NCBI GenBank assembly: GCA_028753945.1
Contig: JAPNXP010000012.1
Span: 2,728,001 to 2,792,000 of the forward strand
Origin: Hexactinellida sp. DTS-2022
Lineage: Eukaryota > Porifera > Hexactinellida
Direction of reading: 5' to 3'
DNA length: 64,000 nucleotides
The position numbers and the translations under genes are program-made. Below the pieces are notes generated by a model that saw nothing but the letters and a program-made list of their open reading frames with translations, was not told the DNA's origin and did not search any database. Of this stretch, positions 1 to 64,000 are shown piece by piece; position 1 is the first letter of the stretch; each line of letters opens with the position of its first letter.

Positions 1-244
1 TAACTTCTGCATTGAAATTAATGGAGAATAATATAATCAATAACCCTGGTGAGTGAGTCAATGAATAGTAATATTGTATTACAACTAATTGTATTACAAT
101 AATAGAAAAAGCTATTAAGATTTCCATCCGCTCTCTATCTCTCTACTGTATTTTTGTGAAAGATAGAGAACTCATGTTATCCATAATCATTCCATAGTGC
201 GCAGCCTTTAGTTAATTGCACGAGTTAATTCGACATCAAATCTA

Positions 245-808
245 CACTAACCGGCCAAAAGTATTTGAACAGCAATGATATGAATTCATACATTTGAGGT
301 TATACCAGCATAATAACATTAGTAGATGCTATAAAATGGCTATAAACATGAAACGATATGTAAAGTATAATAAATCAGCAAAATTTTCGAATTTAAATTT
401 TTATGGAGGCGTTAAACTCATTAAATATATAATTAACTAATTAAATAATTAATTTGTGATCATTAAGATGCAATGTTAATTAATTAATTCTGATAGCGGA
501 TTTGTATTCCACATGGTTAACTTACTCTAAGTACATTATTTCAAATCAATCCGAATATTTTCTACTGTGATACAGCCACATTTCCATTTGTGCCACTTAT
601 CCCACAAGTGGCACGTGGCTGAAAAACTTGTGCCACTTCATGGATATTTTCTAAATTTAATTGAAATCGCAATATTTTGTAATGTATATCTATAATAAGA
701 TATTTATAGTCATTTCAGAATAGTTCAGATAGCCGTTAATAAGTTACCAGACGAGTATTGTGTGTGCATTGAAATTCCTATTGTTCAAATACATTTGGCT
801 GGTTAGTG
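245..808. mobile_element. Tc1/mariner-like non-autonomous element (MITE)
   Basis: The ends are inverted copies of CACTAACCGGCCAAAAGT and its complement, each flanked by TA (243-244 and 809-810). A TA duplication and a GGCCAAA-containing end fit Tc1/mariner. No transposase frame lies inside, so it is a 564-bp passive element. A second, truncated copy of this end lies near 59623. Confidence 0.75.
573..621. repeat. short GC-richer hairpin inside the Tc1-like element
   Basis: CAGCCAC at 573 pairs with GTGGCTG ending at 621, and inside it GTGCCACTT pairs with AAGTGGCAC around an AT loop. Part of the arm is repeated just downstream (near 628-640). It is probably a small foldback insertion; the TA at 571-572 is not matched on the right. 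Confidence 0.4.
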
Positions 809-810
809 TA

Positions 811-1900
811 TTTTGCATGAATTTAGACATCATTGCGAATAATTAATTTAAATATATAATTTTTCGGTGGCGTACGAATACTTTTGGAAGGGCACTATAT
901 AGTTCGGATAATAGAGATTGCACACATTTGGAAAAAAAAAAGCTCGAGAAAGTATGAGAGTATTTAGATTTTGAACGAGAGTATTTGGTTTGAACAATAA
1001 TAGGACAGTAAAGTAGCGGTATCCATAAAGAATATGTTGCACCCCATCCTTGTGCTGGTTGCGCCCTTGCAGCAGGCCCTAACTATGTATTTCAGCAGGG
1101 TCCGCAGAGTTGAAATACTGAGCCGGTGGGGCCCCAACCTTGGTGCGACAATCGGGGCCTCAGCCGCGCTAACCGGGGCCTGAGCTGCGCTAACCGGGGC
1201 CTGGCCCCGGCTTGGACCCCTTGGCTACGCCACTGATGTCCTAAATTTTCACAATTAGAATACTAACTTACAAAATTACAGCCGTTTGTTTTTTCCAAAA
1301 GAATGTGTTTCGTCACACTCGCGTGAGGTCCCCAGGTCACTTAGATTTGAAAAATAGGTTCACACCCAACAAGTATACATAGTTGCTTTTTTCAAGTTTA
1401 AATTGATTCTGATAATTAATTACTCATCTCTCCAGAGTCCAGACCAAATAAAATGATGCCAGGTCACAGTAATTTAGTTTCATTCCTGGTCCCCCCACTC
1501 TGGACGGATTCCAGACTGACTGATCAAAATTGATTCGTGTAAACAAACTAAGTGACGCAGATAGTTTAACGCTACCTACGACTACTTGAGAATGCTTGTG
1601 ATGGGTTAAAAAAAAGGACTTGACGGACTCAATTCAATTATACCTTCAGTTCCTATAACATACTATATAGTAATTATTTTATAAAAAAAATCATAGATTT
1701 TCAAAATAGTTTTGACACAAATATGTAAATACATACTTTCCGTTGCTATAGTAACTAAGCAAGAGATTTTCCTAGTAGAAAATGACGAGAGCATGAATTA
1801 CTTTGCTTTTAACTCGCAACGCGTCAAATCAATATGCGTTCGATACGGGTACCCGCCAAAATCTCCAATTTTGTCAAAATTAATTTAGTTAATTAGAATA
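811..1900. other. no gene recognised; contains a GC-rich hAT-like end near 1060-1236
   Basis: This stretch has no open frame resembling a known family. About 1060-1236 is strikingly GC-rich, with repeated GGGGCCT units and the terminus GGCTACGCCACTG, which is a common hAT-type end. No matching left end is visible, so it is a solo or truncated copy. The remaining sequence is AT-rich and unassigned. Confidence 0.45.
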
Positions 1901-2607
1901 TTAAGGTTCAGGTATACTCTAGAGCACTTCTACCAAAAATATTTACCTCATTTACTTGAAATTTTTACTGCGGATTTGAATCATCCTTCTATTTGCAAAA
2001 ATGCAATAATATTTCAATGACAAGTAACTGGGAAATTTTAGGTTTTCAAATTTTACTCATTTGTGTAAGATATTTTTTAGTAATAATGAACCTTACAATA
2101 GTAAATACTGTTTAAATGCGTTTATCTATATCTTGTTTATCCTGCATCGTCTGGGATTGTTCAAATTTAATATATTTTTAATTTTCTTGATTTTTACGTG
2201 ATGTCAACTTTTTAATCGAAATTTTCCTATCCAAAATCCGCAAAGCTCTGCAAATATTTCTAATTTAATAAATCGCAAACGATGCAGGATGGATCTAGAC
2301 GAGATCTATCCGAAACCGTTGAGATTTCGATTCTACGTGCAAAACTGAAAAAGTTTCTTATCTACACAAATCTGAAAATGTTAGTTTTGCGATAGCGGGT
2401 TTTGAAAAAAAAAATTTACATCAATTATTCCTAGATTGAGGTGACCAAAGTGTGTTAAACTGGAAAAATAATAGGAATTCTTCTTAGAAATCTCTTGAGA
2501 GTACTTATTGGTATCAATACAATCCAAAAATGCAATAATAGAGAGATAGACAATGATTTGGATTTTATCTAAATTTTCGAATTTTGTAGAGTATACCTGA
2601 ACCTTAA
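1901..2607. mobile_element. TA-flanked 707-bp MITE, superfamily uncertain
   Basis: The termini TTAAGGTTCAGGTATACTC and its inverted copy (about 2589-2607) are flanked by TA on both sides. Inside are AT-rich sequences and no coding frame. A weakly similar segment (an AAAAATGCAATAATATT stretch and what follows) recurs near 25735-25810. The TA duplication suggests Tc1/mariner or a similar superfamily. Confidence 0.6.
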
Positions 2608-2972
2608 TATATTAGGTCCAATTACGTATGGAATTTGTACTTTTTTGGGATTCTTGGCCTTATAACAATTTGAATTAATAAAAAAGTTAGAAAACGCTCT
2701 GCTATTGTTTTACATATATATGTATCTACATAACCCCCAAATTTATAGTTTCTATTATAAATACTTTCGGAGTTCACTAGATTCTCTCATATTCAGTATT
2801 GCAATAAATTTATTTGGAGATAATGAGGAAGAAAGACAAATTCAAGACAAATACATGCAATCTAAGGTTACTAACACAAATATATCTAAGGATCTTGCTC
2901 TTCACAGTCGAAACACTGGAATGGTTCATCTCCTACTTCCTTCAGGGTCACTTTCATGCACCTAGCGTGATA
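2608..2972. other. no feature recognised
   Basis: AT-rich sequence between a MITE and the MULE fragment. The open frames here are short and resemble nothing. Confidence 0.4.
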
Positions 2973-3749
2973 CTACTGGTCGCAGAATTCGCAAAACACC
3001 CAGTCATCGGTCTTCCGCTTTCTTCCGATCGGACAATTTCGCAACTGGCACTCTTCGCAAACGGTGTCTGATCCGTCACCAGTGGACGCTTTTGCAACGG
3101 CTTTCTTCGCAGGGGTACTCGATGAAGCTTCACTACCAAAGGCTTTGGACTTATACTTTGCCCCAGCCTTTTCCCGCCTGCGTCTGGAAGATTCTGCGGT
3201 CAGAAACTGGGACTGGAGTAACCTTCGTCTCCTCTTCTGGGTTTCAGAGACAGCTTTGATACGACACCGGTTGCGTTCTTTGTCCTTTCTCGCGAAATAG
3301 AGCAAGGTCTTATGTGAACAGGCTACTCCTAAGTTGGTAAGCACGCTTGCCAGAGACATAGAGCCCTCGTTGAAAGTGGTGACCGCCAGCGCTGCAGAGG
3401 CTTGGAGGGACTTCTGGCCGACACGCTTGATTTTCGGCGCGTTATGCCATAGGACGGAGTGCAGAGATTCATTCGCGTTCTGCGTCTTGCCAAGGGTTAC
3501 GGCGGAACATAAAGCAATGCTCGCGAACTTCTGAAAGACATCCAAGAGGCGAGCCAGTTCTGGTGCCGTGAGGTATGGGACCCGGAGATTCACCGGTGAA
3601 ATTGTGTCGTCATCCTTTACTTCAGCAATATTCTTCCCCATATAGCACCACGAATCTCTGGTATGAGGACAGTTATCATGGTTCTCAACAAGGTGATCGG
3701 CAAGGACGTAGAGAGCTTTCTGTATTTCTTCAGGACTCTTTCCCCTGTT
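2973..3749 (-). pseudogene. Mutator-like (MULE-E) transposase C-terminal fragment with a C-terminal zinc-binding tail
   Basis: Read on the minus strand, the frame begins just inside a likely 3' splice acceptor (polypyrimidine-poor ...TTATTGTACAG, AG at 3750-3751). It gives a CP....SWC cluster, then TQNANESLHSVLW..APK, the conserved region late in invertebrate Mutator-like transposases where Asn-Glu sits in the catalytic domain. The annotated Met at 3641 falls inside the conserved block, so it is not the true start. A basic region and a Cys-rich tail (C..C....C and C..C) close the protein at 2973. No upstream exon with the earlier catalytic residues is seen, so this is a fragment or the last exon of a degraded copy. 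Its base composition is near 50% GC, unlike the surrounding AT-rich DNA. Confidence 0.7.
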
Positions 3750-3954
3750 CTGTACAATAACCAGCCCACTGGTTGGAGTTTATGACTAGTTATGTGGCCA
3801 AAAAATTCAAATATGATAAATCTGATTTAGCCAGTTTCTTAGGAATTGGCAGAGGTGTCTATAAACAAAAAGTTAACTTTAGAACAAAAGATTTTTTTTT
3901 CTGGAAAAATGGGAAAATAGTAGTCGTAGGTAGCGTTAAAATAGGCTCAATGTA

Positions 3955-4127
3955 CAGTGCAACCTCGATTATCCGGACTCATTGGGACGAACGAAAATGT
4001 CCGTAAAGCTAAAGTCCGGTTAATCGAGGTCATTTTATATATAATAGTATAGGATTGGGATTTGGACCCATGTCCGGATAATCGAAGAGTCCGGATAATC
4101 AAAGTCCGGATAATCGAGGTTGCACTG
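3955..4127. mobile_element. pogo/Tigger-type MITE, 173 bp
   Basis: The inverted ends CAGTGCAACCTCGATTATCC and GGATAATCGAGGTTGCACTG are flanked by TA (3953-3954, 4128-4129). Internal repeats of GTCCGGATAATCGA add potential transposase-binding sites. Ends of this kind belong to the Tigger/pogo group. Confidence 0.85.
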
Positions 4128-5113
4128 TACTAAGCTATTTGCATACTTACTATTATATGTGAATTAAATCAATTACTATTAAATATGCGAATTGGCTTGG
4201 GGCTGGAAGTTTGGCTTGTATATAATCAGACGGCCAAAATCTTAGTCAAATGTGAATAAATGGCTGCCCCTCAAAAACCGAGTTGGCCGATTCACTTGAA
4301 ATTTTCAGAGAATAATGATAACTATAGTTGTAATAGAACGTTCATTAATCTCAGGTTGCCAACCTCTGAAAACAAAAAAGCGGGAGATTTTGTCAATTTA
4401 GCCGGGAGTTTAACCAAAAAGTGGGAGGTCGAAGATGAAAAAACGGGAGAAAAGCGGGAGATTCAAAATATATGCCATTTCTTTGAATCTATCAGAATAG
4501 AACGATACAATATGATTTTTTGTTTTGTTTGGATATCTACAGTTCAGGAAACGCTTATTTTGATAGTTGTATCAATCAAATTTCTTCCCGCGTATCTGTA
4601 TTCACCCATTCTATGCAATAATAGTACAACAAAAACGAAATACCTTATTACAGGAAATTAAAGTGCCATGAAATTAACGCGAAGGAAATTTTATAATTTT
4701 TTGAAAGGATAATTAATCTCCTGATTGAATACTATTTATTGTGCCCAAATAGGCTTTCAATCTACTTGATAGACATGGTATATCCTCTCAAACTAGTTGC
4801 ACATCTGAAAATATGTAGCTCGGAAGTTTGTCCATCCATGGCCTACTATATTATACAGCTAGATAAGTCGAGTCATAGCCTACTCTATATATGGCCTGAC
4901 AGTAACCTAGAAAATGTGGACCAAGGATGAAGGAGAAGATGGTAATATTTATCCAACCACAATATTTAATTTCAAAATAATAATAATAATCAACCACATT
5001 AATTAGAAATATACTTAAATATATACAACTATTGATCAGATTTTATTCCAAACTCTTCTATTGACTTAAAATCTCATCCTTTTAACTTTTAATATCTCTT
5101 TGGTATTTTATTC

Positions 5114-5389
5114 ATACTAGCGCGCTTCGCTTGCTAGGTCGCTTCGCGGCAGAACACAACCACACACCAAACGCGAAGCGGTTGGTGTGTGGTTTATATA
5201 CTCCTAATATTGATTATAAAGCGTAAATAGGCCTAAATAGTCAAATTTAACAATGTGAAATTTTAATGATTACGTCATCATGTGATAATGAGTTAGCATA
5301 GTGCCGATCTGCTGTGACCAACGTGTCCGCATCATTAATGTACATGTTCTATTAAATTCTCAGATTTCTCTCTCTTTATAGTATAGATT
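5114..5389 (-). mobile_element. Helentron-associated (HINE) element, minus orientation
   Basis: The 3' side (left) has ATACTAGCGCGCTTCGC and a strong hairpin in which ACCACACACCAA pairs with TTGGTGTGTGG. The right edge, read on the minus strand, is CTAATCTATACTATAAAGAG, a typical Helentron 5' terminus. It contains no coding capacity. A second copy is at 33001-34134. In this copy the 7-bp site GTCCGCA (5325-5331) is uninterrupted. Confidence 0.65.
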
Positions 5390-5400
5390 AGCTTCTATTC

Positions 5401-7615
5401 ATGCCTAACTCGTGTTCTGTCCCCTGATGCAAGAGCAACTACAACCCAGATGACCATGTTCCTGTGTTCAAGATGCCTCAAAATCCACCAACCCTGAATC
5501 ATGCCTGGACATGCGCTCTTCGTCGCGAGGATATCGGTGACCTGAAGGTGGTCTATGTATGTATCGACCATTTTCAGAAATAAGACATAGACTACACTTT
5601 CCAAGTCCCAAGAGGAGATAATACTTTTACTGAAGTACCGCGGGCAAAGCCAAAGCTGAATAGAAGGCGCTGTACCAAGTTTACTAACTCGCTGCCCAGC
5701 ATATCACTCATCCAAACCTAACAAACGGAATCGCTTCTCGTACGATGCAAAAGCGGAAGAATTGATGAACCAAACACTACAACTCAACTTGAGATCCGAG
5801 AGTCAAGAGAAAGAGAAGTTTGTGGTCAACTCTCTACAGGACTTGGGAGATAAGTTAACCTTGATTTCTTTACCTAGTAGTTGGTTGGTGTGGTTTCCTT
5901 AATTAATGAGAAAACATAACGTTTGTTCTCGCTAAAATGGCTGAAAAAAAATCTCAGTAGATTTGTACCTTGAAATCAATGCTTATTTATCCACCTCAGC
6001 CTATTTTAATGGACAGAGTATATCCGTTCACATTGCTGCAATTAATGACATCCGAGAAATTGGATCTGTTTTGTAGGAACTTGCTTTATAATACAACTCT
6101 AGTTCTTATTGTGATTATCCCCTTAAGACCTTAAGTTCAGTTGTGCATCCATTTAAGATATACGTCAATTATATAATTCAGAAAGAACAAGTTTAGCCAA
6201 GTTAGCTCCTATTTGACTATGGAGTCATGTTTTCCGTCTAGCATAGAGCGTCAAAATGTAAAACTGGTTTTGAAAGTCGTTAACGAATTAACAATATCTG
6301 CGCTAACTATCCAGAACGAATTGCGTATCCAGGATATAGAAATAATACTCCTGAGTTTGTTGATACCCTTCTTACTGTTTGGAAACTATTCAACGTTAAT
6401 ATACCATTTAAAGGAATAAGTATGAACAGGGTTTTTTTTAAGGTTCAGACCTTGGTGCAACTCAGCGCGGCCTTGGTGTAACTCAAAACTGCAGCGGCTG
6501 CGGCCGACCCTTAATCGTGGTGTGACTCAACACTACAGATGCCGCTGCCGAACGGAATCGTGGTGCAATTCCAAAAGATCTTGGTTCAAATTTTACACCA
6601 AGATCGGCCTTAAAAAAACCCTGCGTTTGAACGATAATTTCTCTAACGACGAGCGATTTCTATTTTTGACTCGTGTAGTTTTGGGTAGATGCTTGGCAAA
6701 CTTTCCAGAAAAAATTGGCAAACTGAGACTAAGTTACTGAGTAAACAAACATACACCAGTTTTAGACATGCTTGTATTGCCTTACCACAAATTACCAATC
6801 ATTTGACTCAATATTGTGGCTTTACATATGTGTTGTCCTCCTTTCTGCAGACGGATCCCTTGGAACACCATTTCGGTCTATACCGTATGATGTCGGGTTC
6901 TAATTATTACATCTAACTTCAAATCCTTGAACCCAGCGTTGACTTATACTTTCTAGCATAATCAAACATAATTACTGACCAACAAGACACTTCCTTTCAA
7001 TCAATTCACTAATTTGTTGTCATTTTCTTCTCCGTCTGCTAATAGCGTATTCCACTACTGATGGTGAGTTCAATTTGGAGCCATTTCTTGATGAAATTAA
7101 TGATCTATCAATAATTGATTGTGTTTCACAGTTGCTTCAGTCATTAGCCTTTATTGCAGGCTATTCTGTCCATCAATACCTGAAACAAACAAAACCGTGT
7201 CATGTCTGTACATATGCTAACAGTTTATATAGAATTTCTCCTTGATTTTGACCTGGACTCTCAGTGTAAACTTCTGCAGCTAACGGACCGTGGCGGACTT
7301 AAATATCCATCTGAGCCAGTTTTGAATCCCAAACTCGTTTTATGGAAGACCTTTAGTGCCATCGAAAACAATAAAGAGCTGTTGGCGAAGCTTGTAAGTG
7401 GGCCTTCTAGAAATATACTTGTTGAACTCACGTTGATGTATTTGGAAGATAGTGATAATCTTGATCCAAGTTTTGGAAGTCTACTTGTATTAGCTGTGGT
7501 GTGTTTAGTTGGAACATCTTATCGAAGCTAGTCTTTCCCGCAGCGAATTGCTTTCTTGCAAACAAAGTTAAGAATATTAACTCGCTGGTTCTTTCAAAAA
7601 GTATAGAAAGCGTAA
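5401..7615 (+). pseudogene. P1 transposase pseudogene (THAP / P-element family)
   Basis: The gene starts at the ATG followed by PNSCSVP.CKSNY, the beginning of a THAP zinc finger. The finger continues with FKMPQ and C.DHF before a stop near 5581. Later blocks match the other P-type genes here: PSSIERQNVKLVLKV (about 6237-6280), SFRHACIALPQITNHLT (about 6758-6810), LQTDPLEHHFGLYR.MSGSNY (about 6845-6910), AFIAGYSVHQYLK (about 7150-7190) and LTDRGGLKYPSEPV (about 7280-7323). The catalytic N-terminal core is missing or unreadable (5900-6200), at least four stops or frameshifts are present, and a 197-bp MITE sits in the coding region. It cannot encode a transposase. Confidence 0.85.
6427..6623. 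mobile_element. hAT-type MITE inside the P1 coding region
   Basis: The ends are CAGGGTTTTTTT and AAAAAAACCCTG. The flanks AGTATGAA and CGTTTGAA match at six of eight positions. The interior is GC-rich, with repeated CTTGGTG(C/T)AACTC motifs. It separates two blocks of P1 coding sequence that are contiguous in P5. Confidence 0.7.
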
Positions 7616-7830
7616 ATTTAAGAAATTCTCTTAATTATGTGTCTACTTATTTGTATTACCATTATTTGTAATTTTTTTATTACTCTGTTTATTCTTATTT
7701 CTATTATGTAGTTAAGTGTGTCGTATGTCACTGCTAGAGCCAGAGAGAGAAAGAGGAGAGAGGAAAGAAAGCAAATAATTATGTATTATTTACTGTATAT
7801 TAATATTAGAAATTGTACTGTTTGTGTTTA

Positions 7831-9213
7831 TTATTACTATTAAACGAGCCTTTCGGTCTCGGTCGCTTTGCGACAGATCGGTGCTACGCACCTCAAGTTA
7901 ACGGCCGCTGTGCGGCCTTACTCCTCACATTTTCTACCATGGAAATGGTAGATAGGGACGTTATGATTTTGATTTTGATTAATTTGTTTACCTATTTGTG
8001 AAAACAACAACAACAACAAAGACTCATATTAGAATTTTATAAATGCGAAATTCGTGTTCAGCACACTTGATTACTTATAATACCTATTGAAAGTTAACTT
8101 CTAGGTTGATTTTGAATTTTCATTAAATTGTTTAGCTATTTTGAGTAAACAACAACAACAACAACAAATATTCATATTAGAAATTTATAAACGCGAAATT
8201 CGTGTTCGGAATACTTGTTTACCTATAATACCCGTTGAAAGCTAACTTCTAGGTTGATTTTGAATTTTCATTAATTTGTTTACCTATTTTGTGTAAATAA
8301 CAACAACAAATAATCATATTATGAATTTGTAAATGCGAAATTCGTGTTCAGCATACTTGTTAACCTATAATACCCGTTGGAAGCAAACTTCTAGGTTGAT
8401 TTTGAATTTCATTAATTTGTTTACCTATTTTGTGTAAACAACAACAACAAATATTAATATGAGAAATTTATAAACGCGAAATTCGTGTTCGGCATACTTG
8501 TTTACCTATAATACCCGTTGAAAGCTAACTTCAAGGTTGATTTTGAATTTTCATTAATTTGTTTACCTATTTTGTGTGAACAACAACAACAAATATTCAT
8601 ATTAGAAAAATATAACCGCGAAAATCGTCTTCAGCATACTTGTTTACCTATAATATCCGTTGGAAGCTAACTTCTTGGTTGATTTTGAATTTTCATTAAT
8701 TAGTTTACCTATTTTGTGTAAACAACAACAACAAATATTAATATGAGAAATTTATAAACGCGAAATTCGTGTTCGGCATACTTGTTTACCTATAATACCC
8801 GTTGAAAGCTAACTTCTAGGTTGATTTTGAATTTTCATTAATTTGTTTACCTATTTTGTTTAAACAACAACAACAAATATTCATATTAGAAAAATATAAC
8901 CGCGAAAATCGTCTTCAGCATACTTGTTTACCTATAATATCCGTTGGAAGCTAACTTCTTGGTTGATTTTGAATTTTCATTAATTTGTTTACCTATTTTG
9001 TGTAAACAACAACAACAAATTAATATTAATATGAGAAATTTATAAACGCGAAATTCGTGTTCAGCATACTTGTTTACCTATTATAAGAATTGTTACCTAT
9101 TATAAAATTTGAAAGTTAGTTTATATCCCAATATTAATTGCGGTTTCTATTCCCCCATCAATTTAATATAATCCGGACAAACACACACACAATCGAGATT
9201 TAATAATATAGAT
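7831..9213 (-). mobile_element. HINE (Helentron-type) with a central tandem array
   Basis: Read on the minus strand, the 5' end at about 9213 is TAATCTATATTATTAAATC followed by GTGTGTGTGTTTGTCCGG, the usual Helentron 5' layout. Next comes an array of about 143-bp repeats (7965-9085). At the 3' side (7850-7920) three compact hairpins lie in a row: GGTCGC/GCGAC, GGTGC/GCACC and GGCCGC/GCGGCC. There is no Rep/helicase gene, so it is non-autonomous. Confidence 0.65.
7965..9085. repeat. tandem array, about eight copies of a 141-146-bp unit
   Basis: Each unit contains CGCGAAATTCGTGTTC, TTGTTTACCTATAATA, CTTCTAGGTTGATTTTG and ends with an (ACA)n run. The marker GAAA(A/T)TCGT recurs near 8049, 8195, 8338, 8478, 8621, 8765, 8906 and 9053. 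Units differ at scattered positions, and alternate units share variants (the GTCTTC type at 8621 and 8906), suggesting higher-order duplication. Confidence 0.85.
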
Positions 9214-10419
9214 TATGAAAATCCAATCACCGTTGTCATTACACCTAATACTAATCACGGGCTAGCACGGCTGAGTTATGTTTACGACCTAGAGACGTAT
9301 AAAGAACTTAGTAGTTCAATATAGAAAACATTAAAAAATTAAAATTTCCCATCTTCTTGTGCATCCCTGGTACATCTACTGTCAGGCCATATAATAGAGT
9401 AGGCTATGGTCAAGTATTTGCCATTTTATTTCCAGGCCAGTGATTACTTTCTAATTACTCGTAAAATAAATTACTTATTGTCATGGAATATACTAAACTT
9501 ACGTTTTCAAATACGCTAGAAACATCTAAAATACATTTGAGAATGATTTCTCATCGGATTTAACCACACTGACGTAATCAAATATACACACCCATATATG
9601 GCAACGGTGTTAAATAAATGTTATTTTTTAGATAATTTGAGAATCTAACTTTGCCGTTTTTATCCTAATGCATTTTTCTTGTTAAAAATTAACTACAGTA
9701 ACAAATTATGTCATTCCTTTCACTCAAATTCTTTTCAACATCAATGTAAGTAAATAATTATACTATTGTTATCAAACCATATGTTTTGTATATTTCTTAA
9801 AAGTGCTGTTTGACGACGTACATGTTGCCCAGTCAGTTTAATGACCGTTCTTGTGACTTATTTAGATAAATGTTCACTGAATCTATACTTCAATCTCCAC
9901 TTCAAATCTCTACTCCATAATTAGTATTAATTACCATATATGGGTATGTATATTTGATTACGTCATTGTGGTTAAATCCGGGGAGAAATCATTCTCAAAA
10001 GTATTTTAGATGTTTCTAGCGTATTTGAAAACCTAAGTTTAGTATATTCCATGACAATAGGTAATTTATTTTTCGAGCAAAATTAGAAAGTAAACACTGG
10101 CCTAGAAATAAAATGGCAAATACTTGTCGTATCTAGCCGTATAATATAGTAGGCCATGGTCCATCCGTTGTATTATTTTTCAAAATAGCAGGAAATTAAG
10201 GTCATGTAAATTAACACTCCATGAAATTAACGCGATTTGGAGAAATTCGCGTTAATTTCCTATAATAAGGAAACTAGATTAATGAATTTTAATTTTCAAA
10301 GTTTTATAAAGTATATAATCTATTAGATTACGTAGATGTAGCAGACTTAAATATCTTTGAAAGTTGTCGTAACTACGGACATTTTTCTTGAGATTTCAAG
10401 GAATTTCATGACGATTAGG

Positions 10420-11118
10420 ACGAGTGTTATCTTAGCAGCGGATTCAGCAGCGGATTCGCAAACCTCACTAATAGGCTAATAACTCAAAAAGTATAAGTTG
10501 CACATGAAAAGTGATCACATTATCGGGAAGAGAAAAGTTGGGACAACCCATATATAATCCCAAAATGTCAAAATTCCTTAAGATGACTCAGCAATTTTCG
10601 CTCAAATTTAGACCTCGGTTTTTCCATAAAAACTCAAAAACTATTCATTTTATCAAATTTTCCTTTTAACCACATATACATCTCACTTGGGACATCGTGT
10701 CATCTAAATTTCAAAACAAAATATTCATTTTTGAAAAAATATTTTTAACAAAAATTTCACTAAAATAAATTTCATGATCTTATCGGCGGATTCGCAGACC
10801 TCACGTTTATGCTAATAACTCAAAAAGTTTACGCTGTACGTGAAAAAATTTCACACCAGCGGAAAGATGAGAGTTGGGACAACCCATATATAATCCCAAA
10901 ATGTCAAAATTCCTTAAGATGACTCAGCAATTTTCGCTCAAATTTAGACCTCGGTTTTTCCATAAAAACTCAAAAACTATTCATTTTATCAAATTTTCAT
11001 TTTAACCACATATATATCTCACTTGGGACATCGTGTCATCTAAATTTCAAAACAAAATATTCATTTTTGAAAAAATATTTTTAACATATATTTCACTAAA
11101 ATCGGCTTACGATGATGA
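10420..11118 (+). repeat. left terminal inverted repeat of MULE-A
   Basis: This arm is nearly identical to the reverse complement of 14013-14711. It is built of two similar units in tandem (about 10450-10785 and 10787-11118), each containing GGGACAACCCATATATAATC and GACCTCGGTTTTTCC. The arm therefore arose by an internal duplication that is copied in both ends. Confidence 0.9.
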
Positions 11119-11159
11119 TTTCCAATATCCATAATGTTGGATATGTTGTCAGAGCATCC

Positions 11160-11326
11160 TTATATGTAGACCGTCTAGAAATAGACGGTCTATAAAAGCC
11201 CATACAAATAAGCCAAAAATTTGTAGACCGTCTATAAATTCTGTAGACCACTTGCCCTGCTTTTTATGGGTAATACTAATGTATAGGGAATAAAACCTGG
11301 TCTATTTCTAGACGGTCTACATATAA
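11160..11326. mobile_element. 167-bp palindromic MITE (GTAGACCGTCTA type) inside MULE-A
   Basis: TTATATGTAGACCGTCTAG at the left pairs with its inverse at the right. GTAGACCGTCTA is itself nearly palindromic and appears again in the middle (about 11223). No certain target duplication is visible because the ends are AT-rich. Confidence 0.65.
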
Positions 11327-12083
11327 GATATCTCATGTTGTCAACTCTAATAATACTATTGATAAGAATGTATTTGATATGCGTCACAGTGTTCACAGGA
11401 ATTAAAGTTTTTGGTACCTCTGCAGAATAATTAATGACTGCATTCCGAATTATATCAAGGATTAGTGATTACTTTCTGTAAACACGATTGCAATACCTTA
11501 CATAATACAAACACCTCATATACAAATATATTTGGAATGCAATATTCATTAAGAGAATAGAATCAGACATATAAACAATATTATGGTTAATTAATACAAC
11601 AATGTTAGGTATTTTAAGCATCTCCAGGTTTTTCCAATTCCATAATCTGCGTAACTTCTATCTGAATGATCTTACTTGTGGCCATGTTCCTTCTCTCCAA
11701 ATATACGTATTTGCCTTTAAAGAGGGTGAATCTCATATAAATGTAAAGCAACATTATCTCAGTCTCACTGCCTGATTCTCAGAATATGACTTACCAAAAC
11801 GAGTGCATGATATTAAAATGGTGACAAATATTAGTAATGCTTATATGAGATAAGAAAGATCGAGATAACCAAAGTTATCCTAAAAAAGTAAGAGAACTAC
11901 TTAGTAGAACATGGAAATATAGAGAGAACTAGTTTATTGGTTTAGGATTTAACACATTAATCATAATATGCATGAATTCCTTTCACTGATACGATATTAA
12001 AAGGGCGCCATTAAATATAACACAAATTGTGGTAAAACTATTGCAACTCTTCTAAAACTCTGCCTGTTCAATTTAAAAAATAA

Positions 12084-13287
12084 TTAACTATTATTTTCGA
12101 ATTTAACAGAAATAATTGGTTCATAATGATTCCCAATATTTCGTATATATATCCCATTTGGGGTTGGCGCCTTCATTAACTCTTCAAAAGTTGATCCATT
12201 CCATTCCATTCCACTTAGCAAAAATTCACCACAGATTTCCTCACTAAACATGGATTGTTCAACTATGACTTCATTACGGTACCAGAGTACTGTCATCTAC
12301 TGATGGCACTAGCAGTTTGGACTCAGGGATATTAGAGGTAATAACAATTTCAGGTTGCGGGTCATCGGTAGATGACAATACCGGGACTTGTTGATTTGAA
12401 GAAGAAGAGGTATGATGCAATTTTAGACACAGAGATTCATGAAATGAGCTTAAAGTATCTGATCTTTCTCGACACGATATAATAAAGCTAGTGAATAAAT
12501 CTAGTTGTTGGACTGTGATAGCTATATATGAATTCCCGAATAGCTCTAATATCCTACAACTAATGTTTTCAACTAAAATCCATGCTTCCACTAAGTTACA
12601 ATTTCGCCTAATTAGTCGAATCCATTGCATTGACTCCATTAGACAGCAACTAAACTTTTTCGACTGGTCGTGGAGTTTGTCATCCACTAGCATGAACTCA
12701 CCACTAACAAGCGGACACTCTAAGCTGAAAAATTTCATTGCATCTAACCATAGACTATTATTACAGTTAATGAATGACCAAAAATGGCTATCAGTCCTCC
12801 CTGTTTGGGGAGGAGGAGAAGCTATCTTAGACATGAGACCGTAAAGCTGGCAGTCATCGCAACCAGATGCCAATAAACCTAACAAACTGTTATTCGTTAC
12901 GTCTCGCTGTAAACTAGGAAAACTGAAATCGATTTCATCCAAACTCCTCTTACTGAGTTCTGTAGTGTCAGGATATGAGCTAGCAGATACTAACTGAGTA
13001 CTGATATGCTCTACTGCCAATTGGGATACATCATTGGTAATGATAGACTTACGCGAACTGGTCATTTGCTTAACGAGATGCTGAAAGTTTCCTCTATTCA
13101 ATCTCCATTTGGAGCTGAGAGAATCGCGCTTAGTAGCCTTGTTTTTTCCAAAAAGAATAATTGATAATTTTCCCCAGACAGATTTTGGCTTATGTTTGTC
13201 TCCTTTGTTCAAAGCATCTCTTACGCTATCGAAGCTTTCATAGCCGAGTTTCTGGAGAGCTTCCACGAATTGCTCTATTGAAGTCAT
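12084..13287 (-). CDS. unknown protein carried by MULE-A (337 aa frame plus a shifted 3' extension)
   Basis: The main frame runs 13287-12274 and gives 337 residues. The N-terminal third has a basic stretch (KNKATKRDSLSSKWRLNRG, about residues 48-66) that could bind DNA. The middle is Ser-rich, and residues 215-290 look alpha-helical with aromatic and Cys residues. I do not recognise a family. A one-base shift at about 12290 would continue it into the 12296-12084 frame, which ends PNGIYIRNIGNHYEPI. That GNHYEP ending resembles the last strand of OTU-type cysteine proteases, but I find no N-terminal D..C motif, so this is only a suggestion. It is the only long frame between the inverted repeats, so it is either an accessory gene of the element or captured sequence. 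A stop or shift near 12290 may mean the copy is already broken. Confidence 0.5.
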
Positions 13288-13345
13288 TACTAGATGAAAT
13301 TATTATTATTATTTTAATTAATCATTACATACATATATACTACTA

Positions 13346-13510
13346 CAGTAGAACCTCGTTAACTAGTACGAACACGTTTAATTAATACGAATTCCGGATA
13401 AGAAGAACAGTTCCACAAAATCAGGTCCCAACAATGGCAATTGAATGGGTATTACTCCGGTTAATACGAACTCCGGATAAAGCGAACAAATTTTTATCGT
13501 CCGTTGGTAT
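13346..13510. mobile_element. Tigger/pogo-type fragment inside MULE-A
   Basis: CAGTAGAACCTCGTTAAC after TA (13344-13345) is a pogo-type end, followed by repeats of AATACGAA(C/T)TCCGGATAA. No inverted right end is seen, so it is truncated. It lies about 60 bp upstream of the unknown frame's start. Confidence 0.55.
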
Positions 13511-14012
13511 CGACTGCATATAGTAATTATATTAGTATTCGAGGCCAGCGGTATTTCCTTCCGCCGGCCTTGGGCATCAAAACCTTGAAGGCCACGTTAT
13601 TGTAAATTAAATTTTAGATCTGATCATTCAAAATGTAGTGGTAAAAATATCGGTCCGGCCATGGCCTGCCCTGGTATTATTAAAATAAATAAAAAAGTAG
13701 CTAAAAGGCAAATAAAATAAATAACTCACTTGAATTGGAAGAATCGACTTGGAGGAATAAAGAAGAGAGCAGAAATTGAAATGAGAAGAAAATGGAAATG
13801 AGAAATATGCTGTAAAGTCAAAAAGATCTTTGAAAAAAAAGTGAAAAGTGTTTTGAAAAAATGAAAAAAAATGAGGAAAATCAAGTAGAAGAAAGGCAGT
13901 GTACCATTTATAGTGAGAAATAATTGAATTATAAACAAAGGATATAATAAATTCTGATCAATAGTTATTAGACAACATATTCTGCATTGTGAATACAGGA
14001 TAGGTATACTAA

Positions 14013-14711
14013 TCATCATTGTAAGCCGATTTTAGTCAAATTTATGTTAAAAATATTTTTTCAAAAATGAATATTTTGTTTTGAAATTTAGATGACACGA
14101 TGTCCCAAGTGAGATATATATGTGGTTAAAATGAAAATTTGATAAAATGAATAGTTTTTGAGTTTTTATGGAAAAACCGAGGTCTAAATTTGAGCGAAAA
14201 TTGCTGAGTCATCTTAAGGAATTTTGACATTTTGGGATTATATATGGGTTGTCCCAACTCTCATCTTTCCGCTGATGTGAAATTTTTTCACGTACAGCGT
14301 AAACTTTTTGAGTTATTAGCATAAACGTGAGGTCTGCGAATCCGCCGATAAGATCATGAAATTTATTTTAGTGAAATTTTTGTTAAAAATATTTTTTCAA
14401 AAATGAATATTTTGTTTTGAAATTTAGATGACACGATGTCCCAAGTGAGATATATATGTGGTTAAAAGGAAAATTTGATAAAATGAATAGTTTTTGAGTT
14501 TTTATGGAAAAACCGAGGTCTAAATTTGAGCGAAAATTGCTGAGTCATCTTAAGGAATTTTGACATTTTGGGATTATATATGGGTTGTCCCAACTTTTCT
14601 CTTCCCGATAATGTGATCACTTTTCATGTGCAACTTATACTTTTTGAGTTATTAGCCTATTAGTGAGGTTTGCGAATCCGCTGCTGAATCCGCTGCTAAG
14701 ATAACACTCGT
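14013..14711 (-). repeat. right terminal inverted repeat of MULE-A
   Basis: Reverse complement of 10420-11118, the same 699-bp length and the same two-unit structure. The few differences between the arms suggest recent insertion relative to the host copy of element A. Confidence 0.9.
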
Positions 14712-15131
14712 ACGATTAGGCCATAAAATTAGTAAAATGTGTTGAAAGGCTTATTCCATGATTCGTTGCATAAATCGACATATAAACGAAACGATAAAAA
14801 TGCAGCATCGTACCCATTATAAGAACATTCTAGCACGAGGCACCAGGGATATTTGTACAAATTTCTTCCAAATTCGAATTAAAACATAATAGTACAGTGT
14901 ATTAATAAGGGGATAAAGAATCTTAACTAACTAACAAGTATATTTGAGTAGATCAAACCTTGGCACTAGTATCTTGGCTAATTTTAGCAAAAAATCCATT
15001 TATTTACTTATATATGATTAAAAATATATATATAAACAATTCCAAAAAAGCGGGAGTTTGAAAAGTTGGCGGGAGAGAGGATGGTAGAAAAAAGGCAAAA
15101 AATCGGGAGGGTTGGTAACCCTGTTAATCTC

Positions 15132-16222
15132 AACCTTGACCTTCGTTATATAAGGCCTTATACTGAGTAGATTTTGCTGGACCATGGGTTACTTAAAGGC
15201 CATTGATTATTAGCTAACATATCTTTATCTCAATAGCTAGTAATGACAGACCTGAGAAATGCATTATAATTATATAGGAAGTTAGTAACATGATTCAGGC
15301 ATACATAACACCCTTTAGAATTGTGATATATGATATCACCATTTGATCACGTAATCGCTATTTTTCGTGGGAATTATCGTGTTTTTATAGCCTGCTTTTA
15401 ACTTAGTTAAACGCGTTATATATGTTCAAAATTATAACATGAGGATGTCCATAACTAGTTTAATGAAATATATAGAAATTATAGATGGAATGTTTACACA
15501 TTCCTCGGAAGCCAGGGAAATGCACATTTTTGTAAATGAGCCATAACCCAAAAACTATTTATTTTATGTAAACTATGCTAGTACAAATCTATCCGCAATT
15601 GGTAACTTCCTGTATTGATGATACATTTTCTAGGCCTAACTTCAATAATCTTTGAGTAATGAGTGTTACAGAGTGTATTACCTCATATGGAATTAAGTGC
15701 TAATTATCTTATTCTCTCAAAAATTATTGTAGTTAGGCATATATAATGCATTATCAATGAATTGGAAGTTACCTATTGCGGATAGATCAGTACTGGCATA
15801 GTTTACATAAAATAGATAGTTTTTGAGTTATGGCTCATTTTTTTAAATGCATTTCCCTGGCAACCGAGGAATGTGTCAACATTCCATCTATAATTTCTAT
15901 ATATTTCATCCAACTAGTTATGGGCATCCTCATGTTCCAATTTTGAACATTTATAAAGCGTTTAACTATGTTAAAAGCAGGCTATAATAACACGATAATT
16001 CCCACGAAAAATAGAGATTACGCAATCAAACGGTGATATATCACATTTCTAAAGGGTGTTATAAATGCCTTGATATCATGTTTCTAATTTCCTATACCCT
16101 TAAAATGCATTTCTCAAGTCTGTCATTACTAGCTATTGAGATAAAGATATGTCAGCTAATAATCAATGGCCTTTAAGTTATCCATGGTTCATAGTAGGAT
16201 AAAGGCCTTATATAACGAAGAT
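15132..16222. mobile_element. long palindromic MITE, P-type-like ends
   Basis: About 15140-15690 and 15720-16222 are reverse complements of each other with moderate divergence. Both arms carry TATATAAGGCCTTA at the outer side, then CATGG...ACTTAAAGGCC. The middle parts resemble the P-type MITE at 33184-34083 (for example ACATTCCTCGG and TTTTTGAGTTATGGC). No certain duplication was found at the outer edges, so the limits are approximate. Confidence 0.6.
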
Positions 16223-16357
16223 AAAGTTTCAACATATTTTAACTATCTCGTTCAGGGTTTAGGAGACCTTTATTGGGGCCTAAAAATTCCCTGAAAAATA
16301 CATTCTCTGTATGTCACCTTTTTTGCGTAATTGGTAAAGCTTTTATAGAGTTGTGAT

Positions 16358-16666
16358 TAGTGTTGTAAAATTCCCAAAAATTTGTTTTCTATGGAAATTA
16401 CCGGAAATTTCAGGAAAGATTACATATTTCAAATTATGCTAAGCAACTTTATTTGAAATAGCCAAAATTTTTGTGCTACTTAAGTTAGACTATCATGAGG
16501 GAAAATAACAAGCGCACAGTAACAACTCTACATTATAGATATGGTTTATCAAGATTAAAAAAACTAGGTATATATAATAATTTTTCCTTGTAAATTTCCG
16601 GAAATTTAGCTATTTTTTGGAAATTTCCGGAAATTTGCTAGGAAATTTTCCGCCCTTACAACACTA
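16358..16666. mobile_element. hAT-type MITE, 309 bp, with GGAAATTTCCGG repeats
   Basis: The ends are TAGTGTTGTAAA and its inverse, with the exact 8-bp TSD GTTGTGAT (16350-16357, 16667-16674). The interior carries several copies of GGAAATTTCCGGAAATT near both ends. Duplication length and TAGTG ends fit hAT. Confidence 0.8.
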
Positions 16667-16674
16667 GTTGTGAT

Positions 16675-17159
16675 AGATGCAACTCATTTATTTGTTTTTT
16701 AAATCATCCATGGTAAAAAACCAATTAATCTATTTTTTATGACGTAATTTTAATATTCTGCGTCCGAAATTTCACATTGTTGGATTTGAAAACTGGTAAT
16801 ATTGTTGTATTGTTCAAAATTTGAAAAAATGATTAGTTAGTTACTTCGAGATTATATCAAATTTCAAATAAAGTGATTGTCACCACTATTTTTACAAAAT
16901 CCCCGAAAAAATCAATTAAATTTATGTGGAAATAGAGTAAGAGAAACCTGAGGGTTAAGATAAACCGAAAGAAAAGAAAACAAATTGGAATTTCTTACAC
17001 ATTTAGAATAAATAGTTAGAAAAAGCGGTTCGACACGTCGTTTAGGCCCACCATTATCATATCGTTTACAATGGTCTAATTATGCAAACTAATTCCCAGT
17101 TGAGATAAATTGTAAGAAAAATAGATGCGTTCAACCAAAATAATAAATAAAGTGCTTGT
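16675..17159. other. no feature recognised
   Basis: AT-rich sequence without recognisable frames or repeats. Confidence 0.35.
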
Positions 17160-17415
17160 CAGCGTATTATGAGAGGAGGGGCGGCCGGGACCCCCCTAGA
17201 TTGAGTTTCCAATCCCTTGGAAATATGCTGTTAAGTTCAGGGTTTGATACTGAAATTTTTCCTCGGGGGGGATCTTTCTTAGAAATAGACTGTTCCCTTG
17301 GATAAAGGAGCAGCAAATACATGTATAAACCAAAATAAGACAATTTCTGGGAAGGGGCATCTTTCCTTTGGGGGGGGGGGGGGATCCAAAGGCCCCCCCT
17401 CTGTATCACACCCTG
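17160..17415. mobile_element. GC-rich MITE with a long G tract, hAT-like ends
   Basis: CAGCGTATTATGAGAGG at the left resembles the inverse of the right end (CTGTATCACACCCTG). Both arms run into C- or G-rich tracts, including 14 consecutive G near 17371-17384. The flanking eight bases do not match, so the assignment to hAT rests on the ends alone. The 80-residue minus-strand frame through it is not a gene. Confidence 0.45.
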
Positions 17416-17855
17416 AAGTTACAATCTTCAGTTAAAATTAGGTATTTTTAGCAAAACCGATTCAGTAGAGAGATATTAGTCAGAATCCACAAGATATACT
17501 TTCACAAGCCAGGATTGTATACAAGATTTTAGGCCAAGGGGGTGAAAAAGTGGTTATAATGCTGGATGTCCAACTTGCGCCAAAATAGAAGTATTCAATT
17601 TTGTTAATGGGGTAGGATAGCTTTATGGTATAAAGGTAATCATGCTTCTAGATGACTCAATTGTATTTTTGGTAAGGTCTCCATTTTTAGAACGAATACT
17701 TTGCAATCTAAATTGTATCTGGCTTCCAGGGGCGTCGCCCTTGCACCGCACTGAAGAGATAACAACATCCCCCAGACCCACAGCTGGCGATGCAATTATT
17801 GTGTGGATTTTGGTACTAGCGAGATTATTAGCACTTAATTCTTTATATGGTAATA

Positions 17856-18370
17856 CACTTATTACATAAAGATTACTGAAGTTAGGCCTATAAAATGTAT
17901 TATCAATGAATAGGAAGTTACCTATTGCGGATAGATCAGTATTAGTATGGTTTACATAATATTGATAGTTTTTGAGTTATTGCTCATTTTAGGAAATATC
18001 CATTTCCCTGGCAACCGAGGAATGTGTCAACATTCCATTAATAATTTCGATATTTCATTCAAATAGTTATGGACATCTTCATGTTCCAATTTGAACATTT
18101 ATAACGCGTATAACTAAGTTAAAAGGAGGCTATAAAAACACAATAATTCTCACGAAAAATTGCGATTACGTAATTAAATGGTGGTATTTCACAATTCTAA
18201 AGGGTGTTATGTATGCCTTTATATCATGTTCCTAACTTCCTATATAATTATAATGCATTCCCCATGTCTGACATTACTAGCTATTGAGATAAAGATATGT
18301 TAGCTAATTATCAATGGCCTTTAAGTAATTCATGGTTCGGAGTAGAGTAAGGCCTTATATAACGAAGGTC
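17856..18370. mobile_element. partial copy (one arm) of the 15132-16222 palindromic MITE
   Basis: It matches the right arm of that element in order, from ACTGAAGTTAGGC through ACATTCCATTAATAATTTC to AAGGCCTTATATAACGAAGG. The left arm is missing. 17416-17855, to its left, has no recognised feature. Confidence 0.6.
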
Positions 18371-18417
18371 ACGCATATGGTAATCTATTACGCAATACAT
18401 TAAAAAACCCCTATATA

Positions 18418-18517
18418 CAGGTAAACCTCCCAAAGCGGCACCTCCGAGTAGCGGCAACCTCCGAGAAGCGGCACAAAACCATTCTCCCGATGAGTGCCGC
18501 TTTGGGAGTTTTACCTG
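18418..18517. mobile_element. 100-bp TA-flanked MITE (CCTCCCAAAGCGGCA type)
   Basis: CAGGTAAACCTCCCAAAGC and its inverse are flanked by TA (18416-18417, 18518-18519). The related element at 51556-51739 is about twice as long. Ends and TA duplication fit the pogo/mariner group. Confidence 0.8.
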
Positions 18518-18895
18518 TATTGGCAAAGTTGGCAATTTAGGTTAAATAACCTGAGATTGCTCCATTTATTCTCAATTGAAATTTAGTTATATTTGGATGG
18601 AATTAATTGGCATTGTTAAAAGAGCGCTGTATTTCGAATGTAATCTCCGTGTATACAAAAACCCTGTACATAAACGTAATTGAAAATTTTATTAGCCAAA
18701 ATAGTGTTCTGTATATTTAATCACGAACCTATTTGTTTGTGCGTACTTCGCTTTAGTCTCGTTAACATCTAGCAAAATGATCACAACCAGTCTATAAAAG
18801 CCACAAACGGTTTAATGGAGAAATTTAAGTCAAATACATTTATAAGAGTAGATTGTAATAATAAATATAAGAATAATTTAAGAAATAGTTCTGCA

Positions 18896-21166
18896 TTATC
18901 TCCGATTGTTATTCCACATACCATGCCTTGAATGATAAAAGTGATAAAGATTTTTATGCTTTAGACGCTCAATTTCATATCCATGTGACAGAACCCTATC
19001 AACAAGATCCCAATCTTCGCCGCCCCAAGAATCTGAATAATCTTCAGTATTCATTCCAGCAATCGCCATCCAATCAGGCTTAAAAAATGAAAATAGCCCA
19101 TAACCATGAACTTCCCAAAATCCAAGAGGATTTTGTATCGTATGCCCACATTGAAGTCGTGTTAAAGCAGGGGCATAACCTGATCTTCCTTTGAAAGTAT
19201 GCTTACGGATAGTTTCAAATAAATCGATAGGAATATCTAAATGTAGATCGCAAGTGAAAACGATTTCGTTTCTACTTTTAATAATATCTATTGCAGCATT
19301 TTGAGCTTGTACTTTGATAAAACTTCCAGCCATTCTCAAGAGTATCCAATTTTTAAGCTTACTTTGACGAAGTAATACCTCCAAATCAATATCAGTACTA
19401 TCAAAATCAATCAAAATAATTCCAAAATATTCATCTTTGGTATTTTCTTGAATTCTTTCCATATTTTCTACAAATATTCTTATCCATCTACCTTGGTTCT
19501 TAACAGTAATTACGATATGTACGAAAGCTTGATAATTCCATTTGAGACCATTTGGATGGCATAAATCATCAAGGTTGTCATTTTGTCGGTAAAGATACTC
19601 AGAGATACGATAAATATGGGAATTATTAATCTTCACTTTACATTCAATTAAGTAGCGGATACCCTTAGCTGGATCTTCTGATTTTTCAAAGTTTACTAAA
19701 CTTAAAAAGCTTACATCTGGAAGGTGTTCCTTCAATTTTCGTAAAAATATATCCATTATTGTATTTACCTCGACTTCCTCTATAATTGGATTACCATAAC
19801 TTTTGTCATCAACATTCATAACATCTGTGTGATCATTTGGATAAACATTTAAATGTCTTACCTCGTATACACCCATATATCGTTTAATTTCATGAGGTAT
19901 TGCAAAGCTTGGTGAGTAATCACATGGCGAAAACAATCCATTAAAAAGTTTTTCTGGAAAGAACGGAAATTTAAATAATTCAAGACGTTCATCGTTACCT
20001 TGTTCTGTAGTAATCAATTGTTCATTATGCATTGGAAGAGCAAATGTTGGATGGTATGTTTCAGGAACGATTTTATCTTCAGGGTCAATTATGAAGGCGG
20101 CCATATGGCTACCGGATATTACTTCGTATTCAACATTGCCAGGGATCAACCAAGCCACTTGGACATGATCATCACCCGCGCTATTTACATGTAAAATCTC
20201 CAAATAATAAGGTTTCCCTTGAATTAAACGAGTTAAGAGTGATTGCTGGTTTTGGTCTTTAGTATATTCCCCAGTGGATGCCCATAATTTCATCATATTT
20301 TGACCATAAAAACCAAGATATGCTATCTTCTCAGCGTGTCGTGGATCATGATCATAAGATAACCATAATTCGGAGCAGTCATCAGAAGATATTGCGAAAC
20401 GGTAGAGACCAGTTCGAGGGGGGATGACATAACCAAATATACGTTGCCCATAAGCTTGTACACCACGAGAAATGAACAATTTATTTGTATATAATTTAGT
20501 TGGTGGGTTATAGGGAAATCCTGCAAGACCTCTAAGAGCTTCTACATACAGAGAACAGAATTCCCACCAAACATATACATTCATTTTCCCTAGCATTTCT
20601 TGAGTAATTTTAGGGAGACCAAATTCTTCTGTCAATGCAGTATATACAGCTTGAGGGTTGTGAAAGTTTTCCTTGTAATCCGAACTTCTGATGATTTTGA
20701 TTACTTTTTCTCTAATCATCAAAATATTTGGGTCAAATAATTCATCATCTAAAAACTCAGAAGTATAAACGAATTTAGAATAAGATTCTGAATTTAATTT
20801 TGCTAAATCGATATCTTCAGATTCGGTTAGTTTGTGACGTAATTTATTTAAATCGAGGTCTTGAAGTGTGCCATCTAAGAAAATATGTTTTGTGGTATTT
20901 ATGCCCGAAAATAGTGTACGGTTTGATGTTGATTTGTTGTCAAGGTATAATAAGGAATTATGTTCGTTAGAAATATCAACTGGGGTATTCTGATCATTTT
21001 CTTTCAATCGTAAATTAACATCTATTGAAATAGAACCACGAAAATCGGTATCATATTGGGACAATTCGATTTTAGATAGATATCCAGAGAGGTGTAAGAG
21101 TGCAATTATAATAATCAAACTAAAACAGATTGAAGGGCAGTGTTTTCGAATATTAAATTTTCTCAT
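18896..21166 (-). CDS. beta-1,4-N-acetylgalactosaminyltransferase, PA14-containing (B4GALNT3/4 type)
   Basis: A 756-residue single-exon frame. Residues 1-12 are basic and about 13-31 are a hydrophobic signal anchor, so it is a type II Golgi protein. Residues about 200-345 form a PA14 domain (YTNKLF, FGYVIPPRTGLYRFAISSDD, ELWLS). The C-terminal half is a CHGN/GT7-type glycosyltransferase: a CDLH metal-binding motif at about 639-642, FWEVHGYGLF, and GGEDWDLVDRVL from about 714, followed by YHFYHSRHGMW. Together this is the layout of the animal B4GALNT3/4 enzymes, which add GalNAc in beta-1,4 linkage to GlcNAc on glycans. It is somewhat shorter than the vertebrate enzymes in the stem region. A splice acceptor four bases before the ATG implies a 5'UTR intron although the coding sequence is uninterrupted. 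ATTAAA about 80 nt past the stop (18811-18816 on the plus strand as TTTAAT) is a possible poly(A) signal. The frame is open throughout, the best evidence for a functional host gene here. Confidence 0.92.
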   Translation of the reverse strand: MRKFNIRKHCPSICFSLIIIIALLHLSGYLSKIELSQYDTDFRGSISIDVNLRLKENDQNTPVDISNEHNSLLYLDNKSTSNRTLFSGINTTKHIFLDGTLQDLDLNKLRHKLTESEDIDLAKLNSESYSKFVYTSEFLDDELFDPNILMIREKVIKIIRSSDYKENFHNPQAVYTALTEEFGLPKITQEMLGKMNVYVWWEFCSLYVEALRGLAGFPYNPPTKLYTNKLFISRGVQAYGQRIFGYVIPPRTGLYRFAISSDDCSELWLSYDHDPRHAEKIAYLGFYGQNMMKLWASTGEYTKDQNQQSLLTRLIQGKPYYLEILHVNSAGDDHVQVAWLIPGNVEYEVISGSHMAAFIIDPEDKIVPETYHPTFALPMHNEQLITTEQGNDERLELFKFPFFPEKLFNGLFSPCDYSPSFAIPHEIKRYMGVYEVRHLNVYPNDHTDVMNVDDKSYGNPIIEEVEVNTIMDIFLRKLKEHLPDVSFLSLVNFEKSEDPAKGIRYLIECKVKINNSHIYRISEYLYRQNDNLDDLCHPNGLKWNYQAFVHIVITVKNQGRWIRIFVENMERIQENTKDEYFGIILIDFDSTDIDLEVLLRQSKLKNWILLRMAGSFIKVQAQNAAIDIIKSRNEIVFTCDLHLDIPIDLFETIRKHTFKGRSGYAPALTRLQCGHTIQNPLGFWEVHGYGLFSFFKPDWMAIAGMNTEDYSDSWGGEDWDLVDRVLSHGYEIERLKHKNLYHFYHSRHGMWNNNRR

Positions 21167-21169
21167 AAT

Positions 21170-21189
21170 CTGTAAGGAAAAAGATCGAT
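21170..21189 (-). other. likely 3' splice acceptor in the 5'UTR of the GalNAc-transferase gene
   Basis: On the minus strand the sequence before the start is a pyrimidine-rich run ending CTTTTTCCTTACAG, then ATT and the ATG. This is a good acceptor consensus, so transcription probably starts upstream in a separate non-coding exon. Confidence 0.5.
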
Positions 21190-21389
21190 GAGTGTATGAA
21201 TAAGAATGCTAATAATAATAAACAAAATAAATTAAAATAATATATGTAATAAATTTTAGTTGTAACCATTAACAAAATCAGAAACTATTACAAGCATTAT
21301 TACCCAACGATTGCAGTTTTATTAGAGCTGTACCGGATTAGAGATTCTCTACTCAGGCCGGATCCGGATATCCGGTGCTCAATTATTCG

Positions 21390-21598
21390 CATAGATGCAT
21401 TATACGATTATACGTTATACGTTCGGAAGCGTATAATGGACCATATATACGTTAAAATCGTTATACGTTGTATGATGATTATACGTTACGTATGATGACA
21501 TTATACGTTCACCTATCGTATAATGGTACCATATATACGTTCACCTATCGTGTAATGGTACCATATATACGTTATACGTTACGTATAATGCAACTATG
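21390..21598. mobile_element. CATAG-ended MITE with TATACGTTA repeats, 209 bp
   Basis: CATAGATGCATTATACG and its inverse (…CGTATAATGCAACTATG) are bounded by the exact 8-bp TSD ATTATTCG (21382-21389, 21599-21606). The interior is made of TATACGTTA(T/C) variants and CCATATATACG. A related copy is at 32795-32978. The end begins like a P element, but the duplication is eight bases. Confidence 0.8.
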
Positions 21599-22121
21599 AT
21601 TATTCGGTTATCCGGCCAGATATTCGGCTAAATATGTATTTGACAAAAGATACCATAATATCACACCAAGAACAAGTTCTGTTTATTCTTGATTATTTGT
21701 ACATATACTAAGCTTGTGTTTTTTGGGGAGGCTTCTAAAATAATTTATGTGATTCCACAATTGATACAGTATATGAATATACTTTCAATCGCATTCACCT
21801 TTGGTAAACAAGATCTTTTCATTAACATATTTATTTTCGATTCCTATATATTTTTGTGATCGCTTTTCCTATTAGCTTGAAAAGTTGCATTTTTTATCAA
21901 TCCCAGCATGAGTGAAATTTGGTATTTTTCTCACTATCTTAGAACGATTCTTTCAGATCACTCTGTAATGAATGTGATGCCAATACATATATCACGTGGT
22001 AAAATTCCAAAAATATATAGTACGTCACCACGTGGAACCACATGAAACATTCACATCCAGAAATTTATAAAAAAAAACAATAAATGAAAATCCTCTTGTA
22101 GAAATTCACAACAAGGTGATC

Positions 22122-25114
22122 CATAGCCTACTATATATACAGCTGTGCAACTTACCGAATACAATGCCAAAATAGAAGGCCAGTTTCTATTTTTAATGAT
22201 ATTCTTACTTATGTTAAATTACTCACTTCGATGTTTATAATAGCAATATATATTACCACCTGAAATAACGAATTTACATTAATCGTGGTGAATTTTTTCA
22301 ATAATCCGCTGTCGGGTCTTGAATTGTTTCAATTCATCATCCTTTCTTTTAGCGTTTATTTGTTTTTTTCGCGTGGTTTCAGAGAGACACCTTGCTAGAT
22401 TGGAGAAGTAAACGTTAGAGAAAGTAGTATTAATCATCGAGCGAAATATACTTGAGTGTGCAGAGCAAATAAAATGAGCATCCCAATTCTGCGAGATTTC
22501 ATTGAGCAACCTGTGACCCAAGATTTTCCATGGAACTTTAAAACTTCGAATTTGAGATTCATAAGTGTCCAATATAGCGAAAGCAGTGTAAGTTTAATGG
22601 TTGAGAGCAGATGGTGGCAATGTCAGGCCATGGTTTAGTGATTGTACATAGTTATTGGTCACAGGATCCTGCTTCAGCTTTCCGACACATTCAGTACAAC
22701 TTACTTTTTTTAGCAAAGAATAGGAAATATATCCTGCAACATAAGTGATAACTTATGCGGTATCGTTCGATAATAACATATGGTCATGGTCTTCAAAGCG
22801 AGCATCTGATATGAATTTTGAGACCTGTTCGTCGTCCAATACCTCAGAGTAGGTTAGTTCTTCTACTCTCAATTCAGTCTTAAGAATAGTTTTTAAGGAA
22901 ATTATCGACTCGGAGCGCATAACTTCAGTTAAACTAACCAGAAATCGACCACCGCTCATCTGTCTGTAATGAGAAAATCTCCTCTCAAGAGGATCGGTTT
23001 GCAATCTGCCTGTTAGTATATACTGATATCCAGCTGATAGTAGGTCAGAGCATAAGTCAGCAATGGCACGATTAGTGAATGTAAAAGCTTTGAAAGTTTG
23101 CTTGGTAAGTCCGATGAATTGACTGGAATTCCAAGTTTCAATCCAATCACTAATTGCTCGAAGAAAATCTATTTTATCATTCGATACGAGAGCGTTTCCT
23201 ATTCGCGTTGGGTGGAAGCGTTCCTTAGCATTAACTAATAACCACCAGGCATGGATAAGTTCGAGGAAGGCGATAGTGGTGTACTCTTCGGATAGATAAC
23301 TACGAATCGCAGAAGTGGTAGTTGGTTCAAATACTGCGAGAGCAAGTGGCACTGATTGCTTATTGTTTCCAGGATGGAGAACAGAATAAGATAACTTTTT
23401 CGCTTTCTTTAGATGAGCATTCAAGGTTAAATCATTGTTGTGTACTTGGTGAAGATGAGACCAAATAACGAAGCCTGGAGGAATGTGAAAAACTGTATCT
23501 TGTAGATTAAAGATAAATTGTGGAACCTGGAAAAATCGGGAAGATATAAGATTATTTCGAATATTCTTAACTAAGTGTACTGTATCGAACATCAAGAAAA
23601 TATGCTGAGCAGAATTAGAAGGATTCTTGATGCAATATTCTCTATTATCAAGAGGGAAATTCTTTACTAAAACTCTATATGCTTTCACGTTAGTTGAATG
23701 GTGGTCTGCAATTACTCCTCGAATGTGAAATTTTCCATCGTTTAGGATTGAAATACAGTTCAAGATTCCATTGTAAACATCAAGGAAAGTAAGTTTAACA
23801 ATAGGTATTGCTTTTATAACATAAGGAATAGTTTTTCTTCAACGAAACGACCATGAAGCACAATATACTCTTGAACATGTTTAGATCACCGTCACAACCG
23901 ATTACACTTTTTCCATCGAATTGGACTTGAGTCTGGAGGTACATCTCATCTAGTAGGATAACAACGTAATTTCCAATTAGTAATTTATTTCTAAGTGTAC
24001 AGAGAGCTTTACTGCTATCGATTGTGTGTGAGTTAAGCATTTGGAGTAAACGTTCACTAGGCAAAGGTATAAATTTGTTGAGAAGTTTGTAAGCAGCATT
24101 AGAAGTATACCGGAGCAGTAAAGAAAATCTTAAAACAACTGAAGGATAGTTACGCCAAGGGGATGATAAAAACGCAACTTTATCAACTCTTTGATTACTT
24201 CGATATGGTAGTTGTGTGACGCATTTCTACAGTAGTTTTGGAGGTTAGTGAGCATGTCTAAGGAAGTCAATTTGCATCCAGCTGCTGTGGAAATGTAGTC
24301 AGGAAGGGGAATAGGAGATGATTCAAAACTGAGTATAACGTGCAAATCATTTGTTACATGTACACACACTTGAATCACAGCTATTCCTGAGTCTATCTAA
24401 ACTCGATGTGCAGTAACTCCAAATTCTGAAACATCAATATGGAAGTTCCGGTATTCATCTGCTACTTTCATATAGGAGACAACACTTTCCTTGGTAATTA
24501 CTGTATGTTTATCCATAAAGAGAGACAGCTCATCTTTTTGAAAAACACGTGGTTTGGGAGACTTTCGCACTCTGATGGGAATAACTGATTGGCTTTTAGA
24601 AATAGACGAAGGATGTATAGTTGGAATAGTGTTGAGGGAATAATTAAGTCGAACACTTTCTTTACCAAGAGAAAGGTAAGTACTTTCGAAGTGATAGATA
24701 CAAATCCTTGAGCTCTCAGTTATAACGAAATCCTTACGGTTAACAAACTCAACCCACTTCGTACGTAGGGTATCTTTTTCTGGGAATTGAAATAAGGCTC
24801 TTCGAGGTGCTGAGGAGTATCCAGTCTTGCAACCAACAACTGCACATTTAAACCCATTATGCAGGCGGTTGATTAGTTTAGCTAATAACATACAAAATTA
24901 AGAGAGGGTAAGATTAATTAACAAAAGTTTGAGGATGAGATTGTACCAGCATGTGTTGGCGAGTAAAAGAAACATTTGTTCAACTGCAATGATCAGTAAT
25001 AGTAGTAGTCAATAATATAAAAATAATTGATGTGGTTTTGTATAAATAAATTAACTGGCATTCTATTTTGGCCTTGTATTCGGTAGGTTGCATAGCTGTA
25101 TATTGTAGGCTATG
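22122..25114 (-). mobile_element. P2: P-element-like transposon, 2,993 bp
   Basis: About 58 bp of inverted end (CATAGCCTAC(T/A)ATATA… with TACCGAATACAA inside), and the exact 7-bp TSD GGTGATC (22115-22121, 25115-25121). A P/THAP9-type gene fills the interior on the minus strand. It is the most compact and complete P-like copy in the window, inserted in element B. Confidence 0.92.
22279..24891 (-). CDS. P2 transposase (THAP/P-element family), split over several frames
   Basis: In order on the minus strand: a THAP zinc finger (C..GC...YSS, LFQFPEK, W..FVNR, C.YHFES; 24891-24397), a middle block (24378-24130), the first catalytic Asp region LLDEMYLQTQVQFDG (about 23955-23910), the nucleotide-binding and RNase H-like region with FDTVHLVKNIRNN, LTKQTFKAF and TDPLERRFSHYRQMSGG (23763-22753), and a C-terminal block with a basic tail (22572-22279). 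The pieces lie in different frames, joined either by short introns or by frameshifts. A 55-bp intron in P4 shows the family can be spliced. Each piece is long and well conserved, so this copy could be functional if the joints are introns. It belongs to a different subfamily from P1, P3, P4 and P5. Confidence 0.85.
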
Positions 25115-25380
25115 GGTGATCATAGTATTTTTCAATCAACTAGTTCTGCTATTACACATTATCTAAATTCTACTCCAAGAATATCTGACATTAGAACGAC
25201 AGAAGAAATGGGCAGTTAATGACACTAGAGCTTTAGAAATTCACTTTATATTCGGATAGTTATTCTTTAATTCATACACAAATACAATTGGGACCGTGAA
25301 AGGCCGAATAGTTGTTGATATCCGGTAACTGGCCGGATACCGGATTAGAACCGGAAATCCGGTACAGCCCTGATTTTTAT

Positions 25381-26220
25381 CAATAAGCTCACACAAATTA
25401 GTTTATATGTTCATATGATTATTATTAATAATATGATATAGATGCCCTAGGTCTAAATAGAAAAAAACACTTTCAATTCAATTCTATTTCACTTTCACTT
25501 TCAATTGGCAACTACGAGATAACTTATTAACTATGTCGTCATCAATAATGAGATAATGATAATGAGATGCCGCCCGGACGCATCCTTCGATACACTTCTT
25601 GTGAACTGCAATAATATTATCATTAACACTGCCCTTGAGCCTTAGTTTCCAGTATACTTCCCAACACTTTTTGAACATTTTTTAGCAGATTTGAAAAATC
25701 TTTTTTGCATTAGATTCCCAGCGGCGAGATATATCCAAAAATGCAATAATATTCGACCCAGGTACATGGAGAAATTTATTAATTTTATAAAAACTCATTT
25801 TGTGTAATAGGAAAGTATTTTCCTGCTAATGAAAAGATTTGATTCCTGCTTTATTACTTCGAGAACTTCTAATCTATCACATGAATGTACAACTTCTTTT
25901 AAATACGTTAGCCGCAGTAATGAAACGATTTTAACTTCGTCGATAATTAAAAGAAAGAATCAAATGGTAAATATAGTAGTTCCGGAGACTCTGGAAAAAT
26001 AATCAAATTTTACTCGGCAAATGAAAAATTTACCAAATACGGAGGTGTAAAATTCAAAATTTGGGTCGTATGCTGATGAAATTTCAAAAGAGGGTGGGTC
26101 GCTAGAGGAAAATAATTTCCCTGTACTTAAAGCCAAAAGCTTTCTGAAAAAAATTTCAAATTTTGAAATTTATTTGGTGAACCTGATTAGGATCGACTGG
26201 AATAAAATCGATCGGAATAG
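25381..26220. other. no gene; weak similarity to the MITE at 1901-2607
   Basis: About 25735-25810 shares AAAAATGCAATAATATT and the following AT-rich stretch with 1998-2075. From about 26190 begins the GATCGACTGGAATAA-type repeat in which P3 and P4 are inserted. The 64-residue minus-strand frame at 25484-25678 resembles nothing. Confidence 0.4.
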
Positions 26221-26615
26221 GATTGACCATAGCCTACATGAACATAAGGCCTTTTCAGTACTTTGAACCAGGGATAAGAGAAAGTTGATTTTTTAACTGT
26301 AGACTGCCTACTGATACACGTTGTAACAGGTGGAAAACAGATTGATCTAATCATTCAAATTTAGTGAAAATTCGGATTTAGACATGGTTTTGTATTTTCA
26401 ATCGATTCAAATCAAAATTTTCAAAATTTGTTATGATGAAGTAGCATAAAAGCGTACTCCTCCACTTGACTGCCACTTGCTTTCATATATTCGAAATGTT
26501 AAAATTTCACCGTGGAAATACCCGCAAGAAGGTATTTGACTAAATAACAACTATTTAGGTTATTTGGTTTGACTAATATTGAGTTGTGATAGATATACCT
26601 CAAATAGGGGCGCAT

Positions 26616-26865
26616 GCATTTGTCCGAATTTCTTACTAATTTCTTTAAGTTCTGCATTTGTCCGAATGAATTTTTGTAAGTTCTGCATATGTCCGAATGG
26701 ACTTTTGCAAGTTCTGCATTTGTCCGAATGGACTTTTGTAAGTTCTGCATTTGTCCGAATGGACTTTTGTAAGTTCTGCATTTGTCCGAATGGACTTTTG
26801 TAAGTTCTGCATTTGTCCGAATGGATTTTTGTAAGTTCTGCATTTGTCCGAATTGAATTTTTTTA
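26616..26865 (+). repeat. left tandem-repeat arm of MULE-B (about 8 x 31 bp)
   Basis: Unit: TTTGTCCGAATGGACTTTTG then TAAGTTCTGCA, repeated with small changes; the outermost units are more divergent. Reverse complement of the array at 28620-28835. Overlapping open frames here are artefacts of the repeat. Confidence 0.9.
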
Positions 26866-26970
26866 ATTTTGGCAATTTATATATTTTTCTAATCTTATTA
26901 GCTATGTTTTAATGTTTAATGCTGATTTTTCATGACAGTAATAAATATACGTATGTAGATTGAATAAGAA

Positions 26971-28432
26971 TTAATTAATATAGATCTGTAACCTTTGATC
27001 TATGTTACTGCGACATATAGGGCAGGACTGTCCCAGATCTACTAGTTGTTGGCTGCAATCAATACAAAATGTTGCATGCCTGCAGGGCATCAAAAGCCAT
27101 GTTGATATCCGTGGACCAAGGCATACGGTGCAATTACCCATGTTGATAACATCCTCTTCCAGTTCATCTTCATTATCTTCTGAGTCACTCAGAGCAATTT
27201 TCTTAAATCTCTTGCAACCAATTTTGTTGCTCATGGCCTGTAAAAATTGCCATGGTGTATACTCTCCATTCCTAAATCTTTCTTTGAATGTAATCCTCTC
27301 CTCATCGATATGGACATAAATAGGCTTCCTTGCACGACTAATCTCCCTTCCTTGCCGTATTCTACCAATGTCATTGTCTGTATCTATAATGATATCGTTT
27401 AGTTGTGACAAAAATGACCATATTCTAGGATGAGAAGTCCGAATTCTAGCTTTGAGTTTGGAGTGGTAGCTTTCGGCTCCATTATTAGTAGAGATGCTTA
27501 ATTCAAAGATAGAAAGTTCTTCTGGAGATATGTGAGTGAGCCAGTATTTTTTGATATATTTCTTCAGCTTTCCCACCATTAATGCTTCACTTCCATCTAA
27601 ACTTGGCGTTACAATCAAATTGAATGTGGGAGAGATCAGAGAGGCAGGTAAAAATGGAAGAGCCATCAACAGACGGGTGAACTTGGGAATTTCTGGGTTA
27701 CTTTTGAAACCGTGTGTTAGACCAAGTTTTTTAACTTTTGCCCAAATGCATTGGGTATAGTGGAAAAGACACCCTAGATGCGAATTTGTGGAAAGACATC
27801 TTTAAATGTATTTCTAGAAGCTCGCGCCCAATCTGACATTGAAGTTACTGGTTTTAAGCCAGGTATGTATGAGATGAGACTTACTAAAACTGCCCTATAG
27901 ATATTGTGTCTTCGCTGTCATTAAGCAATGTATTGCAGGAATAGTGTGCATTCCAACAGCTACGAATATAGTCCATAACTGATAGAACTGAATCGGAACC
28001 GTATCAAAAGTTCCATCAAATTGTATGTTGATGGCTTCAGCAATTGTTTCCCTTATTTAATTGGAAAAGAAGACCACGGCAGTTTGGTTTTCACTCGTGA
28101 CAGAATATTGAAAATGTATTCCAAGAGGCGTAGTCCCTAACATCTCTAGAAATTCAGTAGCTGTTTGCACCTGCTTAGCAACCGTCTTGCATTTGGTTTT
28201 CAACTGGTGGACCTCGGTTTTGTCCTCAGATACTTCGTGGTTGTGTAGATGCATAGGTGTTATCAAATTTCTTGTACGATTCAATTTGCTTGTGCCTTTA
28301 CAGCCACTCCTAAAGATGGCACATTTCAGGTAAACATAACTTTCCGTGATCTTAGATTGGAAATATTTAAAACCATCGGTAGTAGTAAAACGTTGCTACA
28401 CAACGTTTGTATTCTGCTGTTGTGAACTCCAT
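26971..28432 (-). pseudogene. MULE-B transposase: FLYWCH zinc finger, MULE catalytic domain and C-terminal RING finger
   Basis: The minus-strand order is: ATG near 28432; a FLYWCH finger (DGFKYF, YLKCAIFRSGCKGTSK, MHLHNHE) at about 28390-28205; the MULE core with QFDGTFDTVPIQFYQLWT (about 28025-27970), a DWARA segment, GCLFHYTQCIWAKVKKLGL (about 27780-27725) and NNGAESYHSKLKARI (about 27490-27440). After an acidic linker, a RING finger follows (C..C, CRHATFC..C, CPICR) at about 27140-27000. The last 232 residues (27669-26971) are one open frame, so the RING is truly fused to the transposase C-terminus. Upstream parts need at least two frame changes and cross a stop, so the copy looks inactive. 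The RING implies ubiquitin-ligase activity by family knowledge; its role in transposition is unknown. Confidence 0.8.
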
Positions 28433-28619
28433 GATAAATAAATGTTGAAAATAGATGTGTTGTTATCTTTGGAATTGACTATTTATGCATTTATGATTCA
28501 ACTAGTGTTTCACCCACAAAATCAACAATATGGTTGTTCGATAACACTATTTGTTTTTATTTCAGCCATTGTTAATTATTGGAACAACACTTTTGATCAA
28601 TGAATATTCAATAATGGTC

Positions 28620-28835
28620 AATTCGGACAAATGCAGAACTTACAAAAATCCATTCGGACAAATGCAGAACTTACAAAAATCCATTCGGACAAATGCAGAA
28701 CTACAAAATTCCATTCGGACAAATGCAGAAATTACAAAAATCCATTCGGACAAATGCAGAACTTACAAAAATCCATTCGGACAAACGACAACTGGAAAAT
28801 TCGGACAAACGACAAATCAATAATTCGGACAAGCA
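28620..28835 (-). repeat. right tandem-repeat arm of MULE-B
   Basis: About eight copies of ATTCGGACAAATGCAGAAC followed by TTACAAAAATCC, the inverse of the left arm. The last two outer units are shortened (GGACAAACGAC). Confidence 0.9.
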
Positions 28836-29369
28836 GCTTCCCCCCTCAAATATATGTATTTTTCATAATCCATGGTTCATGAAATACAGATTTATTATTT
28901 TTTTGAAAATGACGTAACTTTCGTTTACTGATGCAGAATTGTTCAAATTTTGAGATCTGATAACTAATAATATAGTCGTATTTGTTCTTGTTTAGAAACA
29001 AAAGATTACTTACATGTTAACGGCGTTTTATCGATTTATAGAGAAAGTATGTGTCATCACTTTTTGTCAAAATCGTCGAGTAATTTTTTTAAAAAATTGT
29101 GCAATATTCATATATTATTGTGCTCTTGTTGGATTTCAAATTAATAGGTTCTACATATTATATACAAAGAACTACAGGGTAAGATATTTCCCTGAAAATC
29201 ACACCGGCAGTCTACGGTTAAGGTGGTTATTCTAACATTACACAGCTGATGTATGTAAACGTCAAAAGTTAATAATTACTGAGTATTTTTATGCATATAT
29301 TAGAGACATTAGCCTCTTTAATAAAGCATAAGACAATAAAAAAGTTATAAACAATACAAAATTAAATAA

Positions 29370-32045
29370 TTATTTCGAAATAAGTTTGAGGATCTTCCTT
29401 CCAGGTTCTTTCGAATGGCTTTGTATCCTATCCGAATTGATGTTCTTCGCCATGTTATTGAGAAAACAATTGTTAGCAGTTAGTAATATTCCATGTAACA
29501 CTTCTTTTCCTTCATAGAAACAATGTGAACACTCATAAGTCCAATCGCCGCAGCCTTCACTTTCTAGCTTAAGGATAGTGAGCTGAACTAGTTTAGCTCG
29601 TGAGTGTGAAATGAGAAAATCTTTCAGGAGAAGAGGAGAATGCTCGATATCGACAAATATTTTCCATAGGGTGAAAACTGCACTCAAAACATGTTTCGAG
29701 GGCCACTTTAGCCCACCACAATCTGAAAGATGAATTAATTGAAAAGTTGGTTGAATTTCTTCAACGTCCAGAGATTTATCCTCACATAGAAACGAAGTAC
29801 AATCAATGCACAATTCCGATGTTTTGACAACTTTTTCATTGCTGAAAAGGCTGCGTAATCAGCAATAAAAGCCAAGGCTTGTTGTGTTTCTAAATCTGGG
29901 TCCACTGTGTCCATTGTGATTATTGATAAATAGATAGTTAAGTCTTGAGCCTCGCTACAATTAGTAGGGTTATCTTGTTCTATTACGAATGTATTGAGAA
30001 ATTCCTTAAAGGAAGCCCTATATTTCGAAAAATAGTCTGCCGCTTATAAAGTTTAAGGTTATTGGATAGCTTCAACGTTCTTTCGCTCTCCATTACCTGG
30101 CAAACAGATACATTATAATTTGATCCAGACATCTGCAGGCACGTAGCTACGGGGGGGCAAGGGGGGGCGACCGCCCCCCCAAAAGTACTTCTCGCCCCCC
30201 CCTCCCAAGAGAATTAGGAAGTGTTCGTTATAGTAAATAGAGTGATTCGTCCCCCAGGTGCGTCGGAAGCGTGTAATCGGGGAGGGGGCAATCAGAATTT
30301 AGGGGGGGGGCACAGACCAAAACTAATTCTTAGTAGTATAAAACCCCACGTGATTTTATGTCTTTTTTGATAGTTTCACATCGAATAAGAGCAGTAGTAT
30401 CATGACATTTGAACTCATGTATATCATTGGTGTTGTTATTTCATCTATTAGGACAGGGGAAGGAGGCACAGGCGAGGGGATGCACAGATGAGGGGGGCAC
30501 CGAGATTTTTGAGGGGGGCACGTGCCCCCCTGTGCCCCCCCCCTTCTAACGCCCCTGTCGTCCCCCACTTGCCCCCCCGACTCCCTGCACTTGCCCCCCC
30601 ACATAAAACTTGCCCCCCTGAATTACATACTCTAGCTACGTGCCTGGACATCTGTCGGTACAGTCCAAAACGATGTTCGATAGGGTCAGAAAAGTTAGAA
30701 TTTCTGTATCCAATCCAAAACTAGAGTATAATCGTCGTAGAGATGATTCGTGTGGTAGAGATATACACTCCATATTACGAAGTTGTTTATAGCAAGTATG
30801 TGATAACAAATGTGATTTAAGTGATAAAATCATCGTAGTTATAATATAATGTCGCCTAATCTTCTTAACAATAGAATTCTCCAGTAGACCCAATATAAAG
30901 TAAAGCTGTGGTAACAATCCTGGAAACTTGTATGTACCTAATAAAGAGGCAATCAAGAGCCAAGGTATAATAAAATAACATAATATGCTCGTACCTGACT
31001 CTGATAACGATTCTTCAAGCAGCAAAATTGACTGCCTTACACATGAAATACTACGGTTGACATCTAAAATATATAAGTGTTTAACATTAATGTTTGATAC
31101 TCCCCAAAACGAATTCATAAATACTAACAGATCAAAACTATATCAGCACTGTAATTTGCCAATTCATCTATCAAAGTACCAATCTGACGAAAATAATTAA
31201 TTGTTTGACATTGAAGACTAACTAGTGTTTCATTATGATAAGATATGACATGTAGAGAATCGTCAATAGCTAAACAATTTGGGACTGTAATCGGATGTGA
31301 GAATGTAAGGTTTATAACATTTACTGAAGTAGAATTTGGATAGCAAAGTATCCATCCAGGTGGAACTTGTATCTCACGCGACTTAGTAATGAGTTCATCT
31401 AAATTGTTTACTGAAAACTTGTTTTGTTCTGCTCAAAAACCTCATTACTTTAGTCTTAGATCGATTGCCTACAAATGTATAAATATATTTTTTTTAAAAA
31501 GATTAAATACTGACCCACTACACAGTAGTGGCACAGGAAATTTAACAAATGTTAGGAATCAGTATACTCACCTGAAAATGTAATTCAATTTCTCTTTTGT
31601 CCCTATCAAGACGCTGCGATTTGACCGAGTTGTCATTCAAGTGTTCAGGGCAATCTGGAAGAAATTTAGGAATTGCTCCTTTCTTCAATCTAGCCTGGAT
31701 ACGTCGTGTTTTATACAAGCCATCAATATCTAGATACGTCTGTGTGTCGATTATACCCTGAACATCAAAATGCTAAGCACATAAGTAGATCTTCAATATG
31801 TCCGCGTCTAAAATTTGAGAAGTTCCAATTCTTGATATGAAATAGCGATATTAGAATTTAGAAGTAGGAATAATTATCTTACCATCTCTGTGCAAAAAGC
31901 GCAGCCACCGATGTCGATGATCTTGAGGTGTGGAAGGCATCTGAAACACTTGTATACAGCTGTGGTTATTGTAGTACCCAGTTTGACAACTGGGCGCAGA
32001 ACAAGAGTTAGGCACATGTGAAGAACCAGAGTGATACGCTAACAA
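29370..32045 (-). pseudogene. P3 transposase pseudogene with an internal deletion
   Basis: The N-terminus has a THAP start (NSCSAPSCQTGYYNN, QVFQMPS, WLRFLHRDG; 32045-31875), perhaps followed by an intron. A stop replaces the residue before HF in the second half of the finger (about 31778). A coiled or linker part is readable near 31700-31590. The block IRRHY...SLKSHLLSHTCYKQL...SSFGLDTE (about 30880-30690) then runs straight into DPIEHRFGLYRQMSGSNY, skipping the catalytic core that separates these blocks in P5 (roughly 1.2 kb). A hAT MITE splits QM from SGSNY. The C-terminal domain (29813-29370) is open, with LSDCGGLKWPS and Cys pairs. It can encode no catalytic core, much like repressor-type deletion derivatives of Drosophila P. 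Confidence 0.82.
30136..30646. mobile_element. hAT-type MITE, 511 bp, in the P3 coding region
   Basis: The ends CAGGCACGTAGCTACG and CTAGCTACGTGCCTG are bounded by the 8-bp TSD GACATCTG (30128-30135, 30647-30654). The arms are very rich in G and C runs (GGGGGGGC repeats). Frames through it are artefacts. Confidence 0.88.
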
Positions 32046-32391
32046 ATAATCGTACTAATACGTAATTGAAAAGAAAATATGTTTAGACGAGAAGAATAAA
32101 ATAATACACTAAATAATAACCAATTAATAACATATTAAAGATATGTTCCAGTAGGCTATGACTGAATAAATATAAATATCTATTTATAAAAACATAAACT
32201 AATCGTTGTAAATTTGAAAAGTAACATTATGGGTGCACAAAAAATCCTCTTTCTCTCATCCCTGGTATAGTTGTGTATTGATCAGTAAAAGGCCTTATGT
32301 TCTAGTAGGCTATGGATTGACCCATTGCCACGACTGGAATAAGATCGACCATAGCATTCTAATGATTCTATACATAAGCAATGGTGCTGAT

Positions 32392-32625
32392 CAGGCCTTC
32401 ATCTAGCCCTAAGAGATCCGCGCACCCTAGGAGATGTTGATTTTTCAACAGCGCACCCAAATTTGCTAAAAATAGTACATTGACCAAAAAAATACCAAAA
32501 TTAGTAAGAAATATTCTGGGTGCACAATGCGCACCCAAATTAATTCCAATTTCACGCACCCTCCAGCAATTTTCATTAAAATCACGCACACCTGGGTGAA
32601 CGCCGCGCACCCAGATGAAGGCCTG
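32392..32625. mobile_element. hAT-type MITE, 234 bp, in the left end of P4
   Basis: The ends CAGGCCTTCATCTAG and CAGATGAAGGCCTG have the exact 8-bp TSD GTGCTGAT (32384-32391, 32626-32633). Internal GCGCACCC repeats. The homologous right end of P4 (near 48300) lacks it, which confirms the insertion. Confidence 0.88.
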
Positions 32626-32794
32626 GTGCTGATTGATGGACTTGGACCAGGGGTTGTTTAGATCAGTTACTTTAGTTTGAGATCTAAATCCCAATACAGC
32701 TCTAAATTAATGTAGACTATCAATGTGAAGGGAAATAATTGATAATCCACCACCCTTCTAAGAATATTAAGAATTGTAAGGATGTTATTAATTT

Positions 32795-32978
32795 CATAGT
32801 TGCATTATACGTAACGTATAACGTATATATGGTACTATTATACGATAGGTGAACGTATAATGCCATCATACGTAACGTATAATCATCATACAACGTAAAC
32901 GTAAAACAATTTTAACGTATATATGGTCCATTATACGCTCCCCGAACGTATAACGTATAATCGTATAATGCATCTATG
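32795..32978. mobile_element. CATAG-ended MITE with TATACGTTA repeats, second copy
   Basis: CATAGTTGCATTATACG and its inverse are bounded by the exact 8-bp TSD ATTAATTT (32787-32794, 32979-32986). Inverted relative of 21390-21598, 184 bp long. Confidence 0.82.
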
Positions 32979-33000
32979 ATTAATTTAGTGTATTTAATAT

Positions 33001-34134
33001 ATACTAACACGCTTTGCTTGCTAGGTCACTTCGAGGCAGAACACAACCACACGCCAACCACTTCGCGGTTGGTGTGTGGTAGATAGGCATAAAATAGTAA
33101 ATAATAATGTGAAATTTTTTAATGATAACGTCATGCGACAATGAGTAAGCATATTGGAAATCTTGTTGACCAACGTGTCCGCACATGGCCTACTTAATAT
33201 ACGGCTATATATCTCGCCCAGAAGGCCATAAAACAAAGAGGCCAGTTTCTAATTTTCAAAATGGAGAATTGATCTTTATTCGAATAATTAGCAATGATAG
33301 AGCTGAAAAGTGTATTATAACTATATAGGAATATGGTATCCAGGTATACATAGCACCCTCCAGAATTGTGATATGTCATCATTTGATGACGTTATGGTTA
33401 TCTTGGTTGCGAATTATCTTGTTTTTCTAGCATACTTTTAACATAGTTAAACGCGTATAAATTTTCAAAATTGTAACATGGATACCCAGAAGTAGTAGAA
33501 TAAAATATATCGAAATTATAAATGGAATGTTGACACATTCCTCGGTTGCCATGGAAAATGTATATTTCCTAAAATGTGCCATAACTCAAAAACTATGAAT
33601 GTTATGTAAACTAGACTGCTACTGATCTGTCCGGAAAGGTAACTTCCTATTCATCGATAATACATTTTATATGCCTAACTTTAATAATCTTTGAGATAGT
33701 GAGATAATTAACACTTAATTCATTATTAGGTAATGACTCACTATCTCAAAGATTATTGAAGTTTGGTACTACTTCTGGGTATAACCATGTTCCAATTTTG
33801 AACATTTATAACGCGTTTAACTATGGTAAAAGTATGCTAGAAAAACAAATTAATTCGCAACCAAAATAACCATAACGTCATCAGATGATGACATATCACA
33901 ATTCTGGAGGGTGCTATGTATACCTGGATACCATATTCCTATATAGTTATAATACACTTTTCAGCTCTATCATTGCTAATTATTCGAATAAAGATCAATT
34001 CTCCATTTTGAAAATTAGAAACTGGCCTCTTTGTTTTATGGCCTTCTCGGCGACACATATAGCCGTATATTAAGTCGGCCATGGTCCGCATCATTAATGT
34101 CCATGTTCTATTAAATTTTCAGATTAATATAGAG
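33001..34134 (-). mobile_element. HINE (Helentron-type) element split by a P-type MITE
   Basis: It starts ATACTAACACGCTTTGC, has the hairpin with ACCACTTCGCGGTTGGTG, and continues to TCCGCA at 33183. It resumes at 34084 with GTCCGCATCATTAATG and ends in AGATTAATATAGAG. The same order without interruption is present at 5114-5389. Confidence 0.7.
33184..34083. mobile_element. P-type palindromic MITE, 900 bp
   Basis: CATGGCCTACTTAATATACG and its near-inverse (…ATTAAGTCGGCCATG) are bounded by the exact 7-bp TSD GTCCGCA (33177-33183, 34084-34090). The uninterrupted site is at 5325-5331. The arms (33184-33400 and 33860-34083) are closely complementary and contain a 62-residue open frame in each arm that is a mirror artefact. 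Confidence 0.88.
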
Positions 34135-34250
34135 TACGGGAATTATGTGTGATTAAGTTACTTTCCAGGGTTTTCGAAATGTGACAATGACGTCATGATT
34201 TGTCGAGAAAAAGCAACAACAAAAAAGAAACAATCAAAGATAATACATAG

Positions 34251-34504
34251 CATGGGCGCAAACTTTTATAAGTATGAGGCTCAAGTTTGGGGGCGCGGGC
34301 TCCCCATAAAATAAATTGATTGCGAGATACCCAGATATCGATTTGTTTTGAATGAATTATACGTATATTTACTATTCCAAATAATATTGCACATTTTATT
34401 TTTATCCAGAGGGTACGGTAGCAGCCGTACCATTAATGTTGCCCCTTTTCAACTTTTACGTTGGGGCGCACGCCCCCCACGCCCCCTCCCTGTTTGCTCC
34501 ACTG
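34251..34504. mobile_element. hAT-type MITE, 254 bp, GC-rich ends
   Basis: CATGGGCGCAAAC pairs with GTTTGCTCCACTG. The flanks ATACATAG and ATGCATAG match at seven of eight. The right arm has CGCCCCCCACGCCCCC. Both sides lie in the 3' part of P4. 34513-35070 is P4 3' sequence without further features. Confidence 0.7.
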
Positions 34505-35070
34505 ATGCATAGTATGAAGGTAATTTAATAGAATAGTGATCTGAGTTCTACTAGAAGAGCAGTTAGGCAGTAGTACATCTATGACGACAGGGGGAGGGTA
34601 TGTGGTTACGATGTGTCCTGAATGAGCGGGTTGATTGTTAGTGTTAGTGGAGCTCCTCGTGACCTCGTATAAATGATAGTAATGTAGAGAATACAGTCAA
34701 ATGATGGTAGTAGATGCGCACTGGTATATCAACATGTCAGGGAGCTATCTATAAGATTAGAGGAATTGTGTACTGAATTTTTTAGTTTGCTATTATCTCG
34801 AGTCTCGACCTATAAATATCGAATTAAAGTTTCTAAACTTCTTGGATAAAATACAATTAGCTACAGTAGTATAAAAAATTTAAGAATTTCCCATTTTGGA
34901 ATCATACAAACACACCATTCATTGGCTCCATCTTTCACTATACGTTTCCTCTACAATAATAAGTGACAACTGAACCAAATTACGACGGCAGGATCCCTGG
35001 TAAAATAATTACTTAAATGTGAATGGTTATCGAATTTCAAAAATATTTCATACATTATGATGAATGAATG

Positions 35071-36145
35071 TTAGATAATTTCAGATGGATACTTAAGTGA
35101 GCCTCTATCAAGGAATTCAATCATTGAAAATTCGGTGTCGTTAAAAACTTGAATATTTTTGGGAGATGTTAAAAAATCTTTGCAGTCTCGACATTCTTTA
35201 TTATTTTTAATGTACGAAAATATTGCATACCCAGGCACGTAATTTAGGCATTCAATTTTCGAAATATCAAATAGAGGGTTAGCAATGTTAAGTATTTCAC
35301 TTGTAACATACTCAAAATCAAACTCTGGGTGAATTTCTTCATCGTCCTCACGTGTAAATTTTTTCAAATATTATTTAAGAGATATTTTATCAGACTGTTG
35401 ATTTATGTTAAACATTTTGAGAAGATTAGATAATTGAAGTAGACGTTGACTCTCCAAAATTTGACAGTAAGATATATTATAGTTTGTACCAGACATTTGA
35501 CGATATAACCCGAAATGATGTTCTAATGTGTCATTTTGTATTCGAGATGTCAGCAAATATTCAAAACCGCATTCAAGGGTCAATCTTTGTTCTAAGAGAG
35601 GGAGGGCGATACAAGTAGTATGTCTAAAACTAGTGAATGTTTGTGGAGTAAGCTTCCCTCTAGACGTGGGAAGTAATTTCCAACAATCCAGCCATTTAAC
35701 TACATGGTCCAAAAAGGGTAATCTCGGATCGTTCAAGCGAAGCGGAGCAAAATTTGGATTGTTGAAGCGAATATCTTTTCCGACCCAATTAACATTGAAT
35801 ATGCTCCAGATTTTATTTATCAAATGTATGAATTTGACTACATATATGGCGATATTTATTTGTTGTATTCTCATTACATGAACTATAGAGCCCCGCAGCT
35901 GTTGATTCATTAAAGATCTTAAGAGCTAAGTTTACATGTTGTCGCTCTAAATGAGATGGCCAACATCCTTTTGATGTTAGTTTGGGCGCTCTATTAATTA
36001 TGGAAAATTTGTCAGCTTTAAATAAGGTTCTGAGGTCGTCAAATACCTGAAAGCATATTGGAGGGTATTTTGACTTAGTCAATTCCCTTGGATCCAAGAG
36101 AATATTAGCAACAGGTATAGAAACTTTAAGCTGAGTAGATGGTAT
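35071..36145 (-). pseudogene. P4 transposase, C-terminal half
   Basis: This continues the reading frame cut by hAT-C: after the 8-bp duplication the protein reads STQLKVSIPV, then DLRTLF, PSHLERQHVNLALKIFN, GKLTPQTFTSFRHT, DTLEHHFGLYRQMSGTNYN and, after a stop at about 35371, YVPGYAIFSYIK and LDRGSLKYPSE. The annotated Met at 36238 lies in hAT-C and is not real. Two frame changes occur (near 35900 and 35370), and the end of the protein past SLKYPSE is lost. TDP has changed to NDT at the catalytic block. Not functional. Confidence 0.85.
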
Positions 36146-36874
36146 CAGGGGCGTCAGGTTGACCGAAAAATCGGGGGGCCGTTGTACTAGTTCATTCAAT
36201 ATGTCAAATACACAAATTAAAATGAATAGTAATATCAATTATATTTTGAATCTTTCCATGTCTGCATTTCGTAATTAATCAATTAAATAATCCATAATTT
36301 AATGTTATTTCTTAATTGAACAAATAAAGGGTCTATAGTGCTAAAATATACACTGAATGTGTTTCCAACCATAAATACAAAATCAAGATTCTAGCATAGC
36401 CTACTCAAATCAGGCCTCACAATAGAATGGGGATTTTGGATCAGGGATGCGGTCGAAGCCGAACAATTGATCCGCATTCCTGACTAATTTGTGGTAATTT
36501 AGTTCAACAAACTGTATTATATATGAACCTAAACATTTACATTATATCTAACCCTGAAATTAAACTTAACTTCTTCCATTTTGACTATTTACGGTATATA
36601 TGTAGATTTTAACCGATTCTTAGCTAATCGGCAAGCAAGTATTCGGTCAACTATTTGGTTGCAACCTTGGTTAAATACAACATTAACTATGTCTACTAGC
36701 AAACATAAATTTAATTACTAAGATTGTTTCCTCAATACACATAAACTTTATTCCGTCATAGAGTGCTTTTGTTGTCTCCCGATAACTTCCTATAGGCTTG
36801 AATGTGGTCATACATGTGTGGAGTTATTGTTCATCTTGACTTATTAAGTAAACAGAAATTAAAATAGATAAATA

Positions 36875-37133
36875 CCGTATTTCCTTGAATAGTAGCCCCC
36901 CCTCGAATAATCGCCCCCCTTGAATAATCGCCCCCCAAAATAGGTCCTAATTATTTTTTGACACCACCTAGAATAACCGTTGATATCAAATAATCGCCTC
37001 CCTACAATTATTGAGTCTCTCAAATGATTATATTCCACAAATATTCGCCATTCTCGAAAATCATAACATTTTCTTGGGCCTAAATGGGGCTTGAAATCAA
37101 TAATCGCCCCGGCTACTATTCAAGGCAATACGG
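36875..37133. mobile_element. TA-flanked MITE (TTCCTTGAATAGTAGC type), 259 bp
   Basis: CCGTATTTCCTTGAATAG and its inverse are flanked by TA (36873-36874, 37134-37135). Internal TGAATAATCGCCCCCC repeats. It sits just past the P5 stop codon. Confidence 0.8.
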
Positions 37134-37160
37134 TATTCAATAATAAATTTAACTAGCGTA

Positions 37161-40035
37161 TTAAGAGCTAAATTTTTTCAATTTACGTTTTTCAATTCCT
37201 CTGCATGCAACCATAGAATTGTAATTTTTGACTTTATTTGCTATCATGCAATTTCCTGAAACGAACAGCAGCCTGTGCAGTATTGAAAATCTAACAACAT
37301 CACAAGAAGGACAATTAATTCTCCAAATATCACAATCATGGTCATCCACTATAGAATTCAAAGCAAGCTCCACGAGAATTTTCCTCGCTGGCCCTTCTAC
37401 TAATGCACCCATCAACTCGCTATTATTTTGGATTATAGAAAATATCTTCCAGAGCGTAACAACTGATTCCAATACTATTTCTGTTGGATATTTTAGGTGT
37501 CCTCGATCAGAGATTTCCAAGAGCTTATACTGAGATACGAATGCTTCATCAATCAGTAAATCTTTATCGATAGTTAACATATCCAGACTTAAGGTACATG
37601 GTACAATTTTTTTCAAATATTGGTGTGTGGAGTATCCTGCAATAAAAGCTAAAGATGTTGGTATATCGCAATCAATAATCGATAGATCTGATATTTCATT
37701 TAAGAAAATGTCAAGGTTGATCTCACTGCCCGATGAGGCGCTATCCTTAGAGGAAAAAGACTGAATAAATTCTTGTACTGAATAATTACTAGAATCAGAC
37801 TGGCTTGAAAATAGTTTTAAGATGCTAGAAACCTTCAGACGACGTTCGCTTTCTATTATCTGAAGATAAGAAACATGGTAATTGGCACCTGACATAATAC
37901 GGTATAGTCCAAATGGTGCTCTAAAGGATCTGTCTGCAAGAAAGACGTTAAGAGGTAAGAATAGCCACAGTTGCCTGTTAGATGATTAGTTATTTGAGGT
38001 AGCACAAGACAGGCATGTCTAAAGCTGGTGAAAGTTTGTTTGCTTAACTTCCCATCTTTCTCAGGTAGCGATTGCCAAGCTTCTAACCAAAAGATCATCT
38101 TAGTCAATAATGAAAAGCGCTCGTCATTGAAAGAAAATGGTCGAGATAGTGGGTCATTTAAACGAACATGTTTAAAAGTGAGATTTACATTAAAAAAATT
38201 CCATAATGAGAGTAGAATTTCAACGAATTCTGAAGTGTTACTTCTATATGACGCACAACGTTGCTCGTTTTGAATAGTTAACGCAGCAATGGTAGATTCA
38301 TGAATAACCTTTAAAACTAACTTCACATTCTGACGTTCCAAACTAGAAGGATAACATGATTTCAATGTCAAGCGTGGAGCTAGTTTGGCCAAGCTTTCCT
38401 TCTCAGAATTATAGAGAGTACGGATATCTTGAAAAGAAGCTGAACACAATCTTAGAGGGAAAGAACAAGAATCAGATCGAATATCTTCGAAATTAGGAAA
38501 GATGAAACTTTTAGCGTCAGATTTCAGGTTCAACCAATTGTTACGAATAGATTTTAATATTTGTACGAAATCAAATGTAAGAAAAAGGACTCTACTATTA
38601 TCACAAGGATGGGGTACCTTAATTTCCAGATCACCAATAGGAGAGAACAACTTAAAGAGTTTCACGTTAAGTGGGTAGTTGTCCGTTGAAATGATCTCAA
38701 CTAATAAGCCACAAGCCTCAAAATCTCGAATACAAGATTTGACAATGGCAAATATCTTCTCTGCAGATAAAGATGCACATGGCAATAAACGAACAATGCA
38801 GGACCATTTTTTCTGAAGACTAGAGACCATGATAGCAAATACAGTTTTCGTAGGATCATCAGGACATATATTGGGACCAATAATTTTGCCTCCCTTGTAT
38901 GATATATCGGGTTTTACGTGAATTTCATCCATTTGGAGAATAACATGCTTTTGTTCAATAGAAAAAGAATGCGTTGTTGCCTAAGGAATGGAAAGAATTC
39001 GTTTTCGAGCCCAAAGGAAGAATACAGTTTTTCCAAAGTATTGAAGTGAGGAAGGGATAGACAAGACATATGCTGGAGATACTTATAACAAGCAGGAGAT
39101 ATAAGATGGGTTTTGAGAGAGAGAATTTGAGTGAGTATGTTGTATCTACGTAGAATTTTGGGAACAAGACTATTTTCTAGCTGGCATTGAATGAATTGAA
39201 GTCGATTAAGTTCTGGAGACTCGGATGTTTCTAAATCCGAAGTGGTATGCATAATATCGATGGCTTGTTGGATGTGAGCTTTCGCTGAAGATACACGGGA
39301 CGCAGTAGTTGAGTCAGATTTCTTAGATGATTGACAGTGATGAGGCGAAAAGTACAGTTCATTCAGAACAGACTCAAGATGTCGAATATCACTGAGGCAA
39401 CTTAACGAAAGTGGAAATGTCTCATTTTCACAAAATGCCTTTATGGAAAGATCGAATTTTACTAACAGATAAACATCAACGAGGATACGAGAATTCTCCA
39501 AATTAGGACGCATAAAAATTAAGCTATGTTCATCTGGGTACCATAATGACCAAGTTTTAGGTATAGAAATAAATGATAACTTATCTTGGAGATCCTGAAA
39601 ACTTGTAATCTTGAACTTGTCATTCTCTTCTGTATCAGTTTTCAAGCGAAGTGTCAAAGCTTGATTGAGTAATTCATCTTCTTTAGAGTCGAGAGACAGG
39701 CGAATCCGCTTTGTTGCAGATTGAGAATAGTAAGAGGGACATCCTGTTAGAAAAACTGGTACAGCACCATCTTTCAGCTTGGGATTAACTCTTGGAATTT
39801 CCCTAAAAGTACCGTCTCCATTGGGAACCCTGTGTGTGTACTCGATATCTTCATCCCGAAAATGCTTCACGCAAACGTATACAGCCTTTAGTTGATCTAT
39901 ATCATCTCTGCGGAGTACAGCCCGAGCCCGAGCGGGTCTGATTTGGTCTGGTTTCTGGGGCATCTTGAAAAGAGTAATCCTTTCTTCAGATTTATAGTTG
40001 CTTTTGCAACCAGGTGCCGAACAACTAGTTGGCAT
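37161..40035 (-). pseudogene. P5 transposase (THAP/P-element family) with two frameshifts
   Basis: The start is the ATG at 40035, giving MPTSCSAPGCKSNY, the normal THAP start. The in-frame Met at 40077 adds 14 residues encoded by the inserted Tigger element. The THAP finger (C..GC, FKMPQ, C.KHF), a linker, and SPACYKYLQHMSCLSLPH lead to the core QMDEIHVKPDISYKGG (about 38940-38890, first catalytic Asp). Then come STDNYPLNVKLFK, FDFVQILKSIRNNW, SLERQNVKLVLKV, GKLSKQTFTSFRHA, TDPLEHH…, MSGANYHVSY and a C-terminal domain with GYSTHQYLK, LEISDRGHLKYPTE and Cys pairs. About 950 residues in all. Frame breaks occur only near 38975 and near 37905, and each is explained by a single-base change (the second in a T run). 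All family blocks are otherwise present. Confidence 0.88.
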
Positions 40036-40051
40036 CTGCTGGTGTTTAATA

Positions 40052-40598
40052 CAGTGTACTCCGCTTAATTGGGACACCGGTTAATCGGGACAGCCGCTTA
40101 ATTGGGACAACGCCCCAAGAACAGAATCCTTTCATTGGAAGCAATTACTAAATTTTCGGTTATTCGGGACAAACTCCGCTTAATCGGGGCAAACTAAACA
40201 AATTTGGTCGAAAATTCGTGCTCACTTAATTGAAAATTCATATTGATTAGAACAAATTATAATTATATTTGTCAATACTGATGAAGGCAATACAAAATAT
40301 CTTAATATTGTCAATTTCTTATTGATTTCAGTAATATCGAAATTTACCAGAGATTATGACTTTGTGGTTCAGGGATATATCAAACGGTCCAGAGAATATT
40401 ACGGCTCATTCTATGGGTTTGAGAAGAATCAAGGGTCCGCAGGCATTGGAGGATTTGTTGTGACAGGTTTAAAACCAAAATTTGTGTAAATAACAGGTAA
40501 ATCAATACTTTACCAAATTTTTTCGGTTAATAGGGATCTCCGCATAATTGGGACAAGAGGCCTGGAACAAACGTGTCCCAATTAAGCGGAGTAGACTG
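40052..40598. mobile_element. Tigger/pogo-type element upstream of the P5 start codon, 547 bp
   Basis: CAGTGTACTCCGCTTAATTG and the inverse (…CAATTAAGCGGAGTAGACTG) are flanked by TA (40050-40051, 40599-40600). Further GGGACA and TAATCGGG(A/G)C repeats lie inside both ends. No transposase frame. It is 17 bp from the P5 ATG, so it separates the coding region from the original P5 promoter. Confidence 0.88.
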
Positions 40599-41839
40599 TA
40601 ATTAAGGTTAAATTACCCCACGTGAATGAAAGTTCTTGTATTAATCTGTAATTGTGAGAAATATATACCTATCCGATACAAATCAATAAACCAAAAAGAA
40701 AATGTCCCTATCTATTATACTTTTTATTTTTTGTCGGTTTCAAAATTTGGCTAATACAAATCTCCCATAGGGCGATTTCCAAAAGTGGTGGTAGATATTA
40801 TGCGGTTATTTGGCAATGCGGCCATCAATGTTTGTTTTCAGAATCAATATTTAAAGATTATAAGCGTACGGAGTAGGTAGACGGTTTACATTTTTGAATT
40901 ATGACTTGGAATTTTTTTTATCAAGCATTTTATCAAATTTCGGATGAAAAGATGACCTTTTTATTCATTTTTTGGTTCCAAAAGGTCGCAATATTTTTTA
41001 TTTAGATCTTATCAAAATTCTAAACCACTCACCAACCGCCCATAACGATGATCTATCTGATAGATCACACAGTACAGGTCTTTTCAAATAATGATCTTGC
41101 AAACCACACACTTATCAGGTGGAGTCTGAAAAAATCCCCCTATGGGACTTTTGTATTAGCATAATACTGCAAGCCCAATAATTTCGAATTTATAGAAGAT
41201 AATTAGATTTCGTTCTCAGTTTCGATATAGCTATAATGTCTTCCATCATATATGTGAAATTCAAACTCCCAACTTCAAAACTAAATTCATGTGTTTTTTT
41301 GGGTGAATCTGCCGTAATTTAACCTTAAATAGTATCTGGTATAAATCGGGAAAAATATCGACTGGGGCAAAAAAGATAGATATAATATACGAATATTAAT
41401 TAAAAAATAAAATTTTATTTTATAACAGGATATAATGCTATATATTATGGGTGAATTAAAATATCAAAAATTAAAAATAATGTTTCCGGTCATGAACTAG
41501 TTTGTAAAAAAATATGACCCAATTTGTAAAAACCTTGTTGTTTTCAAATACCAGGTCAACAAATTTATTCCAAAATATAGGTTTCAAAATTTTGGTATTC
41601 CGGCTTCGACCGCATCCCTGGTCCAAAATCCCCATTCTATTGTGATGCCTGATTTGAGTAGGCTATGATTCTAGTTATTCAATAAATTCTAAATCTAATA
41701 ATTTTCTAATTCGTGTTCTGACCCTAATTAGTCTTGAAAATAATAAATGTCATATTCTGAGCGTTCCGCTAAATAACCTAAGTTTTCCCTGGCGCTATTA
41801 AACCATTTTCCCAGCACAAACATCGTTCACTTCTCCGGA

Positions 41840-44088
41840 CTGCGATCCAGATTCTCAGTCCTCTAAAGGCCTAAATGAATTTTTAACCTTCTCTCAGCCG
41901 GAATCTGCAGAACCTCAGCATATTACACTCCAACCTCCGATCGAAGTTGGTCAAGACTTTAACCCATATCTAGTAGCCAATGAAACACACTGCCTTGGCA
42001 ATTAGAAGTTTAATAAGGCTTGGATTGCAGAAATTCCATGGCTACGTTACGATGAAAGTTTGGATTTGTGCTGGTGTTCTGTTTTTGTCTGGGGGTTGAA
42101 TGCTGACATGTTACCAGCGAATGAGAATAAAGACAGGTTTGCAGAGAACAGTTTTGTCACTGGATGGCATAATTGGCACGGTGGTAGGTCGAAGCTTCTG
42201 AGACATACAGGAGCTGATGCTGCTCGCTTAAGCATAATGTGCATCATTACTTGGCAAGTGTCAAGGCTGCTTACGAGAACCAGCTAATAATTAAAGCCCA
42301 GGTCAGCAGCAGGAAGAAACATGAGATGCAGAGGAATAGGATTGGCCTCGATGCTGTTGTTTCTAGCATACAACTCTTGGCTAGACAAGGAATGCCGCTA
42401 CGAGGCTACGGTGAAGAAAAAGATACAGCAAACATCTGGCAAGAGGTTAAACTTATTTCAAGTTTCAATGAATGTAAAATCCTACTTTAATGGCTCTGGG
42501 TACAAGTTTATGTCTGTACCAATACAGAATGAATGTCTCAAGATGCTAGGTGACAGTGTACTGGATATCATTGTTAGAAAGATCAAGAAGTCAGGTTGGT
42601 TCACTTGTATCATGGACGAGACTCAAGACTTCTCAACCCTTGAGTAAGTTTGCATCTGTATTAGATATGTTCGACGAGTCAGATCTTAGTGTACGGTAAG
42701 AATTTTTAGGATTTTATAACATAAATGGTACCACAGCTCTAGTGCTCTACGATATACTTATCAAGACGATAAATAATATTTGTCTTGACATGCAGAATTG
42801 CCGAGGTCAGGCTTACGATGGAGCTCAAATGTTTCTGGTCATGTCTCTGGTTTGCAGACATTGTTAGGAGTCATTATCCAAATCCCTGTATTCCCACTGC
42901 GCTGGTCATATTCTTAATTTGGTGCTGAATGATGTTGCAAAGGAAGTTCGCCAGTGTTATCATATCGTGACACTCGTAGGTAAGATCGGGGCATATGTAA
43001 AGAATTCAGCAAAAAGTAAAAGTAAATTTCGATCAGATACGAGTTTCGAACTCAGAAGACGGTGAAAATTGGCAGCTCAAATGTCCAGCCCATTTGCCCA
43101 ACAAGATGGATTCTAAGATACCCGGCAGTAAATGGTATTTTGGAGAATTATGAGGATCTTCTTGACTTCCTAAGCACCTGTAGCGACAATGAAAACAAGG
43201 AACAAGGATATGTTAGAGAACTTCACGCTTTGAAGTATATTTCGGGGTACGCATTCTACATCGTATCTTTGGTCAAGTCCCCCCAGTTCACAATGCAATC
43301 CAATAAGAATCAATGTCACTGGGGCCTGGGGGAGTGTTCAAGTATAATAACTGCATTCACTGCTGCATTGAGAATAGACGGAGAATCCGTGGATATTTTC
43401 ACTGTATTCATGACTAGCTGCAAGACTTCAGCATCAACTATGGGCATTGAATTGCCTGCAGTTCCTCGAGGCCTCGAGAAAAGGGTGAATAGAAGAAATA
43501 GGATTGACTGGGAAATTGATGATGCCGTTGTTGTTAATTATTACCATGGTATTTGGACAAAGATGTATAACTCTCTTATAGTATCACTGACAAAGCGTTT
43601 TCATGGGAAGGCAATTGACATTGCACGGGATTTTCAAGATATTCTGTCCAATATTAGTGAGGATTCTAATTATGAATTGCCAAGCATGAACTCACTCTTG
43701 GAGCTCTACACAACAGATCATAATTGGAAGTTAGAGATTATACAATGGGATCGTGTTAGTAAATATCAAACCCTACCAAACACACGACTGATCTGAAGTA
43801 CCTTCACAAGTATTTTCTGAGATGTCTGATCATCGTCTCATGTGGCCTAACTTGGTTTTATTCCTTAAGCTCTACCTTCTTCTACTTTGTACGTCATGTT
43901 CTGCCGAACGCGGGTTTAGCTGCTTAAGACGTATAAAAACGTACCTTCGCAGCACAATGTCAGAAGACAGATTGAATGTATGCGCATTATGCAATGTACA
44001 TAATGAAATATTGGACCAATTGGATATTGGAAAATCACTGACGAGTGGATTAATAGGAGTGAGGTCAGGAAGAATCGATTTGTGCTAA
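41840..44088 (+). pseudogene. hAT-C transposase (TTF-type zinc finger, hAT dimerisation domain)
   Basis: In order: a TTF-type finger (KAWIAEIPWLRYDES, CWC, FAENSFVTGWHNW, H) at about 42007-42240; a helical region (42240-42480); GSGYKFMSVPIQNECLKML and CIMDETQDFS, the first catalytic Asp, at about 42490-42640; CRGQAYDGAQM at about 42800; HCAGHILNLVLNDVAKEV (about 42897-42950); CPTRWILR at about 43090; and the C-terminal hAT domain LLLLCTSCSAERGFSCLRRIKTYLR (about 43870-43950). The order is that of TTF/ZMYM-type hAT transposases. At least five frame changes and stops between 42290 and 43062 break it, while 43062-43796 and 43822-44088 remain open. Not functional as it stands. Confidence 0.85.
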
Positions 44089-44123
44089 GTGGAGATAGCC
44101 TGAGGAATTCTTAAAATAAGTTA

Positions 44124-44212
44124 CAGTCGAAATCGGGTTTTTTTGCCCCCCCAAAATGCACGACAAAAGGAGGCAAAAAAAACCAATAAGCAAAAAAACC
44201 CGATTTCGACTG
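44124..44212. mobile_element. 89-bp palindromic MITE
   Basis: CAGTCGAAATCGGGTTTTTT and its inverse (…AAACCCGATTTCGACTG) are flanked by TA (44122-44123, 44213-44214). With 25-bp arms and a short interior the whole element folds back on itself. TA and CAGT ends suggest the pogo/mariner group. Confidence 0.8.
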
Positions 44213-44354
44213 TAATGACATTAATTTGTTTATGATAATATTAATTGGTTTATATTACACCGTGTAATATAAGACAATATACACCGATTTACACGTACAC
44301 ATTTCAAATACATAAATAAATTATAAATAATCAGTAGTATCTAGTATTGCAATC

Positions 44355-46430
44355 CGTTATCGGAAAATTCGTCGCCAGGAAATTGGTCGCCGGAAAATTG
44401 GTCGCTTGGAAAATTGGTCGCCGGAAAATTGGTCGCATGGAAAATTGGTCGCATGGAAAATTAGTCGCGTGTTCAATGGGTGCAAGGTTGTTTATTTATT
44501 TCTCTTCGATAATATGGTTTCTTCAATTGAGTGCTAAAACCGAAATTCTAATTATGCATTTATCATTTAATTCTATTATCTAATATGGATTCGTCACTTT
44601 CAATGTAAACACCCTCAGTTACTTTTATTAAAACATCTCTAACTGGCTATGTATACTACATACGTGTATTTCTATCTATATTGAATTAAATCTATAAACC
44701 TCATCAATATCGTCAAATAATGGCTACTCCATTTACCATTCAAAGTATCAAGAGTGAAAGACAGAAGGATAAAGCAACTGTTGAAGGCTTTATTTACACA
44801 CTCAACAGAATGCCGATTGATGTCGAGTACTGGGTATGCGAAAAGCGCGGCGTTTGCAATTCAAGAATACATACGAGAAGCAACAATATAATAAAATCCA
44901 CAACTTCATCAGAATTGATTTATGGACATTCTCATGGATCCGATCCAGCTAAGTTAGAAATGTTAAAAGCATATAACATCCTAAAGATTAATGCTTCTGA
45001 TTCGGAAATGAGTACCAGGAGTCTTCTATGTATTGTAGTTCAAAGTTTGCCAGCACAAAGCATAAATAAATTTACCAAAATTTGATTCTGTGAAGAAAAC
45101 AATTAGAAAATACAAAAAAAGATACAAGGTAATGATTTTGGGAATCCTACCTCTTGTGCAGAAATTGTTATACCACATCGATTTACATTAACTTCCAAAG
45201 GTGAAACATTTTTGTTCTTCGATTCTGGCAATGGTGATTTTAACAGACTGCTTCTTGTTGGAACTCCAAAATTTATTACATTACTCAAAGAAAGTGATAG
45301 TTGGTATTATGATTTAACTTTTAACGTCGCCCCAGAACACTTCTTTCAACTATATACCATTCATGCACAGAGAAATGGTTACTTATTCCTATGTATTTAT
45401 GCATTACTTAATAGTAAAGCAAAACACTTACGATAGAATGTTTTCAAAATCGAACCAGCATTAAACCCCACATCAATTATGGTTTACTTCGAAAAGGCCT
45501 CAATAAACTCCATAGAATCTCACTTCACCGATTCCACATCAGGATGCTTTTTTCACTTATCGCAGAACACATACAGAAAAAACCAGACTGAAGGACTAGC
45601 TTCAGAGTATAGTCAAGACATGGAGTATGGGATTAAACTCAAAATGCTGCCGAGTCTGGCATTTGTGCCAGAAACTGATGTACGTAGTTGATAGTTTCAA
45701 TATCTTAATGACAGAATCCCCCAATCAGCATGCAATATGGCGAAGTATTTTGAAGACTACTATATTGGCAAAAAGATCCTGACAATACTCGACGGATACC
45801 TCCATTTCCTATCAAATTATGGAACATGTACACAAGAATACTTAATAGCATGCCTCGTTCTAATAACTGTGTTGAAGGATGGCACAACACCTTCAAATCA
45901 GGGATAAGCCATGCGCACCCAAGCTTTCCTAAGCTTTTATTGCACTTACTGAGGGAACAATCCCTTCAAGAAGCGATTTATGCTAAGTGGGAAGGTGGGT
46001 CCATTAAGCAACGATCTAAACAGTCCATCGAACAGGAAAAAAGACTACAAAATGTCGTTGGAGACTATCAAAAACGTTATATATTGGTTTATCTTCGTGG
46101 CATTGCCTATAATTTTAACTTGTGATGATACAATATTTTTCTGACTTGTGCTTCCCTAGCTCTCTCATTATTCATATTTATTATAAAGAAACTATTATTG
46201 AACTCATTTTATAAATAAAAGAAATATATACTACATTAGAAAGAGCTACTGGTTAATGGATAAACTCTTAATTGAGGCAATTTAACCATGACCGGAATCC
46301 TTTATTTGGATGTGTTTCCGTTAAAGTGACTCAAGAGTCAACTATATATTAAAAGAATTGTCCCTGCGACTAATTTTCTGGCGACCAATTTTCCGCGAAG
46401 AATTTTCCGACGACGAATTTTCCGCCATTC
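44355..46430 (+). mobile_element. MULE-C: Mutator-like element with 15-bp tandem-repeat ends
   Basis: The ends CGTTATCGGAAAATTCG and inverse GAATGGCGGAAAATTCG are followed by tandem GGAAAATTGGTCGC(C/T) units: about seven on the left (44363-44470) and four on the right. The TSD is ATTGCAATC (44346-44354) against ATTGTAATC (46431-46439), one mismatch in nine. It holds a degraded MULE transposase on the plus strand and is inserted in hAT-C. Confidence 0.85.
44720..46125 (+). pseudogene. MULE-C transposase (FLYWCH-type finger plus MULE domain)
   Basis: The first frame (44720-45085) has a FLYWCH-like finger: YWVCEKRGVC, then HSHG. The catalytic part follows in other frames: YDLTFNVAPEHFFQLYTIHA (about 45305-45365; the usual DGTF is DLTF here), YFEKASINSIES (about 45485), GCFFHLSQNTYRK (about 45541-45580), LAFVPETDVRS with a stop right after, and SNNCVEGWHNTFKSGI..AHPSF (about 45850-45930). 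The C-terminus ends at 46125 without a RING. Four frames must be joined, with stops at 45085, 45434 and 45689. It is a moderately decayed copy of the same broad family as MULE-B and MULE-D. Confidence 0.8.
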
Positions 46431-46619
46431 ATTGTAATCACGCACTGCATATTTATTCACAGCACAATGAGTAAACTAGAATCAAAATACCTTTAAAGTG
46501 AGCATAATTTTTTTAAAGAAACTGGGAGGGGGGGAGCGGCCCCCCCGGTTTTGGGCTCATTTCAAAACAGGGGGGCTCGCTCCCGCACCCCCGGAACCTG
46601 ACGCCCCTGGATGGTATGA

Positions 46620-48190
46620 TTACTGGAAGTGGAATATCATCGGTGCAGTCTCAAAATCAGGATAAATAAAAGTTTACTCGTCTTTTTTCAAAGATTTAAC
46701 CAGTTATTACGAATTGATTTCATAATGTGGACTATGTCAAATAATAAAATAAGGTTGCGCTTTGGGTTACATGGATATACACTCGCGGTTGCAATATTTT
46801 CGCGTCCTATAAAATAATTTAAATACACTGATATTTAATGGATAATTATCGGTACATATTGCATCAACAAATAAATCACAACTCTCTATATCACCAATTG
46901 TTTTTGTAATAATTGGATATAAATCAGCCGCGGAGGAATACTCTAATGGAATCTGACGAACAATGGTGGAAAACCTTTTCATAAGACTGAAAATAATCAT
47001 TGAAAACACAGTTGAGGGTGGGTCGCTAGGGTTGTCGATGGAGCCCAAAACTTTACCTCCTTTATGTGAAGCATCACTACTGACGTGAACTTCGTCCATT
47101 TGAAAAAGTATCACGTGGCGTTCCCTATGGATAAAATTGAAGTTGTTTCCTTTAGAATTTAAAAGTAATGACCTTCCACACCCAGTGTTTTTATACCAAT
47201 CAAATTTCTCTCGTGAGGCAAGATTAAGCAATTGGATAATTTAATATGTCGGTAACAAGCAGGTGATATTCCAAGAATTTTTAGTGAAAATACTCGAGTT
47301 AATATGTTAAACCGTCGACGTCTTTTAGCATTTATCAAATTTATCAGTGCCCAACTAAAAAGTGGAATGAAATCTTCAGAGATTCGCTACTGCATGTAAA
47401 TCGTCTATGTCTAGGTTTATCGAGTCACCATCAACAAGCTTAATTGCACTTTCGAGTTCATGGATAGCAAGTTTTATATGGTTGTTAGTAGAACATTCAG
47501 TTTGAGAGTTAATAGTTTGAAGTGAGAGTGAAAATGTATCTACTTCATCGAAGATGGTCTCAACTTGGCGAGTGTCGTTAATAAAAATTCGCGAGATCGG
47601 AATGGTGACGTTTTTATTATCAAATGCTTTGATGTATAAGTCATCGTTAACTAATACAGATCGGTCGATGAAATTTCCGGTTTCTAAAATAATGATTTTT
47701 ATTATACATAAAAGGGTGTTGTTAGACACATTAGTTATCCAGCCGTTTGGTAGGTCAATTAAATTTAGCTTAGAAAGAAGTTCAGAATATGAATTAACTA
47801 GGACTTAGCCACCGTTTCTTCGTTATCAGTTATGCTCTTGTAGTATGCAGATTCCATCAGCAGTCGTTCTTTGTCTTCTACGGATAGTCATTTTGGCTTG
47901 GAATTGAATTCAGAAAGATAGGAAGGACAGTTGGGAAAAATGCTGGGTACTGCTGTCTTCTTCAGAGCTATTCTCTCTCTGGAAACTGTAACAGTACGAA
48001 CCCCGTCATTGTAGGATATGGTCCTTTCGATGTCATCTTCTTTGAAATGACGAATGCATACCTAAAGAAACTAACTTAAATCTAGCAATCAATAAATGAA
48101 AATTATAGATACTTACCCTCATCTGCTTATTGGTTTCATAGTCCTTACGTGTCGTGGAATTGCCCTGAACCATTCTTCAAGTAACTTCGG
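46620..48190 (-). pseudogene. P4 transposase, N-terminal half
   Basis: A degenerate THAP N-terminus (…VPKRPEVT, stop, RMVQGNSTTRKDYETNKQMR) is followed by a 55-bp intron, then VCIRHFKEDDIERT, VPSIFPNCPSYLSEF, a linker (47729-47376), and the core QMDEVHVSSDASHKGGKVLG (about 47110-47050) with CTDNYPLNISVFKLF (about 46870-46825). Near 46740 FDIVHIMKSIRNNWLNL is readable in another frame. The reading then reaches the hAT-C insertion at 46610 and resumes at 36145. Several stops and shifts are present and the first Cys pair of THAP is not readable. Confidence 0.8.
48062..48116 (-). other. 55-bp intron in the P4 THAP region
   Basis: On the minus strand GATGAG is followed by GTAAGTATCT and the stretch ends TTTCTTTAG before GTATGCATTCGTC. 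Removing it joins NKQMR to VCIRHF, restoring the THAP spacing seen in P5, where the two are contiguous. Good splice consensus at both ends. Confidence 0.65.
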
Positions 48191-48529
48191 GTCTCTTGGG
48201 AACTACGGTGTACAATGCTAAATGCCAGCAGCAAATAAGCTTTACACAAAATTTAACTTGACTTACCTAACCAATCCCTGGGCCAAGTCCATCAATCAGC
48301 ACCATCGCCTTATTATGTATATAATGCTTTGGATCGGCCCATTTTCACGACTGGAATAAGAATTATTAATTCGATCTTACTGCAGCACTCTGACACCTTA
48401 GGTATAGCTTCATCTAAGAGATTAGTGAATGTACTACATTACCCATTGACATAATTAGCATTATGTATGGGATAATCAACCATTGCGAGTCCAATGGAAC
48501 CAGTGTATGGGGTAATGGTTGATTACCCC

Positions 48530-50265
48530 GGAATACCGACATAACGTTACACGACATAACGTTACAGACAGAATGTCACTTGGACAAAATGTTGCACGAC
48601 AAAATGTTACATAGACAAAATGTTACACGACAGAATGGTACTTATTTGATTGGCTAGTTTTTAGACTTCATAATAATTAAATGGTTACTTTAATATAACG
48701 GTATAACATTAATTATAATAAATACTTCAAATGGACACATACAAATAAATAATTGAGTGATGATTTAATATATCACATCTTGACTCCTTAAGCAGTTCCA
48801 AAACTAAAATGGTGCGCTACTCCGCTTAAGAACTCCAATCCAGGACATCAACGTTTTTAATGCTTGTTCGTTGGCTTGGCAACTCCTTCTCTTGGACTGC
48901 TGAGCTCCTGCGACGAACTTGGCATGTCGTCCTTGGATTAGTCCCTGGTCCCGCTTCAGGGCTGTGATGAATTTCCACATGTTCGGATGATGACGGTTGA
49001 ATTAAAGGAGCGATGCCATGCCTCCAAGGCATTAGTGGTTCGAGGTAGTCCGAATGGTGTCATAATGTGATAATTCCACAGGCCGATAGGAAATAGAGCC
49101 TCCTGGTAAATTCCGCTTGGGAGCAGGCGTCCGATGTAGGTGTCCTCGAAGTATGCCAGCAGACCGGCTGCTTGTGGCATCGGCAGCTGCCCAGCTACCT
49201 CATTGAAGAGATGTCGTACATGGGATGGTGGAGCGAATGCGAGAGCTGGTAGCAGTCGGATGCTTCTAGCAAGATCTCCATGCAGATGGTACTCAGCTTG
49301 CATCCCCTTAGCCTGCACCTTGCGCCATACATTTTGCGATAGGTGGAAGAAACAACACTTTAGCAGTGTATCGGGCCAGAAGTGTGCAAAACTGTTGAGT
49401 GACGCTCTTTCAAAGTCCATTATCATCTCGATGGGATGAGCAGCAGGACAAAGGAGCTGGATTTGCTGCCACATCCTTGTGTAGGTTACCTCTGTTTTAT
49501 TAGGTAGGAGCACAAAAAGACTAGGTAACAAGTGGCCATCCTTCATGGGATCAGGCCCACCACGCAATGCATGTACCACATGCGCCTGCGTGAATAGGGT
49601 GGATGCTGTCTTAAATGTTCCATCAGCCAACCAGACCTGGGATAACTGCAAAATCTCCAGATTTTGCTGTGTCCCGAAAATAAGGATTCGCATACCTCTT
49701 GGCCAGAGTAGTACAAGAGGAACTGTTCGCCTTTTGCTGTTTTCTTGTACTCTGGTGGGAGTGTGAGCTGTTCCAAGGTAGCAGGCTGTGCAGGAGCTGC
49801 CAATGCCTGCACGCATTGCCTCTGAAAGGTGCGCTTCAAGCTGTCTAGCTTGGGCAGCTTAAATTCGTGCAAAATGAAAAGGTGTAGAATTTAATTCTCT
49901 ATCGAATGCATATAAATTAAATATTCGCGCACTATTTATTATTCCTGTTTAGATATTAAACAGGTGCAAAAAAATGTTATAAAAATTGTGACCCCAGGTG
50001 CACATCTGTAACCCATGAGACACCTGTCCTGAAAATTTTAGTTCTTATTTAATTATGTTCTGTTCTGTGGAGACGATACGGACTAATAATATACCAAAGC
50101 TTTAAGACCAATACTGGGCCACTATACTATAGTATAGTCGGCACAGTAAAAAACTAGCCAATCAAATAAGTACCATTCTGTCGTGTAACATTTTGTCTAT
50201 TTAACATTTTGTCGTGTAACATTTTGTCCGTAACGTTATGTCGTGTAACGTTATATCGGTATTCC
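48530..50265 (-). mobile_element. MULE-D: Mutator-like element, GC-richer, with exact 9-bp TSD
   Basis: GGAATACCGACATAACG and its inverse are bounded by GATTACCCC (48521-48529, 50266-50274), identical on both sides. The subterminal regions are tandem variants of ACATAACGTTAC and GACAAAATGTTAC. At 1,736 bp it is short for an autonomous MULE. The coding part is near 50% GC, against roughly one third in its surroundings. Confidence 0.9.
48812..49872 (-). pseudogene. MULE-D transposase lacking its N-terminal finger, with frameshifts
   Basis: It starts LPKLDSLKRTFQRQC and LTLPPEYKKTAKGEQFLLYYSG (49872-49700), then shifts frame to MRILIFGTQQNLEILQLSQVWLADGTF (catalytic DGTF at about 49630), TQAHVVHAL, MIMDFERASLNSF (second Asp, about 49430-49395), CCFFHLSQNVWRKVQAKGM (about 49360-49305), LPALAFAPPSHV and TTNALEAWHRSFNS (about 49050-49010, with the conserved Glu). 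After one more shift it ends HPNMWKFITALKRDQGL… at about 48812. The DDE-type residues are all readable; two single shifts (about 49700 and 49000) break it. No FLYWCH finger is seen before 49872. Confidence 0.85.
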
Positions 50266-50278
50266 GATTACCCCATAC

Positions 50279-50442
50279 CAGTGGCGTAGCCAGGCTCGGT
50301 TGATTTCCCGGGCACAGAGGGAAGTTGCCCGGGCCTGTGCCTCCCAGGCCCGGGCCTGGCTACGCCACTGACCCCATTGAAAAAATATTGCCCGGGCACA
50401 GAGAGAAGTTTCCGGGGCATGTGCGGGCCTGGTACGCCACTG
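50279..50442. mobile_element. hAT-type MITE (CAGTGGCGTAGCCAGGC), 164 bp
   Basis: The ends CAGTGGCGTAGCCAGG and CCTGGTACGCCACTG have the exact 8-bp TSD CCCCATAC (50271-50278, 50443-50450). A second inner copy of the end (CCTGGCTACGCCACTG, to about 50370) indicates a tandem or partly duplicated structure. The left TSD overlaps the last four bases of the MULE-D TSD. Confidence 0.88.
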
Positions 50443-50576
50443 CCCCATACACAATGCAAATTATGCCAATAAGAAGCATAGTTTAGCTTAGAATAAAATT
50501 ACAAAACTGGACTCTGATTTTCAACTATGATTCGGCAGCATGTATAGCTGTATTATAGTAGGCCAGGTGCGATCTA

Positions 50577-50700
50577 ATTCAGTCGGTCATATTACAGTCG
50601 TGGCAATGGGTCGATCTTATTCCGGTCGATCCTAACCCATTAGATAAATTCAGAGGTCGATCATATTCCAATCGGTCCTATTCAGTCAACCCATTTATTT
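50577..50700. repeat. GGTCGATC / CAGTCGGTC repeat, related to the P3/P4 target sequence
   Basis: Short variants of GGTCGATC(T/A)TATTCC recur here in inverse orientation to the CGACTGGAATAAGATCGACC units at 26190-26227, 32315-32349 and 48332-48385. A P-type end motif (TATTATAGTAGGCCA) precedes it at about 50533-50552. It may be the remains of a P-type MITE. Confidence 0.45.
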
Positions 50701-51555
50701 CATGCGATGGCGTTAATATCACAATTACTCTGCCATAATTTTGTTGCCATTCCTTTTCCGGCATGATTTATGCTATTTGGTTAGTTTGTACATCCTCTTC
50801 CCCATTGACAATGGGGAAGAGACTATATCTTTAACCCGCTCATAATCACTTGTGAGGCCGGATCAAGAAAAGTAGAAATTGTCGGATCAACTTCTACCAA
50901 AGGGAAAGTTGCCTTTACTCTATTCTAGGATTCTACGAAATTAAAATCCGAAAAATGTATTGATTTGACCCTTGTAGTTTACAGTTGTGCTGCGTAACTT
51001 TCACACAATACTTTAAATCGTCCAAATTTTCAAAATCCTTTGACTTATCCCCTTTAAATATATTGATTGGTAACAGTAAGTCGCCAATTTACTATCGAAT
51101 GGTACATGAGCTCACAGTGGTTTGCGGCACGGAATAGTTGGGAATTTCGAGGTGTAGAAATTGCTTAATTATGAAATGAATAGATTTATAATTGTGTAAT
51201 TACTAAGTATTTCAAAAATTAACTTGGTGGAGTACCTATAGCTAAAACTAGCAACTGTTAAAGATGAAAGAATGTATTTATCAAAATTCCTTAAATTGCG
51301 GTTTCAAAATATCAAGAATTTCAATTTGCTAGGATTTCGTTTATGTCTGCAATATACCTTACTCTTCTTATACATTCTAAATTTAACACATATTCAATCT
51401 ATTCAAATTGTCAAATTGATCCTAATGTCTTATTAACTTCTCAAATTTCTTCTTTGGATATCAAATTATTTTGAAATTTTTAAGTATCCGCTAAAACAAA
51501 CATAGCATTCTATAGCTTAGAAATTTCCTGTGACCATTCTATGATGGAACATATA
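50701..51555. other. no feature recognised
   Basis: AT-rich sequence with no open frame or repeat that I can place. Confidence 0.35.
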
Positions 51556-51739
51556 CAGTAAAACCTCCCAAAGCGGCACCTCCGAGTAGCGGCAACCTCC
51601 GAGAAGCGGCACAAAATCATTCTCCCGATGGGTCCCGCTTTGGGAGGTTTACCTTACGAGCAACCTCCCAAAGCGGCAACCTCCGAGAAGCGGCACAAAA
51701 TCATTCTCCCGATGGGTGCCGCTTTGAGAGGTTTACCTG
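51556..51739. mobile_element. TA-flanked MITE, duplicated CCTCCCAAAGCGGCA type
   Basis: CAGTAAAACCTCCCAAAGC and an inverted right end are flanked by TA (51554-51555, 51740-51741). The interior is two head-to-tail copies of a roughly 95-bp unit similar to 18418-18517, so it probably arose by duplication of one unit. Confidence 0.8.
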
Positions 51740-52797
51740 TACAACATATTAAAATATTTAGATGCGCTTCGATGCGCAATATAGAATTTATATTCAAATT
51801 CCATTCTCTATTTTTCATTGCTATGAAAATGCTAAAACTATTTATTCGCTACTATTCAGTAGTATATCTTATTGGTTACCCAAATGTATGTAAATATTGT
51901 ATATTAAGAACAACTGAGCACTTAAGTACAATTTCATCAATGAGAGCAGCGAACTATGAACTCATATTGGGATTTTGATATTGAAGGAAGTTAGTTTTGC
52001 ACAATTCGGAGGTTATTTAGTGTGATGCACAAGTGACAGCAATGCTAGAAAAAGTCATCTTATATCCTTTGGGAACTGGACTTTTACAAAATATTCCCGA
52101 TGTTCAAGATATTTGAACAACAACTGTGGGTGAGTATTAAAAGATTGTTAACAAACCAAAAAATTTGTGTTTCATTGATTTACAACAAATCGCCTAGAAC
52201 TAAACTAAAAAGAGTGGATACATCATTTTTGATGATGCCATTCAATTCGCAGCTATCAATAACCCATATGCATTTGATACACTCATATTTCTATCTGCAA
52301 CCAGGATACCTATTCTTTACTAACTCCCATTTTAAACCACTGTGATTAGGCTAATCTCTACCTCTTAGGAAAATACAATTATGTTGATATTTTACGTTTT
52401 CTATCATACCCTAATAACATCACACCGTGACCCCCCGTAATTTCACAAGATTTGAAAATGCATAACGCTAGCTTTTTGATCATTTATTCAATAACGCATG
52501 ATTCAATTGTTTAATATCCAGTTAATTTAAAATGTATAATATTTTTTACTCAAAAGCAGGCATTTTTTCTCTCGAGGTTAGTGTTGAAAGAATTAAAATT
52601 TGATCACCACTACCAGCCTGTTCTCATTAATGGTCGTCAACCTTCATATTTTACGAATGACAGTTTAGTGATGCATTTGCAATCAAACTCTTATGTAATT
52701 CTTTTGAGAATTTAGTTAGTCACTAACTATAGTAATACTACTTCTATTAGCAAATGGAATGTATTCCAATACAATATCTCAATCAAATTATTGTTAA
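51740..52797. other. no feature recognised
   Basis: AT-rich DNA. The 116-residue frame at 51628-51978 starts inside the MITE and resembles nothing. Confidence 0.35.
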
Positions 52798-52960
52798 TCT
52801 ATATACTAAAAGCTCAATTGTAGCACAATTGTAGTGGATGTGTGTGTTTGTCTAAAATAAAATTTAGAAGAAATACCATAAGCTTTAGAGAACTGAATGT
52901 TTGGTTTTTTAAAACGAAATACAGTACATAATGGATATAGTGATAATGGTGGGGGCATGG
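52798..52960 (+). mobile_element. Helentron/HINE 5'-end fragment
   Basis: ATCTATATACTAAAAGCTC followed by GGATGTGTGTGTTTGTC is the same 5' layout as the HINE at 9213. No 3' hairpin follows before the P6 fragment, so it is truncated. Confidence 0.5.
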
Positions 52961-52999
52961 GATTCTTGGCCAAATTATCTCTATATCCAACATATCACT

Positions 53000-53930
53000 A
53001 TATTCAATATATTACTAAATCTATTATATATATTGAGTAATTACATTGTATCTACGTCTTGTTTTGGGAATAAAACAATTCTCAAGCTGATACATAATAT
53101 ATTGAAGTCGAGCTAGATCGAGAAACTTCGTAGTTGTACTGTCGGCGCAATTGCTAACTAATGACAAATCATTTCATTATTTCTTGAATATGCTCTTTAG
53201 CTCGGTTAGATGAAATGAACGTTCGGAATCACTTCCCTTGTGTGTAAATATAAGAGCAATTTAAGAAAAAGAGTTTCAACTTGTCGAATATCATTTATGC
53301 TGTGAAGTGACAATGAAATATTTTTGATATACAGTGGAGCCTCCCATAACGGACACTCCAAATAGCGGACAACCTCTAAATAACGGACAACCCTCGTGGC
53401 ACGGATTTATTTATTTAGCATATGTCTAATAGAAAAGCAACCTCTAAATAGCGGACAACCTCTAAATAACGGACAACGACTCCGGTCCCAAGGTGTCCGT
53501 TGTTCAGAGGCTCTACTGTATACAAATGCAGCTGTGTTTAAACTAGTGTCACTATTAGGACAAAGTTAATACAATTGTCATTGGGAGATAATAACAGACC
53601 AATTAAGAGGTATAGAGATTAAATTCAACTTATCCTTTGATCATGTATCGTTCTGACATTAAACTTCTATTTCTCTTCTTCTTCAGGCTTTAAGCTAATT
53701 GCAGAGCCTAGTTTATGAAATCTTCCTCTTTTGAGTCGAATAACAGAAGAGTTCTCTTAGAACTGGGAATAGAATAGTAAGATGGGTACGCAGGTAGTAA
53801 GCTAGGATTGACACCTTCTCTGAGCATTAGCCTGGCGCAGTGAATTTCTGTAAATATTCCGTATCCGCTTGGAACTTTGTGAGTAGACAAGATATCCTCC
53901 TCGTGAAATACTTCAATCACACATAAACTG
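53000..53930 (-). pseudogene. P6: P-type transposase fragment (THAP to early core)
   Basis: Minus-strand reading gives FHEEDILSTHKVPSGYGIF, LLPAYPSYYS.PSSKRTLL and DSKEEDFIN (53920-53708), matching the end of THAP and the linker of P5. Further on, LARLQYIMYQLENC and RRRYNVITQ (about 53120-53020) match P5 near 39180-39120. A Tigger-type MITE (53332-53518) sits between. The THAP start and all of the catalytic core are missing. Confidence 0.78.
53332..53518. mobile_element. Tigger/pogo-type MITE, 187 bp, inside P6
   Basis: CAGTGGAGCCTCCCATAACG and the inverse (…CAGAGGCTCTACTG) are flanked by TA (53330-53331, 53519-53520). ACAACCTCTAAATA(A/G)CGG is repeated four times. Confidence 0.85.
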
Positions 53931-54739
53931 CTTAAGGAGTCCCAACGTTGGGTCTAACTCAATGATTTGAATTATTTTTTAAGAATATTATGCCAGATCA
54001 CTTTTGAAATGGCTACCAGATCATTCAGTTCAATCATTTTTGCCTGCTTCCACTCAATCAACTCATTCAAAACATTATTGAACCTTCATCAGATCATTCA
54101 ATTCAATTTGGATTGAAGATAATAATTAATTTCAAATCAATTAAAATCTTGTCAGATATTGGGGTATTTCAACACTTTCAGGGCAGTTGTTCTTATCCAA
54201 ACTATATAAGTGTCTATTATCCGGATTCCAGGGGCCTTATTCACTAAACTTCTTAAACTTAGTTTGTGCTTAAACTAAGCATAAACTTAGTTTATGCTTA
54301 GTTCAAACTAAGTTTAAGCACAAACTAAGCACAAACTAAGTCTGAAACTAAGTCGGTATTCACAAAGCAAAACTAAGCTCAAACTAAGTCTAAACTTAGT
54401 TTGAACTTAGTTTGTGCTTAGTTTTGAGATCAAACTAAGTTTTTGCTTAGTTTTCCTCTGAAAATTTAGCAAAAGTTAAGTCTAGTTGCTAGTACACTTA
54501 ACTCCATATTCAAACAATTATTTGATCACTGTTCTGCAAGTCTTTGATAAACAATGTAAAGAGGGAAATCATTGTATAACAAATGTCAAAATGGCATTAA
54601 ATGAAAGCAAGTTAATGTCACCACCGCCCCTGAGCCAGTCATAGTTATCTTTTAAAAAGATATAAAATATCGGTAACTTTGCTGGATTACAACTTCCGTT
54701 ACAACTTCATCAATCATTATAATAATACTACGAACATCA

Positions 54740-55489
54740 ATGTCGAATAAAACTCGTTCAAAGAACTTTTCATCTGATGAGATTTCGATGCTAGTAGACT
54801 TAGTTAATGATAACAAGTCCCAACTCTTTGGTTCATTAAGTTCATCTTTGACCTATGAAGAGAAAAATAATGTCTGGAAAGAAATAGCTGAAGCTCTATC
54901 ACAGGTGCATGGAAGTTTGAGGAGTAAAGAAGATGTCGCCAAGAAGTGGTCAAATGTTTTGGCAAAGCACAAGCCACTTATAAGTGACAAAATTGCTTCA
55001 GCTCGCAAAACTGGTGGGGGCTCTCCTGAAGCCGAACTTACAGAACTCGAAGCCAAGCTGAAGAGTATTAAAGGAAAGGAACTATTTGTTGGAGTTCTAG
55101 GAGGAATCGACCTATGTGCCTCGCCAATCAGTCCGCTGGCGCTGAGTGATTCAGATATGTCAATTTCTGAAGAGATGAAGCCACCTAGGAAGCGGAAACT
55201 TTCTTACGATAGGAGTGATTCAATTGACCAAACAATGAAGAAGTGTCTTTTAGAAAATGAAAGGGTGAAAATAGCTCTATTAAGAAGCATCGACCAAAAG
55301 ATGGATTGTATGGTAGATCTCTTGGGACAGATAGCTAGTGCACAAAATAAATTGCTAGCCAATGCAACACCTCAAATGCACCAGCATTTTGGATCAAATC
55401 CTACTACGTTCCTCCCACCACTTCCTCCTCAAGTCTACCCTTCTAATTATTTGGCACAACATTTTCCCTGCAGCAGCAATGATATATAA
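54740..55489 (+). CDS. Harbinger Myb/SANT-like DNA-binding protein (NAIF1-like)
   Basis: A 249-residue open frame. Residues about 6-80 form a trihelix Myb/SANT-like domain (FSSDEISMLVDLVNDNKSQL, WKEIAEALSQVHGS, KKWSNVLAKHK) with the spaced Trp residues of the family. A basic patch PPRKRKL at about 148-154 is a likely nuclear signal. Residues about 165-215 look helical and could mediate dimer or transposase contact, and the tail is Pro-rich. In Harbinger systems such a protein brings the transposase to the ends and into the nucleus; here that is inferred from family and neighbourhood. It converges on the transposase gene, 104 bp separating the stops. The frame has no breaks. Confidence 0.9.
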   Translation: MSNKTRSKNFSSDEISMLVDLVNDNKSQLFGSLSSSLTYEEKNNVWKEIAEALSQVHGSLRSKEDVAKKWSNVLAKHKPLISDKIASARKTGGGSPEAELTELEAKLKSIKGKELFVGVLGGIDLCASPISPLALSDSDMSISEEMKPPRKRKLSYDRSDSIDQTMKKCLLENERVKIALLRSIDQKMDCMVDLLGQIASAQNKLLANATPQMHQHFGSNPTTFLPPLPPQVYPSNYLAQHFPCSSNDI

Positions 55490-55593
55490 CACGTAGCTAA
55501 TTCATTTAAACTATTATGTATGCTAGTTAATTAACATTAAATAGAATAATAGACAGTTCTAAAATGTATGAACTAATATACTTGGAAATAGTC

Positions 55594-56682
55594 TTAATCA
55601 AAGTAATCTGCAACCACAGACTGTCGCACTATGTTTCCGGAAAGCGTTGTTTCATCTGAAGGAACACTAATACCATCTTCTTGCATAATAACATCTACTT
55701 CCCCTTGTAAGCCATGATCAATGCATATATTATGCAATACCATAGTTGCTACTGCTAATCTACATACACGTTCTGGAGAATAACACAGTGTTCCTCCTGT
55801 TTTGTCCATTGATCTCCATCTACTCTTCCATAATCCAAAAGCGCACTCAATAGTTTTTCGTGTATTCAAAAAGGATCGATTGTATCGTTTCTGGCCCGGA
55901 GTTACTGGAGAAAGTATCGGCGTGAGAAGATTCGGTCTAAGAGGATATCCGCTATCTCCTAGAAACCAACCATCTACCGTTGGTATTTCTCCATGTAAAA
56001 TTTTTCTATTGATCCCAGACTGCTTCCAAATGAATGCATCGTGAGTACTTCCTGGCCACTTGGCGACTACGTCAATGAATTTCAATTTACTATCACATAT
56101 TGCCTGAATATTGATAGAGTGAAAGTTCTTCCTATTTACAAAAATATCTTCATTCTCTTGAGGTGCCAATATGGGTACATGCGTACCATCGATACAACCT
56201 AAAACTTTGGGGAAGCAATATCTTTCAGAAAACACTTGTTGATTAATCAATTGCTCAGATTCGCTTGGGAATACTATGAATTCTTTAGCATAAGAGCATA
56301 ATGCATCCGAAACTGTGTGAATACATCTGGAAACTGATGGTTGAGAAATTCCATGTGATGAAGCAACCACAGTTTGGAAAGAACCAGTGGCCAAAAACTG
56401 TAACGAGACAGCTAATTGAGTGGCGGCAGGAATAGCATGGGATCGAACTGTTGACCGATGCAGGAACGTAAAAACTTTCTCTTCGAGTTGAATGAAAATA
56501 TCCCTTGTAACTCTGTATCGTGAAATAAAGTCGATTTTATCATACATATCTAAAGGATTTAACCTATCTCGAAATACTCTCTGGCGTGATAAACTCCGAG
56601 AAGAATCGAGATCAAGTAGAAAAAGAGCAGCTGCCATTTTAAGATAATATATAGATGAAGTAAAAATGTTTGTAGATAGCAA
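55594..56682 (-). CDS. Harbinger DDE transposase (HARBI1 type)
   Basis: A 362-residue open frame. An N-terminal helix-turn-helix-like region (about residues 70-135, with LAVSLQFLATGSFQTVVASS and SQPSVSRCIH) is followed by the DDE_Tnp_4 nuclease: GCIDGTHVPI (first Asp at about residue 166), GDSGYPL (second Asp at about 243), and RKTIECAFGLWKSRW (Glu at about 280). AVATMVLHNIC is the usual C-terminal block. Length matches the family. The frame is unbroken and all three catalytic residues are present. The protein should cut and join the 54232 and 57015 ends with the partner encoded on the other strand. Confidence 0.93.
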   Translation of the reverse strand: MLSTNIFTSSIYYLKMAAALFLLDLDSSRSLSRQRVFRDRLNPLDMYDKIDFISRYRVTRDIFIQLEEKVFTFLHRSTVRSHAIPAATQLAVSLQFLATGSFQTVVASSHGISQPSVSRCIHTVSDALCSYAKEFIVFPSESEQLINQQVFSERYCFPKVLGCIDGTHVPILAPQENEDIFVNRKNFHSINIQAICDSKLKFIDVVAKWPGSTHDAFIWKQSGINRKILHGEIPTVDGWFLGDSGYPLRPNLLTPILSPVTPGQKRYNRSFLNTRKTIECAFGLWKSRWRSMDKTGGTLCYSPERVCRLAVATMVLHNICIDHGLQGEVDVIMQEDGISVPSDETTLSGNIVRQSVVADYFD

Positions 56683-57189
56683 AGGAAAATTGTATTTATA
56701 CGTATAACTTATCGTGGTGTATCACTAATAGTGGTTGTATCACTCTGAGTTTTGTTTTGAGAAGTTAAGAAAAATTCGCAAAAAGTATGGCATTAGTTTG
56801 TTTAGACTAAGTTTAAGTTTAAGTTTAACCAAAACTAAGTCAATACTTAGTTTAGACTAAGTTTAAGTTTAAGTTTAAGCAAAAACTAAGTTTTTGGATA
56901 AGTTTTGAGAAGTTAAATAAACTTAGCATAAACTAAGTCGAGACTTAGTTTAGACTTAGTTTAAACTAAGTTTAAGTTTAAGTTTAAGTTTAAGAAATGT
57001 TAGTGAATAAGGCCCCAGGTATTTCCGGGCAGCTGTGGGTAAAATCTTTGAAGTCTCTGGACCTCCATTACTTTTCTGGGGACCTGGGCCGTGGGCGGGT
57101 TACGACGCCTGTGACTGTAATAATCAGTATAAGGATTATGGCGAGGTTAGCATCTATAATTATTATACGAGGTTAGCATCTTTAAATAT

Positions 57190-57942
57190 AGTCTTTAAAT
57201 TTATCATGAATAGAACGATACAATCTGATTAATTTTACGTTTGAATATCTACAATTAGGAAACGCTTATTTTTCAAGTTCTATCTATCAAATTTCTTCTC
57301 GCGTATCTCGTATTCATCCAATGTATCCAATAACACAACAAAACGAAATAGTAGATTATTGGATTATATTATTTACAAAGTAGTTTTTTAGTAGATATAC
57401 GTAGATTTAGCAGATTTAAATATCTTCAAAAGTTCATGTCATTTATGGACATTTTTCTAGAGATTTCGAGGAATTTCATGACGATTAGGCCATCAAATTT
57501 GTAAATGTGTTGTAAAGCTTATTTCACCCTAGGTTGCATTGATTGAAATATAAACAAAACGAGAAAAAATGCAGCATCATATATGGTATAACAACTTTCT
57601 GGAGGATGTTAGCCACCCGGAATATTTTTATGAATTTCTTCCAAATTCGAACTAAAACATAATATTAGACAGTGTAATAATAAGGGGGCTATAGAATCTT
57701 AACTAACATACAAGTGTATGAGTAGAACAAAACTTGGAACTCGTATATTATCTATTACGGTATATAGACTAATTTTTGGAAAAAAATCCAGTTATTTACT
57801 TATACATATCATAAAATCCTAATATAGGACAAATTTCCAAGAAAGCGGGAGTTTGAAAAGTTTGGCGGGAGGTCGGGAGGCTGGGAGAAAAAAGGCTAAA
57901 AAGCGGGAGAGTCCCGCCAAAACGGGAGGGTTGGCAAACCTG
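57190..57942. mobile_element. element A, second copy (left-truncated), without insertions
   Basis: It follows element A in order: AGAACGATACAAT, GGAAACGCTTATTTT, AACACAACAAAACGAAATA, AATTTCATGACGATTAGGCC, and the right end with CGGGAGTTTGAAAAG and GGGTTGGCAAACCTG. At 57481-57489 ACGATTAGG is single and uninterrupted, the empty site of MULE-A. The region near 57340 corresponds to the site of repeat R. The left inverted end is missing; 57019-57189 is unassigned, ending in a GC-rich piece. Confidence 0.78.
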
Positions 57943-57972
57943 TATTGTACGAGGGAAATTATTCAGCTAGGC

Positions 57973-58207
57973 CAGGGGTGCCCAATATACGACCCTCGTA
58001 ATATTTAATCGGTTAATATTTTTGATCATTTTATGTAGTTTGTCATGATTTTAGATGTGTTTCTTAACGTTTTCTGTTCCATTTCCGCTTGGATACCCCA
58101 ACCCATCTCTCCCTAAATATAACTGAAATTTAGCAATTGGCATTTATGGGGGAAAATATTTGAGGAAACCAATGTGGCCCGCAATTAAAATCGAGTTGGC
58201 ACCCCTG
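57973..58207. mobile_element. hAT-type MITE (CAGGGGTGCCCAA), 235 bp
   Basis: CAGGGGTGCCCAATA and the inverse (…GAGTTGGCACCCCTG) with a subterminal GTGGCCCGCAATTAAAA, as in Charlie-like hAT elements. The flanking eight bases do not match, so it is old or one flank was altered. Confidence 0.6.
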
Positions 58208-58388
58208 GTGCAGAATGGTCTGTCCTTTCTATGGTAAATCACTCAGTGTTTTCTCCATGTGCGGTTTATATTGATCTTTCATAAAATCCATCCAGAAAAC
58301 TCCATCGCTTTGATCCATTTCAGTTTCGTCTCCACTATAAATTGAACCTAGATATCAGGCTCCTTATTTATCTCAGGTAGCCCATCAT

Positions 58389-58660
58389 CAGGGTTGCCAA
58401 CTATAACGCTTTAGGCGTGAATATCATGCTTTTTTTAAATCTCACGATCTCACGCTTACATTCAAAACCTCACGTTAGAAAGGACTCCCGCGCCTGAGAA
58501 AGTAGCATAAAATTAAGGGGTGGACGCTAAACAAAACCCTCAATATACTGCTTTTTAGGTGAAAAATTGTTTTCCACGCTTTTTTAGTCAAAATCTCACA
58601 TTTTCTTTCAAAAAAGGACAAAATATCACGCTTTGTGCTCACAAAAAGTTGGCAACCCTG
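58389..58660. mobile_element. hAT-type MITE (CAGGGTTGCCAAC), 272 bp
   Basis: CAGGGTTGCCAACT and AAGTTGGCAACCCTG with the exact 8-bp TSD CCCATCAT (58381-58388, 58661-58668). Internal TCACG repeats near both ends. Its tip is the same as the right tip of element A, although the interior differs. Confidence 0.85.
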
Positions 58661-58684
58661 CCCATCATCATCATCATCTACATG

Positions 58685-58865
58685 CAGTGGCGGCGCTCGG
58701 GGGGGCCAGGGGGGTGGCTCAAACCCCCCCTTTGAATTTTATGTGCCCCCCTCTGAAGGGGGCACATAAAAAACATAGATCAATGTTTGGCGGAGATTTA
58801 ATTAAATTTGTGTCATTCCTAATATTTTTAGCTCCCCCAGAGCTGGAATCCTGGCGCCGCCACTG
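58685..58865. mobile_element. hAT-type MITE (CAGTGGCGGCGC), 181 bp
   Basis: CAGTGGCGGCGCTCGG and inverse (…CTGGCGCCGCCACTG) with the exact 8-bp TSD TCTACATG (58677-58684, 58866-58873). It lies 24 bp from the previous MITE. An inner palindrome pairs GTGCCCCCCTC with GAGGGGGGCAC-like sequence near 58742-58768. Confidence 0.88.
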
Positions 58866-58901
58866 TCTACATGAGGTTCGGACTATGAATTAGTTAACCA
58901 G

Positions 58902-59585
58902 GGGCCTTATTCACTAAACTTCTTAAACTTAATTTGTGCTTAAACTAAGCATAAACTTACTTTGTGCTTAGTTCAAACTGAGTTTAAGCACAAACTAAGT
59001 CTAAAACTAAGTCTGTATTCACAAAGCAAAACTAAGCTCAAACTAAGTCTAAACTTAGTTTGAACTTAGTTTGTGCTTAGTTTTGAGATAAAACTTAGTT
59101 CTTGCTTAGTTTTCTGTTGAAAAGTAACAAAAAGTTAAGTCTACTTCTTACCAGACTTAACTTAATATTTCACATAATATACTTGCATTTACAATTATTT
59201 AATGTATTTACGAATTATTTATCGTAACTTATCGTGGTTGTGTCACTAATAGTGGTTGTATCACTCTGAGTTTAGTTTTGAGAAGTTGAGAAAACTTCGC
59301 AAAAAGTAGTAATTACTTAGTTTAGACTAAGTTTAAGTTTAAGTTTAACCAAAACTAAGTCAACACTTAGTTTAGACTAAGTTTAAGTTTAAGTTTAAGC
59401 AAAACTAAGTCAATACTTAGTTTAGACTAAGTTTAAGTTTAAGTTTAAGCAAAAACTAAGTTTTTGGATAAGTTTTGAGTAGTTAAATAAACTTAGCATA
59501 AACTAAGTCAAGACTTAGTTTAGACTTAGTTTGAACTAAGTTTAAGTTTAAGTTTAAGTTTAAGAAATTTTAGTGAATAAGGCCC
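58902..59585. mobile_element. Harbinger deletion derivative, 684 bp
   Basis: Same ends and the same 3-bp TSD CAG (58899-58901, 59586-59588) as 54232-57015, and matching subterminal motif arrays on both sides. Near 59219-59310 it shares ATCGTAACTTATCGTGG and CACTAATAGTGGTTGTATC with the right part of the complete element (about 56704-56775). Both genes are gone. It could be moved by the neighbouring transposase. Confidence 0.88.
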
Positions 59586-59622
59586 CAGGCGTCCAATGAA
59601 GGACATTTTCGTTTCATTGCTA

Positions 59623-59750
59623 CACTAACGGCCAAAATTATTGAACAACATAATTTGTATTCATACATCCAAGCTTCTAGTAGCATAATAACATTTGTAG
59701 AAGCTTCAAAATGTATGTTGACATAAAATGATATGTTATTAAGTCCTAGC
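59623..59750. mobile_element. truncated Tc1-like end, second copy of 245-808
   Basis: CACTAACGGCCAAAATTATTG then TTCATACATC and TAGCATAATAACATTTGTAG follow the order of 245-335. No right end is present. Confidence 0.55.
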
Positions 59751-60777
59751 AATCTATATACTCAGGCAATGGCACTCTAGTGAATTACTGGACCATGGAT
59801 GGCAATTACCATGGGTTTTCCAAGTTTCTACTAATTGTTATATAGCCTTTCAGGATTATTTTAATGTGCAACAAATGCTATTCTTTGAAATCAAAGACTA
59901 CCCAGCCCCAATTCTCATAATATTTGAAAATTAATTAGGAATAAATACTTTATTTTTAATGAATTAATATGTAACACAAACTATACAGCATTATATAAAC
60001 AAATACGTAATAAAGAAATGATACATAAGTAGCATATCATCCTTTAACTGTTCTACTTACTGTAGACGAATCGCTCTCTTACGTTCGTAGACACACTCAA
60101 TACGTAGCAGAATAACCTATAACAGAACAAGCAAGAAAAATTAGTTGTAATTTTTGTGTATCTTTATTTAATACCATGACATTTTATATTTGCGAAACCT
60201 CTTCGATTAGATAATGCTTGACCAAGTTAAACACAATTTCTTTAATATATCCCAATGGCAAACACCACACGAACACCAATCTTTCCAGACATCAATCTTT
60301 CTCTCTGCAGTAGAGTTCATAGAAATACACATCACAGGCTACGGGATGGTCCAGAATAGAATTCCTTGCTTAAATAATCCGTTATTTACGGATTTTGGAA
60401 TGGATTTGACAATTTTTCCAAATCTGTTCCAAAATCCGTATACACGTATTGCAATTTTGACGGATTTGGAATCCATCAATTCCGTCCATCCGTAATCCTT
60501 CCGACCCTCTGTACATATTATAAGTATAGCATAAAATTTCAGTATGTAGAGGATGCTAAACGCGATATTATGGCGAATTTATTGTTAACAATGGAAATCG
60601 AGTGTATGTGTCCATTTGTATTTCAATATCATAATTTTATCCTAGAAATGTAATTTTTCAAAATCACATTTCTAGGATCTTCCCTGAGGCTATTTAGTTA
60701 CGTCATTTTTTATGAAATGACCAAATATGGAGATTTTTTACAATATTATGTACTTTTATAAAATTTCATTGTATACC
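59751..60777. other. no gene; short hairpin at 60639-60678
   Basis: Mostly unassigned AT-rich DNA. ATCCTAGAAATGT at 60639 pairs with ACATTTCTAGGAT ending at 60678. Near 60370-60500 variants of GGATTTTGGAAT and ATCCGT recur. The 93-residue frame at 60214-60495 resembles nothing. Confidence 0.4.
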
Positions 60778-61157
60778 TTATTATAGGAAATTAAAGCGCC
60801 ATTAAATTAACGCGAATTTCTCCAAATCGCGTTAATTTCCTTCGCTTTAATTTCATGGAGCGTTAATTTTCATGACCTTAATTTCCTGCTATTTAGCATA
60901 ATTATGCAATGGATGGACAAACTTCCGAGCTACATATTTTCAGATGTGCAACTAGTTTGAAAGGATATACCATGTCTACCAAGTAGATTGGAAGCCTAGT
61001 TGGGCACAATAATAGTATTCAATCAGGAGATTAATAATCCTGAAATTTTTTTATAAAATTTATTCGCATTAATTTCAAGTATTTGAAAATCTTCAGCTCC
61101 AATTCGCGTTAATTTCATGGAGCGTTAATTACATGGCGCGTTAATTTCCTATAATAA
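60778..61157. mobile_element. repeat R, uninterrupted copy
   Basis: TTATTATAGGAAATTAA and its inverse at 61157. CGCGTTAATTTC motifs at both ends. The middle (60900-61020, minus) matches 4740-4836 and 10159-10200. The single GATGGAC at 60912-60918 is the complement of the P0 target GTCCATC. The flanks TGTATACC and TGTATATA match at six of eight. Confidence 0.7.
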
Positions 61158-61206
61158 TGTATATAGCATTCAAGTATCAGAACCGGATTATTATTTATTT
61201 TAAGCA

Positions 61207-61275
61207 GTGGTGGACGTTTGGTTAGCGAAATGGATAAGTGAGGACGCAGCTTGGGTTCGAACTCCAGTCCTAACT
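61207..61275 (+). ncRNA. tRNA-like segment, probably a SINE head
   Basis: GGTTCGAACTCC (61254-61265) is close to the RNA polymerase III B box, and TGGGTTCGAACTCCA forms a T-arm. TTGGTTAGCGAAATGG about 37 bp upstream resembles an A box. GGAC near 61211 can pair with GTCC near 61267. The acceptor stem and anticodon arm are poor, so it is not a functional tRNA. A tRNA-derived SINE or a pseudogene is more likely. Confidence 0.35.
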
Positions 61276-61315
61276 ATTCTTTTCCCCATTTTACTGTGCC
61301 GACTATACTATAGTA

Positions 61316-61664
61316 CTAAGTTGTTTAATACGCGTTTTGCGTATAATACGTATAACACGTGTTATACGTAATACGCTATCCACTAGTACGTATTATACGT
61401 TAAATCAGGGATGTTTTCGAAGTAAATTCAATATAATATTTGTAATTGTTGTTGTAAATACAACATCTAGCAAATAATCATATTTGTACTATACAAACTA
61501 AACTACGAGTCGATTAACAATAAAAGAACAACGATTAAACCAAAAGTTGTTCAAAGCAAATTCCATGAGCTCGATATTATTTGTAAGGTATACGTATAAT
61601 ACGTATTACATTATACGTATTATACGTAATACGTAACTAATAAAAGACGTATTAAACAACTTAG
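61316..61664. mobile_element. 349-bp element with CTAAGTTGTTTAATACG ends
   Basis: CTAAGTTGTTTAATACG and its inverse (…GTATTAAACAACTTAG) with the exact 8-bp TSD CTATAGTA (61308-61315, 61665-61672). The subterminal parts are TACGTATTATACG repeats. Superfamily unassigned; eight bases would fit hAT or P. Confidence 0.75.
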
Positions 61665-62498
61665 CTATAGTATATTATAGTGGTCCAGTATTGAAATCAC
61701 TGCCTTTAATATTATTATTTTTACTGTGCCGACTATACTATAGTATAGTGGCCCAGTATTGGAATCACTGCCTTAATTATTTTTATTTTTATTTTTTCTC
61801 CGTAGACGGTGCCCTGGCCAGAGCTTTATAGTTGATGGGCTGAAACTTGGCATGTAGGTGCGATGGGACCGTCTAATTTGCACCTGGGTTACAATTTTTG
61901 ATTAACAAATTTTGGACACATCTTTAACACCTTTCAAAATTTGTCTGGTCCATAACTCAAAATATGTTTTACTAAAACCCAAATTTTATTTCATATTTGG
62001 ATTCATCTTAAAATTCTGCGTTTGTTGGAGAAGATTTTTAAAATGGGTTTAATTTTTGCCATAAATGGGGGTTGAAATTTCTTTGTTTTACTCACACTTC
62101 AATTTCAGTAAAAGTGTTAAATCTAATTCTATTGTTTCAACTTGTAATAATTATATTCATTTAACTTGTTAAATCCTACTCTAGTGATTCAACTTGCGAT
62201 AATTATATTGATTTAACTTATAAATTCCAGCTTGCTCTATTTAATTATAGTATTACTATACAATGGATTAAAGAAAATAATATAATATAAGGAATTTGTT
62301 GACTCAACTCAACCAATCGTGGATAACATTGCTAAAATAAATAACTAATAATATAATTTATTATCAATACATAATGATGAATGGCATTAAACTCAAGTTG
62401 GTTTATGATAGAAACAATTAATCTACCGTTCCTTGTTGACTCGAAACAATTAACAAATGGTTCTTGACACCTTGAGGCGTTGATGACTGGGCGAAAAA
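61665..62498. other. no gene; palindromic ACTATACTATAGTATAGT motif at about 61730-61750
   Basis: GTGCCGACTATACTATAG and GTGGCCCAGTATTGG occur here, around 61291-61320 with 61665-61690, and in inverse form at about 50107-50150. The rest is unassigned AT-rich DNA. Confidence 0.4.
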
Positions 62499-62615
62499 AT
62501 CCAAAATTGCAGCCTGTGCCGACAGCATCTTCCTTTGGAGGCACTATCAATAAACAACAAACAAAATATAGTGCCACCAAAGGAACATGCGCCGGCACAG
62601 GCTGCAATTTTGGAT
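62499..62615. repeat. long hairpin, about 50-bp arms
   Basis: The left arm AATCCAAAATTGCAGCC…GGCACTAT pairs with the right arm ATAGTGCC…GGCTGCAATTTTGGATT with about four mismatches and a 20-nt A-rich loop. No target duplication is evident. The two minus-strand frames across it are artefacts of the palindrome. It could be a foldback insertion or a hairpin-RNA precursor. Confidence 0.7.
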
Positions 62616-64000
62616 TCTTTTTTTAATTTAAGCTGTTGCAGTCCAAGTGCATGGAGTGAGTATATACAACACACTACTCGCTTATCCTAGTAAGCTGATA
62701 TTTTCTATATTATAAGGAGTATATATGTAAGCTATTTTAAGACTACTACTGCTCTAATATAAGGCTTCTAACCACTGATTTTCTTTGAAATTCTACATTT
62801 AAGGTCCTATAGAGAATAATATAGTACTAAAAGCTTAGTCTTGAAAAATTGAAAAAGGGCACAGTTCTAATTTTTGGTCTAATCCATTCTACCATGTCCC
62901 CTTGAGTTACTCTAGGAAGGTGTTAATATCAAAAAGTCAAATTTTTCGTCGGAATTGCTCAATTTTAGACAAAACGGACGGTTTTCCCACATTTGAGCCA
63001 CTTCTTTGCACCCAAAGGGCCCCAGTTTGTATATTAAGGACGAATTCGGACAATCGGAACTGTGACAGGTCTTAGTTTACTTATCATAGTGCTATATTCC
63101 AAATCTCAGCGATATAACTTCAGAAAGTTCCCCAGAACTAAGCTTTAAAAATTGTGGCATGCTATAATTAGATAAGGTGGTTTTCAGGTGGCAGAGAGGA
63201 TTTTCGACACGTCTACAGCGAAGAATATTTATTCAGGAAGGAATTAAAATCGGCCATCTTGCTGGAATTCAATCACTGATAGTGTCTGAAAGTTAGAACT
63301 AAGCTCCAGTTCACTTTTGAATTTGGATTATCTCTATTTTGATGGTCACATGACACTCCATATATGGGCATTCGAGATTATTAGCAAGGTAACCATTTGG
63401 TTTTGAGTGATTTTTTACTTTGCAATGATTTAGAAATCATATATCAATGTGATTAGTAATTTAGAGCTAAGCTCTAGAGTTTCTAGTTTAGAAGTTTCAA
63501 ATTTGCATGTGTCATCAAAATTGGTCACATTCACACCACCATGTAGGGCAATTTCGAAGACGGTGCGTCCTAGGCTCACAAAATGTATTATTTACATATG
63601 GGAAACCATGTATGCTGATCATTTTTCACTCGTGCAATTTTATTTTATCTCTTTTCCTCTCTGAGTTACAAATTTGTCAAGAATCCGTACCCTAATGATC
63701 GCCGAAGGGCTATAACTTTTGCAATATTCACTTATTGCATAGATTTTTTGTTGAGTTTTGCAAAAATTTCCGAAGACTATCATATGTCTGAATATTGAAA
63801 CAATGTTATCACAATTACTAGTTAATTTACCGTAGTGAAGACCTTTGAATTTATAAAACCGAGTATGAATTTATAAGGCCGCTCCACTAAAACGTTTAAA
63901 AATCTGGAAATAATTGTCGAATCGATGAAAACCCAAGTCCTATTGAAAGATAACATCCTTCCGCAGTGTGTGTAAAAATATTGAAACTATTTGTAAGTTT
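62616..64000. other. no feature recognised
   Basis: Moderately AT-rich sequence without recognisable frames, repeats or element ends. Confidence 0.35.

Follow-up and report, generated by a model that had tools for sequence, protein, structure and literature searches.

The window (the whole stretch of 64,000 nucleotides, 35% GC) contains a broken copy of a MULE transposon on its minus strand, in which the C-terminal part of the transposase, an acidic linker and a RING finger share one open frame. The features of this locus are listed below.

26607-28843, minus strand: whole MULE copy, broken, 2237 bp
26598-26606: target-site duplication CCTCAAATA, copy 1, a perfect 9-bp direct repeat abutting the GGGG/CCCC ends
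28844-28852: target-site duplication CCTCAAATA, copy 2, a perfect 9-bp direct repeat
26646-26861, minus strand: 3' terminal array, 31-bp unit, 7.0 copies
28621-28785, minus strand: 5' terminal array, 31-bp unit, 5.4 copies, inverted relative to the 3' array
26971-27801, minus strand: open frame of 276 codons plus stop (transposase C-terminal part, acidic linker and RING)
27472-27474, minus strand: codon of the Glu in NNGAESYH, the same Glu being kept in 11 of 11 aligned relatives
27136-27192, minus strand: acidic linker LSDSEDNEDELEEDVINMG, residues 204-222 of the frame, the part under weakest constraint
26995-27135, minus strand: C3HC4 RING (zf-C3HC4_3), ligands from first to last at 27132-27013
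26974-27012, minus strand: C-terminal tail, carrying the linchpin Arg and, at +10, an aromatic residue that is Tyr in this copy
27895-28056, minus strand: upstream transposase piece containing IQFDGTF
28057-28395, minus strand: FLYWCH-like N-terminal zinc-finger piece (E 0.0053, below the Pfam cut-off)
28430-28432, minus strand: ATG corresponding to the start of the relatives (MEF/MEY...), out of frame here

An earlier note on this DNA had described a single frame (27669-26971) leading from the NNGAESYHSKL block through an acidic linker to a complete C3HC4 RING. That frame is confirmed and extends a little further than claimed: it is open from stop to stop over the 276 codons of 27801-26971, with NNGAESYHSKL at residues 106-116. 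We take the Glu of NNGAESYH to be the third catalytic residue of the transposase and the Asp of IQFDGTF to be the first catalytic Asp. The RING (residues 223-269) matches Pfam zf-C3HC4_3 with an E value of 1.3e-11 and 44.6 bits (cut-off 27) and has all eight C3HC4 zinc ligands; a six-frame pattern scan finds no second RING pattern elsewhere in the window.

The copy in the window is dead. Four internal stops interrupt 28395-26971 when it is read in one frame, the ATG at 28432 lies in a different frame from 28395, and approximately 43 residues of the relative L011 are absent, so the 276-codon frame is what remains of the 3' portion of a longer gene. The window copy does not appear among the 150 places listed for the MULE domain PF10551 (from 961 candidates), and its three pieces also give no match, because its middle is broken.

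Both ends of the element are nevertheless recognizable. Its outermost bases, at 26607 and 28843, are GGGG...CCCC, and just inside them the two 31-bp-unit arrays are inverted to each other, with 85-nt arms that are 99% complementary. These terminal inverted repeats, together with a 9-bp duplication that falls in the 8-11 bp range of MULE target sites, are what is expected of this superfamily. An 8- or 9-bp repeat at ends of the GGGG/CCCC type was found in 11 of the 23 stretches examined, the window's included (a count made without a shuffled control, over stretches some of which may not hold both ends). The frame for transposase and RING stops 0.36 kb inside the 3' end. The RING is thus not derived from a neighbouring host exon, a source that the earlier note had named as fatal to its proposal, because the frame ends within the MULE's own target-site-duplicated ends.

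How common is the RING in this genome? Searching the genome from which the window comes (112.4 Mb in 18 contigs) at the protein level returns at least 142 matches, from 100% down to 36% identity, when the best 140 of 1555 first-look candidates are scored and with a few loci counted twice. Among the 142 listed matches, 107 reach or pass the last Cys of the RING, 16 stop inside it and 19 stop before it, which disposes of the other refuting case named in the earlier note, that a single copy might carry the domain. Matches at only 36-38% identity still extend to residue 274, and several of them exceed Pfam's cut-off for the RING. With the RING as query there are at least 150 matches, each with an E value of 6e-17 or better (best 150 of 609 first-look candidates scored). 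Relatives are absent from viral_contigs and genome_contigs, two collections that by design hold no animal genomes.

The intact relative L029 shows the full order of the protein: a FLYWCH-like finger (E 9e-4, below the Pfam cut-off), the MULE domain PF10551 (E 7.9e-12), the acidic linker and the RING (E 2.4e-10). The label FLYWCH-MULE in the earlier note thus holds for its second half, while the FLYWCH half is weak in both L029 and the window copy. The RING is part of the transposase and marks one of the MULE lineages in this genome, as had been proposed. Two other MULEs in the window (presumably those that the earlier note called MULE-C and MULE-D and described as lacking the domain) contain no RING pattern in a six-frame scan and belong to other lineages, with 23-29% protein identity to the RING MULE. 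At the loci of the best PF10551 matches (L001-L008), which by eye are of a different sequence type, the strand of the match carries no RING pattern over 3.3 kb. Of the 150 PF10551 places listed, at least 28 have a RING place no more than 1.3 kb downstream, a lower bound because this census was judged with a subset of RING places (34 of the 142 protein matches, plus 24 of 150 and 4 of 150 RING matches).

The other two window MULEs, at 44361-46425 and 48537-50258, both have flanking arrays of 15-16 bp units, which have a period of 31 when doubled and are inverted by eye. Their architecture is that of the RING MULE, despite the low protein identity, and repeated terminal units may be a common trait.

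Not every long frame keeps its RING intact. Transposase frames of 480 aa or more occur at 11 of the 30 best loci (the top scorers with a RING-containing query, near-duplicates included), and seven of the 11, measuring 528-559 aa from the first Met, have a complete RING. In the other four the RING is lost or damaged: it is replaced in L016, the frame is lost within it in L017, one ligand is missing in L026 and L038 is cut short. L016 (G000:C18:1563856-1567503) is near-identical to L012 and has a 510-aa frame with a short lysine-rich repeat tail instead of the RING. This damage is the strongest observation against the RING being required. It may mean that the RING is dispensable, or it may reflect decay after insertion, since choosing long frames favours copies that are damaged only at their end.

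We now consider what kind of RING this is. A profile search of solved structures places MGRN1, CGRRF1 (listed as cell growth regulator with RING finger domain protein 1) and cIAP2 on top, followed by RNF165/ARK2C, BIRC7, XIAP and others, with Mdm2 lower; a search with the single sequence gives MGRN1, CGRRF1, cIAP2 and BIRC7 as its top matches. RINGs of monomeric type also score (RNF165/ARK2C, Arkadia and RNF38), and RNF165/ARK2C ranks between cIAP2 and BIRC7. Since a single-sequence AlphaFold2 prediction of the RING segment alone reaches a mean pLDDT of only 43, the assignment of the fold rests on sequence.

All eight ligands are present at 21 of the 30 best loci, which supply 16 distinct sequences of RING plus tail. 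At each of these 21 loci there is a Val or Ile two residues past the first Cys, a position that faces the E2 in known RINGs, and an Arg, the putative linchpin, directly after the last Cys. A Phe or Tyr stands at +10 from this Arg in all 20 complete-ligand loci with a full tail, at most two residues from the end of the protein. The same Arg and the same aromatic spacing are found in cIAP1, where, according to passages of PMC6349121, Arg606 is the linchpin and Phe616 crosses the dimer to contact the donor ubiquitin in trans, both being required for ubiquitin transfer; the F616H mutant is defective and loss of C-terminal residues abrogates activity. These passages also describe IAP RINGs as dimerising partly through a helix that precedes the RING, and in the MULE protein an acidic, poorly conserved linker occupies that place. 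Conservation of this kind would be expected for a functional dimeric E3, not for a simple zinc knuckle.

The similarity to IAP proteins concerns the RING and its tail. No BIR domain is matched in the window pieces or in L029, and no RING pattern, sought as a possible source of the domain, occurs within the fetched stretches of the genome's seven BIR loci, which lie on contigs C5 and C9 (the window is on C4). Five of the BIR-domain matches fall within 11 kb at G000:C5:4489675-4500492, perhaps a cluster of IAP-like genes.

If the RING matters to the element, its coding sequence should be constrained, and the earlier note had asked for this check among copies. We aligned 17 sequences, all chosen for a complete RING, dropped L024 and L027 as near-duplicates, and fitted a codon model to the remaining 15 on one tree (several branches of which are weakly supported, 22-68%) over a grid of omega and kappa. 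Omega is 0.10 over the 182 codons of the C-terminal transposase part (2 delta lnL against omega 1 of 808), 0.22 over the 28 codons of the linker (31) and 0.13 over the 53 codons of the RING with its tail (218). Without the eight ligands the RING still gives 0.17 (45 codons; 154), and this run is the fairer one because the sequences were picked for a complete RING, which makes ligand invariance true by construction. Pairwise values for four diverged pairs agree with the codon model, at 0.07-0.27 for the RING, 0.40-0.70 for the linker and 0.11-0.16 for the transposase, with dS high in some pairs and the window copy in two. Very close pairs differ by too few changes for an omega; between the window copy (L009) and L010 the RING shows three nonsynonymous and no synonymous changes, which looks like drift, as would be seen in copies that decay. 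Purifying selection acts on the RING almost as strongly as on the transposase part. Selection has maintained the domain, and this suggests a use for it in the element.

The window holds one dead member of a large MULE lineage, in which an IAP/MDM2-like RING ends a single-frame transposase. With moderate confidence we propose that this RING would act as a dimeric E3, chiefly on the transposase itself. Many transposases would collect on the repeated terminal units, and this assembly would bring their RINGs together and help the RING to dimerise. The dimer would then bind E2~ubiquitin and pass the ubiquitin on, with the transposase as its main acceptor, in cis or in trans. Such auto-ubiquitylation would control the dose of transposase, or remove the transposome from the element's ends once these have been cut. 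We regard the transposase as the likeliest substrate, since it is never out of the RING's reach and RAG1 provides a precedent, its RING being an E3 and RAG1 itself being auto-ubiquitylated (PMC4411706, in portions of the text and in the reference list).

The main rival to self-targeting is an active E3 aimed at nearby host proteins (of chromatin silencing, the piRNA pathway or repair), by which the element would escape silencing or have its gap repaired; we think this possible, though unlikely. The conserved catalytic residues fit it equally and the abundance of the lineage in the genome speaks for it, while against it, the Pfam domains of L029 include no substrate-recruiting domain beyond the transposase. 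A bolder version is that an active dimeric E3 has for long been a permanent component of this lineage's transposase and is directed at host factors of silencing or repair at the element's ends, where the repeated terminal sites would cluster transposases so that the RING dimer would be switched on only at element DNA. We consider this version doubtful; if host targeting were true, a transposon would direct the turnover of host proteins at its cut sites. We also tried the linker as a SUMO-interacting motif of STUbL-like type: the motif would fit the window copy (IALSDSED) and L012 (IVLSDSED), but other lineages differ at these positions, and it is no feature of the family.

It is improbable, in our judgement, that the RING is merely a zinc-bound module for dimerisation or for binding DNA or protein, without ligase activity. 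RINGs that lack E3 activity exist, and they count in favour of such a module; a linchpin Arg would be superfluous for pure dimerisation, and the invariance of both this Arg and the tail aromatic in complete-ligand copies argues against it. The module would have company among MULE transposases, where several kinds of zinc finger occur (passages of PMC6446971). Finally, MULEs are prone to capturing host fragments (same paper) and four of the 11 long frames have a lost or damaged RING, but it is hardly credible that a host gene fragment was picked up recently and does nothing for the element, and host-exon or chance read-through is ruled out, given the RING-spanning relatives down to 36% identity, the terminal repeats and target-site duplication that enclose the RING, and its omega of 0.13.

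Proteins that combine a RING with a transposase are already known, so it is important to say what differs here. Within the accessible parts of Dupeyron et al. (2019; PMC6446971), one element of the aphid MULE Ghost has a separate 420-bp RING ORF, the Phytophthora MULE 37_Pi has a C3HC4 RING, MULE zinc fingers include those of FLYWCH or SWIM type, and the aphid MULE Phantom has a minisatellite after its transposase ORF. Common to Ghost, Phantom, the Phytophthora group and the present lineage are a MULE transposase and extra zinc domains; here, by comparison, the RING is C-terminal in one transposase frame, present in many copies, under selection and followed by a cIAP1-like tail. Rehavkus is similar in being a MULE relative with a minisatellite before its 3' end and a 9-bp duplication, and differs in that its transposase has a PHD finger where the present one has a C-terminal RING (same source, in part); the window pieces and L029 give no match to a PHD finger. 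RAG1 and Chapaev, of the Transib superfamily, likewise have a RING fused to a transposase, as described in portions of PMC4411706, but there the catalytic superfamily is another one and the RING follows the Chapa domain, whereas the present RING is C-terminal and IAP/MDM2-like and the core found by Pfam in L029 is MULE, not Transib-type. With the IAP E3s cIAP1, cIAP2 and BIRC7 and with MDM2 (PMC6349121, in part) it shares the C-terminal position, the linchpin Arg and a tail aromatic spaced as in cIAP1; it differs in that a transposase, with no BIR match, precedes the RING.

In the open-licence papers that we searched we met no account of this lineage; among them, we met mentions of a RING in MULEs only in PMC6446971, as far as its accessible parts go, and the available main text of a 2026 survey of arthropod MULEs (PMC13359780) has no word starting with 'RING'. 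To RAG1/Chapaev and two mentions in MULEs, the present case adds a selected C-terminal RING in an abundant MULE lineage. If this RING is as competent as it appears, fusion of an E3 to a transposase would have arisen more than once. The role of the RING in transposition is, to our knowledge, unclear even for RAG1, the best-known RING-transposase, and the RING MULE would give a second system for studying the part that ubiquitin plays in cut-and-paste transposition.

The window holds other probable mobile elements as well. A DDE_Tnp_4 transposase frame and a Myb/SANT-like frame on the opposite strand lie at 54677-56721, an arrangement that we take to be a Harbinger-type element. Frames with THAP domains lie at 24397-24897 and 37856-40080, one of them adjoining a TNP-like RNase H frame, and are presumably P-element-like transposons. 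A 770-aa frame at 18896-21208 with PA14 and chondroitin N-acetylgalactosaminyltransferase domains is probably a host gene, and a tandem array of a 142-bp unit (7.8 copies) occupies 7964-9085.
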